A DNA stretch of 64,000 nt from Gammaproteobacteria bacterium. GTDB taxonomy: Bacteria > Pseudomonadota > Gammaproteobacteria > VBWC01. The stretch's first letter is position 1, and every line of letters begins with the position of its first letter. A program made the position numbers and the translations under genes. Below, in pieces: positions 1-64,000 of this stretch. Location of the stretch: contig JAHFRU010000006.1 in assembly GCA_023266115.1 (NCBI GenBank), positions 1 through 64,000 of the forward strand, given 5' to 3'. The notes below the pieces were generated by a model, which worked only from the letters and a program-made list of their open reading frames with translations, had not been told where the DNA came from and made no database searches.

Positions 1-60
1 CAATGGGCGTATCTTTTCAAACTGTTCACGACTCACATCACTGGGGTAGGTTCTGCGCAT
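1..60 (-). CDS. IS5-family transposase, N-terminal fragment (cut by window edge)
   Basis: Reading leftward from an ATG at 60, twenty codons run off the window edge. They begin MRRTYPSDVSREQFEKI, the usual start of IS5-family (IS427-like) DDE transposases, where YPSD.(S/T)REQFE is well conserved. Only the N-terminus is visible, so it is not possible to tell whether the element is intact. The call rests on this short motif alone. Confidence 0.6.
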   Translation of the reverse strand, partial: MRRTYPSDVSREQFEKIRPL

Positions 61-120
61 GGTCTCGCTTCGATTAAAACAGAAGCGTAAATCATAGACC
101 AAAGATCGTGAACAGGTTCT
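1..120 (-). mobile_element. End of an IS5-like insertion sequence
   Basis: The transposase start at 60 is preceded on the minus strand by about 60 bases of non-coding DNA, as expected at an IS end. The stretch at 107-116 (TCGTGAACAG) is the inverse of 22-31 inside the transposase start. The exact terminal inverted repeat and target duplication cannot be placed without the other end, so the right boundary near 120 is a guess. Confidence 0.4.
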
Positions 121-225
121 AAGATCATCGTGATTGTCAGAATGGGAGCGCTGATCAATGGGGTGGCGGTACCTCTGTTACGCCGTCGCTGATCCGGTCG
201 CCACGTACATGACAAGGGGAGCAAC

Positions 226-1065
226 ATGAGCTTTTCGGGTGTCGTTGAAAGGATTGCCGAACGCATTTCCCGCGCCGATCGATTACAACAAGTCAGCAAC
301 GGATTCACCCGGGCGCGGAACGCGGTGGATGCCAGAATCCGCGCGTTACAGGCCACACCGGCTCCCGCTGTTCCGGGGCGCGGCATACTTACACCCAGCG
401 TCCGGGAAAAGTACACACCGTGGTCATCACATGCTGTCCCACCGTGTGACATTCCGGGCATGATTAGCGAGGAAGAATGCCGGTATTACAGTTTCATTGG
501 CAAGTACTATACAGGTGTTGGTGAAGTGGTTGAGCTTGGCCCATGGCTGGGGCGGTCTACGTTCTATATCGTCGCCGGCCTGGCGAATAATCCGCACTTT
601 CGCAAGCTGCATGTCTTCGACGATTTCACATGGCGTGCCGCTTGGATGGACAAAAGCGTCAAGCCGGAAGAACGTTTACCCCATCACGCCGATTTCATGC
701 CATTGTTCGAGAAATACACTCAAGGCATACGCGATAAGATCATGCCGAAAAAACGCAAGTTCATCACCTACGACGGTAACGACAGCGTGGAACAACTCGC
801 ATGGAACGGTGGACCCGTGGAGATTCTCTACGTGGATTGCGGGCGCCATTTCGAGGCCAACGAAGCGTGGTGGCGCATTTTCCAGCCGTACTTGATTCCG
901 GACGTTACCCTGATCGTGCTGGAGGATTGGGCGAATCATCGCGAAGTCCCGGTCAAGTGGTACAACCAGATCGTGCAATGGGTGGAATCGAAAGGCTCAT
1001 CGCTACAGCTGATTCATGAGCTGACACAAGGCGGCATTGCAACGTTTGTTTATCGTCAGACATAA
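226..1065 (+). CDS. Class I SAM-dependent methyltransferase-like protein
   Basis: This 279-residue protein is probably a cytoplasmic SAM-dependent methyltransferase of the Methyltransf_24 type. The glycine-containing motif VELGPWLGRST at about residues 102-112 fits SAM motif I. HVFDDF at about 129-134 fits the acidic end of strand 2, and EILYVDCGRH lies near 200. The first 60 residues are a low-similarity helical extension. A ribosome site (AGGGGAGC) precedes the ATG. It is convergent with the O-GlcNAc transferase-like gene and next to an IS end. The substrate is unknown; glycan or small-molecule methylation is possible given the neighbour, but that is inference. Confidence 0.6.
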   Translation: MSFSGVVERIAERISRADRLQQVSNGFTRARNAVDARIRALQATPAPAVPGRGILTPSVREKYTPWSSHAVPPCDIPGMISEEECRYYSFIGKYYTGVGEVVELGPWLGRSTFYIVAGLANNPHFRKLHVFDDFTWRAAWMDKSVKPEERLPHHADFMPLFEKYTQGIRDKIMPKKRKFITYDGNDSVEQLAWNGGPVEILYVDCGRHFEANEAWWRIFQPYLIPDVTLIVLEDWANHREVPVKWYNQIVQWVESKGSSLQLIHELTQGGIATFVYRQT

Positions 1066-1161
1066 ACAATACGGAGCCGCCTGCGGCAACAGCCTGGCGG
1101 GTTGCGACGCAGCCGTCTAACCGACCTATCCCAGATGATTGATTTCCGATACCGTGCGGCG

Positions 1162-3033
1162 TCACGCCTTGCCGAGATACTGCTTCCACAACTCCCGGAA
1201 CGTCGCCTCGAGCCGATTCGCCAGATCATCGGCATTGAGTAGTGGCGAGGCGGCGACAGTGTCGCGTTGCGTCGCCCGCCACTGCCGGCGTCGCTGCGGG
1301 TCACGGGCGAGTGTCAGCACCTTCTCTTTATAGTCCTCAATAGAACTAGCCACCCAATCGCCATGACCCACGGCAAAGAGCAGACTTGCGCTATGCCGCT
1401 CGATAAACCGCTGCCCGGCCAGCGTGATTACTGGCACCCCCATCCATAGCGCATCCGCCGTCGTCACGCCGCCGGTGCGGGGGAACGGATCCAGCGCGAT
1501 ATCGATATCGTGATACGCGGTCAGGTACTCCGCCATCGATCCGGCCGGCTCGATGCGCAGCCGGGCACGGTCGATGCCGCGTCCGGCGAACTGCTCGATG
1601 AGCCACGTGCGGGTCTGTTCGTCGGCATACTGGCGCGCCTTCAGAAACAGCATGGCTCCCGGTAACGCGTGCAGCAGCTCGCTCCACACCGCGATCACTT
1701 GGGGCGTCACCTTGGTCCGGTCATTGAAACAGCCCAGCGTCAGCGCCGCGTCGGCGGGGCGTGGCTGGACCGCTGGCGCATCGGCGGGAGGTTGATACGC
1801 CACCCAGCAACGCGGCAGCCGCACGATGCGCTCTACTGCCTGCTCAATGGTGTCCGAGGGATGGATCACGTCGTCCGTCAGCCAGAAACCCATCGTCTCG
1901 AGGCCCGTCGTCGCGCAATAGCCCAGATACGTTACCTGCACCGGCGCCGGCTGGTAACAAAACGCGCCCAGTCGATGCCCGGCGGTATGACCGGCGAGAT
2001 CGACGAGGATATCAATGCGATCATCGTGGATGCGTTTGGCGAGCGCGGCATCCGTCATGCCCACCGTCGGGCACCAGTGATCGGCGCTGTCCTTGAGTCT
2101 CGCCGTCACCTCGTCCGGATGGGCGACATTGGCATAGCAGTACACCTCGACCCGGTCGCGATGATGGGCTGCCAGCAGTGGCGCGAAGAAGTAGCTGACC
2201 GGGTGGCGGCAGAAGTCGGGTGACACGTAACCAATGCGCAGCCGCTTGTCCGGGGCGCCTGTGACGCTGTGCGTGTAGCGATGCGTCTTGCCTGCCAGCC
2301 CGTGTACCCGATCCCACTCGCGGTGGGCGTCGACCAGTCCGGTAGGGTCGAGCATGACGTGGTGGGCGTGCATATACAAAAGACAGCTGCGTGCGTCGGC
2401 GTGGCTCGGTTGAAAGTGCAGCGCGTTTTCGTATTGTGCTTTTGCCTCATCGACGCGGTTGAGTTCGTACAGCGTATTGCCGAGGTTGACATAGGCGTTG
2501 GCGTAATCCTGTTTCAGGCGTATCGCCTCGCGGAAATGCTGTTCGGCGATGGCGAGCTGGCCGACCTCCTTGCAGGCATTGCCAAGATTGTTGTGGCCTT
2601 CGGCGAAATCAGGTTTCAGTAGCAGTGCCTGCTGGAAATAGCCGATCGCGCGCACGAACTTGCGCCGCACCTTCCACGTGATGCCGAGGTTGTTCAGCGC
2701 ATCGAAGTTTTGCGGGTCGAGTGTCAGCGCGTGTTCGTAGTGGTGTATGGCGGCGTCATCATCACCGCGCTGTGAACAGACGATGCCGAGGTCGTTAACA
2801 TAGGCGGCGTCGCCCGGCCGCAGGCTGACGGCCCTGCCTATCAAATCGGTGGCGGCCTGCAGATTCCCGAGCTGCATCGCGAGATAGCCGAGCAGATGCA
2901 GCGCTTCGGCATGATCGGGCGTTTGTTGCAGGATTTTCCGGTACAGCCGTTCCGCCTGCGGCAGCTCGCCGGAGCGATGATGACGCAACGCAGCAGCCAG
3001 CATCTCGTGCTGGGGATCGTTGTTACCTACCAT
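1162..3033 (-). CDS. TPR-domain O-linked GlcNAc transferase, SPINDLY type (GT41)
   Basis: The product is a predicted protein glycosyltransferase of family GT41. An N-terminal run of about six tetratricopeptide repeats (for example ALNNLGITWK, GHNNLGNACKE, AYVNLGNTLYE) is followed by the GT41 catalytic region, with IGYVSPDFCRHPVSYF at its start and RTGGVTTADALWMGVPV near its end. This is the bacterial SPY/OGT layout, with TPRs for acceptor binding and a GT-B fold for UDP-sugar. I chose the ATG at 3033 because the sequence upstream of it in frame (to 3174) does not look like TPR protein. No strong ribosome site supports either start. Bacterial relatives often modify surface proteins or flagellins, but the target here is unknown. 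Confidence 0.8.
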   Translation of the reverse strand: MVGNNDPQHEMLAAALRHHRSGELPQAERLYRKILQQTPDHAEALHLLGYLAMQLGNLQAATDLIGRAVSLRPGDAAYVNDLGIVCSQRGDDDAAIHHYEHALTLDPQNFDALNNLGITWKVRRKFVRAIGYFQQALLLKPDFAEGHNNLGNACKEVGQLAIAEQHFREAIRLKQDYANAYVNLGNTLYELNRVDEAKAQYENALHFQPSHADARSCLLYMHAHHVMLDPTGLVDAHREWDRVHGLAGKTHRYTHSVTGAPDKRLRIGYVSPDFCRHPVSYFFAPLLAAHHRDRVEVYCYANVAHPDEVTARLKDSADHWCPTVGMTDAALAKRIHDDRIDILVDLAGHTAGHRLGAFCYQPAPVQVTYLGYCATTGLETMGFWLTDDVIHPSDTIEQAVERIVRLPRCWVAYQPPADAPAVQPRPADAALTLGCFNDRTKVTPQVIAVWSELLHALPGAMLFLKARQYADEQTRTWLIEQFAGRGIDRARLRIEPAGSMAEYLTAYHDIDIALDPFPRTGGVTTADALWMGVPVITLAGQRFIERHSASLLFAVGHGDWVASSIEDYKEKVLTLARDPQRRRQWRATQRDTVAASPLLNADDLANRLEATFRELWKQYLGKA

Positions 3034-3614
3034 GTCGATGGTTCGTGTATCGTCGCGATGGTCATAGCAATTCTGCTTTATACCGATTTGTCCTGCCGGC
3101 GCAAGCATTAATCCTGCATACGTCGTACGGCCGGGCGTCCGGTCACGCACCGCACCGCCGAGCGGGGCGCTCATCCGGCCTTGTGTCCGTCGGCTACCTC
3201 AGATAACCGCCGCCAGATCAACAAGTGTAGTCCCGGCCGGTGGTGTTGGCGAAATCCGGCGGTGACTGAAACAGCCACATCGTAGTGGTTGCCGGCAATA
3301 CATTGTTCAGCGATGCCGCCGATGTGCCTGCAAACGTGCTGGACAGCTTCGCAGCGGATAAATTGGTGCCAGCGATCCGGCTTTCCGGGCGTGGTTTGAT
3401 CCTGTCGGGGTCGCGGAGCACACTCAAACACCGGCCCTTTTTTAATGTACTTATATGGACGTAGGCGCCAATCCGCCGGTCTTGTCCATTCTCTTGCAAG
3501 CCATTGCCGCTGTACTCGCATTGTCCGTTATACCGCTGGCCAGGCACGCGTTGGCGTGGTACCTATGGATATCCGGTTCCCAGTCGGCGTTTTTCACCGT
3601 AAACTAGCGCCGAT
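3034..3614. other. Intergenic region with no supported gene
   Basis: About 580 bases lie between the divergent GT41 and cytochrome c genes. Short minus-strand open frames exist but lack ribosome sites and recognisable protein sequence. Promoters for both flanking genes should lie here; I could not pick out a convincing -35/-10 pair. Confidence 0.5.
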
Positions 3615-4052
3615 ATGAAATACCGTTACTTCTGTGTACTGGCTCCTGTTTATTTGTTGATGACGGGATGTGGTGATCCGGATTCGCCGGAGTCGCGGCA
3701 GAAGGTGGTCGATACGCTGACCAACACCCAGGCGCACACAGCCTGGCAATACTACGACAAGAGCATCGAGCTGGCGCAGATGAACGGTTGCTGGGCCTGT
3801 CATCACGTTGAACGCGGATCAGTGGGGCCGGCGTGGCGCGCCGTCAGTGAACGGTACAAGGATGCGCCCAGTCCGCGCGAGTGGTTGTTTTACAAGATCA
3901 GCCACGGCGGTGCCGGAAACTGGAGCAAGGTCACCAGCGGTGCGGTGATGCCGCCGTATTCGCCGCGCGTCTCCGATGAGCATATCAACCAGCTGATCGA
4001 TTTCATCCTGTCGATCGCCCGTGATGAGAACACGCCGCGCCGACAGCAGTAG
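3615..4052 (+). CDS. Mono-haem c-type cytochrome lipoprotein
   Basis: A 145-residue exported electron carrier. Residues 1-19 form a lipoprotein signal with lipobox LLMTGC (lipidated Cys19), so it should be membrane-anchored facing the periplasm. One haem site, CWACH (Cys59, Cys62, His63), is present, and Met112 in VMPPYSP is the likely second axial ligand, as in class I cytochromes of the c551 type. The C-terminal helix IDFILSIARD is typical of that fold. The next gene in the same direction starts about 290 bases on, behind a hairpin. The redox partner is not identifiable. Confidence 0.85.
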   Translation: MKYRYFCVLAPVYLLMTGCGDPDSPESRQKVVDTLTNTQAHTAWQYYDKSIELAQMNGCWACHHVERGSVGPAWRAVSERYKDAPSPREWLFYKISHGGAGNWSKVTSGAVMPPYSPRVSDEHINQLIDFILSIARDENTPRRQQ

Positions 4053-4287
4053 TGTTGATACGGGACAGGCATTCCGTGTAAATAATTTCAGTCAGGGCCA
4101 GGCCGTGTACCGGCTGGCGACCGCGTGATTGTCAGCGGTCTGACGGTGCGCGTGGTGAAACCGCGAAGCTGCTGCTGGACGGTCGACGTGTGACACCACC
4201 TGAAGGGCATGCCGGGTGATCGGCGGCTAGCTCCGGAGGACGGATTCAGGTTCGCCGGAGTACTCACGTGGATGGTATATTTCGTAC

Positions 4288-4320
4288 GGCTCTGTTATCA
4301 GCGGCTGTGATAACAGAGCC
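4288..4320 (+). promoter_or_regulatory. Perfect 13-bp inverted repeat just upstream of a start codon
   Basis: GGCTCTGTTATCA at 4288-4300 is the exact reverse complement of TGATAACAGAGCC at 4308-4320, with a 7-base loop. The ATG of the next gene is 20 bases downstream, with a GGGGA ribosome site between. No T-run follows, so it does not look like a terminator. It could be an operator for a dimeric regulator or an mRNA leader hairpin. It does not match the FNR half-site order (TTGAT...ATCAA). Confidence 0.6.
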
Positions 4321-4340
4321 ATCGAAATGGGGATTGACCG

Positions 4341-5444
4341 ATGCACGCTCTACAATTGCACGTTGTTGTCGCCATGTTATTCGCCAGCCTGGCGGTGTCG
4401 GCTGTCAGCGCCGCGCCGCACTCTGATCATCAGCACCCGCCGGAAGGGCAGGCGAATGACGCGCGCGTGACGCGTGCCGATGCAGGCGTCGCCTGGGCAG
4501 ATGCCGATGCAGGACTGAAAGCGAAATTCACGGCGGCCTTCCGCGCGGCGAAGAACGTGCGGCCTGTGTTTGAGCAGTATCTGGACACGCTGGGTGTCAG
4601 GGCGATGCTGGATTTTCTGGAGATCGAGGATCCCCGTTGTCACGGCGATGCGCACGAGCTGGGCAAGGCCCTGTATGCGAGCAACCGGGATCTCGGTAAA
4701 TCGCTGATGTTGTGCGGCGACGGCTGCACCAACGCCTGCATGCACGGGGTCGTCAGCGAGGCATTCGGGGGCCGCGATTATGAAGCGGTCGTAAGCGAAA
4801 TGTCCGCGTTTTGTACGGAGGGTGAAATCGCCAGGCTGCACAAGCCTGGAAACTGCGCGCACGGCATGGGTCATGCCTTGATGCTGTTGACGCGACATGA
4901 TCTCGGCAGATCCATCGAAGGTTGCGAGCGTTTTACGGCGCCGGGGATGGACTACTACTGCGCAACCGGGGTTTTCATGGAATATCGCGACGAACTGGAT
5001 AACCAGCGGGCCGCGGGCAAGACTGTGCACCGAGACAGTCAGCTGTATCCGTGTGATACCTACACGCGCTATCCCGCCGCCTGCTATCGCTACCTGATGA
5101 GTACCATCAGCGCGGAGCGTGACCTGGACGGGAGTCAGTTGATCGATCTGTGTCTGGCGCTGGCAGACCGGCAGCGGCTCGGCTGCTTTCACGGGCTGGG
5201 TGCTGTCTATTCGCGTGATGTGGCCGACAATCCGGCGCTATTGGCGCCATTGTGCTTGCGCGGCGGTCCGCAGGACCAGATCATGTGTATCGAGGGTGTG
5301 ATAGAGAAGCTCGCCGATTTCGACGAGCAGCGTGCGATCACGGTTTGCAATACGCTGGACGGCGAGAACAGGCCGATATGTCTGGTCGGTGCGCGCGACA
5401 AGATGTACCAGTTGGATAAAGCGACGATGTATCTTTATCGATAG
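4341..5444 (+). CDS. Exported Cys/His-rich protein with repeated C-x-H-G motifs, family not recognised
   Basis: A 367-residue protein with a Sec signal peptide (about residues 1-25), so probably periplasmic. The mature part has 16 cysteines and recurring Cys/His-Gly motifs: CHGDAH (100-105), CMHG (133-136), CAHGMGH (172-178) and CFHGLG (282-287). The surrounding sequence looks like helical repeats with paired cysteines. The even cysteine number suits disulfides, while the C-x-H-G-x-G-H pattern could bind a metal. There is no CxxCH haem motif. The nnrS gene follows after 23 bases in the same direction, so the two are probably co-transcribed. Function is unknown; a role in metal or nitrogen-oxide stress is inferred only from the neighbour. 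Confidence 0.75.
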   Translation: MHALQLHVVVAMLFASLAVSAVSAAPHSDHQHPPEGQANDARVTRADAGVAWADADAGLKAKFTAAFRAAKNVRPVFEQYLDTLGVRAMLDFLEIEDPRCHGDAHELGKALYASNRDLGKSLMLCGDGCTNACMHGVVSEAFGGRDYEAVVSEMSAFCTEGEIARLHKPGNCAHGMGHALMLLTRHDLGRSIEGCERFTAPGMDYYCATGVFMEYRDELDNQRAAGKTVHRDSQLYPCDTYTRYPAACYRYLMSTISAERDLDGSQLIDLCLALADRQRLGCFHGLGAVYSRDVADNPALLAPLCLRGGPQDQIMCIEGVIEKLADFDEQRAITVCNTLDGENRPICLVGARDKMYQLDKATMYLYR

Positions 5445-5467
5445 TCAATGAGAGACCGTAACCAGTC

Positions 5468-6670
5468 ATGAAATCCGGTTCGAATGCCAGAGCGTTTGCG
5501 CGGACAGCGTTGCTCGGTCTGGGCTTCCGGCCGTTCTTTCTGTGCGGTGCCGGCTTTTCCGTCGTCGCGGTGTCGCTGTGGCTGTGGATGACCAGATTCG
5601 ACGGTTACCCGTTGGGCATCGCCGTGATGCTGCCCGTCACCTGGCATGCCCATGAAATGATTTATGGCTACGCGATCGCGGTGGTCGCCGGGTTTCTGCT
5701 GACGTCGGTGCGCAACTGGACCGGCGTGCCGACAGTGCACGGCATCACGCTGGCGCTGCTGGTGTCGTTATGGGCGCTGGCGCGGATGACGCCGTTTGTG
5801 CCGTTTCCCATGGCGTTGCACGTTATGGGCATGCTGGATATCGGTTTTGATATCGCGCTGTGCGCGGCGGTGCTGTATCCGATCGTCAAGGCCGGACAGC
5901 CCAGGCATCTCGGCATCTGGCTGCACCTGGTGTTACTGACGCTGGGTAACGCGTTTTTCTACCTGGGGCTGCTCAACCTGTTGGATGGCGGGGTGCAGGT
6001 CGGGCTTTACACCGGGCTCTACGGCGTAATCTCGCTGATGCTGGTCGTCGCACGCCGGGTGTTGCCGATGTTTATCGAGCGCGGCGTTGGCTATCCGGTG
6101 ACGCTCGCCAATCGCTCTTGGGTGGATATCAGCTCCGTCGTATTGATGCTCGTCTTCGTCATCGCCGAGGTTTTTCTGCTGCAGTCAGGGGTGGCCGCCG
6201 TCTGCGCCGGTGCGTTGTTCGTGCTGCACGCGCTACGTTTGGCGGGGTGGCACACGGCCGGAATCTGGAAAAAGCCGTTGCTATGGATCTTGTATCTCGC
6301 CTATGGCTGGATAACGCTGGGCTTTGCCATGACCGTGGGGTCCCACGTGTTTGGCACCAGTCCGAAACTGGCGATACACGCCTTCGCTTACGGCGGCATC
6401 GGTCTGATGACGCTCGGCATGATGGCGCGCGTCACGCTGGCCCATACCGGGCGCGATATCGCCCGGCCGCCCGCCGTGCTGCAGTGGAGTTTTGCGGCGC
6501 TATTGGCCGGCAGCCTCGCGCGTATTGTTTTGCCGATGATCGCCCCGCATTCGTATCCGACCTGGATTACCGGCGCGCAGGTATTGTGGTTGCTCGGGTT
6601 TGTCGCGTTCCTGACGGTGTACACGCCGATGCTGGTCGGACCGCGCCTCGACGGCCGTGTCGATCAATAA
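5468..6670 (+). CDS. nnrS: NnrS family haem/copper membrane protein
   Basis: A 400-residue inner-membrane protein with about twelve hydrophobic segments. The family signature is clear near the N-terminus: GFRPFFLCGAGF, then WHAHEMIYGYA and GFLLTSVRNWTG, whose histidines are conserved in NnrS. NnrS of Rhodobacter sphaeroides binds haem and copper, is induced by nitric oxide, and helps cells withstand NO and iron-nitrosyl damage. The gene lies directly behind the Cys/His-rich exported protein, likely as one operon. No NsrR or DNR site was recognised upstream. Confidence 0.88.
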   Translation: MKSGSNARAFARTALLGLGFRPFFLCGAGFSVVAVSLWLWMTRFDGYPLGIAVMLPVTWHAHEMIYGYAIAVVAGFLLTSVRNWTGVPTVHGITLALLVSLWALARMTPFVPFPMALHVMGMLDIGFDIALCAAVLYPIVKAGQPRHLGIWLHLVLLTLGNAFFYLGLLNLLDGGVQVGLYTGLYGVISLMLVVARRVLPMFIERGVGYPVTLANRSWVDISSVVLMLVFVIAEVFLLQSGVAAVCAGALFVLHALRLAGWHTAGIWKKPLLWILYLAYGWITLGFAMTVGSHVFGTSPKLAIHAFAYGGIGLMTLGMMARVTLAHTGRDIARPPAVLQWSFAALLAGSLARIVLPMIAPHSYPTWITGAQVLWLLGFVAFLTVYTPMLVGPRLDGRVDQ

Positions 6671-6888
6671 TTACCTGTGCTCAGGATAGTCGGCCAGGGA
6701 TTTATCGGGCGCGCACGTCCCTGCAGACCTTTATTGGTAGAGATACCTGTTTCTGTAACGGGATTGTTGTTGACAGGAACATAGAAATAGTTTGCGTACG
6801 GTTCATTTTGAAGCCGGAAACGAAATTTAGTAGACTAGCGGCGTCGCTTCCATCCTCTTTCCGATACCTTCTGCAGGGATGTTGGGCC

Positions 6889-7536
6889 GTGAGAATCACG
6901 CTGTTAACCCTTGTGTTGGCGTTCATCGTCGTGTCGGGCAGCGCGCATGCTGCTGCGATTGGACAGCTCGAGAAAGAACACGTCGAGAGTGAACATGCCG
7001 AGACCGAGCAGGCCGGGAAAGAGCGTGCCGAGTTCGGTTACCTGCTCGGCGCCGGTGTGATGACGCTCGACGATCCGGATGGCGCGACCGGTGCGGAATT
7101 TGTCCTGCAGCCGTTTGCGCTGGTTTACACGGCGCGGATTCGCGGCAGCTGGCGTCACTGGCTGGAGCTTTACTATCAGCAAGCGACGTTCGATGCGTCG
7201 CTGGGCAGGATCGGAGAAGAGATGACGCGTTTCGGTATGCGACTGTCGCTGCAGAAATATTTGATGATTGCAGCTGGATTCACACCCAGGATCGGCGCGG
7301 GTTTCGATATTTCGCGCAGCAACTATGCCAACCGCTATACCGTCGACAGCGACGGATTTCTGGCTGGACGTTTCGCCGATCGCAGCGGGACCGATGTTAA
7401 CGTGCTTGTCAACGTGCTTAACGAATGGGCCTGGTCAAAAAACCGGAGCGTCCACGCGAAGCTCGAGTACCTGAGCCCGATCGGCGGCGAGGTTTCGTCA
7501 CTGTCCGCTTCCCTGGCATTTTTGTTTCGTTATTAG
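6889..7536 (+). CDS. Small outer-membrane beta-barrel-like protein
   Basis: A 215-residue protein read from a GTG at 6889, chosen because AGGGA lies nine bases upstream and because it gives a proper signal peptide (MRITLLTLVLAFIVVSGSAHA). A short Glu/His-rich linker follows. The rest is alternating hydrophobic strands with Tyr/Trp girdles, ending in FLFRY, the terminal aromatic typical of barrels inserted by Bam. The size suits an eight-stranded barrel of the OmpA/OmpW class. The open frame extends far upstream of 6889, but that part is nnrS read in another frame. Function unknown. Confidence 0.6.
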   Translation: MRITLLTLVLAFIVVSGSAHAAAIGQLEKEHVESEHAETEQAGKERAEFGYLLGAGVMTLDDPDGATGAEFVLQPFALVYTARIRGSWRHWLELYYQQATFDASLGRIGEEMTRFGMRLSLQKYLMIAAGFTPRIGAGFDISRSNYANRYTVDSDGFLAGRFADRSGTDVNVLVNVLNEWAWSKNRSVHAKLEYLSPIGGEVSSLSASLAFLFRY

Positions 7537-7550
7537 GCGCGCGCCTGGGC

Positions 7551-10550
7551 ATGAGACTTCTATTTATGCGTACACCGATCGTTGCCATCGCCGGCCTTTT
7601 TATCGTGGCAGTGCTGGCTGCCTGTAGCAGTGGCCTCGGCGGCTCGAGCGAATTGCCGCCGGAACGTCCGTTCAGTGTACTGAGCGGTTTCGCCGTCGAT
7701 GGTGCGATCACCGGTGGCACGGTGCGTGTGTTTCAGTACACCGACGGCCGGAAAGGCGCTCTGCTCGGTCAGGCCGTGACCGATGAGCACGGCTTCTACG
7801 CAATAAACCTTCAGGCGCCGGATCAGCCGGTTCTCATAGAAGTCAGCGGTGGCAGTTATATCGAACAGGCCAGCGGCGCGTCGGTGCCGTTGCAGGAAGG
7901 CCAGAGTTTGCGTGCCATCGCACTGTATGATTCGGGCAAGCCACTGACAAGTATGGTGACACCGTTGACGCATGTCGCCGTCGGGCTGGCGGAATACCGT
8001 ATAGCGCACGGCGTGGATGCTGCGCAGGCCGTGCGGGAATCGCTTGCGGAAGTCACCAAGGCGTTCGGCGTCGACGTTGCCGGCGTTCGCCCGCGTGAAA
8101 TCAGTGACGGCAGTGCCGTTACCGCGACGGCGGACGAAAACAATTACGGGTTTCTGCTTGCGGCGATATCGAGCTGGACGAAATGGGCTGGCGAACAGAA
8201 TGGCGATCCGGCGCAATCCACATATACCACCATCGGTCTGGGCCAGATTCTGTACGACGATATCGTGGCGGATGGCGTTCTGGATGGCGTCGGCAAGGAC
8301 AAGGGAGGTGCCGCCCCAATGAACCTTGCGGTGGGCGTGGTGTCGCTGGATCGCGACGTCTATCGTATCTCTTTTGCACAGCATCTGCTGGCAATGGCCA
8401 ACAGCGCGCGCAACGCGACCGGCCTGAACGCAGACGATTTCCGCGACAGCGCGATCGCGCTTGCCGGTACCGCCAATCCGTTATTCGCTGCTGCCGGTGC
8501 TACTGGAGTCGCGGTGTTGCCGAAGGCGTTTTCGGTCGATCCGGAAGGGTTCTATTACAACGGCGTGTTCACCTATAGCGTGGTCATCGGCGGATCGGGT
8601 ATTGCGCAGCAGGTATCGTTTGATATTGACGGTACGCTGATCGGCGATGCGGCTGATCCGACGCATCCCGCAATAGTAATCAATACACGCCGCTACACTG
8701 ATGGCGAACACCTGATCGGCGTTACCGCCAATGACGGACTTGGTAACGAGACCTACCGGCAGTTTGCAGTCCGGTTCGACAATACAGTGCCGTTTATCAA
8801 CGTCACGTCGTTGCCGGTCACCAACCAGGCATCCCATACGCTCAGCGGGACGTTTGGCGACAATGGCGCCGGCGTCGGCGCCATGTTTCTCCAGGATACA
8901 CCGGCGTCACTGTCTTCGGACGGCACCTGGCACGGACAGGTGGATCTCGTGCCCGGAAACAACGTCGTTGCCATACGGGTGCGCGACAAGGTCGGCAACG
9001 AATTCCTGACGCAGACAGCGGTAGGGCTGGATACCGCGGCGCCGCTGATCAAGACGTCGGCGCAACACAGCCAGGCCGCGTTTTCGAACGGTGACGGGAC
9101 TTTCGTGACGGCGTCGCTGCAAGACAACAACGATGCCGTGCCGCTGTATATCGAGACCGATCATGTCGATCTCGCCGGTGTTTCCATCACACGCGCCGAT
9201 CTGGATGCAAACAGTGTCCCGTATTTCGGCCTGGCGGTCAGCGATCCTGACAGTGCAGGGGTTGCCACCGTCGTGGCGCAATTGGTTGTGCGCATGCGCT
9301 ATGAAAAAAACGGCGATACCACGCAGGCGTGGCGTCCGCTGACGGCGCTGACGAACGGCAAGAGCTATCTGGTGCCGCTGGCGAGCGAATTACTCGGCGA
9401 GACCTGGCTGGCATCCGTGCCGTCGGATCAGCACGCCATTCGGGTGCAAGTGGCGGACAAGGCGGGAAATTCAACGGATGCGCTGTTCAGCTTTCGCGTC
9501 GCTTTCTATACGCCGTCGCTTGCCGTGACGCGTATCGATGATATCGCCCAGGCCACGTTCACCGGAACGGCGTTCAGTCAGCGTGCCACGCTGAATGGTG
9601 TAGCTATCGATGCCAACGGCTACACGTTCAGAAATACTGCGTCTCGCGCGATATATATCAGCGTGGGGGATACCGATACCCATACCGTTACGCAGACCGT
9701 GGAGCGAATGGTTCGGGAGAACATGATGCGCCTTGAAACAAAAACCCAGTGGCGCGCCGGCACCGTCGTCAGTGCACTGGATGTCTGTCCGAAACTGGAT
9801 ACGTGGAAGTCGGTGAACGAAATTTTCAATTATGCCAACGGCGCCTGGACGCCAAAGACACCGCCGCCGTCGGCACTGGGGGATGCGGTGTCGGTGACGT
9901 CGGATAATCCCGCCGCGCCGGAGCCGACGAACTGGCAGGATGTTCCGGACTTCGACAACGAACTTGCAACGTTCAGTGTGTCGACACCGCCGGTGGTGCT
10001 CGGGTATCAGTATGATTATGTGTTGAGCCTATCGGTGGGCGGTCAGACCAAACCCGCGCTGATACGCAGCTGGCTGCAGACCGACAGCGGCGGTACGCCC
10101 GGGGAAATCACCTGTCCGGATGTCCGGAATTTCCAGCAGCGACTGGAATACCGTTATAAATCGGAGACTGGTTATCCACGTAACATATCGTCGATGTTTA
10201 TCGAGCAGACCGGTTTCGGAAGTTCGAAGTTTCGTGTGGCCGACAATGATGCGGGAGCGGAAATCGCGCCCGTCCAGGGCTGGTATCGTATCCCGCCCGG
10301 TCATTCGGTTACGATCATCAAGCGCGTAACGCTGCCGGTGCTGACGATCTATAACGATACTGACGTCCTGAATCCGGGCTCGTTCAGCAGCTATGTGCCA
10401 CACGAATACGACAAGGCGATGGTCTGGGCGATCAGCAGAAATATCCGGATTACCGCCGTACATGACGCCGGGCCGGGAAACGTGTTTACGGGGTCACCGC
10501 GCGAGAATAATGCCGGGATCGGAGTGCAGCAATATCAGCTGTCTCGTTGA
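7551..10550 (+). CDS. Large surface lipoprotein with Ig-like domains
   Basis: A 999-residue lipoprotein. The signal ends at lipobox VLAACSS (Cys25 counted from the ATG at 7551); a second ATG at 7566 would also keep the signal intact. An N-terminal segment near AVDGAITGGTVRVFQ resembles a carboxypeptidase-regulatory or transthyretin-like domain. The middle contains at least two bacterial Ig-like units (around DGEHLIGVTANDGLGNE and LVPGNNVVAIRVRDKVGNE). The C-terminal third is beta-rich and unassigned. It starts 15 bases after the outer-membrane protein gene, so they probably form an operon. A structural or adhesive role at the cell surface is inferred from the architecture. Confidence 0.65.
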   Translation: MRLLFMRTPIVAIAGLFIVAVLAACSSGLGGSSELPPERPFSVLSGFAVDGAITGGTVRVFQYTDGRKGALLGQAVTDEHGFYAINLQAPDQPVLIEVSGGSYIEQASGASVPLQEGQSLRAIALYDSGKPLTSMVTPLTHVAVGLAEYRIAHGVDAAQAVRESLAEVTKAFGVDVAGVRPREISDGSAVTATADENNYGFLLAAISSWTKWAGEQNGDPAQSTYTTIGLGQILYDDIVADGVLDGVGKDKGGAAPMNLAVGVVSLDRDVYRISFAQHLLAMANSARNATGLNADDFRDSAIALAGTANPLFAAAGATGVAVLPKAFSVDPEGFYYNGVFTYSVVIGGSGIAQQVSFDIDGTLIGDAADPTHPAIVINTRRYTDGEHLIGVTANDGLGNETYRQFAVRFDNTVPFINVTSLPVTNQASHTLSGTFGDNGAGVGAMFLQDTPASLSSDGTWHGQVDLVPGNNVVAIRVRDKVGNEFLTQTAVGLDTAAPLIKTSAQHSQAAFSNGDGTFVTASLQDNNDAVPLYIETDHVDLAGVSITRADLDANSVPYFGLAVSDPDSAGVATVVAQLVVRMRYEKNGDTTQAWRPLTALTNGKSYLVPLASELLGETWLASVPSDQHAIRVQVADKAGNSTDALFSFRVAFYTPSLAVTRIDDIAQATFTGTAFSQRATLNGVAIDANGYTFRNTASRAIYISVGDTDTHTVTQTVERMVRENMMRLETKTQWRAGTVVSALDVCPKLDTWKSVNEIFNYANGAWTPKTPPPSALGDAVSVTSDNPAAPEPTNWQDVPDFDNELATFSVSTPPVVLGYQYDYVLSLSVGGQTKPALIRSWLQTDSGGTPGEITCPDVRNFQQRLEYRYKSETGYPRNISSMFIEQTGFGSSKFRVADNDAGAEIAPVQGWYRIPPGHSVTIIKRVTLPVLTIYNDTDVLNPGSFSSYVPHEYDKAMVWAISRNIRITAVHDAGPGNVFTGSPRENNAGIGVQQYQLSR

Positions 10551-10566
10551 GGCCCGCCTGAACCCG

Positions 10567-11064
10567 TCACAGTTCGTGCGATGCCATGCCCAGGCGCCGA
10601 TGCCAGTCGGCCAGCGACTCTTGTGGATAGCCGTCGAACTGCTTGTCCTGCGGGCCTGAGTTCACCGGAACCCAGTTCGCTTTTGACCCGAGCATAAGGT
10701 GCGTGCGCTCCGGAGCTACGGGAAGGTCCGTGTCTATTGCCGATGCAAACGGATGCACCAACTCCGGCCAGCGCGGGTCCCAGACCCACAGCGCGCTGCC
10801 GCATTGATTGCAGAAACAGCGCTGTCCCGGGCTTTGTTTACGCTCACCGCTTTCAGCGTCGGGTATCCATGCCTGATAGACGCTGATATGTTCGCGTCCG
10901 GTGACCTTAAGCGTGTCAAATTCCGCGCCGAGATTAATTGCATATCCGCCGCCGCCGGCGGTCTTGCGGCAGATCGAACAGTAACAGAGATTGAATGGTA
11001 CGGGATGCGTGGAAAGCACGCTGAAGCGTACCAGGCCGCAGTGACATGAACCGTTAAGCAGCAT
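10567..11064 (-). CDS. GFA (CENP-V/glutathione-dependent formaldehyde-activating) family protein
   Basis: A 165-residue cytoplasmic zinc protein of the GFA fold. The diagnostic cysteines are all present: GSCHCG near residue 7, LCYCSICRKT near residue 30, and CFCNQCG near residue 84. These form the two zinc sites of the family. Length and order match typical members. Enzymatic capture of formaldehyde by glutathione has been questioned for the family, so no reaction is assigned. It is convergent with the large lipoprotein gene, 16 bases apart. Confidence 0.85.
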   Translation of the reverse strand: MLLNGSCHCGLVRFSVLSTHPVPFNLCYCSICRKTAGGGGYAINLGAEFDTLKVTGREHISVYQAWIPDAESGERKQSPGQRCFCNQCGSALWVWDPRWPELVHPFASAIDTDLPVAPERTHLMLGSKANWVPVNSGPQDKQFDGYPQESLADWHRRLGMASHEL

Positions 11065-11267
11065 ACGCGCACCTGCTCTTGAAACCGGGCCTGACGCGGG
11101 CGCGGCCCGTCCTGAATAGACTAAAAAGTGTGCTCGACAGCGGCTTAACGATATCGCCTGCGCGACGGGAAATCAAGGGCTGAGACGGGCCCCCGGTCGG
11201 TCGAAAAAAGCACCGTCGGCAGATCCGGTGCGGCACTGTTTTTCGTCAACGCCGACTCGCCGGCCTG

Positions 11268-11960
11268 TTACTGCTCAACCAGTTTATAGCCCCGTCCGTG
11301 CACAGTGACAAGGTACCGCGGATCAGCGGGTTCCGGCTCGATTTTTTTTCGCAGTCGCACGATGAAATTATCGACAGTCCGGGTGGTGATCTCGGTCTGG
11401 TATCCCCACAGATCCTCCATCAAGCCGTCGCGCGATATGACTTCACCGCGATGATTCACGAAAAAATTTAACAGTTCCATTTCCCTGGCGCTGGTGTCGA
11501 TCGTCTGGCCGTTTCTGAACAACAGATGTCTGCGAAAATCCACCACGGCAATACCGACCGCAACGCCGTCGTCCGTCGCATCGCTGCTGCCCGGGCGTTT
11601 CAGCCGTGCGTGAATACGGGCGAGTAGTTCACGAAGACTGAACGGCTTGACAACGTAATCGTCAGCGCCCACTTCGAAGCCCAGCAGTTTGTCAATTTCC
11701 TCGCTCTTGGCCGTGAGCATAATGACGGGTTGATTCAATCCGCGCGCGCGCAGTTGCCGGCACAGGCTGATGCCGTCGCCGTCCGGTAACATCACGTCCA
11801 TAATGATCAGGTCCGGTTTGTGCGCGGCCACTGCGTCTCTGGCCTCGCGTGCAGAGCCGGCAGCGACGACGTGGTAACCCTCCATTTCCAGATTGTCGCG
11901 CAGTCCGTGACGCATGTTTTCGTCATCTTCGATCACCAGTATCGTCGCGGGCTTGTTCAT
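11268..11960 (-). CDS. OmpR-family response regulator
   Basis: A 230-residue DNA-binding response regulator. The receiver domain has the acidic pocket EDDE (11-14), the phosphorylated aspartate Asp55 in IIMDVMLPDGDG, and the conserved lysine in MLTAKSEE. The C-terminal winged-helix domain is of the OmpR/PhoB class (RTVDNFIVRLRKKIEP, VHGRGYKLV). Its ATG overlaps the stop of the upstream histidine kinase gene by four bases, so the pair is translationally coupled. The signal and regulon are unknown. Confidence 0.93.
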   Translation of the reverse strand: MNKPATILVIEDDENMRHGLRDNLEMEGYHVVAAGSAREARDAVAAHKPDLIIMDVMLPDGDGISLCRQLRARGLNQPVIMLTAKSEEIDKLLGFEVGADDYVVKPFSLRELLARIHARLKRPGSSDATDDGVAVGIAVVDFRRHLLFRNGQTIDTSAREMELLNFFVNHRGEVISRDGLMEDLWGYQTEITTRTVDNFIVRLRKKIEPEPADPRYLVTVHGRGYKLVEQ

Positions 11961-13471
11961 GATTTGGCCCTGGACACAGGAAATTGAATTACAGCCGCCA
12001 GACCTTTCCCGGCGGCTGGCGTTTTCAGAATGAAGCGGGCGTGATGCAGGCCGGCAATTTGCTCCACCACCGCCAGGCCGAGGCCGCTGCCAGTCGCTGC
12101 ATCGACATTCTGGCCCCGTTCGAACGCCTTGCGCAGACGATCGCGTTCCCCGGTTGTTATGCCGGGGCCCTGATCAGTGACGGATAACTCGACATGCCGT
12201 TCTGTCGCAGCGAGCGAGACGACGATCACACCACCGGCGGCGGCGTACTTTATCGAATTATCGATGAGATTGAGCAGTATTTGTGTGATTGCGTTCGGGT
12301 CGTGTGCCACGGGTGGTAACGATGGATGCAGGTCGGCATCGACGCGCATACCCTGTTCCTCGATGCGCGGGCGATAGCTCTCGATTATCTCCGAGACAGT
12401 TTTGTGCAGGTCGCTTTCGTTGAGCTGGTAACTCTTCAATCCCTGGCTGAGCTGTGAGAAATCCAGGACAGTATTAATCATCTGCGTCAGGCGCTCCGCC
12501 TCGCGCAGCACTACGCGATAGTATTGATGCCTTTTTTTGTCATCCGTTACCCGATTCAGGTAAAGCGTTTCGGCATACATGCGGATCAGCGCCAGCGGAG
12601 TTTTCAGCTCATGCGAGACGTTCGCGACAAACCGGCCGCGTAAGTCCACCAGTGCCTGTTCACGACGCAATTCCCGCCAGATAGTGAAGGTCGCCAGTGC
12701 CAGCGCCAGGATAACTCCGGTCGCTACCGCGAGCATCAGGGCGCGATCATCCCGCCCCGTTTGTTCTCCGGCGGCGAGGTCGGGGTCAAACACCATCAGC
12801 CAGCCGGGGAGGAACTTGCTGACCGGCCAGTTGAGAGCACTGTCATCCCATGCCGTTTGTGAATCGCGCAACCTTGCCGTTCCGTGGTGTGTTTGCTCGA
12901 ATTCGCTGATCAGCGGATTAATATATCGGGAAGTAATTTCATCGAGATTGTACTGAATCAGTACCCACCCGTTGCTTCGGTCGATGTCGTTAACCCGTTG
13001 CAGACCAAACAGTACAGGCTGGCCTTCGATGATTTCGACGAAGGGGATGAGTAGCGAGTCATGCGTGTGTTTGTCGGCAACTTCAATATTGGCTCGCTCG
13101 GCGAGCCACGCATCATGTTGATAGCCGACATCCAGATTGTCCTTCGAATAACCGAGGCGCACGTTCATATTGCTGTCGAGCAGCAGGATGCGCGCTACCT
13201 GGGGATATTGCTGATCAAGACGTGACAGATGCTCCTTGTCGAGCGCGTCAATCGGGATGTTCTTTAATGCGAGGAAGGGCGGGCGCATCGCCGCAAGGAT
13301 CGCCTGCTCCGTTCGATTGGCAAGCAGTGCCACGGCGCCGGCGTCTGACTCACGTATCGCATCATCGAGTGCGCGTGTTTGCAGCTGCAGTACCTTGATC
13401 GTAAACAGTGAGACGACAATGATTGCGGCCGCCATCGCTACGATCAACAGGATAGGCGTTCGTTGACGCAT
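11957..13471 (-). CDS. Membrane sensor histidine kinase
   Basis: This is the cognate kinase of the adjacent response regulator. From the ATG at 13471 the protein has 504 residues: a membrane segment at once (PILLIVAMAAAIIVVSLF), a periplasmic sensor region of about 230 residues, and a second membrane segment (LMLAVATGVILALALATF). A dimerisation/phosphoacceptor domain (FVANVSHELKTPLALIRM) and an ATPase domain (NLIDNSIKYA, DQGPGI, GSGLGLAVV) follow. There is no obvious HAMP linker. The frame is open to 13579, but the extra 36 residues would put an unlikely tail before the first membrane segment. Confidence 0.9.
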   Translation of the reverse strand: MRQRTPILLIVAMAAAIIVVSLFTIKVLQLQTRALDDAIRESDAGAVALLANRTEQAILAAMRPPFLALKNIPIDALDKEHLSRLDQQYPQVARILLLDSNMNVRLGYSKDNLDVGYQHDAWLAERANIEVADKHTHDSLLIPFVEIIEGQPVLFGLQRVNDIDRSNGWVLIQYNLDEITSRYINPLISEFEQTHHGTARLRDSQTAWDDSALNWPVSKFLPGWLMVFDPDLAAGEQTGRDDRALMLAVATGVILALALATFTIWRELRREQALVDLRGRFVANVSHELKTPLALIRMYAETLYLNRVTDDKKRHQYYRVVLREAERLTQMINTVLDFSQLSQGLKSYQLNESDLHKTVSEIIESYRPRIEEQGMRVDADLHPSLPPVAHDPNAITQILLNLIDNSIKYAAAGGVIVVSLAATERHVELSVTDQGPGITTGERDRLRKAFERGQNVDAATGSGLGLAVVEQIAGLHHARFILKTPAAGKGLAAVIQFPVSRAKS

Positions 13472-13670
13472 GATGCGAGAGACGCTGGGTATCGAGCGGC
13501 CCGGGAATACTTCAAGCATACGGTTGCTGTTCAGGAAGAACGTCCTAGTGCGTTGCAAGCCGGCTACGCGGCGCCGCATTCCGGGAGTCCAGCATTAGAT
13601 CGTCGGCAGACGTCTAAATTTATGCCGCTGGTATTCCGTGCCGGAAGTATATATCGAGGAAGCGGGGATA

Positions 13671-13702
13671 AAAAAGAAAATCCCGCCGGGAGGCGGGATT
13701 TT
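13671..13702 (-). terminator. Rho-independent terminator of the PsiF-like gene
   Basis: TCCCGCC (13681-13687) pairs with GGCGGGA (13692-13698), flanked by A/T pairs. On the minus strand the stem is followed by TTTTCTTTTTT. It lies about 20 bases beyond the stop of the PsiF-like gene. Confidence 0.85.
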
Positions 13703-13720
13703 CAGGTGGCAGGTGACCGA

Positions 13721-13951
13721 TTACTTCGGAGCCATGCCCGGCATGCCGGTGCCTTTGCTCTGGTTGTGCTTTTCTACGCACGTCTTCATATAGTCTTTCA
13801 TCTTGTCGGCGGTAACGTGGTCTTTCTTGGCCGCTTCCTTGCATTCGTGCGTGATCGGGTCATCCTTTACAGCCTTTGTTTCCGCAAAGGCCGGGGCGGC
13901 GACAACGGCGGCAAACGCAACTGCCAGGGGCAATAAAATGGATTTCTTCAT
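13721..13951 (-). CDS. Small exported PsiF-like protein
   Basis: A 76-residue protein with a clear Sec signal (MKKSILLPLAVAFAAVVAAPAFA) and a short mature part. Two cysteines sit in helices with the spacing ECKEAAKK...MKDYMKTCVEKH, resembling the PsiF repeat (C..EA..K.......FM..CL). PsiF of E. coli is induced by phosphate starvation, but its role is unknown. The ribosome site AGGAG precedes the ATG and a strong terminator follows, so it is a single-gene unit. Confidence 0.65.
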   Translation of the reverse strand: MKKSILLPLAVAFAAVVAAPAFAETKAVKDDPITHECKEAAKKDHVTADKMKDYMKTCVEKHNQSKGTGMPGMAPK

Positions 13952-14301
13952 CTGTTTTCTCCTGATTGAATATTGAGGGGAACATCGGCCTGGATCGGGT
14001 TATCATGCTCTGAACGCCCTGTTCAAGCTGGAGCCTACTTTAGGTAGATACCTGCGCGTTGTGAATCATGGAGTTGTCTAAGTTTGTAAAAGAATGTCAT
14101 GGGGAATTCGGGTTGCATAATGACCCGTGTACACACGCCCGCCGGGCGGCTTTTTGTATGAAACCGGTGGCGCATTGGTTGGCGCGGCAATGTCATGGAA
14201 ATGGTGTATCGACGCTATGGTCCGGCACGCACCAGCGGTTTTATCCCGTCGACAGGCACGTTGAACGAATGCTTGGATTATGTGCCCATTGAGGTAGCCA
14301 A
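13952..14301. other. Intergenic region with an orphan terminator
   Basis: Apart from the hairpin at 14136-14155 I see no supported gene here. An open frame at 14068-14292 on the plus strand runs straight through that hairpin and has no recognisable protein features. Confidence 0.4.
14136..14155 (+). terminator. Orphan terminator-like hairpin
   Basis: CGCCC (14136-14140) pairs with GGGCG (14144-14148) across a GCC loop and is followed by GC and TTTTT. No plus-strand gene ends nearby. The hairpin could end a small RNA transcribed from the 13952-14135 region, or be chance in GC-rich DNA. Confidence 0.4.
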
Positions 14302-15060
14302 TTGTCGGATACGGCCGTGATGATCCATGAAGTAACGAACAAGCAGATACTGGCGACAGTCGCCGTGTTGGTGATTTCGACCGTCATTTTCGAGTTGAGC
14401 CATATCGATCTGCCGATCCAGAACCATTTCTATGATTTTCAGGCGCATCGATGGATCGTCGATCGAGACGACAGTGTCCCACGGCTACTGTTATATGACG
14501 GTATCAAGAACGTCTTTATCGGATTTGTGCTGCTGGTTCTCGCTGTACTGGTTGTCGCCAGGTGGAAACGATACCTGCCGGAGTACCGGTCCGGCTTATT
14601 GATTGTGCTGTTGTCGACGATAGCGGTGCCGCTGGCGGCCGATGGATTAAAGGCGATCACCGATGTTCCCTGCCCGAGAGATATTACGCATTTTAATGGC
14701 ACGTGGCCGTATGTTACGGTGTTAACGTCCTATCCTGCCGATTATCAGCAGACTGACAGGATCAGATGTTTCCCGGCCGGCCATGCCAGCGGCGGGTTTT
14801 CATTGCTGTCGCTGTTTTTCCTGTTCCGGACGAGGCGTGCAAGGTGGATAGCGCTGATGGCCGGCATGACCGTCGGGTGGACGGTCGGGGTCTACAAGAT
14901 GTCGATAGGGGATCATTTCCTGAGCCATACGGTTTTCACGATGATACTGGCCTGGTTGATAGTTCTGGTTATCGCCCGGTGTGTCGGTGTTTACAGGAAA
15001 GCTCGTTCGATATCGGCGATTGGCAGGCAAACGGCACCGGAGCCGGGTCACAGGGCGTGA
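14302..15060 (+). CDS. PAP2-family membrane phosphatase
   Basis: A 252-residue integral membrane protein with about six hydrophobic segments. The three phosphatase signature blocks are recognisable: KAITDVPCPRD, CFPAGHASGGF (catalytic-site histidine in the PSGH-like block) and YKMSIGDHFLSH (SR....H...D-like block). Such enzymes remove phosphate from lipid pyrophosphates or lipid A on the periplasmic side. The TTG at 14302 is taken as start because GAGGTAG lies just before it; the in-frame GTG at 14317 and ATG at 14320 are alternatives. The substrate cannot be told from sequence. Confidence 0.8.
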   Translation: MSDTAVMIHEVTNKQILATVAVLVISTVIFELSHIDLPIQNHFYDFQAHRWIVDRDDSVPRLLLYDGIKNVFIGFVLLVLAVLVVARWKRYLPEYRSGLLIVLLSTIAVPLAADGLKAITDVPCPRDITHFNGTWPYVTVLTSYPADYQQTDRIRCFPAGHASGGFSLLSLFFLFRTRRARWIALMAGMTVGWTVGVYKMSIGDHFLSHTVFTMILAWLIVLVIARCVGVYRKARSISAIGRQTAPEPGHRA

Positions 15061-15567
15061 CGCCAGCCGTATAGGCAGGTCACAGATTTCTATGAGTGCG
15101 AACAGTAGCCGCCGGTTTCCACGGCGCGCGCGTGGTGCGTTGAGATATCGTGCTATTGCCGTATAATTCCGGCTGCCCATCCTGTTTGTTACCTCATTGG
15201 CGCGTCCGGATTTTGCCGAGACCCCGGTCGAAATCGTCCGGCGGGAAGAGCTGGTTGTTTACGATTTATCAACCCCGCATCGCCCGCGCACGCGATGATA
15301 TTTTTTCCGGTCCGACGGTTGCGCTGGCGGTGATGATCCGGCGAATGTCATGGCTGATTTCCGTGATTCCCGAGTCGCGGTTCGCCGGCGTATGCCGGGA
15401 AACTTTACATTGCCGTGTCGGCCCGGAACGTCGCACGGCAATTTGCCAGTGTTATCGCGCGCCTTGTGGCGATGGTTTGCTTCTTGCAGATTGCCTCGTT
15501 TAATAGAGACTATCCTGTCATGCGCGGGCCTGACAGGGCCTGTGTGGCGCAACTCCCGGAGGATGAA
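15061..15567. other. Intergenic region with no supported gene
   Basis: About 500 bases between the PAP2 gene and the TPR/barrel gene. Overlapping short frames on both strands have no ribosome sites or recognisable sequence. The frame of the next gene is open back to 15415, but the TTG at 15568 has the better start signal. Confidence 0.4.
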
Positions 15568-17466
15568 TTGGGTCAGGGGCCGGACAAACCAGTGACCGTA
15601 TGCAAGCATATCAAGCGGCCGTCCGCACGGTGGGTGGCCGCGCTGCTCTATGCGGTATTGGTAGCGGCAACCGGTGGTGACGGTTGGGCGGCGGTGTCAG
15701 GCGCCGATGCCGAGCGCGCCGGTCGTATCCGGCTATACGTGCAAATGGGCGAGGAGTATGCCGTCCGCCATTATGATGATGAGGCGATACGTGCGTTTCG
15801 CATCGCCGCGGACATGATGCGCGAAAACGGCGCCGACGTAGATGATCAGCTGGCGATCATCGAGCGCCTCGCGCAATTGAATGATACGGCCGGCGCTATC
15901 GAAGCATTGCAGTCGTTACTCAGAGTCTATCCGGACCAGGCCGAAGCGCGCGCGCGGCTGGCGAAGCTGCTGCCCGGTTCCAGCTCAGTGAGGAAACCCG
16001 CCGTAGACAAGACGCCCACCGGTGCGGAGCAGCGGGCGCGTCTGGACCTGTTCATCAAGATGGGCAACGATTACAGCGCGCACAACCTGCCCGCCGAGGC
16101 GATACAGGCGTTCAGGGCGGCCGCGCGGTTGTCGTTGGAGCAGGATCTCCCGATGCCGGATCAATTGGCGCTGATAGAACATCTGGCGGCATTACAGGAT
16201 GTGCCTGGCGCGATGGAGGCGCTGCGTAACGTCGTGGCGAAATATCCGGACGACGCCGGGGCGCGCACGCTGCATGCGAAGTACCTGGCCTCAATCGGCC
16301 AGTCCGCCGCCGCGATCAGGGAGGTCGACGTAGTGTTGTCGGCGAATCCGTCCAACAAGGACGCGATTCTGGTCAAGGCGAATGCCGCCGACTGGCAAGG
16401 CGATCAGGCAACCGCGTTGCCACTGTATGAGAAGTTGCTTGATGAACAGGAGGATTTCGACGTTCGGCTTGCCTATACCGGCGCGCTGCTGAGGACCGGG
16501 AATAACGAAAAGGCTCAGAAGAACCTTGAGCAGTTGATTCCGTCAAGCGACGTACAGAAGCGCGCGCTGAACGATCTGGAATGGTATCTACGGAACAAGA
16601 CCGCACAGAATTTCCAGCTCAGGCAGGAAGTTTATTCGGACACCGGACACACCGATGTCAGCAAGTCCATCGTGTCGTTCGAGGTTCCGCTGCGTGCTTC
16701 GTTGCTCGGATTTAAACTCGGCCAGGCGAATACGTCGGATCAATTCCAGCGTATTACCAGCCGGGAGTACGGTATCGATGGCAACTCGCGCTATAGCGAC
16801 ACCACGTCGATCAGCGGCGGCGTCGGTGCAGTGGAGCTGAATACCGGTCAGGGTGGCAGCGTTACTACTTCCTATGTAGAAGCGCGCACCCGGCTGCCGC
16901 GCCTTGATACGCTGGTGAGTCTCAACCGCGCGCCCGAGACCGGTTCAACATCGGTACTGACCAACGAAACGATTACCAGCAAGGTGCGGGGCGTGGTGGT
17001 CTATAGCCAGTTGCAGCGCTGGACCGTGGATGCCGATCTCACCGTTGCGCGCGACTCGGCGGATGATCGTTATACTCGTTTGATCACCGCTGCACGTTAT
17101 CTGCTGTATTCGGGAGCGCCGCAGGTACAGGTGGGACTTCGTCGTGACATGAATGACTCGCGGCGGCATGCGTGGTGGGGTGATATTTACTCAGCCGATC
17201 AGGTCAATCATGATCTGCTCCTGAGCCTGTCGATGCGAAAAAACCGGCTGGACGGCGGTATCGAGCTGTCTTACGGCAAGCAGAAATACACGGCGTTCGG
17301 CACGGACTACTATGCCGACAATGCCGGCTGGAATGCGACGCTGCAATATCAATGGGCGAACGGCCTGTTTGTCGATGCGCAATGGCAAGGCGCGATCTAT
17401 GGCCTGGATCAGAACACCCCGTTCAGCTACCGCCAGTTGAATCTACGCGCCATCAGCTACTTCTGA
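15568..17466 (+). CDS. TPR protein with C-terminal outer-membrane beta-barrel
   Basis: A 632-residue exported protein. The TTG at 15568 is chosen because GGAGGA lies five bases upstream and because a signal peptide (ARWVAALLYAVLVAATGGDGWAA) then begins near residue 20. Residues about 45-330 are TPR-like helical repeats, including two similar blocks starting RIRLYVQMGEEYA and RLDLFIKMGNDYS. The rest is beta-rich with aromatic girdles and ends in AISYF, as outer-membrane barrels do. The layout resembles exopolysaccharide exporters such as PgaA, but no synthase genes lie nearby, so export of a polymer is only a possibility. Confidence 0.7.
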   Translation: MGQGPDKPVTVCKHIKRPSARWVAALLYAVLVAATGGDGWAAVSGADAERAGRIRLYVQMGEEYAVRHYDDEAIRAFRIAADMMRENGADVDDQLAIIERLAQLNDTAGAIEALQSLLRVYPDQAEARARLAKLLPGSSSVRKPAVDKTPTGAEQRARLDLFIKMGNDYSAHNLPAEAIQAFRAAARLSLEQDLPMPDQLALIEHLAALQDVPGAMEALRNVVAKYPDDAGARTLHAKYLASIGQSAAAIREVDVVLSANPSNKDAILVKANAADWQGDQATALPLYEKLLDEQEDFDVRLAYTGALLRTGNNEKAQKNLEQLIPSSDVQKRALNDLEWYLRNKTAQNFQLRQEVYSDTGHTDVSKSIVSFEVPLRASLLGFKLGQANTSDQFQRITSREYGIDGNSRYSDTTSISGGVGAVELNTGQGGSVTTSYVEARTRLPRLDTLVSLNRAPETGSTSVLTNETITSKVRGVVVYSQLQRWTVDADLTVARDSADDRYTRLITAARYLLYSGAPQVQVGLRRDMNDSRRHAWWGDIYSADQVNHDLLLSLSMRKNRLDGGIELSYGKQKYTAFGTDYYADNAGWNATLQYQWANGLFVDAQWQGAIYGLDQNTPFSYRQLNLRAISYF

Positions 17467-17501
17467 CGGCAAGCATGCCGGCGCGTCGCATTGCGACGGG
17501 A

Positions 17502-17936
17502 TCAGAGATTGCCGAATAGCAGCAATCCCGCGCCGGTGAAAGTGGCGAGCAACCCGACTGCGAAGATCAGCCAGTCCCCCTGACCGAGGCCCGGTTCAAG
17601 CGTGGTACGGTCCGGATCGGCGGGATCGTAGTAGACGCGTACCTTTTCTCCTGACGGATACTTGTTCAGATAGTGGCGCGTGAATTCCGGCGTCGGCGTG
17701 ATGGCGCCAGGAAACTCCAGTCGGCTTCCGCGGGTCTGGCCGGCAACCATATAGCTGAAACCAATCGTCGGCAGGAGGTCGCTGGTGTCGGACGTTTCTT
17801 CTGATTTATCGATGACGCCCTCGGTGGACGGCCAGCGCAGCGTCTGCCGCGCCCGCGCGATAATGCGCCAGCCCCATATCGTCGTCAGCAGGCCGGCAAG
17901 TGTGAACAGGCCGAGAATGAAAATATATGGATTCAC
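17502..17936 (-). CDS. DUF3592 membrane protein
   Basis: A 144-residue protein with a membrane helix at each end (FILGLFTLAGLLTTIW and WLIFAVGLLATFTGAGLLL) and a soluble beta-rich part between. The stretch SGEKVRVYYDPADPDRTTLEPG is the DUF3592 signature. The GTG at 17936 is chosen because GAGGAG lies nine bases upstream; a frame extension to 17972 lacks such a site. Function unknown. Confidence 0.82.
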   Translation of the reverse strand: MNPYIFILGLFTLAGLLTTIWGWRIIARARQTLRWPSTEGVIDKSEETSDTSDLLPTIGFSYMVAGQTRGSRLEFPGAITPTPEFTRHYLNKYPSGEKVRVYYDPADPDRTTLEPGLGQGDWLIFAVGLLATFTGAGLLLFGNL

Positions 17937-18115
17937 GACTACGTCTCCTCTGTCAGGGCCATGATAATCCAACCGGCGGGTTCGCCACGATGGTTATTGT
18001 TATCCCGGTAATCGGGCATGGGCTCAAACGTGTACAGATATCAGTGTATGCTGTCGGCATATCGTCTACGCTTTCAGTGGGCGGGCGAGCTTTCACCCGA
18101 ACAGGCACGGATGCG

Positions 18116-18845
18116 ATGCGGATAGGTGCCGACAGACCGCTGTTAAAATCGCTGCTGCTGATGGGCGCAGTGGTCGAGGCGTACGATGCGTATACCGCGG
18201 CGGCCATTTATGGCGCGTTTCGCGGTTCTCGCGACTGCTCACCGAGCAGGCCGGACTGTCCGGTGACGAGATTGCGCGGATCAGCGTCGGCGGGTTTCTG
18301 CATGATCTCGGCAAGGTAGGCGTGCCGGACGCGATTTTGAACAAGCCCGCGCGTCTTACGAATGATGAGTACGACATCATCAAGACCCATCCGGCGATCG
18401 GTGAAGGTCTGATTGCGGAGCATCCGCTCGCCGTTCTTGCGCAGGACACGATTCGCCATCATCACGAGCGCGTCGACGGCGGGGGTTATCCGGATCGACT
18501 TGGCGCGGCCGACATTTCGACCGCGGTCTGCTCGAAAACTTTACGATGCTTGCCCGGCGGGGTGTTCTGGACGCGATCGTCAGGCACAGCGATGAGCACG
18601 TGCCGCTGATCGAGTGCCCGCATTGCGGACCGGTGATCGCGGTACCGCGTTCGGCGACGAGCGGTGATACGATCCATTGCCGGGTCTGTGCAACTGAGTA
18701 TCGTTTGCATCAGAATAATGAAACCTTCGTTGCTGAACCGACCGGTAACCGGGGTAGTGCGGAGCAACTGAAACCCGTCGCGGACGGCGCTCCGATCAAT
18801 GATCTGGTGAAGCAAGTCCCGCGGTTTCTGACCATCGAGAACTGA
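18116..18845 (+). pseudogene. Decayed HD-GYP domain protein gene (frameshift and internal deletion)
   Basis: Three reading frames together spell one HD-GYP cyclic-di-GMP phosphodiesterase. Frame one gives VVEAYDAYTA; after a shift near 18210, another gives RVSRFSRLLTEQAGLSGDE and the HD/GYP core HDLGKVGVPDAILNKP...HHHERVDGGGYPD. At about 18517 the text jumps from ADIS directly to FDRGLLENFTMLARRG in the third frame, so the usual stretch around RIFAIADAFDAMT (about 45-50 residues) is missing. The third frame ends with the family's zinc ribbon (CPHCGPVIAVP, CRVC) and a stop at 18845. Some frames remain open, so short pieces might still be translated, but an active enzyme is unlikely. Confidence 0.85.
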
Positions 18846-18946
18846 CAGTTTTCATGTGGCTATCGAACGTCGGCCACGAAAGGTTTTGTTCGTCAGCGGC
18901 GATACGCTATTATCAATCGGGTTCCTGATAACGGATTGAAGAACGT

Positions 18947-19471
18947 ATGAAGCAGAAACATCTCCTGATCGGTATCGCCGCTTCTGCAGGGCTGTTCATT
19001 TCGCATGCTGCGCTGGCAGTGAATGCGGTGGCGGATATTCATGGCACTGTCACCGGTTCTTCGGTGGTTGGGCGAACGGTGATGCAGGAACTCAATGGTG
19101 GTGTCCAGTTCTCGATTTCGATATACAACGTCACACCCGGCATGCACGGCATCCATATACACGAATTTGGCAGCTGCAATAACACCGGTCTGGCAGCGGG
19201 CAAGCATTTCAACCCCGCCGGTGCCCAGCACGGTTTTCTGCCGGCCCAGGGATTCAACGCGGCACACGTGGGTGATCTCGGCAATATTAATGTGCAGACC
19301 AACGGCATCGGGTTCCTCGAATTGTTTGTGCCCGGGCTGAAGATTGCGGAAGGACCGGCAGCGCTCGCGGGACGTGCGATTATCCTGCACGACAAGGCGG
19401 ACGATTTTACGCAGCCGCTGGGCAACGCCGGTGACCGCATCGGCTGCGGTATGATCGGTATTATCAAATAA
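18947..19471 (+). CDS. sodC: Cu/Zn superoxide dismutase
   Basis: A 174-residue periplasmic enzyme that converts superoxide to peroxide and oxygen. It has a Sec signal (about residues 1-24). The copper motif GIHIHEFGSC, zinc-region histidines in AGKHFNPAGAQHG and AHVGDLGNI, and IILHDKADDF follow in order. The C-terminal GDRIGCGMIGI carries the second cysteine of the conserved disulfide. It is a single-gene unit closed by a strong terminator. Confidence 0.95.
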   Translation: MKQKHLLIGIAASAGLFISHAALAVNAVADIHGTVTGSSVVGRTVMQELNGGVQFSISIYNVTPGMHGIHIHEFGSCNNTGLAAGKHFNPAGAQHGFLPAQGFNAAHVGDLGNINVQTNGIGFLELFVPGLKIAEGPAALAGRAIILHDKADDFTQPLGNAGDRIGCGMIGIIK

Positions 19472-19491
19472 CGTCGGGATGTTCAGACGCC

Positions 19492-19536
19492 ACGCATAAA
19501 AAGAAGGGGGCCACTGGCCCCCTTCTTTTTATGCGT
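19492..19536. terminator. Bidirectional terminator with 21-bp perfect stem
   Basis: Positions 19492-19512 are the exact reverse complement of 19516-19536, with a three-base loop (ACT). The stem has a GGGGGCC/GGCCCCC core and A-rich/T-rich ends, so it can stop transcription both ways between the convergent sodC and Bax inhibitor-1 genes. Confidence 0.95.
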
Positions 19537-19549
19537 GCTTCGTGATTTG

Positions 19550-20221
19550 TCAATCGTCCCCGCTAAACGCCCCTAGCAAATGCAGCAGGCTGGTGAACAG
19601 ATTGTAAATGCTGACATACAGGCTGACGGTCGCCAGTATGTAATTCGTTTCGCCGCCATGGACCAGGTTGCTGGTCTCCCACAGGATAAAGGCAGACATC
19701 AGCAGGACAAACATCGCCGAGACGGCCAGCGCAAGGCCGGGCAGCGCGAAGATCAATGCACCGATGCCGGCAAGGAATGCGACCAGCACACCGACCATGA
19801 CAAAGCCGCCGATGAAGCTGAAATCCTGGCGCGTCGTCAAAACGTAGGCAGACAGGCCGAGAAAGATCGCGCCGGTGCCGCCGAGCGCCAGCATTATGGT
19901 CTGGCCACCGTTAGGCAGTGCGAGATAGGCGCTGAGTATTGGTCCCAGCGTGAGTCCCATGAAGCCGGTCAGGGCGAAGACGGACGCCAGACCCCAGGCA
20001 CTGTTACGCAGTTTGTGGGTGAGAAACAGCAGGCCGAAGTAGCCGGCCAGCGTCAACAGTATCCCGGGATGCGGGAGGTTGAGCGTCATCGATACGCCAG
20101 CGGTGAACGCGCTGAACAGCAGTGTAAACGCGAGCAGCGTATAGGTATTGCGAATCAGCTTGTTGGTAGCCAGGCCCTGTGTGGCCGCCGGGCGGGCGAT
20201 AGCGGTAGAATAGCGTTCCAT
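19550..20221 (-). CDS. Bax inhibitor-1/YccA family membrane protein
   Basis: A 223-residue protein with seven hydrophobic segments, as usual for the YccA/TMBIM family. The C-terminal segment contains ETSNLVHGGETNYILATVSLYVSIYNLF, including the family's typical GG-TNYI-ATVSLY stretch. E. coli YccA is an inhibitor and substrate of the FtsH protease, and the FtsH regulators hflK and hflC lie 3-4 kb downstream on the other strand. Membrane protease control is a reasonable inference for this copy. Confidence 0.9.
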   Translation of the reverse strand: MERYSTAIARPAATQGLATNKLIRNTYTLLAFTLLFSAFTAGVSMTLNLPHPGILLTLAGYFGLLFLTHKLRNSAWGLASVFALTGFMGLTLGPILSAYLALPNGGQTIMLALGGTGAIFLGLSAYVLTTRQDFSFIGGFVMVGVLVAFLAGIGALIFALPGLALAVSAMFVLLMSAFILWETSNLVHGGETNYILATVSLYVSIYNLFTSLLHLLGAFSGDD

Positions 20222-20393
20222 TGTGGCGATGTCTCCTGTTTAGTCTGGCCGCGGTTGGTCGGTCGAACCAATTGTTTATCTTGAGCAAAAGTCTAGCGTC
20301 TTTGGCATTAGAAAGCTACCGTTAGCCAGAGTTCCGCAGTTGCGCCGTAGCGGGAAACCCTGTATTTTTCAGCGGTTTCCCGTTAACCATTAT

Positions 20394-20481
20394 GGAGAGG
20401 TGGCTGAGCGGTCGAAAGCGGCGGTCTTGAAAACCGTTGAAGGGCAACCTTCCCAGGGTTCGAATCCCTGCCTCTCCGCCA
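20394..20481 (+). tRNA. tRNA-Ser (anticodon UGA)
   Basis: An 88-base tRNA with encoded CCA. The acceptor arm GGAGAGG (20394-20400) pairs with CCTCTCC (20471-20477). The anticodon stem GCGGT/ACCGT holds loop CTTGAAA with anticodon TGA at 20428-20430. A long variable arm (GAAGGGCAACCTTC) and the T-loop GGTTCGAATCC are present, as in type II tRNAs. A36-A37-A38 matches the recognition sequence of MiaA, whose gene follows. Confidence 0.97.
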
Positions 20482-20518
20482 ATACGAATCAGCACATGGG
20501 CGGTCGCTCTGAAATCCG

Positions 20519-21499
20519 ATGGATCACCTTCCATTCGCCGTGTTTGTTATGGGTCCAACCGCAGTCGGAAAAACGGCTCTGGCGGCGGAGCTTTCGCGGC
20601 GCATGCCATGCGACATTATCAGTGTCGATTCGGCGATGGTGTATCGCGGTATGGATATTGGTACGGCGAAGCCGTCGCGAGAATTTCTTACAAAAGCGCC
20701 GCATCGCCTGATCGATATCTGTGACCCCGGTGAGCCCTATTCGGCGGCGAGATTTCGCGCGGATGCGCTGAGAGAAATCAACGATATCGTTGGGCAGCGA
20801 CGTCTGCCGCTGCTGGTTGGGGGCACGGGGCTCTACTTCCGGGCGCTGGAGCGGGGTCTTTCAGCGCTACCCTCGGCCGATTCCGCGGTGCGCGCACGCC
20901 TTGAAGCAGAGGCGGCGGTACATGGCTGGGCAGCGCTGCACGCGCGTCTGCGAGAGGTTGATCCGCTCGCGGCGGCAAAAATCAGCGCGAATGATCCGCA
21001 GCGGATCCAGCGTGCGCTGGAGGTGTTCGAGTTGACCGGTTTGCCGATGACGAACCTGCAGGCGTACCAGGCGGTGGAACCGTTTCCGTTTCGCGTGGTC
21101 AAGATAATCGTGTCTCTTGATAATCGTGATGAGCTTGCCTGGCGTATTCACTGCCGCTTTTCGCAGATGCTGGCCCGGGGGTTTGTCGAGGAGGTCGAGC
21201 GCCTTTACCGGCGCGGTGATCTGGACGTGCGGTTGCCGGCGATACGGGCGGTTGGATATCGGCAGTTCTGGGAGTACCTCGGCGGCAAGCGTTCCTACCT
21301 GAATTCGGTGGAGCGGGCGATTACGGCGACGCGTCAGTACGCCAAACGTCAATTGACGTGGCTCAGAGCGGAGGAGAACGCCCACTGGCTGGGCGCGCAC
21401 GATCCGGATCTGGTGAGTAAGGTACTGAAAATTATCGCGGATGGTCGCCCCTCACCGGGCGGGCTGCGGTCACAAGGCGTTATGGTAGAATCCCGGTAA
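20519..21499 (+). CDS. miaA: tRNA dimethylallyltransferase
   Basis: A 326-residue enzyme that adds a dimethylallyl group to A37 of tRNAs reading UNN codons. The P-loop GPTAVGKTALA (residues 12-22), the substrate block DIISVDSAMVYRGMDIGTAKP, and LLVGGTGLYFRAL are all diagnostic. RAVGYRQFWEYLGG and RQLTWLR near the C-terminus complete the family pattern. It heads the miaA-hfq-hflX-hflK-hflC block, although the usual upstream mutL is replaced here by tRNA-Ser, 37 bases away. Confidence 0.97.
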   Translation: MDHLPFAVFVMGPTAVGKTALAAELSRRMPCDIISVDSAMVYRGMDIGTAKPSREFLTKAPHRLIDICDPGEPYSAARFRADALREINDIVGQRRLPLLVGGTGLYFRALERGLSALPSADSAVRARLEAEAAVHGWAALHARLREVDPLAAAKISANDPQRIQRALEVFELTGLPMTNLQAYQAVEPFPFRVVKIIVSLDNRDELAWRIHCRFSQMLARGFVEEVERLYRRGDLDVRLPAIRAVGYRQFWEYLGGKRSYLNSVERAITATRQYAKRQLTWLRAEENAHWLGAHDPDLVSKVLKIIADGRPSPGGLRSQGVMVESR

Positions 21500-21607
21500 A
21501 CAGGCGGCTGATATGCCGATACATGAATGACAATATCTAGATGCCACCCGGCTGGATGGGAAGCCATTTAGCAGGTGTTAACACAATAATAAGAAAGGAG
21601 AACGAGT

Positions 21608-21862
21608 ATGGCTAAGGGGCAATCATTGCAAGACCCTTTTTTGAATGCTCTGCGCAGGGAGCGGGTGGCGGTATCCATCTATCTGGTGAACGGTATTAAG
21701 TTGCAGGGACAGATCGAATCGTTCGATCAGTTTGTGGTATTGTTGAAAAACTCGGTGAGCCAGATGGTATATAAGCATGCCATTTCAACCATCGTGCCGG
21801 CACGCAACGTGAAGTTGTCTGCCGATGAGGAGGTGGAGGTGGTCGCTCCGGGCAATGAGTAG
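21608..21862 (+). CDS. hfq: RNA chaperone Hfq
   Basis: An 84-residue Sm-like protein that forms a hexameric ring and pairs small RNAs with mRNAs. Start [20 protein letters not shown] and the Sm2 block [12 protein letters not shown] are almost invariant among Proteobacteria. The ribosome site AAAGGAG is strong. The C-terminal tail is short. It lies between miaA and hflX as usual. Confidence 0.98.
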
Positions 21863-21891
21863 CACGCGATTGAGTACAGGATGGTTGTCGC

Positions 21892-23127
21892 TTGTTTGAG
21901 CGTCCACGCAGTGGCGAAAATGCCATTCTTGTTCATATCGATTTCAAGCGTTCCGACAGTAACGAGGAGCTGTCCGAATTCCAGGAGCTGGCACGTTCCG
22001 CCGGAGTGACGTCGGTCGCGACAATTACCGGTTCGCGCCAGACCCCCAATCCAAAATATTTTGTTGGCGCCGGCAAGGCGGAAGAGATACGCGTTTGTGT
22101 GCAGGCCCGCAGCGCGGACGTCATATTGTTCAATCACCGGCTGTCCCCCGCGCAGGAAAGAAATCTAGAGGCGCTGGTGCAGTGTCGTGTGCTGGACAGA
22201 ACCGGTCTGATACTCGATATCTTCGCGCAGCGCGCCAGCTCATTTGAGGGCAAGTTGCAGGTTGAGCTTGCGCAGTTGCAACATTTATCAACGCGACTGG
22301 TCCGTGGGTGGACGCACCTCGAGCGCCAGAAGGGCGGTATCGGCCTGCGCGGTCCGGGTGAAACGCAACTTGAGACAGACCGGCGTCTGGTCAGGTTGCG
22401 CATCAAGCAGATAAAAAAGCGGCTGGATAAAGTTCAGCTGCAGCGCGAAGGGCGTCGCAAGACACGGCGAAAACGCGCCGTTCATACGGTATCTCTTGTT
22501 GGTTATACGAATACAGGCAAGTCGACCCTTTTTAACCAGTTGACCGGCGCCGCGGCGTTGTGCGCCAACCAGTTGTTCGCGACACTTGATCCGATGTTAC
22601 GGCGTGTCAAGTTACCTGGTGCCGAGTCGGTCGTGCTGGTCGATACGGTCGGCTTTATCCGGCATCTTCCCCACGATTTGGTTGCGGCGTTCCGTTCGAC
22701 CCTCGAGGAAACGCGCGAGGCATCTCTGTTGCTGCATGTGATAGATGCCAACGATGACCACCGGCAACACCATATTGCGCAGGTCCGGGAGGTGTTGCAG
22801 GAGATTGGTGCCGACTCCGTGCCGCAGATCGAGATATATAACAAGATCGATCTTCTCGAAAAAATCGAGCCACGCGTGGACCGGGACGAGTATGGACAGG
22901 TCAGCCGTGTCTGGGTATCCGCGGGTACCGGTGCGGGAGTCGAATTATTGCGCCAGGTACTCGCCGAATATTCCGCGCCGGCGGGTACGCAACGGGAACC
23001 CCCGGTCGATGAGGACAGTTCGGCAGCGGACCTCGACGAGGTTCCGCAGATTCATGCTGCTTCAGACAGTGATATCAGCCCGAACGCGTTCGGGATCGGC
23101 AGAAAGCGGCGCGGGACCAAGACATAA
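21892..23127 (+). CDS. hflX: Ribosome-associated GTPase HflX
   Basis: A 411-residue GTPase that binds the large ribosomal subunit and splits stalled or stressed 70S ribosomes. The N-terminal HflX domain includes NPKYFVGAGKAEEI and a long linker (GGIGLRGPGETQLETDRR). The G domain has GYTNTGKSTLF (G1), DTVGFIRHLP (G3) and NKID (G4). The TTG at 21892, giving MFERPRSGE, matches known family starts. It follows hfq after 29 bases. Confidence 0.96.
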   Translation: MFERPRSGENAILVHIDFKRSDSNEELSEFQELARSAGVTSVATITGSRQTPNPKYFVGAGKAEEIRVCVQARSADVILFNHRLSPAQERNLEALVQCRVLDRTGLILDIFAQRASSFEGKLQVELAQLQHLSTRLVRGWTHLERQKGGIGLRGPGETQLETDRRLVRLRIKQIKKRLDKVQLQREGRRKTRRKRAVHTVSLVGYTNTGKSTLFNQLTGAAALCANQLFATLDPMLRRVKLPGAESVVLVDTVGFIRHLPHDLVAAFRSTLEETREASLLLHVIDANDDHRQHHIAQVREVLQEIGADSVPQIEIYNKIDLLEKIEPRVDRDEYGQVSRVWVSAGTGAGVELLRQVLAEYSAPAGTQREPPVDEDSSAADLDEVPQIHAASDSDISPNAFGIGRKRRGTKT

Positions 23128-23206
23128 GCCTCCTTTTTGGGTATATAATGCGCCTCTGAGTGCTGCCAGACAGGTGCCTCATTGTCTATTGAAAACGGAG
23201 TGACGC

Positions 23207-24397
23207 ATGGCCTGGAATGAACCCGGCGATAAAAAGAATGATCCTTGGGCCGGTGGCCGTGATCAGGGGCCGCCTGATCTGGATGAGGTCATTCGCAGGA
23301 TAAAGCAGCGATTCGGCGGCATTTTCGGTGGTAGTGGTACGCCGCGTGGTGCCGGCACCGGTGGTAGTCTGCCCGGATTTTTTATCGTTATTGTCGCGAT
23401 AGTCGCTTGGCTGGCGTACGACATGATTTACATCGTTGAGCCGGCGGATCGTGGCGTCGTCCTGCGCTTCGGCAAATTTGTCAGCACGCTGGAACCGGGC
23501 CCGAACTGGGCCTTTCCGCGTCCCATCGATACCGTCATGAAGGTGAATATTGATGAGGTGCGTAATGTTGAGGTGGGCTACCGCTCACTCGGCAGGGGCA
23601 CCAGCGATCAGAAGGTGCGGCAGGAATCCCTGATGTTGACACGTGACGAGAACATCGTCGACGTGAAGTTCGCCGTGCAGTACAAGGTGCTCGAAGCGCG
23701 TGATTATCTGTTTAATGTGAAAGACCCGGACGCAACCCTGCAGCAGGCGACGGAAAGTGCGGTGCGCGAAATCGTCGGCAAGAGCAACATGGACTTTGTG
23801 CTGACCGAAGGGCGCAGCGATATCGCGAATCGGGCCAGATCCCTGATTCAGGAGATTCTCGATCGCTACAAAACCGGGCTGAGTGTCATCCAGGTGACCA
23901 TGCAGGATGCGCAGCCGCCGGACGAGGTTCAGGATGCGTTCTTCGACGCGATCAAGGCGCGCGAGGATGAGCAGCGCGTGATCAACGAGGCTGAGGCTTA
24001 TTCAAACGATGTGCTGCCGAGGGCGCGTGGCGCCGCGGCACGCCTGATGGAGGAAGCCAACGGTTACAAGGCCGAGGTGGTTGCCCGCTCGCAGGGTGAG
24101 GCCAGCCGCTTTCTGGCGTTGCTGACGGAATACGAAAAAGCGCCGGTGGTTACGCGGGAACGTCTGTATATCGAGTCGATGGAGTCCGTATTGTCGAATA
24201 CGAGCAAGGTAATGGTCGACGTCAAGAGTGGCAACAATCTTCTCTACTTGCCGCTTGACCGCCTGATTTCCCGGGACGGCAGTAGTGCCAAGGCGCCGGA
24301 ACCGACCCAGCAGGAAGCCGCCGATGCGGCAGCGGCGGACAAGCTGAAAGAAGAGCAGCGTCAGCGCGCCGACTCGCGTCGCAGGGAGAGTCGATAA
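23207..24397 (+). CDS. hflK: FtsH protease modulator HflK
   Basis: A 396-residue inner-membrane SPFH protein that forms a cage with HflC around the FtsH protease. The N-terminus is Gly- and Pro-rich (DPWAGGRDQGPPDLDEV), followed by one membrane helix (GFFIVIVAIVAWLAYDMIY) and the SPFH domain from VEPADRGVVLRFGK. A charged C-terminal tail ends the protein. Its stop shares one base with the hflC start (TAATG), indicating coupled translation. Confidence 0.97.
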   Translation: MAWNEPGDKKNDPWAGGRDQGPPDLDEVIRRIKQRFGGIFGGSGTPRGAGTGGSLPGFFIVIVAIVAWLAYDMIYIVEPADRGVVLRFGKFVSTLEPGPNWAFPRPIDTVMKVNIDEVRNVEVGYRSLGRGTSDQKVRQESLMLTRDENIVDVKFAVQYKVLEARDYLFNVKDPDATLQQATESAVREIVGKSNMDFVLTEGRSDIANRARSLIQEILDRYKTGLSVIQVTMQDAQPPDEVQDAFFDAIKAREDEQRVINEAEAYSNDVLPRARGAAARLMEEANGYKAEVVARSQGEASRFLALLTEYEKAPVVTRERLYIESMESVLSNTSKVMVDVKSGNNLLYLPLDRLISRDGSSAKAPEPTQQEAADAAAADKLKEEQRQRADSRRRESR

Positions 24398-25272
24398 TGA
24401 ATAACAGAGCGATTGGTCTCCTGGGCGGCCTGGCGGTACTGGTTGTGCTCGGTAGTTTTTCGATCTTCACTGTGAAGGAATGGGAGAAGGCGGTACTGTT
24501 CCAGCTGGGCGAGGTCAAACGCACGGATATCACGCCTGGGATTCATTTCAAGCTGCCGTTTGTCAACAATGTGCGGCATTTCGACGGACGTGTGTTGTCG
24601 CTGGATGCGGAAACAGAGCGGTTCCTGACCAAGGAAAAGAAGAACGTCAGTGTCGACGCATTTGTTAAATGGCGGATTATCGATGTCGCCACCTTCTATA
24701 CCTCCACGGGCGGAAACGAAGCGCGTGCCAACGTTCGCCTGTCGCAGATCATCAGGGATTCGTTAAAGAGCCAGTTTGGTCTGCGCAATATCCAGGAGGT
24801 CGTCTCGGGCGAGCGCCTCGACATCATGACTATCGTGCAGGTGAGTGCCAACCGGGAAGCAGAGAAGTTTGGTATTGAAGTGGTGGATGTGCGGCTGCGC
24901 CGTATCGATCTGCCCGATGAGGTCAGCGAGTCGGTATACAGTCGTATGCGGGCAGAGCGGACCAGAATCGCGAAAGAGCTGCGTTCCAAGGGCGCGGAAG
25001 CGGCGGAACGAATCCGTGCCGACGCCGATCGGCAGCGTGTTGTGACACTTGCCGATGCATTTCGCGATGCCGAACGTCTGCGTGGTGAAGGCGACGCCGA
25101 ATCTGCAGAAATTTATGCCAAGGCTTACAAGAAGAACGACGAATTCTATTCGTTTTACCGCAGCCTGAATGCCTACAAGGCGACCTTCCGTGGTAAGGAC
25201 GATGTGCTGGTGATTGAACCGGGTTCGGACTTCTTCAAGTACTTCAAGAATCCGCTCGGGAAACAAAAATAG
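24397..25272 (+). CDS. hflC: FtsH protease modulator HflC
   Basis: A 291-residue partner of HflK. One N-terminal membrane helix (AIGLLGGLAVLVVLGSFSIFTV) is followed by the SPFH domain (KEWEKAVLFQLGEV, GIHFKLPFVNNV) and a long helical region ending ALNAYKATFRGKDDVLVIEPGS, typical of HflC. The two proteins limit access of membrane substrates to FtsH. A hairpin with an A/T-flanked stem follows. Confidence 0.97.
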   Translation: MNNRAIGLLGGLAVLVVLGSFSIFTVKEWEKAVLFQLGEVKRTDITPGIHFKLPFVNNVRHFDGRVLSLDAETERFLTKEKKNVSVDAFVKWRIIDVATFYTSTGGNEARANVRLSQIIRDSLKSQFGLRNIQEVVSGERLDIMTIVQVSANREAEKFGIEVVDVRLRRIDLPDEVSESVYSRMRAERTRIAKELRSKGAEAAERIRADADRQRVVTLADAFRDAERLRGEGDAESAEIYAKAYKKNDEFYSFYRSLNAYKATFRGKDDVLVIEPGSDFFKYFKNPLGKQK

Positions 25273-25300
25273 AAAAGAGCGGTATTGCGGGAAAGTGTGT

Positions 25301-25353
25301 AAAAAGCCGGAACGCCGGCCCGTGCGGTTATCGGGCGCAGCATCCGGCTTTTT
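25301..25353 (+). terminator. Likely terminator after hflC
   Basis: AAAAAGCCGG at 25301-25310 pairs with CCGGCTTTTT at 25344-25353, enclosing a long GC-rich loop with its own partial pairing. The T-run is inside the stem's 3' arm. It sits 28 bases after hflC and 15 bases before the DUF2065 gene, so read-through is possible. Confidence 0.6.
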
Positions 25354-25367
25354 CGCGGGTTGCGGAA

Positions 25368-25553
25368 ATGTGGCATGATTTGTTGGTGGCGCTGGCATTA
25401 ATGCTTGTGATCGAGGGCATCTTTCCGTTTGCTAATCCGTCCGCCATGCGCCGGGCATTGACCGAATTTGCGTTAATAAACGACCGTGGCCTGCGATTGA
25501 CGGGATTGGCCAGCATGGTCGTGGGTGTCGTTCTGCTATATGTGGTTCGATAG
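25368..25553 (+). CDS. DUF2065 small membrane protein
   Basis: A 61-residue protein with two membrane helices (LLVALALMLVIEGIFPFANP and LTGLASMVVGVVLLYVV). FANP near position 22 and the sequence around LRLTG match the DUF2065 family, normally found between hflC and hisZ, as here. Function unknown; its constant location suggests a link with HflKC or FtsH. Confidence 0.88.
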   Translation: MWHDLLVALALMLVIEGIFPFANPSAMRRALTEFALINDRGLRLTGLASMVVGVVLLYVVR

Positions 25554-25580
25554 AACTAAACAACTACCAGTAAACTAGCC

Positions 25581-28075
<2,495 letters not shown>

Positions 28076-28093
28076 AGCGGTGAGGCGCGGTAC

Positions 28094-29017
28094 TTAGTCT
28101 CCCTTGCCATTGCCGCCATAGAGATGGCCGGCATTCTGGGCCGGATCGACCAGTTTGTTCCAGTTGAAGGCAAAGATATCAAAGCCCTTGCCTTCACCCT
28201 CATACTGTCCCCAGGTGAGATAGCGATACTTGCCGCCGGTCACGTTCACCTGCTTGCCATCGAGCGCGACATCGAAGCGCTGCGAGTCCGGCGGTGTCGA
28301 GGAGGGCGGGAAGTTATCCGGGAAGCTCGGAATATCGTTAAACGCGGAATCATTGACGGTGAGCTTGTTGCTCATCACGCCCGGGGTGGTCGCGGTATCG
28401 AAGTTGCTGTTGGTCATATCCAGCACGAAATCGATGTCCGCGTTCTGACCGGTCATGCTCTGGCTCAACTTGTGTTTCTGGCTGAGCTCGGTTTTGATCA
28501 GATCCTGCACCATGCCCTGGCTGTTGAGCACCTGGCGGAATACCGAACTCTTCGGATTACCGGTGCCGCTGCCGGAGAAGCTCGACGGGCCGCGCGGATC
28601 GTTGGCATCGATCAGGCTGAAATTGCTCGAGGTGCTACCAATACCGTCCGAGATCGGACCCTGGTCGTCACCGCCGCCCCTGGTGCGGGTCTTGATATAG
28701 GCCTCCTGGACAAACGACTCGCCGGGCAGGCCGATGATCACATGCCACCACTGGGCGCCGCCGGCGGTAAACAGCTCCATCAGGAACGGGGTGGTATCAC
28801 GGCTGTTATTGTCACGGAACTTGTCATTCTCATTGCAACCCCAGCGCTGCGGGCGGTTACAGCTGTGGCTGAAGACATTGTCGTCACCACCGCCGCGGCC
28901 GCTCTGGGGAGTGAAGTTCAGCGTGAACGGCCCCGCCTCCACTGGCGTGATGACGACCAGAGCAGCCAGAGATAGCACAATAACCGTTAATGAACGCGAT
29001 ATGGTAAGCACGGACAA
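28094..29017 (-). CDS. Exported protein of unknown family, paralogue 1
   Basis: A roughly 307-residue exported protein, not recognised. I take TTG at 29017 as start because GAGGCAG lies just upstream, the same element that precedes paralogue 2; the frame is open to 29035. A signal peptide (VLTISRSLTVIVLSLAALVVITPVEA) leads into a Gly/Asp/Ser-rich mature part starting with FTLNFTPQSG. Conserved points with the other two members include one SC...C pair, GG..WWH..IG.P, and a C-terminal DPAQN. From inside the signal peptide to near the stop it is identical to paralogue 2. A beta-rich extracellular or surface role is likely; no catalytic motif is visible. Confidence 0.75.
   Translation of the reverse strand: MSVLTISRSLTVIVLSLAALVVITPVEAGPFTLNFTPQSGRGGGDDNVFSHSCNRPQRWGCNENDKFRDNNSRDTTPFLMELFTAGGAQWWHVIIGLPGESFVQEAYIKTRTRGGGDDQGPISDGIGSTSSNFSLIDANDPRGPSSFSGSGTGNPKSSVFRQVLNSQGMVQDLIKTELSQKHKLSQSMTGQNADIDFVLDMTNSNFDTATTPGVMSNKLTVNDSAFNDIPSFPDNFPPSSTPPDSQRFDVALDGKQVNVTGGKYRYLTWGQYEGEGKGFDIFAFNWNKLVDPAQNAGHLYGGNGKGD
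28102..28977. repeat. 876-bp direct repeat, copy A
   Basis: This segment is identical to 29331-30206 (offset 1229). Translations of both strands in several frames agree residue for residue, which leaves no room for silent differences. The repeat covers the mature part of paralogue 1 and stops inside the signal-peptide codons. Confidence 0.95.
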
Positions 29018-29325
29018 ATCCTGCCTCAAAACCAAACCCCAACTTCATGCCGGTCCCGCTGGCAGTATCCGTCCGTTGGATAGGAAGTCCCCAGGAATCA
29101 TATATTTATTAAGGTACAAGCGGTTCCGGCAGTGTAACGAGGAGCGGAAACAGCGCTTGAATACCCCTGTTTATACGCGAAACAGATGGATTATTCAACC
29201 GCGGCGGTGAAGATGAGAGGGGATTTAAGGGTTGGTGAAACGGGCTGGTCAGGCCGCCGACACAATCGTTTTACGTCATCGGATCGAATAAGTGCGCCAT
29301 CGTCGGGAGAATATCGACTGGGCGC

Positions 29326-30291
29326 CTAATCCTTGCCATTGCCGCCATAGAGATGGCCGGCATTCTGGGCCGGATCGACCAGTTTGTTCCAGTTGAAGGC
29401 AAAGATATCAAAGCCCTTGCCTTCACCCTCATACTGTCCCCAGGTGAGATAGCGATACTTGCCGCCGGTCACGTTCACCTGCTTGCCATCGAGCGCGACA
29501 TCGAAGCGCTGCGAGTCCGGCGGTGTCGAGGAGGGCGGGAAGTTATCCGGGAAGCTCGGAATATCGTTAAACGCGGAATCATTGACGGTGAGCTTGTTGC
29601 TCATCACGCCCGGGGTGGTCGCGGTATCGAAGTTGCTGTTGGTCATATCCAGCACGAAATCGATGTCCGCGTTCTGACCGGTCATGCTCTGGCTCAACTT
29701 GTGTTTCTGGCTGAGCTCGGTTTTGATCAGATCCTGCACCATGCCCTGGCTGTTGAGCACCTGGCGGAATACCGAACTCTTCGGATTACCGGTGCCGCTG
29801 CCGGAGAAGCTCGACGGGCCGCGCGGATCGTTGGCATCGATCAGGCTGAAATTGCTCGAGGTGCTACCAATACCGTCCGAGATCGGACCCTGGTCGTCAC
29901 CGCCGCCCCTGGTGCGGGTCTTGATATAGGCCTCCTGGACAAACGACTCGCCGGGCAGGCCGATGATCACATGCCACCACTGGGCGCCGCCGGCGGTAAA
30001 CAGCTCCATCAGGAACGGGGTGGTATCACGGCTGTTATTGTCACGGAACTTGTCATTCTCATTGCAACCCCAGCGCTGCGGGCGGTTACAGCTGTGGCTG
30101 AAGACATTGTCGTCACCACCGCCGCGGCCGCTCTGGGGAGTGAAGTTCAGCGTGAACGGCCCCGCCTCCACTGGCGTGATGACGACCAGAGCAGCCAGAG
30201 ATAGCATACCAACGATCAGGCAACGGAACATCGTGAGCACGCGAGGCATTGCCAGCCGGGTGTCGATTTGTCTCAGTCGTGTTGTGTGCAT
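29326..30291 (-). CDS. Exported protein of unknown family, paralogue 2
   Basis: A 321-residue exported protein whose mature part is identical to paralogue 1. The ATG at 30291 has GAGGCAG seven bases upstream; an internal ATG at 30249 would give a shorter signal peptide. The signal sequences of the two paralogues are alignable (VLT..R.L.V..LSLAALVV) but clearly different, and identity begins at LSLAALVV. A sigma-54-type promoter lies about 110 bases upstream. Paralogue 1 follows in the same direction, so both may be expressed from that promoter. Function unknown. Confidence 0.78.
   Translation of the reverse strand: MHTTRLRQIDTRLAMPRVLTMFRCLIVGMLSLAALVVITPVEAGPFTLNFTPQSGRGGGDDNVFSHSCNRPQRWGCNENDKFRDNNSRDTTPFLMELFTAGGAQWWHVIIGLPGESFVQEAYIKTRTRGGGDDQGPISDGIGSTSSNFSLIDANDPRGPSSFSGSGTGNPKSSVFRQVLNSQGMVQDLIKTELSQKHKLSQSMTGQNADIDFVLDMTNSNFDTATTPGVMSNKLTVNDSAFNDIPSFPDNFPPSSTPPDSQRFDVALDGKQVNVTGGKYRYLTWGQYEGEGKGFDIFAFNWNKLVDPAQNAGHLYGGNGKD
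29331..30206. repeat. 876-bp direct repeat, copy B
   Basis: Partner of 28102-28977, separated from it by 353 non-repeated bases. Beyond the right edge the two copies still align weakly over the signal-peptide codons, showing an old duplication whose central part has been made identical later. Confidence 0.95.
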
Positions 30292-30679
30292 CTTACTGCC
30301 TCGACTTTTTCGGTATTGACGGTGCTTGCCAGTGCATTCCGTGGCGTCGCATCCTGCCGCTGAATCTGTTGCTTTCCCGAGTGCGTCTGATGATTAAAAT
30401 GCAAACGCTGTGCCACTAATATAATTTATTGTTTTTTAAATAAAATTAACGGAATAGTCGACCTCCTTAGGGTGTGCCTGTAAAACATTTCGACAGAGGG
30501 TGGGGTGAGGGCACGAAATTACCGCCGTGCATAGTGCAAGGCAGCACCCGGGCGGGTGACTAAATTAACGTAATTTCAGTTGCTTGGTGGTTAACGCAGG
30601 GCGCGGCGGGCAGTATCCGAGGCGGGGGAGGGATCCCGCCGGATCAGTCGGGAGCAAGGATTGGGAAAAAAACAGGCGG
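30292..30679. other. AT-rich promoter region upstream of paralogue 2
   Basis: 388 bases without a gene. The stretch 30415-30455 is strikingly AT-rich for this genome (runs such as TTTTTTAAATAAAATTAA) and lies directly upstream of the sigma-54-type element, where an activator or IHF could bind. No clear terminator for the preceding gene is seen beyond a T-run near 30667-30673 on the minus strand. Confidence 0.5.
30400..30415 (-). promoter_or_regulatory. Sigma-54 (RpoN) type promoter
   Basis: On the minus strand the sequence reads TGGCAC-AGCGT-TTGCA, which is TGGCAC-N5-TTGCA with GG and GC exactly ten bases apart, the hallmark of -24/-12 promoters. It points to paralogue 2, leaving a leader of roughly 100 bases. 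No activator gene is adjacent. Confidence 0.7.
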
Positions 30680-32782
30680 CTAGATCGATTTGGCGCGACG
30701 CCGGATGCTCGCTAACCAGGGCAGCAAGGCGAGCAACACGATCGGATGCAGGGCGCCGCCACTGGTGGTGTCGGTGCTGCTGCTGGTCGTCGGGCTGACC
30801 GACACGCTGCTGCCGCTGCTGCTGGCCGCTGGCAGGCCGGGGCCGCTCGGGTCGACTATCGTGCCGTTGACAACGCCGTCGGCATCGCCGACACCGCCAT
30901 CGATCAGTGTCACGACGGCGAACTTGCTGCCGAATTCGACGTTGCTGGTGTAGTCCGACAGCAATTCGGTAGCCGGGTCATACTTGTACCACTTCATGGC
31001 CGCGCTGAGCGTTTCGGGGAAGTAAAATGTCACCGTGACCATCGATGGATTGAACGCGTCGACCGGCAGCCCTTCAACCCGGAAGCTGAAGAATTCATAG
31101 AGAAGTTGGCCGTTCGGGACCTGGTCGGTCGGGAGAGTTGCTTTGGACATGACCGAAAGATTCTTGATAGTACCATTGTTTACCTTGATGCCGATGGTGT
31201 GTGTTTTCGAGACATCCAGTAGAGTGTGAATAGCCTCCGCCTGGTCATCGACACTGTTGCGGTTCGTGTCGACACCGGCGATGTGGTAACGGTCATCGTT
31301 GCCGTCGTTATCCAGATCAAACGGATCAGTGCTGACTGTCGTAAACCCAACGGGGCTGGACCAGTTAGAATACAGCCCGGTAAGGCCGCGATGGCGCGTC
31401 CGTATCCAGTAATTCGTCGCTTTTTTCAGTGTGCCGTAGGTCACCGTCAGGCGCCGATGTTCGACGGCGTTGGTTGCGGCAGTGGTTTTCTTCTCGATAA
31501 TTTTCTGTACGACATAATTTCCCGCGGTGAAATCGTTCACCTGACTGATTTCCCACTGGGAAGCAGTCAGGTAGTCGCCTTGCGCGATGTCCGGGCTGGA
31601 ATAGCCTTCAACGTCGAAAACGTATTTGTCCAGCGATACGTCACTATCGATCGCACGGATGACCGGCGCATTGGGGCGATGATCGCTCGGCGTATCGGTG
31701 GAAACGGAAGGATTCGAGCCGTAGCGCATTTCGTCGCCGTCAGTGATCCCGTCGCCGTCGGTGTCCACGCTGTTCGGATTGGTGCCCCGCAGGTATTCGT
31801 CGCGATCAAGCAAGCCGTCACCGTCAGTATCGGTAGTGCCGTCGGCGACCGACCGGCTGCCGAAATTCTGTATTTCCCACTCGTCAAGCAGACCATCGTT
31901 GTCAGTATCGGTCGGCGGGTAATAACTGACTGTAATCACTTTTACCGTCGCGTCGTTATACGGGCTGCTATCCGTCGCGACGATCGTTAATGTGTTTGGC
32001 CCGGTGGCAAGCGCCATGTCCAGGTGCCAGTTCGCGGTGTCGTTTCCGGACGCGAATCCGTCGTTCGCAACGAGGCCGTCGACCGTTACCGACTGGATGC
32101 CGCTGTCCCCGAAGCCTCCATCGGAGGCGGTGCCACTGATCGTGACGTTCGGATCCGTGACTGTAGCGCTATCAGCGGGACTGGTGATGGTTAACGCCGG
32201 CGGTTGCAGATACTCCGCAGTGACGCGGAAGTATCTTGTCTGGGGAGTCATGATCCATCCGGTATTGAAGAAGTATTCGGAAGCTTCCCGCATGTCGATC
32301 ACCGTGTCGGTCGTCAGATCGGTGAGCGTCAATTGCGTGGTGGCCGGCAGGTTGGCGTTCGAAATGTCCCAACTCACCATCGCGTCCTGGAGTTTGAACC
32401 GGGCGGCGTAGACCAGCGTGAAATCCCAGACCTGCATGCGCGCGGTCTTGCGGATATCGTACAGAAATTGCGTTTCCGCCTGTCCCCACTCGGGATGTTC
32501 GAAGTAAGCGTTGACATCGGTAGTGGTGGGGAAGGCGGGCGCATCATACTGGGTATCAAAATCATTTTCGGCGTCTGGAAACTGTCCGATCGTGAGGGTG
32601 CTCATGACGGGGCTGACTCCGCCGCTGATCTTGGCGGTCCATCCGTGATTGCTCGCATGGGCGCTGGTACCGAACAGACAAAGTGCCGCCATGATCACGG
32701 GAGCGATCAGTTGCGGCATACGATTCCGCTGCGAAGAATCTCTGCCGGTCATTGCCCGCGATGTCACATCGATCCTGTTCAT
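30680..32782 (-). CDS. Exported Ca-repeat protein with choice-of-anchor-like domain and GlyGly-type sorting tail
   Basis: A 700-residue surface protein. After a signal peptide (LIAPVIMAALCLFGTSAHA) come an unassigned beta domain, an Ig-like domain (LTITSPADSATVTDPNVTISGTA) and thrombospondin type-3-like calcium repeats (DTDNDGLLDEWE, DTDGDGLLDRDE, DTDGDGITDGDE). A fibronectin-like part and a domain ending LIDGGVGDADGVVNGTIVDPSGPG, typical of choice-of-anchor U domains, follow. The C-terminus is a Ser/Thr linker, GG, a hydrophobic helix (IVLLALLPWLA) and an Arg cluster, as in GlyGly-CTERM substrates of rhombosortase. The ATG at 32782 overlaps the previous stop (TGATG), so it is coupled to the fibronectin-III gene. 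Confidence 0.78.
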   Translation of the reverse strand: MNRIDVTSRAMTGRDSSQRNRMPQLIAPVIMAALCLFGTSAHASNHGWTAKISGGVSPVMSTLTIGQFPDAENDFDTQYDAPAFPTTTDVNAYFEHPEWGQAETQFLYDIRKTARMQVWDFTLVYAARFKLQDAMVSWDISNANLPATTQLTLTDLTTDTVIDMREASEYFFNTGWIMTPQTRYFRVTAEYLQPPALTITSPADSATVTDPNVTISGTASDGGFGDSGIQSVTVDGLVANDGFASGNDTANWHLDMALATGPNTLTIVATDSSPYNDATVKVITVSYYPPTDTDNDGLLDEWEIQNFGSRSVADGTTDTDGDGLLDRDEYLRGTNPNSVDTDGDGITDGDEMRYGSNPSVSTDTPSDHRPNAPVIRAIDSDVSLDKYVFDVEGYSSPDIAQGDYLTASQWEISQVNDFTAGNYVVQKIIEKKTTAATNAVEHRRLTVTYGTLKKATNYWIRTRHRGLTGLYSNWSSPVGFTTVSTDPFDLDNDGNDDRYHIAGVDTNRNSVDDQAEAIHTLLDVSKTHTIGIKVNNGTIKNLSVMSKATLPTDQVPNGQLLYEFFSFRVEGLPVDAFNPSMVTVTFYFPETLSAAMKWYKYDPATELLSDYTSNVEFGSKFAVVTLIDGGVGDADGVVNGTIVDPSGPGLPAASSSGSSVSVSPTTSSSTDTTSGGALHPIVLLALLPWLASIRRRAKSI

Positions 32783-35700
32783 CACCTGTAGAACCTCAGC
32801 TTGATCGTCCCGCCGGTTTCGACGCGTAACCAGTAGGCCTTCCATGCCTTCAGAATCATGCTTCCATCCGTCGTACTTTGGGTCACATCGTACTGGCTGG
32901 TCGAAGGCGTGTAGTAATAGATGATGTTATCCAGCCAGACATTTTGAACCGCGTTGTCCGGATTGCTGACACTCCAGTAGGGTTTCCAGTTGCTTGCGTT
33001 GGTGCAGCCGGGTGTCAGTGTCGCATTGCACACTTTCATGTGGGCAGAGTTAAGCATGTCCTTGTCGGCGAGATACGGATTGCCGATCATGTTGCCGCCG
33101 GCCTGTAGCGTTACGTCGACGCAGAGCACGCCGGGGAAGTTGACAGGATCGCATTCGGCCATGTCTTCGCCGTTAAACTCATCGTCGATCATGTCCTTGC
33201 CATCGTTGGAGTACATCCAGTAGCCAATCCCTCTGATTGCGCCCATCGTGCTGCCGTTTTCAGCGATGGCAGGCAATACGCTGCCTGCCACCTGATAGCT
33301 GCCAGTGAAATGGGCGGGATCGCCCGCGCTAACCCATTCGTAGACGCTCGGTTGCTGGCCGATGTCGGATGAAAACAGCACATCGAAATCGTCTTCAGTG
33401 GCCAGGTTCGTGGGGATAGAAAGCATGTTCCAGCCCGTTTCGAGCGAAACAGCCATCCCTCCGTAAACAATGGACGCGAACATCTGGGTGACGCGGTAGG
33501 AACCGGTGCCGTTGACATTCGCCACGAGTCCGACGAGGTTGTTGACGTCGGTCCAGGACCATGCGGCGCCGGTCTGCGGATTGTTGATGTAGATCGGCGT
33601 CGATTTGGTTTCCCATGTCGTGTTGCTGATATTATTCAGAATCGGACCGTAGAATTCGACACCGTTCGTTTTCAGGCCGACCTTGACCTGATCGCTGGTC
33701 TTTGTGGTGCTTTCGCGCATGATGACGGTGACCTGTACCGAGCGTATCGTCGTGCCCGCCGCGGGATTATCGAAATCCATCATCAGTTTCTGCGTACTGC
33801 TGTTGGACAATGACCCGTACGAGGTATTGCCGTCATCGGCATCAAGCGCGGTTGCTGCGGTGCCGGTGAACCCTGCGTTGTTGCCGGTCGCGGCGCCTGA
33901 AGGATAGATGACCAGATTGCCGCCGTTGCCGGACGCCACCGTGGTGTAGCTGACGACGTTCGACAGCGGTGAAGTGTTGTTGTTGTCGTCGATAGTCTTG
34001 ATCGCAAAGTAGTAGAGCGTGGCCGGCTGCAGGCCCTGAACCTTGAATGTCTGCTGGGTGCCGGCGATCAGCGGTATCGGTTCACTGGTGGCCTGAGTGG
34101 CAGTCGCCCAGTTGCCACTGGTAATGGTTGCTGTCGAGTACCGGATGTCGTAGGTGGTCGCTGTGCCGATCGCGCCGTCGTCGCCCGGGGCGGTCCATGT
34201 CAGGAACGTGGCCGTTTGTGACGGCAGGCTGGTAATCACGGCCAGGTTGGTAATGGCCGACGGTACGCGGGTATCGGTGACTTCCGTCGACGCGGTGGGT
34301 TGATTAGAGATATTGGACTTGTTCGGCACCTCGTCGTCGGTCGTCATCCCGAAGTAATAGGTGCGGTTTGGTATCAGGCCGGCGATGGTCATTTGCTGGA
34401 CAGTGCCAGCGACCGCTGGTGCCAGTTCTCCGCTGACGTGGAAGGCTGATATCCAGTTGTTGCTGGTAATTGGCGACGTGTAATAGCGGATGTCGTAGGT
34501 GGTCGCGGTGCCGGTATTGCCGTTGTCGCCCGGTGCCGTCCAGCGGATCACCGCGAGATTGCTGGTGATGTCGAGTATCGTCAGATTGGTGATATCGGCC
34601 GGCGCGACGACGTCGGCAATGGTGGTTGCGCTGGGCGAGTTCGACGCGCCGGCCTTGTTGGGTACCTCATCGGCGGTCTTGATCGCGAAGTAGTATGTCG
34701 TGTTCTGGTACAGCGCGGTGACGGTGAAGTTCTGGCTGTTTCCGGGGGCAAGCGGTGCCGGTGGGCTGGTTACGACAGTCGCGGTGTCCCAGTTGGTGTC
34801 GTTGATGGCGCTACCGGTCTGGTAGCGGATATCGTAGCTGGTCGCAGTACCCACCATGCCGTCGTCGCCCGGAGCGGTCCAGCTCAGTTGAACGGACCCT
34901 TCGCCCGTGGTTACGGCGGCAAGGTTGCTGATTGTTGAAGGCGGCACGGCTTCAAGCGTAGTCGTGCTCGCGACATTGGACAGCGCGCTGATGTTCGGCA
35001 CCTCGTCGCGGGTCCGGATAGCGAAGTAATAGATCGTCAGCGGTGTCAGCCCGGTCACCGTATACTGCGCGCCGCCGCCCGGGTTGGTCGGTGTCGGTTC
35101 ACCGACGACCTGCGTACGCGTGGCCCAGTTCGCGTCGTTAATGGGTGACGTGGAGTAACGAATATCAAATAGTTTGGCGACCCCGCTGCTGCCGTCGTCA
35201 CCGGGTTCTGTCCAGGTCAGGCGCGCCGTTGAGTTGGTCACGTTTGCGACGCTCAGATTTGAAACGGCGGCTGGCGCGGTCGTATCGGTTTCGGAGTATT
35301 CAATTTCGGCCCACAGCTCGGTAATGCGGTGTTCGCCGTTATTGGTCAGTTTGTCGACCATCGCTTCGAGGCTGTTGATGTCGGCCCAGGTCCAGGCCGC
35401 GCCACTGTTGGGGTTGGTGTAATATTGCGTTCCCGAATACAGGACGTAGCTGTTACTGATATTGAAGATCGTGCTGCCCCAGTAGTCGACGCCGCCGATC
35501 TTCAGGCCGATACGCACGTTATCGCTGCTGGAACCATCCGAGTCGCGGATGTAGGCGCGAATACGCACGGAGATAATGCTGCCGACACCGACCGGATCAT
35601 CAAGCGCGGCCCTTGTCATCGGGGTGCTGCTCTTGTTGAGGCGCGCATACGAGGTGTCGTTGTCCTTGGTGTCCATCGCCGTTGCGGCCGTGCCGCTCGA

Positions 35701-37416
35701 ATAGCTGCTCGTGGTATCGCCCGTGGCAGCACCCGACGGATGGACCTTCATTACGCCCGCGCTGCCGACATTCAGCGTCTTTATGCTGACAACGTTCGAC
35801 AGGCCGCTGATATTCGGGACCTCGTCGGAGGTCTTGAGTGCGAAATAGTAGGTGGTGCCGGGCGCGAGACCGGGCACGGTAAAGACTTCCGTGTTGCCGG
35901 CGAGTTGTGGCGCCGGTTCGCCGCTGGCCTGCGTGGCGCTGGCCCAATTCCCGCTCGTTATGGTTGAGGTCGAATAACGTACGTCATAGCTCGTGGCCGT
36001 GCCGGTATTGGTACTGTCGCCCGGGGCTGTCCAGGTCAGGGTTACCGAGATCTGCGAACTCGGCGTGGTCGTTGCCAAGTCGGTGGTCGCGCCGGGTGGC
36101 GTACTATCCACCAGATCGGTAGTCGTGCTGGGCGAGTTAGACAGCGCGCTCCAGTTGCTGACCTCGTCAACCGCCTTCAGTCCGAAATAGTAGGTGGTAG
36201 ACGGGTTGAGATCGGTTACCCAGAACGACTCGGTAGCGCCGTAGGCCTGTGGCGCTGACTCATTTTGCACCTGCGTTGCGGTGGCCCAGTTGCCGTCGGT
36301 GACTGCGCCGCCGGTTCTGTAGCGAATATCGTACGCGGTCGCGCGGCCGACCGTTCCGGAATCACCAGGGGCGGACCATGTCAACTGGACGGTTGCATCG
36401 GTTTTGCCGCCGGTAGCGAGGTTGGATACGGTGTTCGGCGGTCCGCCGTCCAGCCCGATGGTTGTGTTGACCGAGTTACTGACCGCCCCCTGATTGGCTT
36501 CCTCGTCAGTCGCGCGGATTGCGAAGTAGTAGGTGCCATTGCTGGGTAAATATGCCGTGTAGGACTGATTGGTGCCGGCGACTTGCGGTGCAGGCAAACC
36601 GGTCAGTGTGGTCGCCGCCGCCCAGTTTTGCGGAATGACAGCCTGATCGGTGAGATACCGTATCTCGTAACTGGTCGCGGTACCTGTGTTGCCGTCGTCG
36701 CCCGGTGCACTCCAGGTCAGCTGTATCGATTCGTTGGCGGTGGTGCCGATGGCAAGATTGGTAATCTGCGACGGAGCCACTGCGTCGGTCTTGCAAGTAT
36801 TCGGGTCGAGTATCTTCGCACCGTCCGGAAAATGGGTGGGGCCAGAGGGGAAGATGCCGCCCGGAAGATTGCCGCTATTGGTTGTGACGTAGATTCCGTC
36901 CAGCTTGTGATTTCCTTCGCGTACCCAAATGTTCAGCGTGTGCGCGCCGGTTGACGCGACATTGATCGTGTTTACGCCCATCTGGGTCGTTGTTGAATAC
37001 ACCCACTGATACCAGTAGCCGTTTTCGTTGATTGCGCCGACATACGTGCCATCCAGTCCGACGAACACGGAATCCGAACTGCCGTTCAGCGCGAAGCCGC
37101 GTATCCAGACGTAATACGTGCCCGTGGTATTGAACAGTACCTGGTAGTTCGCTCGCTGGTTATCGGGGGGTATGTCGGTGCTGCCGCGGTCGCTGAACAG
37201 ATAGCTGTTACCGTTCGCGTACGGCTCGGTGCTCTGAACGCGGAAGATGCCGGGGCCGGTACCATTGGTCAGTGACGTGTAGTTCTCGGCTTCGATATAG
37301 GTGCCTGCCGGATCGACGTAACAGGTAACAGCGTGCGCGCTGCCTAATCCCAGGCCGAAAGCGGTCAACAGGCTGGTCAGCAGGATACGTATGGATTTGG
37401 CGTTAACAGTATTCAT
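32782..37416 (-). CDS. Giant exported fibronectin type III repeat protein
   Basis: A 1544-residue exported protein. A signal peptide (about 1-29) is followed by a CBM6-like domain (YIEAENYTSLTNGTGPG, GTYYVWIRGFALNG) that may bind carbohydrate. Next come three fibronectin-III repeats, a beta-sandwich unit (GLKIGGVDYWGSTIFNIS), four more fibronectin-III repeats, and a second copy of that unit (GLKTNGVEFYGPILNNIS). The C-terminal region contains GWNMLSIPTN and paired cysteines. Each repeat carries LTW(S/T)APGD-G and TYYFAIKT. No enzyme motif was seen; adhesion or matrix scaffolding is inferred. It shares an overlapping stop/start with the downstream calcium-repeat gene. Confidence 0.8.
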   Translation of the reverse strand: MNTVNAKSIRILLTSLLTAFGLGLGSAHAVTCYVDPAGTYIEAENYTSLTNGTGPGIFRVQSTEPYANGNSYLFSDRGSTDIPPDNQRANYQVLFNTTGTYYVWIRGFALNGSSDSVFVGLDGTYVGAINENGYWYQWVYSTTTQMGVNTINVASTGAHTLNIWVREGNHKLDGIYVTTNSGNLPGGIFPSGPTHFPDGAKILDPNTCKTDAVAPSQITNLAIGTTANESIQLTWSAPGDDGNTGTATSYEIRYLTDQAVIPQNWAAATTLTGLPAPQVAGTNQSYTAYLPSNGTYYFAIRATDEEANQGAVSNSVNTTIGLDGGPPNTVSNLATGGKTDATVQLTWSAPGDSGTVGRATAYDIRYRTGGAVTDGNWATATQVQNESAPQAYGATESFWVTDLNPSTTYYFGLKAVDEVSNWSALSNSPSTTTDLVDSTPPGATTDLATTTPSSQISVTLTWTAPGDSTNTGTATSYDVRYSTSTITSGNWASATQASGEPAPQLAGNTEVFTVPGLAPGTTYYFALKTSDEVPNISGLSNVVSIKTLNVGSAGVMKVHPSGAATGDTTSSYSSGTAATAMDTKDNDTSYARLNKSSTPMTRAALDDPVGVGSIISVRIRAYIRDSDGSSSDNVRIGLKIGGVDYWGSTIFNISNSYVLYSGTQYYTNPNSGAAWTWADINSLEAMVDKLTNNGEHRITELWAEIEYSETDTTAPAAVSNLSVANVTNSTARLTWTEPGDDGSSGVAKLFDIRYSTSPINDANWATRTQVVGEPTPTNPGGGAQYTVTGLTPLTIYYFAIRTRDEVPNISALSNVASTTTLEAVPPSTISNLAAVTTGEGSVQLSWTAPGDDGMVGTATSYDIRYQTGSAINDTNWDTATVVTSPPAPLAPGNSQNFTVTALYQNTTYYFAIKTADEVPNKAGASNSPSATTIADVVAPADITNLTILDITSNLAVIRWTAPGDNGNTGTATTYDIRYYTSPITSNNWISAFHVSGELAPAVAGTVQQMTIAGLIPNRTYYFGMTTDDEVPNKSNISNQPTASTEVTDTRVPSAITNLAVITSLPSQTATFLTWTAPGDDGAIGTATTYDIRYSTATITSGNWATATQATSEPIPLIAGTQQTFKVQGLQPATLYYFAIKTIDDNNNTSPLSNVVSYTTVASGNGGNLVIYPSGAATGNNAGFTGTAATALDADDGNTSYGSLSNSSTQKLMMDFDNPAAGTTIRSVQVTVIMRESTTKTSDQVKVGLKTNGVEFYGPILNNISNTTWETKSTPIYINNPQTGAAWSWTDVNNLVGLVANVNGTGSYRVTQMFASIVYGGMAVSLETGWNMLSIPTNLATEDDFDVLFSSDIGQQPSVYEWVSAGDPAHFTGSYQVAGSVLPAIAENGSTMGAIRGIGYWMYSNDGKDMIDDEFNGEDMAECDPVNFPGVLCVDVTLQAGGNMIGNPYLADKDMLNSAHMKVCNATLTPGCTNASNWKPYWSVSNPDNAVQNVWLDNIIYYYTPSTSQYDVTQSTTDGSMILKAWKAYWLRVETGGTIKLRFYR

Positions 37417-37760
37417 GCGCGCTTGGTGTTAGCCCTTAAACATTAATCGCAGTTTGCTACCGCGATCCGTTTACGTACCGCTGCATCCCTGCACCGTTGA
37501 TTGGCTTCCATACGCTGGATCTTGCTGGTGACCTCCTGCGGCTGCCGTTGTTGGCGTGCCCGTCGGATGTCTCCGGAATTCGTACTATCCCCGTGGGGAT
37601 CAGCCCGTCAGGGCCGGGAAAGGTGAGCACTGCTTACACACTCTTTCAGTGAACATATCGGCCGAAAAGCGCCAAAACTTTAACTCCGTCACATTTGCTA
37701 CCGTGCTGGTAGCGCGCAAGAATTTCAATCGGCGACAGTGCGCTAATACGTGGTATCGGA
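37417..37760. other. Intergenic region upstream of the fibronectin-III gene
   Basis: 344 bases without a gene. It holds a short palindrome ATCCCC-GT-GGGGAT at 37587-37600 and, next to it, GCCC-GTCA-GGGC at about 37603-37614. On the minus strand these could fold as adjacent small hairpins in the leader of the fibronectin-III mRNA. No match to a cyclic-di-GMP riboswitch was found. Confidence 0.35.
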
Positions 37761-38912
37761 CTACTGTGGCATCGCGCCGGGAGTCACGCCGCACCACGGA
37801 TCGCCACCGCAGGGATTCTGGGCGGGATCCATGAACTCTTCCCATTTGACCAGGTTGAGGTCAAGCCCGGCGCCGCCTATGTAGGCATAGGTGCCTTTGT
37901 CATAGATCTTGCCGTTGCCGATGCCCCAGCTATTGAAATCGGCGACGCGGCTGCGATAGGTTATGTTCGGGCGTGAGTTCGACCAGCCCAGGCCTGGGGT
38001 AAAGGTATACTGGCCTGCGGTACGCACCGTGTTGACGGCATCGTGAGCGTAATCGAAATCATAGAGGCCCAGTACCGAGTCCTGTCCAGGCGGTTGCGGC
38101 GGGTTACCGTCGGCGTGGATCAGCCGGTTCACAAAGACCTGCGGATCGGCGATATTGCTGCTGGTGGGCAACACCGCGCCCATCGACGAGTGATTGCCGG
38201 CACTCATATCGGCCTTGAACTCCAGCGTTATCTCGCTGTTCGCCACGATCTGGGTGATTTTTGGTTTCTCGGCGATCTCGCTCTTCTCGAAATCGAAGGT
38301 CAGCTCGGAATCGAACGTGAGCTGCTTCATCGCGACCTTGGTCGGGTTTTGATAGCCGTTGGCCTGTATCTCCGGGTTATGGCCCAGCGGTCGACAGGCG
38401 AAGCCGATCGTGCGCCAGCAGTTGCCGCCGGAGGTTGAAAAGCCCTGGTCGAAGTCGAACGGGATAAAACCGGCGCCGTCGCCCACCTTGTTCGAGCTGA
38501 AGTTACCGTCGATGAAATCGGCATTGCTGGCATAGTCCGGATTGACTGTGCCTTGCTGGACATAGTATTCCAGCGCGAAGCCGTCCAGCGGGTCGCCAAC
38601 GACCATATGCCAGTATTTGACGCCGCCGATGGTGACAATCTGGTTTAGCCAATCGGTCGGGGTCGAAGACTGTCCATCCGGGTTGCTGCCACTCTCCATG
38701 TCGCAGTTGTTATTGCCGAAGCGGCCACAGCTCTGACTGGCTTTGCCCACCGTGGTTGCGCCTGAGACGGAGGCGAAATTAAATGTGAAGGTTGCGGCGT
38801 GCGCTGTGTTCAGTCCCGTCAACAGCCAAAGCCCGGCAATCAGGAGCACCAGGTGTCCCGCCACGATCTGTTTTCTTCGTCCGTCCGTGGAGGTGTGTAT
38901 GCATGTCAACAT
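37761..38912 (-). CDS. Exported protein of unknown family, divergent paralogue 3
   Basis: A 383-residue exported protein with a signal peptide (VLLIAGLWLLTGLNTAHA). It aligns weakly with paralogues 1 and 2: FTFNFASVSG at the mature start, SCGR....C, GGVKYWHMVVGDP, EI.EKPKITQ with the following acidic stretch, and MDPAQNPCGG near the end. It is longer and has extra cysteines (CWRTIGFACRP, C..DPWC). Its start is preceded by AGTAGGCAG, similar to the sites of the other two. Its presence upstream of the fibronectin-III gene suggests a shared surface structure. Function unknown. Confidence 0.75.
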   Translation of the reverse strand: MLTCIHTSTDGRRKQIVAGHLVLLIAGLWLLTGLNTAHAATFTFNFASVSGATTVGKASQSCGRFGNNNCDMESGSNPDGQSSTPTDWLNQIVTIGGVKYWHMVVGDPLDGFALEYYVQQGTVNPDYASNADFIDGNFSSNKVGDGAGFIPFDFDQGFSTSGGNCWRTIGFACRPLGHNPEIQANGYQNPTKVAMKQLTFDSELTFDFEKSEIAEKPKITQIVANSEITLEFKADMSAGNHSSMGAVLPTSSNIADPQVFVNRLIHADGNPPQPPGQDSVLGLYDFDYAHDAVNTVRTAGQYTFTPGLGWSNSRPNITYRSRVADFNSWGIGNGKIYDKGTYAYIGGAGLDLNLVKWEEFMDPAQNPCGGDPWCGVTPGAMPQ

Positions 38913-39698
38913 CGGCTGCCTACTCGGCGGATGTGGTCCAGCACTGTCGCGGTCATGACCACAAATTGAAAGTCAGGCACGGCTGCCCTTGATTGGGGTA
39001 TCGGCCGGTCTTAAACGCTACTTGAATTGGCAAAAACGGTATGTGGCGTAACGCATTGAAAAAATTTCATATATCTTGCATTCGACGGTCGAGGTCGCTT
39101 CCGCAGCGTTCTCGGTTCTGTAATGGGCTGGTTGGCGCTGTCGTTCCAGCGGTTCCGGCTCGGGCCCACGATATTTCCCCTGGTGATCGCGCCGAGCGAC
39201 ACCGGTGTCTGCGATCTGGCGGCGGGACCCCTGCTCCAGGGCTGGTAGAGGTGTTGAAGTTTGAAAGCCGCCCCCGGTGGAGAATGCTGCTGCGGGTAGT
39301 TATCGGCTTGAACCAACCGGATCACGAGCGGTTTCGCGCTGGCGTCATGGATGGTTAGATCGATGTTCCGGTTTTCTGCAATATTCGGTTTCCCGACGTC
39401 AAGAAGCTGATTCGGTATCGGGCATGGTCAGATTGACCCAGCTGCAGGTGCAAGTATTCGGAGCGCGACCAGGTGCATTGCGGGCCCGCGAGATTGATTT
39501 CCGAAGGTAAACCTGGAGCCGCTGTCGGAGCGGAAGGATGCGTTTTGTCAGCGAGTCCAGTACGGCTGGGGGTCAGTGAAACCCGGGCGCCGTCAGAGTC
39601 GGTCCGGCTACGCTGTGTTTGCATGTCTCGGGGGTGCCAGAGGCTTGATGGTTCGATCAAGGCTGGCGTGCTCTTTTATAAGCCGTAAAGAGCTCGTG
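38913..39698. other. Intergenic region with no supported gene
   Basis: About 790 bases between paralogue 3 and the magnetochrome-like gene. Short plus-strand frames (for example 39041-39358) show no ribosome site or recognisable protein. On the minus strand a hairpin, with arms at 39670-39676 and 39687-39693, follows the magnetochrome-like gene without a T-run and may mark its transcript end. Confidence 0.4.
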
Positions 39699-40175
39699 TC
39701 ACTGTCCCGGAACAATAATCCTGTGGCAGGAAGCGCAGACCATTTTCTCCCGCCCGTCGCGGTGTGGCGCCGGAGTGCCCGACACTATGGCGGGAACGGC
39801 CTGTCGTATCGGTGGCATATTCGGATTGTGCCCGACTGGGCTGCGGATCAGGATCTGATGGCAGGTTTCACAGACCATTCTTTCTCTGCCGTCGGTGTGC
39901 GGCGCCGGAACACCTGCCACTATCGGCGGGGCCGCGCGGCTGGTTGCCAGCGGCAGGCGCATGTTAGCGGCGTTTTCCGGTATCAGGATGCGATGACAGG
40001 TGCCGCACGCCATGTTTTCCCTTCCATCACGATGCGGTGCCGGTGTGCCGGCGACGATTGCGGGTGCATCATCGTAACCTTCATCTTCCCAGATATGATC
40101 CGGAAGCAGCGCGATGCCTATCAACGCGACAAGAAAGCCGATACCTGCGGCCATTATCCATTCATGTTTGGTCAT
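39699..40175 (-). CDS. Three-haem magnetochrome-like c-type cytochrome
   Basis: A 158-residue protein with one N-terminal membrane anchor (WIMAAGIGFLVALIGIALL) and three near-identical domains facing the periplasm. Each domain reads P.IV.G.PAPH.DGRE.M.C..CH. The haem sites are Cys57-Cys60-His61, Cys102-Cys105-His106 and Cys147-Cys150-His151. A preceding histidine (48, 93, 138) repeats at exactly 45-residue spacing and could be the second haem ligand. This is the pattern of the magnetochrome domain of MamE, MamP, MamT and MamX, which usually carry two copies. It starts 42 bases after the MamZ-like gene, with AGGCGG as ribosome site. No other typical magnetosome genes are in the window. Confidence 0.8.
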   Translation of the reverse strand: MTKHEWIMAAGIGFLVALIGIALLPDHIWEDEGYDDAPAIVAGTPAPHRDGRENMACGTCHRILIPENAANMRLPLATSRAAPPIVAGVPAPHTDGRERMVCETCHQILIRSPVGHNPNMPPIRQAVPAIVSGTPAPHRDGREKMVCASCHRIIVPGQ

Positions 40176-40217
40176 GATCCGCCTGTCACGTGCGCTGGTT
40201 GTCGGTGAACTTTGCCA

Positions 40218-42305
40218 CTATGATTCGGTCGCTTCTTCGGGCGCTCGCGGTGTTCTTCTGCGCCGTTTCGTTCGCGGGGTCACGTCCTCGTCCATCTGTT
40301 CGAGAATCGGCCGAATTTCGAAATAGTCGTCAGTCGGTTCCGGTTTGGGTGGTGGCGCGGTGCTGACGTGTACCTTGCCTCCGGCGGACAGATCGGGCCG
40401 GATCTCGAGCAACCAGTGTTCGAAAAGATGGCGTACGCCATGGCCCTGATAACCGCGGCTCTTGCGTAGCCGGTAGCCAAGCAACATCACGACGGCGGCC
40501 CCCATCAACGCCGGGAGGAAATAATTCCGGTCGGTAACCAGCACGAAATGCAGTATCACCAATAAATCGATGATATATACCGTTCGGTGCAGCGCCTTCC
40601 AGCGCTTGCCGCCGAGTTTTCTGACCATCTCGTTAGTCGACGTTGCCGCCAATGGGATTAGCATCACGAAGGCGAGGATGCCGACCGTAATTGCCGGCCG
40701 GTCAACGATGTCATTCCAGATATCGACCCAGTGGAAACCGAATTCGAACCATACGTAGTTGACCACGTGCAAACAGGCGTAGAAAAACGCGAACAGGCCG
40801 AGCATCCGCGAATAACGTGCAATCTTGTTGACGCCGGTCATTTCGCGAAATGGTCGCAACGCGAGTGAAACAATGAGCAGATACAGCGCCCAATCGCCCA
40901 GATAACGTTGCTGATATCCGACCGGTAGGTTATCGATGTCATTGTTCGGGATTGCGTGCGTGACGAACAGACGCCCCAGGAACCAGATAAACGGCAGCAG
41001 GCACAGCATAAACACAAGGGGTTTGAACCCGCTTTTGTCTGCGGTTATCAGCGAAGTGCCACGGACTTCGGCTCTCCAAAGCCAGTAGCCGTAAGTCGAT
41101 ATCAGCAGATTGCCGGTACCGATCAGCATAAACGGCGCATGCGGACCGATCGTATCGAAATAAAAACCGCCGGCTTGAACCAAAAATACGATGCCCAGGC
41201 CGCCGACGAAATAAAAGAATCCGAGCACCGATCCCATCAGGTCCTTGGGAGCGAGCTCTATGGTCAGTATCTGCGGGGCGATCAAGCAACCGGCCTGACC
41301 CAGCGCAATCATGATCGTCGGAATATAGATATATCCTTCGAATGGACTGTTGATGAACACGAGGGAAACAAAGCCCACGCCCGAAAGGCTAAGACCGACG
41401 GCGATTGAAGCGACGCGACCATAGCGGCGGATGAACGCGGCCCATACCGGAATAGAGAGCAGTATCGTGGCGCCGCCAAAGGCAATCAATGTTCCAGCCT
41501 GCGCGGCTGCCTGTTCACGCGTCAGGCCATCAAGATCCGCGAAGTAGATGCACCACATCATCACAAACAGGCTGACAAACACCATATCGCTGCGTGAATA
41601 AAACGCGGTGGCGAACGTCAAATGCATTTTGGGTTCGTTGGCAACCAGCTTAAAGACGCGCCGCCACGGAATGCCTTCTTCTTCCAGCCGCGGCGCAACT
41701 TCGACAAGCTGGTGTTTTGCCAGCCACGCGCCTGCAAGTGCGACGATGAACGGTAACGCCAGCAATATCATCAGTCCGCTGTCACCCTGTTGCGGCAGAC
41801 GCATCAGAATCGCGTAAACGATTGTGCCGCCGAATACCGTCATGAAGGTGGTTTTGGCGACCAGTGACGTGCGGTTCTCGGCGTTGGTGTAATCACCTGC
41901 CAGTGTCCAGAGCTGTGGCCCGTAGGCGCAGCTGCCGAGCGACATGATGATGCGGGTCAAGTAATAGAATGTTAGTGCGCCGAGACCGAGTACCGTGCCG
42001 AGCGGCAGGCTGAGCGGCATGAAGAAAGCACCGAGCGCCGTCGTCAGGAAACCAAACACGATGATCGGTTTACGACCGATGCGATCCGACAGATAACCGA
42101 GAACACCAATCAGCAAAAGACTGCCGATTTCTGCTGCGATCTGTACGCTCGCGTTAACCGCGCCAGCGGATTCGAACGGGATCTCGAGAATTCGATCGAG
42201 AAACAGCGGCTGTATACCGACTACCAGCGTCATGCACACGGTCGATATTGCCGACAGCAGGAAAACTGTATTCCAATGATGTTTTTCGATTGGCCGTTCC
42301 GTCAT
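40218..42305 (-). CDS. MamZ-like MFS transporter fused to a ferric-reductase-like domain
   Basis: A 695-residue membrane protein. Residues about 10-410 form a major facilitator with the loop motif GYLSDRIGRKPI. Residues about 458-609 form a YedZ/MsrQ-like haem-binding domain with candidate ligands in FFYACLHVVNY, KALHRTVY and VILHFVL. A charged cytoplasmic tail follows. This MFS plus ferric-reductase fusion is the architecture of MamZ, which in Magnetospirillum works with the magnetochrome protein MamX on magnetosome iron redox state; here a magnetochrome-like gene also lies directly downstream. Transport of iron or another metal with redox control is inferred. Other MFS-YedZ fusions exist outside magnetotactic bacteria, so the name is by resemblance only. 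Confidence 0.75.
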   Translation of the reverse strand: MTERPIEKHHWNTVFLLSAISTVCMTLVVGIQPLFLDRILEIPFESAGAVNASVQIAAEIGSLLLIGVLGYLSDRIGRKPIIVFGFLTTALGAFFMPLSLPLGTVLGLGALTFYYLTRIIMSLGSCAYGPQLWTLAGDYTNAENRTSLVAKTTFMTVFGGTIVYAILMRLPQQGDSGLMILLALPFIVALAGAWLAKHQLVEVAPRLEEEGIPWRRVFKLVANEPKMHLTFATAFYSRSDMVFVSLFVMMWCIYFADLDGLTREQAAAQAGTLIAFGGATILLSIPVWAAFIRRYGRVASIAVGLSLSGVGFVSLVFINSPFEGYIYIPTIMIALGQAGCLIAPQILTIELAPKDLMGSVLGFFYFVGGLGIVFLVQAGGFYFDTIGPHAPFMLIGTGNLLISTYGYWLWRAEVRGTSLITADKSGFKPLVFMLCLLPFIWFLGRLFVTHAIPNNDIDNLPVGYQQRYLGDWALYLLIVSLALRPFREMTGVNKIARYSRMLGLFAFFYACLHVVNYVWFEFGFHWVDIWNDIVDRPAITVGILAFVMLIPLAATSTNEMVRKLGGKRWKALHRTVYIIDLLVILHFVLVTDRNYFLPALMGAAVVMLLGYRLRKSRGYQGHGVRHLFEHWLLEIRPDLSAGGKVHVSTAPPPKPEPTDDYFEIRPILEQMDEDVTPRTKRRRRTPRAPEEATES

Positions 42306-42865
42306 TTTTCTTCTACCTAAATGGTTGCCCGGTTACACGCCCCGACATGTGTCCGACCGAAAACAAGGCAACGCTGGAGCTGGCTACTCAGCGCGTTCGC
42401 AGGCCGACATCGACACCAAACGTTCGCAAAGTCTACATGAGAAAAACCGTAACAAGAACACTCTTGTTTCAGGGTAACGCAATGATTTTCAATCCTTAAT
42501 GAGATTGAAAATCATCTGCGCAGTAGTGTGTGGGACCGAACTGTGTGGTTGGCGATATGATATGTCGCGTTAGACAGGAAACCGGGTCAGCCGCCACGCA
42601 GTTAGCGCGCGTTGCTGATGATTTTCTTTAGCGCGGAATTGGTCCGCGATCATGCAAAAAAGCGATACATAATGCGCGCACAACTGCGGATGCCGATCGA
42701 GCGGGCGTCATTTTCGCGCGCCATCCTTCCGGCGTGGTGGCCGGTCTGACCGGGCCCCGGGCTGCAGCAAAGACATGCCGCGCGGTTGGCCCTCAAGAGA
42801 CAAGTATTTCTTTTTTAGAACAATTGCTTGCGCGGTACCGCGCAATGGGGTATCGTGCTGCGGAT
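42306..42865. other. Intergenic region upstream of the MamZ-like gene
   Basis: About 560 bases between the MamZ-like gene and tRNA-Leu. The notable element is the inverted repeat at 42482-42515. No supported gene is present. The right island border should lie close to tRNA-Leu, but no duplicate of the tRNA 3' end was found near purA. Confidence 0.4.
42482..42515. promoter_or_regulatory. Perfect 13-bp inverted repeat, possible operator
   Basis: ATGATTTTCAATC (42482-42494) and GATTGAAAATCAT (42503-42515) are exact reverse complements with an 8-base centre. The element is AT-rich, 177 bases upstream of the MamZ-like start. Each arm ends in AATCAT/ATGATT, reminiscent of Fur half-sites, but the full Fur box is not matched. 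Confidence 0.45.
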
Positions 42866-42952
42866 TGGTGCCGAGGAGAGGACTTGAACCTCCACGAGGT
42901 TTCCCCCACTAGCACCTGAAGCTAGCGCGTCTACCAATTCCGCCACCTCGGC
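42866..42952 (-). tRNA. tRNA-Leu (anticodon CAG)
   Basis: On the minus strand the acceptor GCCGAGG pairs with CCTCGGC, followed by A and an encoded CCA (42868-42866). The anticodon stem CTAGC/GCTAG holds loop TTCAGGT, anticodon CAG at 42918-42916. The long variable arm and GGTTCAAGTCC T-loop fit a leucine tRNA. Its 3' end faces the accessory island, the usual orientation for a tRNA used as an integration site. Confidence 0.96.
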
Positions 42953-43107
42953 ATATACAACAAAAAATCCAGGAAAGCCGCTAATATTTCCGGGATCGGC
43001 CATCTCGAACAGCCGTAGCGCGCGCACTTTAACCAGTGAACTGGGCAATGTCAATTATTAGTAGAGGAAAACACCGGGGTACACGCTGCCACGGGTAAAC
43101 GCAAAGA

Positions 43108-45360
43108 ATGTCACGCAAATCAGAAAAGTCAGGGACGCCAGCCGTTGATCCGCATACCGAGCGGGAAGCTCGCAAGTACGAGCATCCGATTGTCAGCCGC
43201 GAGTACATCCTCGAACACCTCGATGCCAAAGGACAACCGTTGACGTTTGACGAGCTCGCCGCGGATTTCGGTATTACCGATGAGCGCGATCAAGACGCGC
43301 TGATACGGCGCCTCACCGCGATGGAGCGGGCCGGCCAGGTTATTCGTAACCGCAAGAATGCGTTCGGGCCTGTCGCAAAAATGGATCTCGTCAGCGGGCG
43401 CGTCATCGGCCATCCCGATGGTTATGGATTTCTTGTCCCGGATGAAGTTGGCGACGATCTGTTTTTATCCGCTCGCCAGATGCGCGCCGTATTGCATGCT
43501 GACCGTGCCGTGGCCCGCGTCATCGGTGTGGATCGCCGCGGGCGTCGTGAAGGCGCGATCGTCGAGGTGCTTGAGCGCAACAACAAGCGCGTTGTTGGCC
43601 GATTTCATATGGAACATGGTATCGGCGTCGTTATCCCGAGCAATAAACGTATCAGCCAGGACATTGCCGTGCCCGCGGATTTCCGCGGTGGTGCGCTGGA
43701 TGGACAGATTGTGGTGGTCGACATCGTCGAACAGCCGACCAAGCACGCGCAGCCGATCGGGCGCATGGTGGAGGTGCTCGGCGATCATATGGCGCCCGGC
43801 ATGGAGATTGACGTTGCGATCCGCGCGTTTGAATTGCCGAATATCTGGCCGGATGATGTTGCACAGGAAGCAAAGCAATTTCCCGTGGAACCTGCCGAGG
43901 ACAGCAAGAAGGGGCGCGAAGATCTCAGAAAACTGCCGCTCGTGACGATTGACGGTGAGGATGCCCGGGATTTCGATGACGCGGTTTTCTGCGAGCCACA
44001 GGGCAAGGGATGGCGCTTGCTGGTTGCCATCGCTGACGTGTCCTCGTATGTGAAACCTGGTGCGGCGCTGGACAGGGAGGCGAGTCTGCGCGGTACTTCG
44101 GTATATTTTCCGGAGCGCGTTATTCCAATGCTGCCGGCGCAGCTGTCGAATGGTCTGTGCTCGCTGAATCCGTCAGTCGACCGCCTGTGCATGGTTTGTG
44201 AATTGCGCGTTTCTGCAAGCGGCAAGGTCACGGATTACCGTTTCTTTCAGGGTGTGATGCGCTCGCATGCGCGTCTCACGTATACAGAAATGGCGGCGAT
44301 GGTCGTCGACAAGGACGCAACGTTGCGCAGTGCCCATAAATTGCTGACGCCACACCTTGACGAGCTTTATGCGCTGTACCAGGCGTTTCGTCAGCGCCGT
44401 GAAGAGCGCGGTACTATCGATTTCGATACCACCGAGACGCGCATCGTGTTTGGCGAGCAGCGCAAGATTAAGAGGATCGAGGCGGTCGTGCGTAACGATG
44501 CGCACAAGATTATCGAGGAGTGCATGATCGCGGCAAACGTTGCCGCCGCGGATTTCCTGCTGGAACACAAGATGCCGGCGCTGTATCGTGTGCATGGCGG
44601 GCCGAACACGGACAAGCTGGCCAATCTGCGCGAATTACTCGGCCAACTCGGGCTGACACTAGGCGGCGCCCACAAGCCGGAGCCCAGGCACTACGCGGAG
44701 TTGCTCGGCATGATTCGTGGTCGGCCGGACGCGCATTTTATTCAGACCGTGTTGCTGCGCAGTTTGTCGCAGGCGGTCTACAGCCCGGATAACATGGGTC
44801 ACTTCGGCCTGGCTTACGAGGCGTATGCGCACTTCACCTCGCCGATTCGACGCTACCCGGATCTGCTGGTGCATCGCGCAATACGCCAGGTGCTGGCCGG
44901 CAAAAAACCCGAGACCTTCCGTTACGATCACGCCGATATGATCGCTTTCGGTGAGCACTGCTCGATGACGGAGCGCCGCGCAGACGACGCGACCCGCGAT
45001 GCCATTGATTGGCTGAAATGCGAGTACATGATGGACAAGGTCGGTGCTATATATGACGGCATCATAACGTCGGTCACCAGCTTCGGGTTTTTCGTCGAGC
45101 TCGACCAGATATACGTTGAAGGGCTGGTGCACGTAACCGCGCTGGATAACGACTATTATCACTATGATCCCGTCAAACATCGCATGGCTGGCGAACGCAC
45201 TGGCAGCGCTTACCGTCTCGGTGACAAGGTTCGCGTCAAGGTCGTGCGGGTCGATCTTGACGAAAAGAAGATTGATTTCTCACTGGACGAGGCGCCGAAG
45301 AAGCCGAAATCGACTGGTAAGAAGCGCCGCCGCTCTACGAAAAAGAAGCAGCAGCGTTGA
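43108..45360 (+). CDS. rnr: Ribonuclease R
   Basis: A 750-residue 3'-5' exoribonuclease that degrades structured RNA. An N-terminal helix-turn-helix-like region is followed by cold-shock domains, the RNB catalytic domain with DGEDARDFDDAV (metal-binding aspartates) and HFTSPIRRYPDLLVHRAI. An S1 domain (YDGIITSVTSFGFFVEL) and a basic tail (KKRRRSTKKKQQR) follow. Length is close to the E. coli enzyme. It begins the conserved rnr-rlmB-rpsF block. Confidence 0.97.
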   Translation: MSRKSEKSGTPAVDPHTEREARKYEHPIVSREYILEHLDAKGQPLTFDELAADFGITDERDQDALIRRLTAMERAGQVIRNRKNAFGPVAKMDLVSGRVIGHPDGYGFLVPDEVGDDLFLSARQMRAVLHADRAVARVIGVDRRGRREGAIVEVLERNNKRVVGRFHMEHGIGVVIPSNKRISQDIAVPADFRGGALDGQIVVVDIVEQPTKHAQPIGRMVEVLGDHMAPGMEIDVAIRAFELPNIWPDDVAQEAKQFPVEPAEDSKKGREDLRKLPLVTIDGEDARDFDDAVFCEPQGKGWRLLVAIADVSSYVKPGAALDREASLRGTSVYFPERVIPMLPAQLSNGLCSLNPSVDRLCMVCELRVSASGKVTDYRFFQGVMRSHARLTYTEMAAMVVDKDATLRSAHKLLTPHLDELYALYQAFRQRREERGTIDFDTTETRIVFGEQRKIKRIEAVVRNDAHKIIEECMIAANVAAADFLLEHKMPALYRVHGGPNTDKLANLRELLGQLGLTLGGAHKPEPRHYAELLGMIRGRPDAHFIQTVLLRSLSQAVYSPDNMGHFGLAYEAYAHFTSPIRRYPDLLVHRAIRQVLAGKKPETFRYDHADMIAFGEHCSMTERRADDATRDAIDWLKCEYMMDKVGAIYDGIITSVTSFGFFVELDQIYVEGLVHVTALDNDYYHYDPVKHRMAGERTGSAYRLGDKVRVKVVRVDLDEKKIDFSLDEAPKKPKSTGKKRRRSTKKKQQR

Positions 45361-45414
45361 TAGCAGACCTTATAGACTTGTGATGGTGTTGGATTCGTTC
45401 GCCTGACTGACCGT

Positions 45415-46167
45415 ATGGATCGTGACGAAATCGTTTTCGGTATACATGCCGTCGACGCGGCGCTAAAACGCGGCAGCGGTCATGTGTCGGTGGTCTGGAT
45501 CGCACAGGGAGCGGACCACAAGGCGCGCCTCCGCCCGATCATCGATGCGGCGCAGCAGTGCGGTGCGCCGGTCAAAGCGGTTACGCGCGAGGAGCTCGAT
45601 GGACTCGCCGACAGCGGTCGCCATCAGGGGGTGGTCGCGCGCTGTCGCGCGGTGCGCCACGGTGACGAGGGGGGGCTCAAGGAGTTCCTTGCCGGTCTGG
45701 CCGGGCCGGCGTTCTTGCTGGTGCTGGACGGCGTTCAGGATCCGCATAACCTTGGCGCGTGTTTGCGGTCGGCGGATGCCGCGGGTGTCCAGGCGGTGGT
45801 TGTGCCACGCGACCGGGCTGCCGGGCTGACGGCGGTCGTGCGCAAGGTCGCTAGCGGGGCCGCGGAAACCATGCCGTTTTTCCAGGTGACCAATCTGGCG
45901 CGGGCGTTGCGTATTCTGAAAGATGCCGGCGTCTGGGTGATCGGCGCCGACGGGGGGACGGAAACCAGCCTGTATGACATCGATTTGACCGGTCCGCTGG
46001 CGCTTGTTCTTGGCGCCGAGGGTGGCGGAATGCGCCGCCTTACCCGTGAGCATTGTGATGTGTTGGCCAAAATACCGATGGCGGGTCAGGTCGAGAGCCT
46101 GAACGTGTCCGTGGCAGCGGGTATTTTCCTGTTCGAGGCGGCGCGGCAGCGCTTACCCGGCAATTGA
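45415..46167 (+). CDS. rlmB: 23S rRNA 2'-O-methyltransferase RlmB
   Basis: A 250-residue SpoU-family enzyme that methylates G2251 of 23S rRNA. The N-terminal substrate-binding domain (FGIHAVDAALKRG) is followed by the knotted SPOUT fold with LDGVQDPHNLGACLRSADAAGV, LVLGAEGGGMRRL and IPMAGQVESLNVSVAAGI, the three SpoU motifs. It follows rnr after 54 bases. A hairpin overlaps its stop codon. Confidence 0.97.
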   Translation: MDRDEIVFGIHAVDAALKRGSGHVSVVWIAQGADHKARLRPIIDAAQQCGAPVKAVTREELDGLADSGRHQGVVARCRAVRHGDEGGLKEFLAGLAGPAFLLVLDGVQDPHNLGACLRSADAAGVQAVVVPRDRAAGLTAVVRKVASGAAETMPFFQVTNLARALRILKDAGVWVIGADGGTETSLYDIDLTGPLALVLGAEGGGMRRLTREHCDVLAKIPMAGQVESLNVSVAAGIFLFEAARQRLPGN

Positions 46168-46202
46168 GCTGCAGCGCGTTGCGTCTGCGCCGCAGCTCAA
46201 TT
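46162..46202 (+). other. Hairpin overlapping the rlmB stop codon
   Basis: AATTGAGCTGC (46162-46172) pairs exactly with GCAGCTCAATT (46192-46202). The rlmB stop TGA is at 46165-46167, inside the left arm. No T-run follows, so it is not a typical intrinsic terminator. It may protect or process the mRNA between rlmB and the ribosomal-protein genes. Confidence 0.5.
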
Positions 46203-46306
46203 AAACTAATCGCCCCTTTGAGTACCGCATCGGGAAATACCCGCTGGGGAGAACTCCTTGTCTTACCGTAATTGTGCGGAAGGCTGTTAACCCGTAAGGA
46301 GAGTTT

Positions 46307-46741
46307 TTGATGAGACATTATGAAGTCGTGTTTCTGGTTCATCCGGACCAGAGTGAGCAGGTGCCTGCAATGATCGAGCGTTACCGTTCGATGATCGAAT
46401 CGCAGGAAGGCAAGATTCATCGGCTTGAAGACTGGGGTCGCCGCCAGCTTGCGTATCCAATCCAGAAGGCGCACAAGGCGCACTACGTGCTGATGAACAT
46501 CGAGTGCAATAAAGCGACGCTGGACGAGCTCGAATCCGCGTTCCGCTTTAATGATGCCGTGTTGCGTAATCTCGTGATGCTGCGCAGCGAGGCGGTCACC
46601 GAGCGTTCCGTGCTGGCGAGATCGCCGGAAGACGAAGCGCGTCAGCACGCATCCCGCCACGAATCCCGTGAAGAAGATCTCGCTGAAGTGGGGTCGGAAG
46701 ACGAGGAGCCGTTGCGCGAAGTCGCCGTCGCAAATGGTTAA
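46307..46741 (+). CDS. rpsF: 30S ribosomal protein S6
   Basis: A 144-residue protein of the small subunit that binds with S18 to 16S r[28 protein letters not shown] and the block [29 protein letters not shown] are typical of S6. The acidic C-terminal tail is longer than the core fold needs, as in enteric S6. A strong ribosome site (AAGGAGAG) precedes it. The leader at 46203-46306 is where an S6:S18 autoregulatory RNA structure is often found. Confidence 0.97.
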
Positions 46742-46799
46742 GTGCGGTCAGCAGCCTACTGTGATTAACGCATAAGAATTTTCCGGAGACCAGATCATC

Positions 46800-47030
46800 A
46801 TGGCACGTTATTTTCGTCGCAAAAAGTTTTGCCGCTTCACTGCGGAAAATATTAAAGAAATTGATTACAAAGACATCAATCTGCTGAAGGCCTTCGTCAG
46901 CGAAACCGGCACCATCGTTCCGAGCCGCATTACAGGAACCAAAGCGAGATATCAGCGGCAACTCTCCAAGGCCATCAAGCGTGCGCGTTTTCTCTCCTTG
47001 TTGCCTTATTGTGACTCGCACCACAGCTGA
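46800..47030 (+). CDS. rpsR: 30S ribosomal protein S18
   Basis: A 76-residue small-subunit protein. [46 protein letters not shown] and LLPYCDSH are standard S18 sequence. It pairs with S6, encoded 58 bases upstream. The ribosome site CCGGAGA lies upstream of the ATG. Confidence 0.98.
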
Positions 47031-47172
47031 GTTTTCAGGCACCCGAGTGTTCGATTAGCGTGATGTGCCGGCAAGGCGCTTGGCAGAGCAGCGCCTGTAC
47101 GCTACCCGGGTGGGGCTCAGTGCTTCATGACGACGGCGCGAGACTACCCGGTGCTGACGGGGACGGCAATCG

Positions 47173-48123
47173 ATGACGGCACGAAATCCGATGCGTACAT
47201 TTGCCTCGTACATCATGCGTGGCCACGCAACGGCGATTCTGATTGCCGCTGTGTTTACCTTGCTGTCATTGCTGGTACCGCCGTTAATGCAGATCAGTGC
47301 TGCCGTCATCGCTTTGGTGACGCTGCGCAACAGTGCGCAATACGGCCTGTCCGTGATTCTCGGTGCCGGTATCGCTGCCGGTGTCTTCGCGTGGGTGTTG
47401 ATGTCCGGGCTGCGGCCCGGCATGGGTGTCATCATCGCGGCGTGGGCAGCTTCGTGGCTGCCCGTATGGCTTGCCGCCAACGTGCTGCGCGCTACCCGAT
47501 CGATATCGTTGGCGCTTGGTATGGCTGCTGCTCTGGGTATCGCTGCCGTAGTGTTCGTGAATATCGTGATCGGTGACACGACCGCGTGGTGGCGTGCCGT
47601 TCTTGCCACGGCCTTCCAGCCGGTGATTAGCGGTGAAGGCGCGGCGATCAGTCCGGGCGATATCGATGCCTTTCTCGACGCGCTGGCGAGTCTGATGACC
47701 GGGATGATCGGTGGCGCCATTGTGATCGGCGTGATGACCAGCTTGTTCATCGGCAGGTGGTGGCAGGCGATATTGTACAACCCGGGTGGCTTCGGAGCCG
47801 AGTTTCAGGGGTTGCGTATCGGGCGGCAGTTTTCGATATTCGCGGTCGTCGTCACGGCGGTCATGATGATGGGGCCGGAAGCCGCGACGAGTATGGCGTC
47901 GGACGTAGTGATCGTGCTTATGGCAACGTACCTGTTCGCCGGGCTGGCGCTGGCGCACGCCGCCGCTGCGGCGAAGAACGCGAGCTCCGCCTGGTTGATC
48001 TCATTGTACGGGCTGCTGTTTGTTCTGCCGCAACTTGTCATTGTGCTGGCCTCGGCGGGTTTCACCGACAGCTGGATGGACTTGCGCCGGTATTTAAGAC
48101 CGGGTCGCAAACCGACCGCATAA
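47173..48123 (+). CDS. DUF2232 membrane protein
   Basis: A 316-residue protein with about eight hydrophobic segments, located between rpsR and rplI as DUF2232 genes are in many Gammaproteobacteria. The N-terminal stretch FASYIMRGHATAILIAAVF and PALM-like loops fit the family. An alternative start is the ATG at 47191. Function is unknown; the sharp change from ribosomal to membrane protein is normal for this locus. Confidence 0.85.
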   Translation: MTARNPMRTFASYIMRGHATAILIAAVFTLLSLLVPPLMQISAAVIALVTLRNSAQYGLSVILGAGIAAGVFAWVLMSGLRPGMGVIIAAWAASWLPVWLAANVLRATRSISLALGMAAALGIAAVVFVNIVIGDTTAWWRAVLATAFQPVISGEGAAISPGDIDAFLDALASLMTGMIGGAIVIGVMTSLFIGRWWQAILYNPGGFGAEFQGLRIGRQFSIFAVVVTAVMMMGPEAATSMASDVVIVLMATYLFAGLALAHAAAAAKNASSAWLISLYGLLFVLPQLVIVLASAGFTDSWMDLRRYLRPGRKPTA

Positions 48124-48189
48124 GGCGCGTATGGTCTGGCGCATCGGATTTTATTAGAATACTCATCTCTTTAACGAGGTAAACGAACG

Positions 48190-48639
48190 ATGGACATCAT
48201 TTTGCTCGAACAAATCACCAATCTGGGTGAGCTGGGCGACCTGGTCAAGGTCAAGCAGGGTTATGGCAGGAATTATTTGATTCCGCTCGGCAAGGCCGTC
48301 GCGGCGACGCCGGACAACAAGGCCAAATTCGAAGCGCGTCGGGCCGAACTGCAAAAAGCCGCCGCGGAGCGTCTCACCAGCGCCAAGGCACGTTTTGATC
48401 TGTTGAACAACCGTACGGTACTGATACGTGCCCGTGCCGGTGAAGGCGGCAAGCTGTTTGGTTCGGTCGGCACCGTCGATATCGCGGAGTCGTTAAGCGC
48501 GCAGGGTAGCCCGGTGGAGAAACGCGAAATCCTCATGCCCGACGGGCCGATACGTGAGACCGGCGCATTTGAGATCGCGCTCAGCCTGCATCCTGATGTG
48601 ACGGCGACGATCACCATCAGCGTCGAAGCCGAAGCCTGA
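48190..48639 (+). CDS. rplI: 50S ribosomal protein L9
   Basis: A 149-residue protein with the L9 N-terminal domain MDIILLEQITNLGELGDLVKVK followed by GYGRNYLIPLGKA, a long connecting helix, and a C-terminal RNA-binding domain (GEGGKLFGSVGTVDIA). Length and layout match E. coli L9. A terminator follows 112 bases downstream. Confidence 0.98.
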   Translation: MDIILLEQITNLGELGDLVKVKQGYGRNYLIPLGKAVAATPDNKAKFEARRAELQKAAAERLTSAKARFDLLNNRTVLIRARAGEGGKLFGSVGTVDIAESLSAQGSPVEKREILMPDGPIRETGAFEIALSLHPDVTATITISVEAEA

Positions 48640-48750
48640 TATCAAATGCAGTGCAGGTGTGCGACGCCCCGGTGTTCATCCCCTGAATGTTCATTTAGTT
48701 AGTCTGCAATCCGCAGACGACATATAAAACTTCCGCGCAAGCCGGTGAAA

Positions 48751-48790
48751 TGTATGGTGTAACGAACACGTTACGCCATACATTTTTATT
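48751..48790 (+). terminator. Rho-independent terminator after rplI
   Basis: TGTATGGTGTAACG (48751-48764) pairs with CGTTACGCCATACA (48769-48782), with a single G-T wobble and a four-base loop, followed by TTTTTATT. It closes the rpsF-to-rplI transcript ahead of dnaB. Confidence 0.92.
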
Positions 48791-48884
48791 GTTTGTCACA
48801 CCATGACAACGGGGCTACCCAAGTGGTGGCGGAATCACTATAGTGACGGCTACGAAGTTTATTGTGACAGTGGTTGATAGACGC

Positions 48885-50276
48885 ATGCCTGAAGTTGTTG
48901 CTTCGCCTAGACTCATCGATACCGCTACCGAGGTGCTGAAGGTTCCGCCGCATTCGATCGAGGCTGAACAATCCGTGCTGGGTGGCCTGATGCTGGATAA
49001 TTCGGCTTGGGATCAGGTGGCGGATATGATCGGCGAAAAGGATTTTTACCGCGCCGACCACCGCTTGATCTATCGGGCGATCGGCGCGCTCGCTGCGCAG
49101 AATAGTCCCTACGACGTCATTACACTGTCCGAGTGCCTGGAGAAAACCCGCGAACTCGACAAGGCCGGCGGGCTGGCCTATCTCGGTGTGCTGGCGAGGA
49201 ACACACCCAGCGCGGCCAACATCAAGGCCTACGCGGATATCGTGCGGGAACGCTCGGTACTGCGCCAGCTGATCCAGGTCGGTAACGAAATCGGCAGCAG
49301 CGGTTACAACCCACAGGGGCGTAACGCCACAGAGTTGCTCGACGACGCGGAGAAGCGCGTCTTCCAGATCGCGGAATCCAGTGGCCGCGGCCGCGACGGC
49401 TTCACGTCGATCAAGGATCTGCTCGTTGAAACCGTCGACCGCATCGACACGCTGTTTCAGCAGGATAGTCCGTTGACCGGTATTGCGACCGGTTTCACCG
49501 ACCTCGATGAGCTGACCGCCGGACTTCAGGCCGGTGATCTGATCATCGTCGCCGGCCGGCCGTCGATGGGGAAAACGGCATTCTCGATCAACATCGCCGA
49601 GCATGCCGCGATCAAGTCTGACCTGCCGGTCGCGGTATTCAGTATGGAAATGCCAGGACCGCAGCTCGCCATGCGTATGCTGTCGTCGCTCGGCCGCATC
49701 GATCAGCACCGCTTGCGCACCGGCAGGCTCGACGACAGCGACTGGCCGCGGCTGACCTCCGCGGTCGGCATGCTGTCCGAGGCGAAGCTGTTTATCGACG
49801 ACAGCGCGGCGCTGACGCCCGGCGAGTTGCGCGCCCGCGCGCGCCGGCTGGTACGCGAGCACGGCCAGCTTGGCCTGATCGTCATCGACTATCTGCAATT
49901 GATGGCGATACCGGGCACGCGTGAAAACCGTGCGACCGAGATTTCGGAAATCTCCCGGTCGTTAAAGGCGCTGGCGAAAGAGCTCAAGGTGCCGGTAATG
50001 GCGTTGTCCCAGCTCAATCGCAGCCTCGAGGCGCGCACCGACAAGCGCCCGATCATGTCCGACCTGCGTGAGTCGGGCGCGATTGAGCAGGACGCCGATG
50101 TCATCATCTTTATCTATCGCGACGAGGTCTATAACGAGGACACGCCCGAGAAAGGCGTCGCGGAGATCATCATCGGCAAGCAGCGTAACGGCCCGATCGG
50201 CACGCGCCGCCTGACATTCCTCGGCCAGTACACCCGCTTCGAGAACTTCGCCCCGGATGCCGGGGGCTATCTATGA
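48885..50276 (+). CDS. dnaB: Replicative DNA helicase
   Basis: A 463-residue hexameric helicase that unwinds DNA at the replication fork. The N-terminal domain (PPHSIEAEQSVLGGLMLDN) interacts with primase. The RecA-like domain has Walker A GRPSMGKTAFS and the hydrophobic Walker B LIVIDYLQLM, then LSQLNRSLEARTDKRP and the DLRESGAIEQDADV motif. The ATG at 48885 gives a length close to E. coli DnaB; a GTG at 48843 is also in frame. Its stop overlaps alr by four bases (ATGA). Confidence 0.97.
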   Translation: MPEVVASPRLIDTATEVLKVPPHSIEAEQSVLGGLMLDNSAWDQVADMIGEKDFYRADHRLIYRAIGALAAQNSPYDVITLSECLEKTRELDKAGGLAYLGVLARNTPSAANIKAYADIVRERSVLRQLIQVGNEIGSSGYNPQGRNATELLDDAEKRVFQIAESSGRGRDGFTSIKDLLVETVDRIDTLFQQDSPLTGIATGFTDLDELTAGLQAGDLIIVAGRPSMGKTAFSINIAEHAAIKSDLPVAVFSMEMPGPQLAMRMLSSLGRIDQHRLRTGRLDDSDWPRLTSAVGMLSEAKLFIDDSAALTPGELRARARRLVREHGQLGLIVIDYLQLMAIPGTRENRATEISEISRSLKALAKELKVPVMALSQLNRSLEARTDKRPIMSDLRESGAIEQDADVIIFIYRDEVYNEDTPEKGVAEIIIGKQRNGPIGTRRLTFLGQYTRFENFAPDAGGYL

Positions 50277-51373
50277 CCGTTGGCGCGGTCGCACAGATTA
50301 ACAGACAGGCATTCCAACACAATCTGCGTCGCGTCCGCGACGCCGCTCCCGGCAGCCGGATCATGGCCGTCATCAAGGCCGACGGCTACGGTCACGGCCT
50401 TGAGCGTGTCGCGCGCGCTCTTTCGCAAGGCAAAAACAGTGCCGATGCGTTCGGCGTAGCGCGTCTCGATGAAGCCGTCTATTTACGTGAACGCGGCTTC
50501 ACGCAGCCGGTAGTACTGCTCGAAGGATTTCTCGACGAAGCCGAGCTGCTGACTGTCACGCAGCATCAATTGCATATCGTCGTGCACCACGAATATCAGA
50601 TCGACATTCTCGAGCGTTCGAAGATGCGTGCCATGGTGACGGTGTGGCTCAAGGTCGATACCGGCATGCATAGGCTCGGCATCGCTCCCGAGGCGACGCC
50701 ACGTGCCTGGCAACGCCTTAACGCGTGCGCCATCGTCCGGCCGCCAGTGCGGCTGATGACGCACCTCGCCTGTGCCGATGACCGTGAAGACGCCCGCACC
50801 GGCGAGCAGGTACTGTTATTCGATACCTGCACGCAGGATATCGAGGCCGAACGCAGCATCGCCAATTCCGGCGGCATCCTTGGCTGGCCGCAGACGCGCG
50901 GCGACTGGGTGCGGCCCGGCATCATGCTGTATGGCTCGTCACCGTTTAATAATGACACCGGCGCGGACCACGGCCTGCGGTCGGTCATGACGTTCAAGGC
51001 GCGGCTGATCGCGATCCGTCCGTCGCGCAAGGGCGATGCCATTGGCTACGGCGGCGACTGGCAATGCCCCGAAGACATGCCGGTCGGCGTGATCGCCGTC
51101 GGTTACGGCGACGGTTATCCGCGCCATGCCATGCCAGGCACGCCGGTGCGTGTCAGCGGCCACAACGTGCCGCTGATCGGCCGCGTATCAATGGATATGA
51201 TCTGCGTCGACCTGCGTACACACCCGAACGCGCACATCGGCGACGAGGTGATTCTGTGGGGCGACGGTCTGCCGGCCGAAACGATTGCCAGCCACGCCGG
51301 TACCATCTCGTATCATCTGTTCTGCAGCATCACGCAACGCGTACGGGTTGTCGATATCGATGGCGATCGTTAA
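50273..51373 (+). CDS. alr: Alanine racemase
   Basis: A 366-residue PLP enzyme that makes D-alanine for peptidoglycan. The PLP lysine lies in AVIKADGYGHG near residue 35. The C-terminal domain contains GYGDGYPRHA, with the catalytic tyrosine region, and VSMDMICVDL. Translation is coupled to dnaB through the ATGA overlap, and the radA start overlaps its 3' end by 14 bases. Confidence 0.97.
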   Translation: MTVGAVAQINRQAFQHNLRRVRDAAPGSRIMAVIKADGYGHGLERVARALSQGKNSADAFGVARLDEAVYLRERGFTQPVVLLEGFLDEAELLTVTQHQLHIVVHHEYQIDILERSKMRAMVTVWLKVDTGMHRLGIAPEATPRAWQRLNACAIVRPPVRLMTHLACADDREDARTGEQVLLFDTCTQDIEAERSIANSGGILGWPQTRGDWVRPGIMLYGSSPFNNDTGADHGLRSVMTFKARLIAIRPSRKGDAIGYGGDWQCPEDMPVGVIAVGYGDGYPRHAMPGTPVRVSGHNVPLIGRVSMDMICVDLRTHPNAHIGDEVILWGDGLPAETIASHAGTISYHLFCSITQRVRVVDIDGDR

Positions 51374-52727
51374 AACTAAAGGCGCGAAGGTCGGCTACGT
51401 CTGCACCGAATGCGGGGCGCACGCGCCGAAGTGGGCGGGGCAGTGCGCCGATTGCAACGCGTGGAACAGCATGATCGAAGAGCTTGTCGCGCCACCGTCG
51501 GGTCCGCGCCACAAGCGCGCGATTGCCGCCGGCAGCGCGGTGCAGGCTATCTCCGCGATTCAGCCGGTCGACGAGGCGCGCGTTTCGACCGGTGTCAGCG
51601 AACTCGATCGCGTGCTCGGCGGCGGCCTCGTCGCCGGCTCGGTGGTGCTGATCGGTGGTGATCCCGGCATCGGCAAATCGACGCTGTTGTTGCAGGCGCT
51701 GGCGGCCATTAGCAAGCAGCACAAAACCCTGTACGTGACCGGCGAGGAATCGCTGCATCAGGTGTCGCTGCGCGCACATCGCCTCGCGCTGTCGGCCGCC
51801 GAGCTGCGGCTGCTGACCGAGATGCATATCGAGCAGATCATCGCCCATGCGCAGAACGAGCGGCCGCAGGTCATGGTCATCGATTCCATCCAGACCATGT
51901 ATACCGAGTTGCTGCAATCGGCGCCCGGCTCGGTTGCGCAGGTGCGCGAGAGCGCCGCGCAACTGGTACAGTTCGCCAAGGCCACCAATACCTCGCTGTT
52001 TCTGGTCGGCCATGTGACGAAGGAGGGCACGCTGGCCGGCCCGCGCGTGCTTGAACACCTCGTCGATACCGTGCTTTATTTCGAGGGCGAGAGCAGTAGC
52101 CGCTACCGCATGATACGCGCGGTCAAGAATCGCTTCGGCGCGATCAACGAACTCGGTCTGTTCGCGATGACCGAAAAAGGGCTGAAGGAAGTGCACAATC
52201 CGTCGGCGATCTTTCTGTCGCGCCACGACGAGCCGGTCGCGGGCAGCGTCAGCATGGTCACCTGGGAAGGCAGCCGCCCGATTCTCGTCGAGGTGCAGGC
52301 GCTGGTCGCCGAAAGTCACGCATCGAACCCGCGTCGTGTCGCGGTCGGGCTCGACCAGAACCGGCTCGCGATGCTGCTCGCCGTGCTGCAACGCCACGGC
52401 GGCATCGCGATGTACGACCAGGATGTGTTCATCAACATCGCCGGCGGCGTGCGCGTTACCGAAACCGCGGCCGATCTGGCGATCATTCTGGCGGCATTAT
52501 CGAGCCTGAAGAACAAACCGCTGCCGAGCGATCTGATCGTGTTCGGCGAAGTCGGCCTCGCCGGCGAGATCCGCCCGGTGCACAACGGCCAGGAGCGCCT
52601 GCACGAAGCCGCGAAGCACGGCTTCAAGCAGGCGATTGTTCCGCACGCCAATGCGCCGCGGCAAGCGCCGAAGAATATGGACGTGAATACAGTGAAGCGG
52701 CTGGTGGAGGCGCTGGCGCAGTTCTGA
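51360..52727 (+). CDS. radA: DNA repair protein RadA
   Basis: A 455-residue ATPase that helps branch migration in recombination. A four-cysteine zinc finger (CTECGAHAPKWAGQCADC) is followed by a RecA-like domain with Walker A GGDPGIGKST, the RadA-specific KNRFG motif, and a C-terminal Lon-protease-like domain (GGVRVTETAADLA, FGEVGLAGEIRPV). The ATG at 51360 is chosen because it begins the conserved N-terminus MAIVKTKGAK. Confidence 0.97.
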   Translation: MAIVKTKGAKVGYVCTECGAHAPKWAGQCADCNAWNSMIEELVAPPSGPRHKRAIAAGSAVQAISAIQPVDEARVSTGVSELDRVLGGGLVAGSVVLIGGDPGIGKSTLLLQALAAISKQHKTLYVTGEESLHQVSLRAHRLALSAAELRLLTEMHIEQIIAHAQNERPQVMVIDSIQTMYTELLQSAPGSVAQVRESAAQLVQFAKATNTSLFLVGHVTKEGTLAGPRVLEHLVDTVLYFEGESSSRYRMIRAVKNRFGAINELGLFAMTEKGLKEVHNPSAIFLSRHDEPVAGSVSMVTWEGSRPILVEVQALVAESHASNPRRVAVGLDQNRLAMLLAVLQRHGGIAMYDQDVFINIAGGVRVTETAADLAIILAALSSLKNKPLPSDLIVFGEVGLAGEIRPVHNGQERLHEAAKHGFKQAIVPHANAPRQAPKNMDVNTVKRLVEALAQF

Positions 52728-52796
52728 GGCACGCATCTATCGGCCCGGTGTATGGCTCCGGGAAAACAATCTTTCGCAACAAAAGAAGGGAGATCG

Positions 52797-53084
52797 ATGG
52801 CAAACGAAGGATATCATGAGCCGATTGCAGAGCTATCGGACGAGACGCGCGACATGCATCGCGCGATAGTGTCTTTGATGGAGGAGCTGGAGGCCATCGA
52901 CTGGTACAGCCAGCGCGTCGATGCCTGCAATGACCGAGAGCTGAAAGCAATACTCGCGCACAATCGCGACGAAGAAAAAGAGCACGCCGCCATGGTGCTT
53001 GAATGGATCCGGCGCAGCGATCCGGCGTTCTCGAAGGAACTGAAGGACTATCTGTTTACCGACAAACAGATCGCGCACGATTAG
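52797..53084 (+). CDS. Encapsulin-type ferritin (EncFtn), orphan
   Basis: A 95-residue ferritin-like protein matching the encapsulated ferritins described from Rhodospirillum rubrum. The first helix has HRAIVSLMEELEAIDWY and the second AILAHNRDEEKEHAAM. Glu30, Glu60 and His63 correspond to the di-iron ligands Glu32, Glu62 and His65 of that protein, and Trp36/Tyr37 are also kept. EncFtn forms ring-shaped decamers and oxidises iron for storage inside an encapsulin shell. Here the protein ends at QIAHD without a C-terminal targeting peptide, and no encapsulin gene is adjacent or elsewhere in the window. The ATG at 52797 is preferred, with GAAGGGAG upstream. Confidence 0.88.
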   Translation: MANEGYHEPIAELSDETRDMHRAIVSLMEELEAIDWYSQRVDACNDRELKAILAHNRDEEKEHAAMVLEWIRRSDPAFSKELKDYLFTDKQIAHD

Positions 53085-53169
53085 TTTGCCCGTCTGCCCG
53101 GGTTCCGGGGATACCTAAAGCCAGGGATGGGGCAGGTGCGGAGCCCCGGGATTGGCGATTGATAGTCGT

Positions 53170-53616
53170 TTACTTAATGGTAAATACCACTTTGACACTA
53201 TCGTCCATATGGCTGCCGTCGATATAGCCGATACCGCCAGCGGTCCCGGTCAGGTATTTCTTAACTTCGGCGTCATTGCCGGCGACTTTCGGCGGTGTGG
53301 CCTTGCCGGAAAAAATGCGCTGTGCCCAATAGCTCTGAAGCTGCGCCGCCGACTTTCCCAGTATTTTTTCCCGCATCTGGGCCTGAACCGGGGACTCCTC
53401 GTCTTGCAGGATGGGAACCGCCGGCACGCCGTTCGGTAACATAGTTGTTTTCCCGAGGAATATGGATCTCGCTTGATCCGCTGATAGCGCGGAAACCTCG
53501 CTATCGGCGCCAACCACGATTACCGTTTCCGCTATGGCGACGGATAGGGCCCCTGTTGCCAGGAGACACATGCCGGCGAGTTTCATAAAGAAACTCGGTG
53601 TGAGTAATCCAAACAT
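53170..53616 (-). CDS. PstS-like periplasmic phosphate-binding domain protein
   Basis: A 148-residue exported protein (signal about residues 11-29) resembling the small PstS-like family. The pattern LSADQARSIFLGK...LPNG..AVPIL, ILGKSAAQLQSYWAQRIFSGK..PP and GGIGYIDG matches these proteins. It is half the length of true PstS, and the rest of the pst transporter is missing. It lies 20 bases downstream of the porin pseudogene in the same direction, a pairing that occurs in other Proteobacteria. Ligand unproven. Confidence 0.8.
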   Translation of the reverse strand: MFGLLTPSFFMKLAGMCLLATGALSVAIAETVIVVGADSEVSALSADQARSIFLGKTTMLPNGVPAVPILQDEESPVQAQMREKILGKSAAQLQSYWAQRIFSGKATPPKVAGNDAEVKKYLTGTAGGIGYIDGSHMDDSVKVVFTIK

Positions 53617-53636
53617 AGTGTTCTAGTGCCTCCCCT

Positions 53637-54734
53637 TTAAAATACCAGATCAACGGCAACGCTGGACAGCCGCGTCGAATCATCGCCGGGGGTGCTGTCA
53701 AACAGCCCCGATTCCCCTGTGGCGACATTGTCGGTCTTGATCTTCCCCGTTTCTGCCTTGATCACGATAGACGGGGCGAGTGTATAGGCGACACCAATAG
53801 TCGTGATGTCATGGCCGTTCAGATTTGAACGCTCCCAGTTCTGAACAGTGACGTGTGGCAGCCAGGCACCGAATCGATAGCCGAGCGTGGCATACCAGGA
53901 CTCGGAGTCACCGGGGCGTCCGGTCACGTCCATCTCTACATCCGCCCACTCGTAATAGGCGACAAGGTTATGCCAGTCCGCCTTGGCGCCGAACAGTACG
54001 GCGTCGTGGGTATTGTTATTCAAAATGGCCAGGGCGCCGGCGGGGTCTGTTTTCATCTCGCCGCTGTAATACGTCGCCTGCAAGGTTATGACGTCGTTCC
54101 AGCCCGCGCGACCGGTCAAGCCGGCCAGCCCGGTGATCGTCATGCCGGTCAGGTTGACCTGGCCGGCGAACAGGTCGGTGCCATAGGTCCAGTCGCCATG
54201 GTTACCGTCCCATAACAGGCTGACGCCGGTGTAGGCCTCGCGTGTCGCCTGCGGTCCGCCAAAAGACTCGGAATAAATCGCGACCGGCGGCTTGATCCAC
54301 GGGTAGGTGATGCCGATGTCCACCGTCTCATTGACCAGCCCTGCCGGAAACTTGATTATGCCGGTGCGCAGCGTTGCCGAGTTGCCTAGCTTGAAACTGG
54401 TGAATCCCCAGTCGAAATGGGCGACATATCGTTCTTCTTCGACGGAGCCGATTAGCTAGGTCGCCACGTCCACCTGCTCGTTTACCCTGGCATTGATCAG
54501 CACACCGATCTTCGAACCCTGAAAGCTGCCATCTTCATCGATGCCGCTTTCCAGGCGCTCGCCGTCGAAAGGCACGGCCTCATCAGTAAAGCTGTAGTGT
54601 GTCGACATGAACCCGGACACGGTGAGCCGATCCACCCAGTCGGACGCGGCGCTTGCGCCGGACGACCACAAAAGGCCGAATAACAGCGCAGGCAACGCGA
54701 TACTGGTGCAGGTCGAATTGTATGGTTGGTTCAT
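53637..54734 (-). pseudogene. Outer-membrane porin-like gene interrupted by one amber codon
   Basis: A single reading frame runs from 54734 to 53637 (about 365 residues) and is broken only by TAG at 54458-54456. Upstream are a signal peptide (ALPALLFGLLWSSGASAA) and a first strand region (LTVSGFMSTHYSF). Translation continues after the stop without shift (LIGSVEEERYVAHFDWGF..., then GIIKFPAGLVNETVDIGITYPW) to a barrel ending VAVDLVF. The codon was probably CAG (Gln). Everything else looks intact, so this is a recent mutation, a sequencing error or a suppressed stop. Confidence 0.85.
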
Positions 54735-55286
54735 TCCCGGCCCCTTTTTATTTTTTTGCGGTCAATCGATCAGAAAGACGTTACCAGAAGTGTCAACGAT
54801 ACTATAATGATTTATAGCAACCCATGGCCGCCGCGGTGAATACACGCCGCGTTCAATCCGGCTGTGCGAGGAGACCATTGGGCGTATCCGCAGCCACGCG
54901 CTTATGCGATTGGCGCAAGAGAGTCCGCGGTATCAGTTCGACGGCTTCAGGAACAGTCTGCGGTATGGTCGGGCAATCGAATATAACAATCGCCCGTACC
55001 GTCCCGCTGGCGCAATCGACGCCCGGGTGCTCGTCGCTTTCTCACTGTCCATCCCCTCGAACACACCCGGTACGCGACGTTTCGCCGATGTCTAAAGGAG
55101 GGTATATTCACTGCATCGGGTGGGCGCAGGTATCGATGCCGATGACATGGCAGCGGGCATGAGACGCTGAATCAGCGGCGGAATACGCTGCGCTATTCTT
55201 TACTGAGCGCGGCTGCCACGCTTATCCGTGCACGCCGCTGCGCCAGGTGGGCAACCTGGTTTTTTTGCATCTTCAGGTTCTCTAAA
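54735..55286. other. Intergenic region with no supported gene
   Basis: About 550 bases between the porin pseudogene and the sulfotransferase gene. Short frames are present but unsupported. The only clear element is the terminator-like hairpin at 55243-55266. Confidence 0.4.
55243..55266 (+). terminator. Terminator-like hairpin just upstream of the sulfotransferase gene
   Basis: CCAGGT (55243-55248) pairs with ACCTGG (55254-55259) across GGGCA and is followed by seven T. It is 20 bases before the predicted TTG start. No plus-strand gene ends here, so it could be an attenuator or the end of a small RNA. Confidence 0.55.
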
Positions 55287-56156
55287 TTGAACACGCCAGT
55301 GCAGCTGAATCCGAAATGGGGTAAACCCGATAGAACCCACGACCCGTACGCGCTGGCGAACTTCCAGCCGCGCGCGACCGACGTGCTGATCACGACCGCG
55401 CCGAAGGCGGGCACGACCTGGATGCAACAGATCCTGCACCAGCTGCGCAGCGGCGGCGATCCCGATTTCGATTCGATATACGAGGTCGTGCCGTGGATCG
55501 AGTTTCCGGTAGAGGGGGTAGCGTGGCAGAAGCGCCTCGCCGCGTTCGAGCAGATTGCCGATCCGCGCCTGTTCAAGACGCATTGTACCTATGAGCAGAC
55601 GCCGGGTGTCGATATGGTCAGGATCGTATTGACCTCGCGCGATCCGCGCGACTGTTGCGTCAGCATGTATCACCACCGGATGAACATGACCGACGCGGCA
55701 TGCGCGCGCATCGGTATAACGCAGCCGGAATCGTTTGATGCGTTCTTCGCTCAGTGGATGGCGTATGGCGCGTGGTTTCGCAATGTCGCGGGCTGGTGGC
55801 CGCATCGGAATAACTCGAACGTGTTGTGGCTGCGCTATGAGGATATGAAGCACGATCTCGGCGCGGCAATCGACCGGCTGCTTGGGTTTCTCGGTTGGTC
55901 GTTGACGGATGACCGGCGCGAGCGCGTACTGGAGTATTGTTCTTTTGGCTGGATGAAACGTCACGCGGACAAATTTACCGGCCGGTTTGCGGATGAACTG
56001 CCGATATTTAAACCGCAGTCGTTCATTCGCAAGGGCCAGGTCGGAGATCACAAAACCCTGCTGCAGCCGCACCATGAGCGCGCGATTTTCGAGCGCGCCC
56101 GTGGTGAATTGCCTGCCGACTGTCTGGTGTTTCTGGGCATCCAGCGGTGGACGTGA
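55287..56156 (+). CDS. PAPS-dependent sulfotransferase
   Basis: A 289-residue cytosolic enzyme predicted to move sulfate from PAPS to an acceptor. The 5'-phosphosulfate loop TTAPKAGTTWMQQIL, the 3'-phosphate block SRDPRDCCVSMYHH and the C-terminal RKGQVGDHK (R-K-G-x-x-G-D-x-K) are all present, as in Sulfotransfer_1 members. The TTG at 55287 begins the frame; a GTG at 55299 is possible. The next gene encodes a SulP anion transporter, 296 bases away, so sulfate supply is a plausible link. The acceptor is unknown. Confidence 0.88.
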   Translation: MNTPVQLNPKWGKPDRTHDPYALANFQPRATDVLITTAPKAGTTWMQQILHQLRSGGDPDFDSIYEVVPWIEFPVEGVAWQKRLAAFEQIADPRLFKTHCTYEQTPGVDMVRIVLTSRDPRDCCVSMYHHRMNMTDAACARIGITQPESFDAFFAQWMAYGAWFRNVAGWWPHRNNSNVLWLRYEDMKHDLGAAIDRLLGFLGWSLTDDRRERVLEYCSFGWMKRHADKFTGRFADELPIFKPQSFIRKGQVGDHKTLLQPHHERAIFERARGELPADCLVFLGIQRWT

Positions 56157-56452
56157 TGCGTACCGTTCTCCGGACTGACGGCCGGATTCCAGGGGCTCGG
56201 GTTGCCCGCCGGATTCCCGCGCGCGTGGGCACGACGGGGCCGGTATCAGTCGACCGACGGGTTTGTGCCGCCCGTCGCAGGTAACCTTGTGCGACGACCT
56301 GCCGATATGAGCGCTGTTGCCGCCCGTTTGCTAATATGCTATCGCCGGAATCCGGCGGTGGTTAGTCGACGGGCGGCGCGTTTACCAGGGATTGTATGCC
56401 GGAACCGGAAATCACACTGACTGTTGGTTGTTGCGGATAGGCGCCCGCCTGT

Positions 56453-58177
56453 ATGTCGTTCACTTTTAGCGTTGCTCGATTGCGCCAGGAGCTGGCGTGG
56501 CCGGTGCTGCGCGCCAATCTGTTCGCGGGTATCACGGTCGGTATCGTCGCGCTGCCGTTGTCGATGGCACTTGCGATCGCCAGCGGTGTGGCGCCGCAGC
56601 ACGGTCTGTACACGGCAATTATCGCCGGCATTGTGACGGCGCTGTGCGGCGGCTCGCGGGTTAATATTTCCGGTCCAACAGCGGCGTTCGTCGTTATCCT
56701 GCTACCGATCACGCATCTGTATGGCCTGGGCGGGCTGGTCATTAGTGGATTGATGGCGGGTGTGATACTGGTCGCGATGGGGGCGGCGAAGCTCGGACGT
56801 TTCATAGAAGTAGTGCCCTATCCGGTTACGGTTGGGTTTACGTCGGGTATCGCTGTGGTCATTGCGACGTTCCAGATCAAGGATTTTTTCGGCCTGGAGA
56901 TTGCGTCGCTGGAAGGGCACTACCTGCAGAATCTGCTGGGAATCGTGCGGGCGTTGCCGACGCTGCATTTTGCCGATCTCTTTACAGGTGCAGTGACACT
57001 GGCCGTACTGCTGCTATGGGCGCGGCGCAAGAGCGGGATACCGCCTCAGCTCATCGGGTTGATCGTCGGGACGGGGCTCGCGTGGTTGATGTCGCTGATT
57101 TTTGCAGATTTTCACGTGGTGACGATCGGGTCGCGGTTCCAGTACACAATCGATGGTGTTGCCGGTTCCGGAATACCACCGTTCGCACCGGCCTTCGTCT
57201 GGCCGTGGGAATTGCCCGATGCATCCGGGAAGCCGGTCGGACTGTCGTTTGGCCTGTTGAACACCTTGCTCGGTTCAGCGCTCGCGATCGCCATGCTGGG
57301 GGCACTCGAGTCACTGCTGTGCGCCGTTATTGCCGACGGCATGGCCGGCACACGGCACGATCCGAATCGCGAATTGATCGGCCAGGGAATAGGCAACATA
57401 GTTGCTCCGTTCTTCGGCGGTGTGCCGGCGACGGCGGCGATCGCGCGCACCGCGACCAATATCCGCGCCGGCGCAACGTCACCGGTGTCCTCGGTCGTCC
57501 ACGGCGTGTTTATTCTCGTCGCGATTCTGCTGCTGGCGAAGTTGCTCGCTTACCTGCCGATGGCTGCGCTGGCGGCGTTACTGTTGCGGGTTGCATGGAA
57601 CATGAGCGAGGCGAAGCACTTCTTTCGTATTGTCAGGGTAGCACCGGGTGATGACAAGGCGATTCTGCTGACCTGTTTTTCAATGACCGTGCTGTTCGAC
57701 ATGACGGTGGCGGTGGCAGTGGGTATCTCGCTGGCCGCATTGCTGTTTATACGCCGCAGCATCGAACAGGCCGGCAGCACGCGCCTGAAACCGCATGAGC
57801 ATCAGCGCGTCGAGGGACTGCCGGACTATGTCGCGATCTACGATGTCAACGGGCCGCTGTTTTTTGGCGCGGCACACAAGGCGCTGAAGTCGCTTGGGGA
57901 TGTTGGCAAGGACACCAGGGTGGTGATCCTGGATATGCCCGATGTGACCATGCTCGATATGACCGCGATTATCACACTGGAGGAACTTACGAAGCACATG
58001 GCGCGCAATCGTATTCATGTGATCGTGAATCAATTGTCACAACGGATGATTACCAAGCTGCAGCGGGCCGGTGTCGCCGCACCGGGCGGCAACGTCGAGT
58101 TTTCGTCCAGCCTGGAACAGGCGCTGGTGAGAGCCTCGGAGCTTCACGTCCGGTTGCGGACCGCGATGCCGGTGTGA
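56453..58177 (+). CDS. SulP-family anion transporter
   Basis: A 574-residue inner-membrane transporter of the SLC26/SulP family. LFAGITVGIVALPLSMALAIASGV marks the first transmembrane segments, followed by GLYTAIIAGIVTALCGGSRVNISGPTAA. About ten further segments and a C-terminal STAS domain (about residues 440-560; VVILDMPDVTMLDMTAI) complete the protein. Substrates in the family include sulfate, bicarbonate (BicA) and C4-dicarboxylates (DauA). Proximity to the RuBisCO operon makes bicarbonate uptake attractive, while the sulfotransferase upstream suits sulfate; the sequence alone does not decide. Confidence 0.9.
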   Translation: MSFTFSVARLRQELAWPVLRANLFAGITVGIVALPLSMALAIASGVAPQHGLYTAIIAGIVTALCGGSRVNISGPTAAFVVILLPITHLYGLGGLVISGLMAGVILVAMGAAKLGRFIEVVPYPVTVGFTSGIAVVIATFQIKDFFGLEIASLEGHYLQNLLGIVRALPTLHFADLFTGAVTLAVLLLWARRKSGIPPQLIGLIVGTGLAWLMSLIFADFHVVTIGSRFQYTIDGVAGSGIPPFAPAFVWPWELPDASGKPVGLSFGLLNTLLGSALAIAMLGALESLLCAVIADGMAGTRHDPNRELIGQGIGNIVAPFFGGVPATAAIARTATNIRAGATSPVSSVVHGVFILVAILLLAKLLAYLPMAALAALLLRVAWNMSEAKHFFRIVRVAPGDDKAILLTCFSMTVLFDMTVAVAVGISLAALLFIRRSIEQAGSTRLKPHEHQRVEGLPDYVAIYDVNGPLFFGAAHKALKSLGDVGKDTRVVILDMPDVTMLDMTAIITLEELTKHMARNRIHVIVNQLSQRMITKLQRAGVAAPGGNVEFSSSLEQALVRASELHVRLRTAMPV

Positions 58178-58237
58178 TGAAATCGCACAATCTCACGATT
58201 AATCGACAGTGACTTACTCCTGGAGCGCTTGACACTA

Positions 58238-58999
58238 ATGGAATGGATCACTGAACCACAGGCCTGGATCGCCCTGGCAACATTGACGTTGCTGGAGATT
58301 GTACTCGGCATCGACAACCTCATTTTCATCTCGATACTCGTCGGCAACCTGCGCCCGGAGCAGCGCAGGAAAGCGCGCCTGATCGGTCTCGGTCTGGCGA
58401 TGGGAACGCGCATTGCACTGCTGCTGTCGCTGGTGTGGATCATGAAGTTGACCGCTCCGCTGTTCACGGTGCTCACCCAGGAAATCTCGGGCCGGGATAT
58501 TTTATTGATCGCCGGCGGGCTGTTCCTGATTGCGAAGAGCACGGTGGAAATCCATAACGGGCTTGAGGGGAGCAACGAGGAGCCGAAAACCTACAAGAGC
58601 AGCGCGTTTCTCGGCATCGTTATCCAGATCGCCATCATCGATATCGTGTTTTCGCTGGACTCGGTGATCACCGCGATCGGTATGGCGCAACAAGTCGAGG
58701 TGATGGTGCTGGCGATAATTCTGGCGGTATTCGTGATGATGGTGGCATCCGAGCCGGTGAGCGACTTCGTTGACCGGCATCCGACGATCAAGATGCTGGC
58801 ACTCAGTTTTCTGGTGCTGATCGGTGTTGCGCTGGTTGGGGAGGGCGCCGATATGCACATTCCGAAAGGTTATATCTACTTCGCAATGGCGTTCTCGGTG
58901 GCCGTCGAGATGTTGAACGTCAGGGTCAGGCGCGTGACCGTACCGCCGGTACGTCTGCATGGGCCGGGGAGACCGTCCGCCCCGGATGAGCAAGGGTGA
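58238..58999 (+). CDS. TerC family membrane protein
   Basis: A 253-residue membrane protein with seven to eight hydrophobic helices. LEIVLGIDNLIFISIL near the N-terminus and DIVFSLDSVITAIGMA in the middle carry the acidic residues typical of TerC, some members of which export manganese or calcium. The ATG at 58238 (MEWITEPQAW) matches the common family start; a TTG at 58229 is also in frame. It follows the SulP gene after about 60 bases. Confidence 0.9.
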   Translation: MEWITEPQAWIALATLTLLEIVLGIDNLIFISILVGNLRPEQRRKARLIGLGLAMGTRIALLLSLVWIMKLTAPLFTVLTQEISGRDILLIAGGLFLIAKSTVEIHNGLEGSNEEPKTYKSSAFLGIVIQIAIIDIVFSLDSVITAIGMAQQVEVMVLAIILAVFVMMVASEPVSDFVDRHPTIKMLALSFLVLIGVALVGEGADMHIPKGYIYFAMAFSVAVEMLNVRVRRVTVPPVRLHGPGRPSAPDEQG

Positions 59000-59107
59000 C
59001 GTTGCAGCAGTGACAAACGCCGGTGAGCTTAAGCAAAATGGCGTCGGAAATTTCCAGCACAGAACGGGCGCGGTGCAGCGTTGGTAAGTAGCGCCGCGCG
59101 CATGAGG

Positions 59108-60142
59108 TCAGCGCGCTGCGCGGCGTTTTCCCGAAACCGCTGATGATCTTCCGGTGCGTTCCGTTTTGCCGCGTGTCTGTGAACGTCGCAATCGGGATTT
59201 GACGTTGGCCGGCGTTTCGGCGATGCGTTTCCCTTCGGCCATCATGTAGTCGAGGAACGTCCTGGCGACCACGGAAAGTTGCTTGCCCTTCGGGTATACC
59301 ATGTACCAGTGACGCTCGATCGGAAAGCCCTCGACGTTCAGTACGCGTAACAGCCCGCCCTGTTCTTCCATGAATAGCGTATGGTGCGACAGGATTGATA
59401 GCCCGAGACCGCCGGCGACCCCTTGCTTGATCGCTTCGTTGCTGCCAAGTTCCATTTTGACCGGGACCTTCAGCCCGAACTCGGCGAACAGGCGCTCGGC
59501 GGCGAGTCGCGTGCCGGAACCGAGTTCACGCACCAGAAATTTCTCCTGTGCGATGCGCGCTATCGGAATACGGCGTTTTTTGGCTAATGGATGGTCGGGC
59601 GATGCGATGACCACCAGCGGATTGCGCAGAAACGGTATTGCCTCGACGTCTATTCCGGCGGGCGGTTGTCCGAAGATATACAGGTCATCCTCGTTTTCCA
59701 GCAGGCGTTCCAGCACCCGCTCGCGGTTCGTGACCTTGAGCGTAACATCGACGCCCGGGTAGCGTTGACAGAATGGTCCCAATGCGCGTGGTACGAAGTA
59801 TTTGGCGGTGGTCACGACTGCGAGTCGCAGTTGACCGTGTTTCAAACCCTTCATATCAGCGGTTTCCATTTCGAAGCGGGCCAGTGCATCAAAGACCTCG
59901 CGGCAGGCCTTGTAGAGCGCGCGTCCCGTCGCGGTGATATGAATCTTCTTGCCGATTTGTTCAAACAGCGGCTGGCCGACGGTGTCCGCCAGGTTCCTGA
60001 TCTGCGCCGAGACCGTCGGTTGCGTCAGATGCAGCTCCTCGGCGGCACGCGTGAAGCTGGCGTGTCGGGCGATCGCCTCGAACACCTGGAGTTGCCGCAG
60101 ACTCATTTGGCGAATCAGGCTCGTTATCGCGGGTTTGTTCAT
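59108..60142 (-). CDS. cbbR: LysR-type regulator of the Calvin-cycle operon
   Basis: A 344-residue LysR-type activator. The N-terminal helix-turn-helix includes RQLQVFEAIARHASFTRAAEELHLTQPTVSAQI. The effector domain (GQLRLAVVTTAKYFVPRALGPF, FGQPPAGIDVEAIPF) follows CbbR sequence closely. It is divergent from cbbL with 148 bases between, the standard CbbR arrangement, and should respond to Calvin-cycle metabolites or redox state. The basic C-terminal tail (RRSQTRGKTERTGR) is longer than usual. Confidence 0.95.
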   Translation of the reverse strand: MNKPAITSLIRQMSLRQLQVFEAIARHASFTRAAEELHLTQPTVSAQIRNLADTVGQPLFEQIGKKIHITATGRALYKACREVFDALARFEMETADMKGLKHGQLRLAVVTTAKYFVPRALGPFCQRYPGVDVTLKVTNRERVLERLLENEDDLYIFGQPPAGIDVEAIPFLRNPLVVIASPDHPLAKKRRIPIARIAQEKFLVRELGSGTRLAAERLFAEFGLKVPVKMELGSNEAIKQGVAGGLGLSILSHHTLFMEEQGGLLRVLNVEGFPIERHWYMVYPKGKQLSVVARTFLDYMMAEGKRIAETPANVKSRLRRSQTRGKTERTGRSSAVSGKRRAAR

Positions 60143-61760
<1,618 letters not shown>

Positions 61761-61784
61761 TTAATATTAAAAGGAGAAGCGACT

Positions 61785-62219
61785 ATGATGACCAATCCTG
61801 GCAATCGCGTCACGCAAGGGCAGTTTTCCTTTCTGCCTGACCTGACCGATGCGCAAATCTCGGCGCAGCTCAAATACGCGCTGAAAAACGGCTGGGCAGT
61901 AAGCGTGGAGTACACTGATGATCCGCACCCGCGCAATACCTACTGGGAAATGTTCGGCAACCCGATGTTCGACCTCAAGGATCCCGCCGGGATACTGATG
62001 GAGATCAACAGTTGTCGTAAAACGTTCGCGAGCCACTACATTCGGGTGACGGCGTTTAACAGTACGCGTGGCGTGGAATCGCCGACCATGTCGTTTATCG
62101 TTAACCGGCCGAAGAAAGAGCCGGGCTTTGGTTTGGCGCGACAGGAAGCAGACGGACGCAACATCCGCTACACCGTACACAGCTACGCGACGGACAAGCC
62201 GGAGGGCGAACGCTACTAG
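61785..62219 (+). CDS. cbbS: RuBisCO small subunit, red-type
   Basis: A 144-residue subunit that completes the L8S8 enzyme. [18 protein letters not shown] and [27 protein letters not shown] are typical of the red type. The C-terminal extension (about residues 110-144, ending TDKPEGERY) is the beta-hairpin extension seen only in red-type enzymes. AAAGGAGA precedes the ATG, 24 bases after cbbL. Confidence 0.97.
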
Positions 62220-62293
62220 GCACTGGCAACAACGTGGCGGGCCGTGTCCGCGGTCCGCCAGCATTTTCGACCATCAGCATACAGGACAGTGTT

Positions 62294-63208
62294 ATGAACG
62301 ATTCCAACATTCCAGTCGTGCCGTCGAACGATGACGCGCGCATCGATCTTGAGGCCGAATTCAGGTCGTCCAACATCAAGGAGGTGCTGGACAAGCTCGA
62401 CAGCGAGCTGATCGGCCTGGTGCCGGTCAAGACGCGCATCCGCGAAATCGCTGCGCTGTTGCTCGTCGACCGCGTACGGCGGCGGCTGGAGCTTTCCTCA
62501 GAGACGCCTACGCTGCACATGTGTTTTTCCGGCAATCCAGGCACCGGCAAGACAACCGTTGCGATGCGCATGGCGCAGATCCTTCATCGCCTCGGTTATG
62601 TCCGCGAGGGTCATCTGGTCGCGGTGACGCGCGATGATCTTGTCGGGCAGTACATCGGCCATACCGCGCCGAAGACCAAAGAGGTCATCAAGAAGGCGAT
62701 GGGCGGCGTGTTGTTCATCGATGAGGCCTACTACCTGTACAAGCCGGAGAACGAGCGCGACTATGGGCAGGAGTCGATCGAGATCCTGTTGCAGGTCATG
62801 GAAAACAATCGCGACGATCTGGTCGTGATACTGGCTGGCTACAAGGACCGGATGGACAAGTTCTTCAGCAGCAACCCCGGCATGCGCTCACGCATTGCTC
62901 ATCATGTCGATTTCCCCGATTACTCGGTCGACGAGTTGCTTGCGATCGCGAAAATCATGCTGAAGGCGCAGAACTACCTGTTCAGTCCCGAGGCCGAAGC
63001 CATGTTCCGCGAGTACATTGGCCGGCGCATGAAACTGCCGCATTTCGCCAATGGTCGATCGGTGCGCAACGCGCTCGACCGCGCGCGACTGCGCCAGGCG
63101 AATCGCCTGTTCGTCGCGGGACGGTCGCTTGCGAAACGCGATGTGATGACGATTGAACCGGAGGATATACTGGCCAGCCGCGTGTTTCAGGAGGGGGAGA
63201 CGGATTGA
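62294..63208 (+). CDS. cbbX: Red-type RuBisCO activase CbbX
   Basis: A 304-residue AAA+ ATPase that pulls inhibitory sugar phosphates from red-type RuBisCO. Walker [12 protein letters not shown], Walker [12 protein letters not shown], the loop [12 protein letters not shown] and [14 protein letters not shown] are standard CbbX. The ATG at 62294 begins the usual acidic N-terminus; an earlier in-frame codon at 62234 overlaps the untranslated leader. Its presence agrees with the red-type subunits upstream. Confidence 0.97.
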
Positions 63209-63307
63209 TGTCCTGATGGGTGGCGCGGCGCTTAAGGCGTTTGTGCGGTGCACTCATTAGTTCGACATTTCGCAGGATTGACGTCCTCAAATGCCGTCAG
63301 TCTCGTT

Positions 63308-63425
63308 CCGTCATCCCGGGCGCAGCGCACGAAGACCCGGGATCCAGCGGTTGTTAGAGGGGCTGGATTCCTGCTTTCGCAGGAATGACGTTCTTTAGAG
63401 ATGACCGTCATTCCGCGTAGCGCAG
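63308..63425. repeat. REP-like intergenic repeat
   Basis: CCGTCATCCCGGG...CCCGGGATCCAG is followed by GGATTCCTGC-TTTC-GCAGGAATGACG and a third partial unit CCGTCATTCCGCG. The hairpins and the CGTCATTCC/GGAATGACG ends are those of dispersed REP/MITE-like repeats common in Proteobacteria. Only one cluster is in this window. Confidence 0.6.
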
Positions 63426-63495
63426 TGGGGGCCTTGTTCAGAGATGTATGGTTACTCGCTATCATTGGCCCGACACGACCCAGTAGAGGCTACCC

Positions 63496-64000
63496 ATGGC
63501 ATTGGTAAATCTTAGGGAAATGCTGCACCACGCGTACCGATCGCGTTACGCGGTCGGGGCGTTCGATATCGTCAGCCTGGATTTTCTTCAGGCGGTTATC
63601 GAGGCCGCCGAGGCGCGTCGCGCCCCAGTCATCCTCAATCTCGTCGAACATCAATTCCATTTGTACGACTTCGAACTGCTCGCCGCCGCTGCGGTCTGCG
63701 CCGGGCGGCGCGCGACCGTACCGGTGGCGATACAGCTTGATCACGCAACCAACGTCGACAGCGCCGTGAGCGGCATACGTCACGGCTGCAACGGAGTGAT
63801 GATCGATGGCTCGGAGCTGTCGTTTGAGGACAACGTGCGGCTGACGCGCGAGGTCGTCGACATGGCGCATTCCTGCGGTGTGCCGGTCGAGGCCGAGCTC
63901 GGCCACGTCGCGCACCGCGTCGGCGACGAACGTCCATCCAGCGCGGATCATCCGGTACTCACGTCGCCGGAGGAGGCGAAGCGGTTTCAGCGCCAGACAA
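63496..64000 (+). CDS. Class II fructose-bisphosphate aldolase-like protein (cut by window edge)
   Basis: The first 168 residues of a class II aldolase of the FbaA/KbaY/GatY group, continuing beyond the window. AYRSRYAVGAFDIVS, VAIQLDHATN (zinc-ligand/catalytic region), GVMIDGSELSFEDNV and CGVPVEAELGHV are all characteristic. GAGG precedes the ATG. Located 287 bases after cbbX, it probably serves the Calvin cycle as fructose/sedoheptulose-bisphosphate aldolase, though a tagatose-type substrate cannot be excluded. Confidence 0.88.
   Translation, partial: MALVNLREMLHHAYRSRYAVGAFDIVSLDFLQAVIEAAEARRAPVILNLVEHQFHLYDFELLAAAAVCAGRRATVPVAIQLDHATNVDSAVSGIRHGCNGVMIDGSELSFEDNVRLTREVVDMAHSCGVPVEAELGHVAHRVGDERPSSADHPVLTSPEEAKRFQRQT

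Follow-up and report, generated by a model that had tools for sequence, protein, structure and literature searches.

A mamZ gene with a short, magnetochrome-only mamX outside the main magnetosome gene cluster of a gammaproteobacterium

In a gammaproteobacterial genome, we found a mamZ gene followed by a short mamX gene whose product carries three magnetochrome (MCR) haem domains and lacks the MamS-like C-terminal domain, both genes being detached from the magnetosome cluster and in reversed order. This combination is a new form of an already described system; it is not free-standing. We consider it highly probable that the pair represents the MamZ and MamX components of the magnetosome machinery of a magnetotactic gammaproteobacterium, located at a tRNA-Leu gene separate from the main cluster, with a MamX cut down to an anchor and three haems and with a putative role in iron redox and transport at the magnetosome membrane. 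The stretch of DNA that was analysed, referred to below as the window, comprises positions 1 to 64,000 of contig C16; the assembly spans 3.10 Mb and is 98% complete.

Results

The mamZ gene (40218..42305, on the minus strand, as are all features of the pair given below) is an intact open reading frame (ORF) of 695 amino acids, in which a Pfam search found an MFS domain (MFS_1, PF07690, 2.6e-33; residues 14-374, 41184..42266) together with a ferric reductase-like haem domain of the YedZ/MsrQ type (Ferric_reduct, PF01794, 6.1e-17; residues 470-582, 40560..40898). This confirms the fusion of an MFS transporter with a YedZ-like haem domain, the MamZ architecture, that was described in the initial annotation. 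The MFS part is related to MamH, with 540.9 bits for the NCBIfam MamH model over residues 6-417 (cut-off 300). Because the ORF passes the cut-off of the curated MamZ equivalog (NF040998; 770.2 bits, cut-off 650), its profile match identifies the protein as MamZ, which is firmer than 'MamZ-like'. A profile search of the contigs of the genome returned the window copy as the sole MamZ above cut-off, and this copy shares 35-54% identity with the MamZ proteins of magnetotactic genomes beyond its own genus. Three histidines of the haem domain, His513, His573 and His586 (the last falling just beyond the PF01794 match), are invariant in all 28 aligned MamZ. The predicted structure (pLDDT 81, pTM 0.81) is helical across the MFS and haem parts, and the best PDB matches of the protein are MFS folds.

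The short mamX gene (39699..40175) starts 42 bp after mamZ and is an intact ORF of 158 amino acids. Residues 3-23 (40107..40169) form a helix in the predicted structure, with high pLDDT in that segment of a model of low overall confidence (pLDDT 68, pTM 0.29); the hydropathy peak of 2.48 lies in the same region, and the predicted helix supports membrane anchoring. The Pfam MCR profile matches the protein at 4.6e-38 and 128.9 bits (gathering score 30.4) with three separate domain matches, namely CGTCH (domain 1; 39984..40064, 49.5 bits), CETCH (domain 2; 39849..39929, 57.7 bits) and CASCH (domain 3; 39708..39794, 50.1 bits). The CxxCH motifs start at residues 57, 102 and 147, thus at spacings of 45 and 45, and all three units satisfy the magnetochrome pattern PH-x-CxxCH published by Arnoux and co-workers (PMC3971196). 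Pairwise, the units are identical at 19-22 of 32 residues. Three CxxCH motifs are not a product of chance, since none of 20,000 residue shuffles of the protein contained as many. Coordinates, MCR matches and helix therefore bear out the annotated membrane-anchored protein with three magnetochrome-like CxxCH domains at 45-residue spacing, 42 bases after the fusion gene. A three-domain magnetochrome protein is less unusual than the initial annotation suggested, and we dropped the number of haem domains as the chief novelty: other MamX have two to four CxxCH, some of them three or four.

The NCBIfam MamX equivalog gave the short protein 167.5 bits, under the cut-off of 400, with the match confined to the N-terminal half of the model. 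The protein aligns with 24 full-length MamX from the anchor through the tandem MCR haem motifs; in a subset of 15 sequences, W6, W29, D31, Y34, PH and CxxCH are invariant between the short and the other MamX, and in the MamX alignment the histidine and CxxCH haem ligands of magnetochrome domains 1 and 2 are invariant. As judged from these alignments, the 158-aa protein is a homologue of the N-terminal half of MamX and, because its score stays below the equivalog cut-off, it is classed as an MCR-only variant of the MamX type and not as canonical MamX. PDB sequence matches of the short protein were set aside, as nearly all were designed proteins matched via the anchor segment. The profile checks of both proteins that had been proposed earlier thus came out in favour of the annotation, with the MamZ cut-off passed, Pfam MCR passed and the N-terminal half of MamX matched.

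Upstream of the pair lie a tRNA-Leu(CAG) gene (42866..42952, minus strand, ARAGORN), followed by rnr, rlmB and rpsF; beyond the opposite end of the pair come ORFs for secreted or surface proteins and then purA, hisZ, hflC and hflK. The pair is directly downstream of the tRNA gene, which is the probable insertion point. In three non-magnetotactic gammaproteobacteria with the same gene order (G020, G015 and G012), about 60-130 bp separate purA from tRNA-Leu, compared to 14.8 kb (28076..42865) in the window, and this stretch, which holds the pair and the ORFs for secreted or surface proteins, is absent from these relatives by locus comparison. Gene order thus places the pair within a lineage-specific insertion beside a tRNA gene. 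In 8 of 11 other gammaproteobacterial loci scanned, tRNA-Leu(CAG) is likewise immediately upstream of rnr, and the insertion is conserved in the sister genome (L095/L050) from at least 30215 onward. At about 55-56%, the pair is only slightly lower in GC content than its surroundings. An integration repeat of the tRNA end of at least 12 bases was not found in the window, and a promoter scan gave matches no better than in shuffled sequence.

The same insertion contains, on the minus strand at 30680-38912, three large ORFs of the secreted or surface type, one with TSP3 and choice-of-anchor U domains, one with six fibronectin type III domains and one without matches. Just after purA, it also bears an exact direct repeat of 300 bp (28102-28401 and 29331-29630) that belongs to a tandemly duplicated unit with a spacing of 1,229 bp, bearing ORFs without Pfam matches.

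The absence of other visible mam genes, noted in the initial annotation, holds for the examined parts of the 64-kb window and not for the genome. A whole-genome search located a magnetosome cluster on contig C35, at about 408-431 kb, with mamA (minus strand), mamI, mamE, a 530-aa ORF, mamK, mamM, mamN, mamO, mamP, mamQ, mamB, mamS, mamT, another CDF transporter and mamH. The set of eight genes given as universal among magnetotactic bacteria (mamA, B, E, I, K, M, P and Q; PMC9840458) is complete, mamK being called from an MreB/Mbl profile match at the mamK position and not from a MamK model. MamI, M, N, O, B, T and H score above their curated cut-offs; MamA, P, Q and S are slightly and MamE clearly (599 vs 800) below theirs, which we read as divergence of the lineage. 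The sister species has the same layout in two places, with a detached pair at a distance of at least about 80 kb from the cluster, as computed from contig ends. Of the readings proposed initially, 'part of a cluster elsewhere in the genome' therefore came closest, in that a cluster with the eight core genes exists; the pair itself lies outside it.

Within the C35 cluster, MamE has three magnetochrome domains (L009:13908-16607), and the MamE of another genome, G492, has four (L090:14408-17047). The 530-aa ORF between mamE and mamK (L009:16677-18269) contains three short ASPWA-type repeats and has no Pfam or NCBIfam match; it sits where Magnetospirillum has mamJ and could be a MamK-linking protein. 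The CDF transporter after mamT, the third of the cluster (L010:10105-11253), scores under the MamB, MamM and MamV cut-offs.

A phylum-wide scan with follow-up yielded 28 mamZ-mamX pairs including that of the window, collected with MamX and MCR profiles so that genomes with a lone mamZ are not counted; in all 28 the two genes are adjacent. In 24 of them, all from beyond the genus of the window and family f207, the order is mamX-mamZ and MamX has 245-347 residues, two to four CxxCH and a C-terminal MamS-like domain. The remaining four (the window, its sister G001, G454 and G492) have the order mamZ-mamX and a MamX of 152-182 residues without the MamS-like domain, so that among the 28 pairs the short MamX and reversed order recur outside the genus of the window only in G454 and G492. 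These two genomes belong to family f207 of another class, probably the Zetaproteobacteria, as the small size of the 78 genomes sampled from that class would fit; a zetaproteobacterial magnetosome cluster is on record (PMC5955933). In both genomes the pair lies inside the cluster.

The MamZ tree joins the genus of the window to f207 with support of 99/97. In a tree of the haem domains all MamZ fall in one clade (100/100), separate from stand-alone MsrQ, and the window and f207 are first to branch among MamZ (92/88 for their join, 97/91 for the rest). Since the haem domains form a single clade, the MFS-haem fusion probably arose once; an independent origin in the lineage of the window is not supported by this tree, and the MFS tree, having no outer root, cannot alone decide on it. 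Stand-alone MsrQ gave no match in the window genome or its sister, where the lone YedZ-type match lies within MamZ. The profile scores and the tree, the latter also proposed in the initial annotation, therefore rule out that the proteins fit unrelated multihaem or MFS-MsrQ families better. Both genes are under strong purifying selection, with dN/dS values (mamZ 0.043, mamX 0.024) comparable to that of rnr (0.049).

A profile of the MamX C-terminal domain matches the MamS of the same genome (1.5e-17) and MamS of relatives. The same profile found no match in six frames of the window and hence no remnant near the short mamX; a profile search of the genome likewise found no full-length MamX, the window match being confined to N-terminal model positions. 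The MamX anchor profile gave 27.4 bits for the short MamX and, more weakly, 13.8 bits for its own-genome MamS. Given the matches of both profiles to MamS, full-length MamX looks like MamS with magnetochrome domains between anchor and C-terminal domain, and in the lineage of the window the same parts lie on two proteins, the short MamX and MamS. A separate mamS-like match is also present in genomes with full MamX.

Discussion

The invariant haem ligands, the purifying selection and the smaller crystals that result from mamX deletion (PMC3847676) are the grounds on which we infer an iron-redox and transport role for the pair. Both MamZ and the short MamX would be inserted in the magnetosome membrane, where the MFS part of MamZ would move iron or a related ion. 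To our knowledge, the transported substrate or ion has been established for no MamZ. Transmembrane electron exchange between the b-type haem domain of MamZ and the lumenal c-type haems of the short MamX would determine the Fe(II)/Fe(III) ratio from which magnetite forms; for MamX, which way the electrons flow is reported as unknown (PMC3971196). The domain missing from the short MamX may be provided in trans by MamS, whose anchor is similar and which contains that domain.

A free-standing metal-redox transport module in a non-magnetotactic bacterium, unrelated to magnetosomes, was among the readings first suggested, and it would fit the absence of further mam genes near the pair in the window and the location of pair and cluster on different contigs. 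A magnetosome cluster accompanies the detached pair in each of the two genomes known to carry it, the present one and its sister, and MCR scores over cut-off in only 5 of 369 gammaproteobacterial genomes, each with at least five MCR matches that include proteins of MamE, MamP and MamT length; in the class of G454 MCR occurs in only 2 of 78 genomes, both with the pair inside the cluster. We thus hold this reading to be very improbable. We think equally little of a relic, i.e. genes left behind and now decaying after the cluster was moved or replaced: the position of the pair outside the cluster and the lack of the C-terminal domain are what decay might look like, but dN/dS of 0.02-0.04, near that of rnr, intact motifs for every haem and the same short form within the clusters of G454 and G492 argue against it. 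Neither is the pair supported as an ancestor of the magnetosome module, as the initial annotation also suggested, although it belongs to the MamZ branch that splits first in the haem-domain tree.

With a score below the MamX equivalog cut-off and a whole domain missing, the role of the short MamX may differ from that of MamX. It might, for example, relay electrons between MamZ and the respiratory chain instead of serving in iron redox control; besides the missing MamS-like domain, three consecutive haems could act as a wire, and in MamP the haems of the MCR domains are exposed to solvent (PMC3971196). The preserved adjacency to mamZ and MCR motifs as in MamX speak against such a role, which we regard as rather unlikely, although less so than the readings above.

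Under the preferred reading, a MamZ/MamX part of the magnetosome system, the closest known counterpart is the mamXY(Z) operon of Magnetospirillum and Magnetococcus, where MamX likewise sits beside MamZ, MamZ combines an MFS and a YedZ domain and MamX consists of an anchor with magnetochrome haems. Unlike in that operon, mamZ comes first here, no mamY was seen beside the pair, MamX has three haems instead of the usual two and lacks the MamS-like C-terminal domain, and the pair lies at a tRNA gene apart from the main cluster. The detached position is not new in itself, since a published survey describes mamXYZ genes as often inserted into the main cluster or scattered beyond it (PMC9840458). The pair of family f207 shares the mamZ-mamX order and the MCR-only MamX of 152-182 aa, and its MamZ is 52-54% identical to that of the window and sister to it in the tree; it differs in lying within a mamAB-like cluster next to other mam genes. 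MsrQ/YedZ, the haem subunit of the periplasmic methionine sulfoxide reductase, resembles MamZ in its membrane haem domain with three conserved histidines, which are 60 and 13 residues apart in MamZ and have the same spacing in E. coli MsrQ. Unlike MamZ, MsrQ has no MFS domain, and it falls outside the clade of MamZ haem domains.

As a wider and tentative proposal, which we judge possible and short of probable, MamX may exist in two forms: one in a single piece with anchor, haems and MamS-like domain, and one that is split, with a haem-only MamX working with MamS. The split form would accompany a separate early MamZ branch and a reversed gene order, and could be carried as an islet of two genes next to a tRNA gene, separate from the main cluster.

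Conclusions

The short MamX offers a natural minimal MamX with which to ask whether the haems or the MamS-like domain control magnetosome iron redox, and whether MamS and MamX act together. Moreover, the MamZ/MamX unit can persist away from the main magnetosome cluster, so that surveys confined to the cluster will overlook it.
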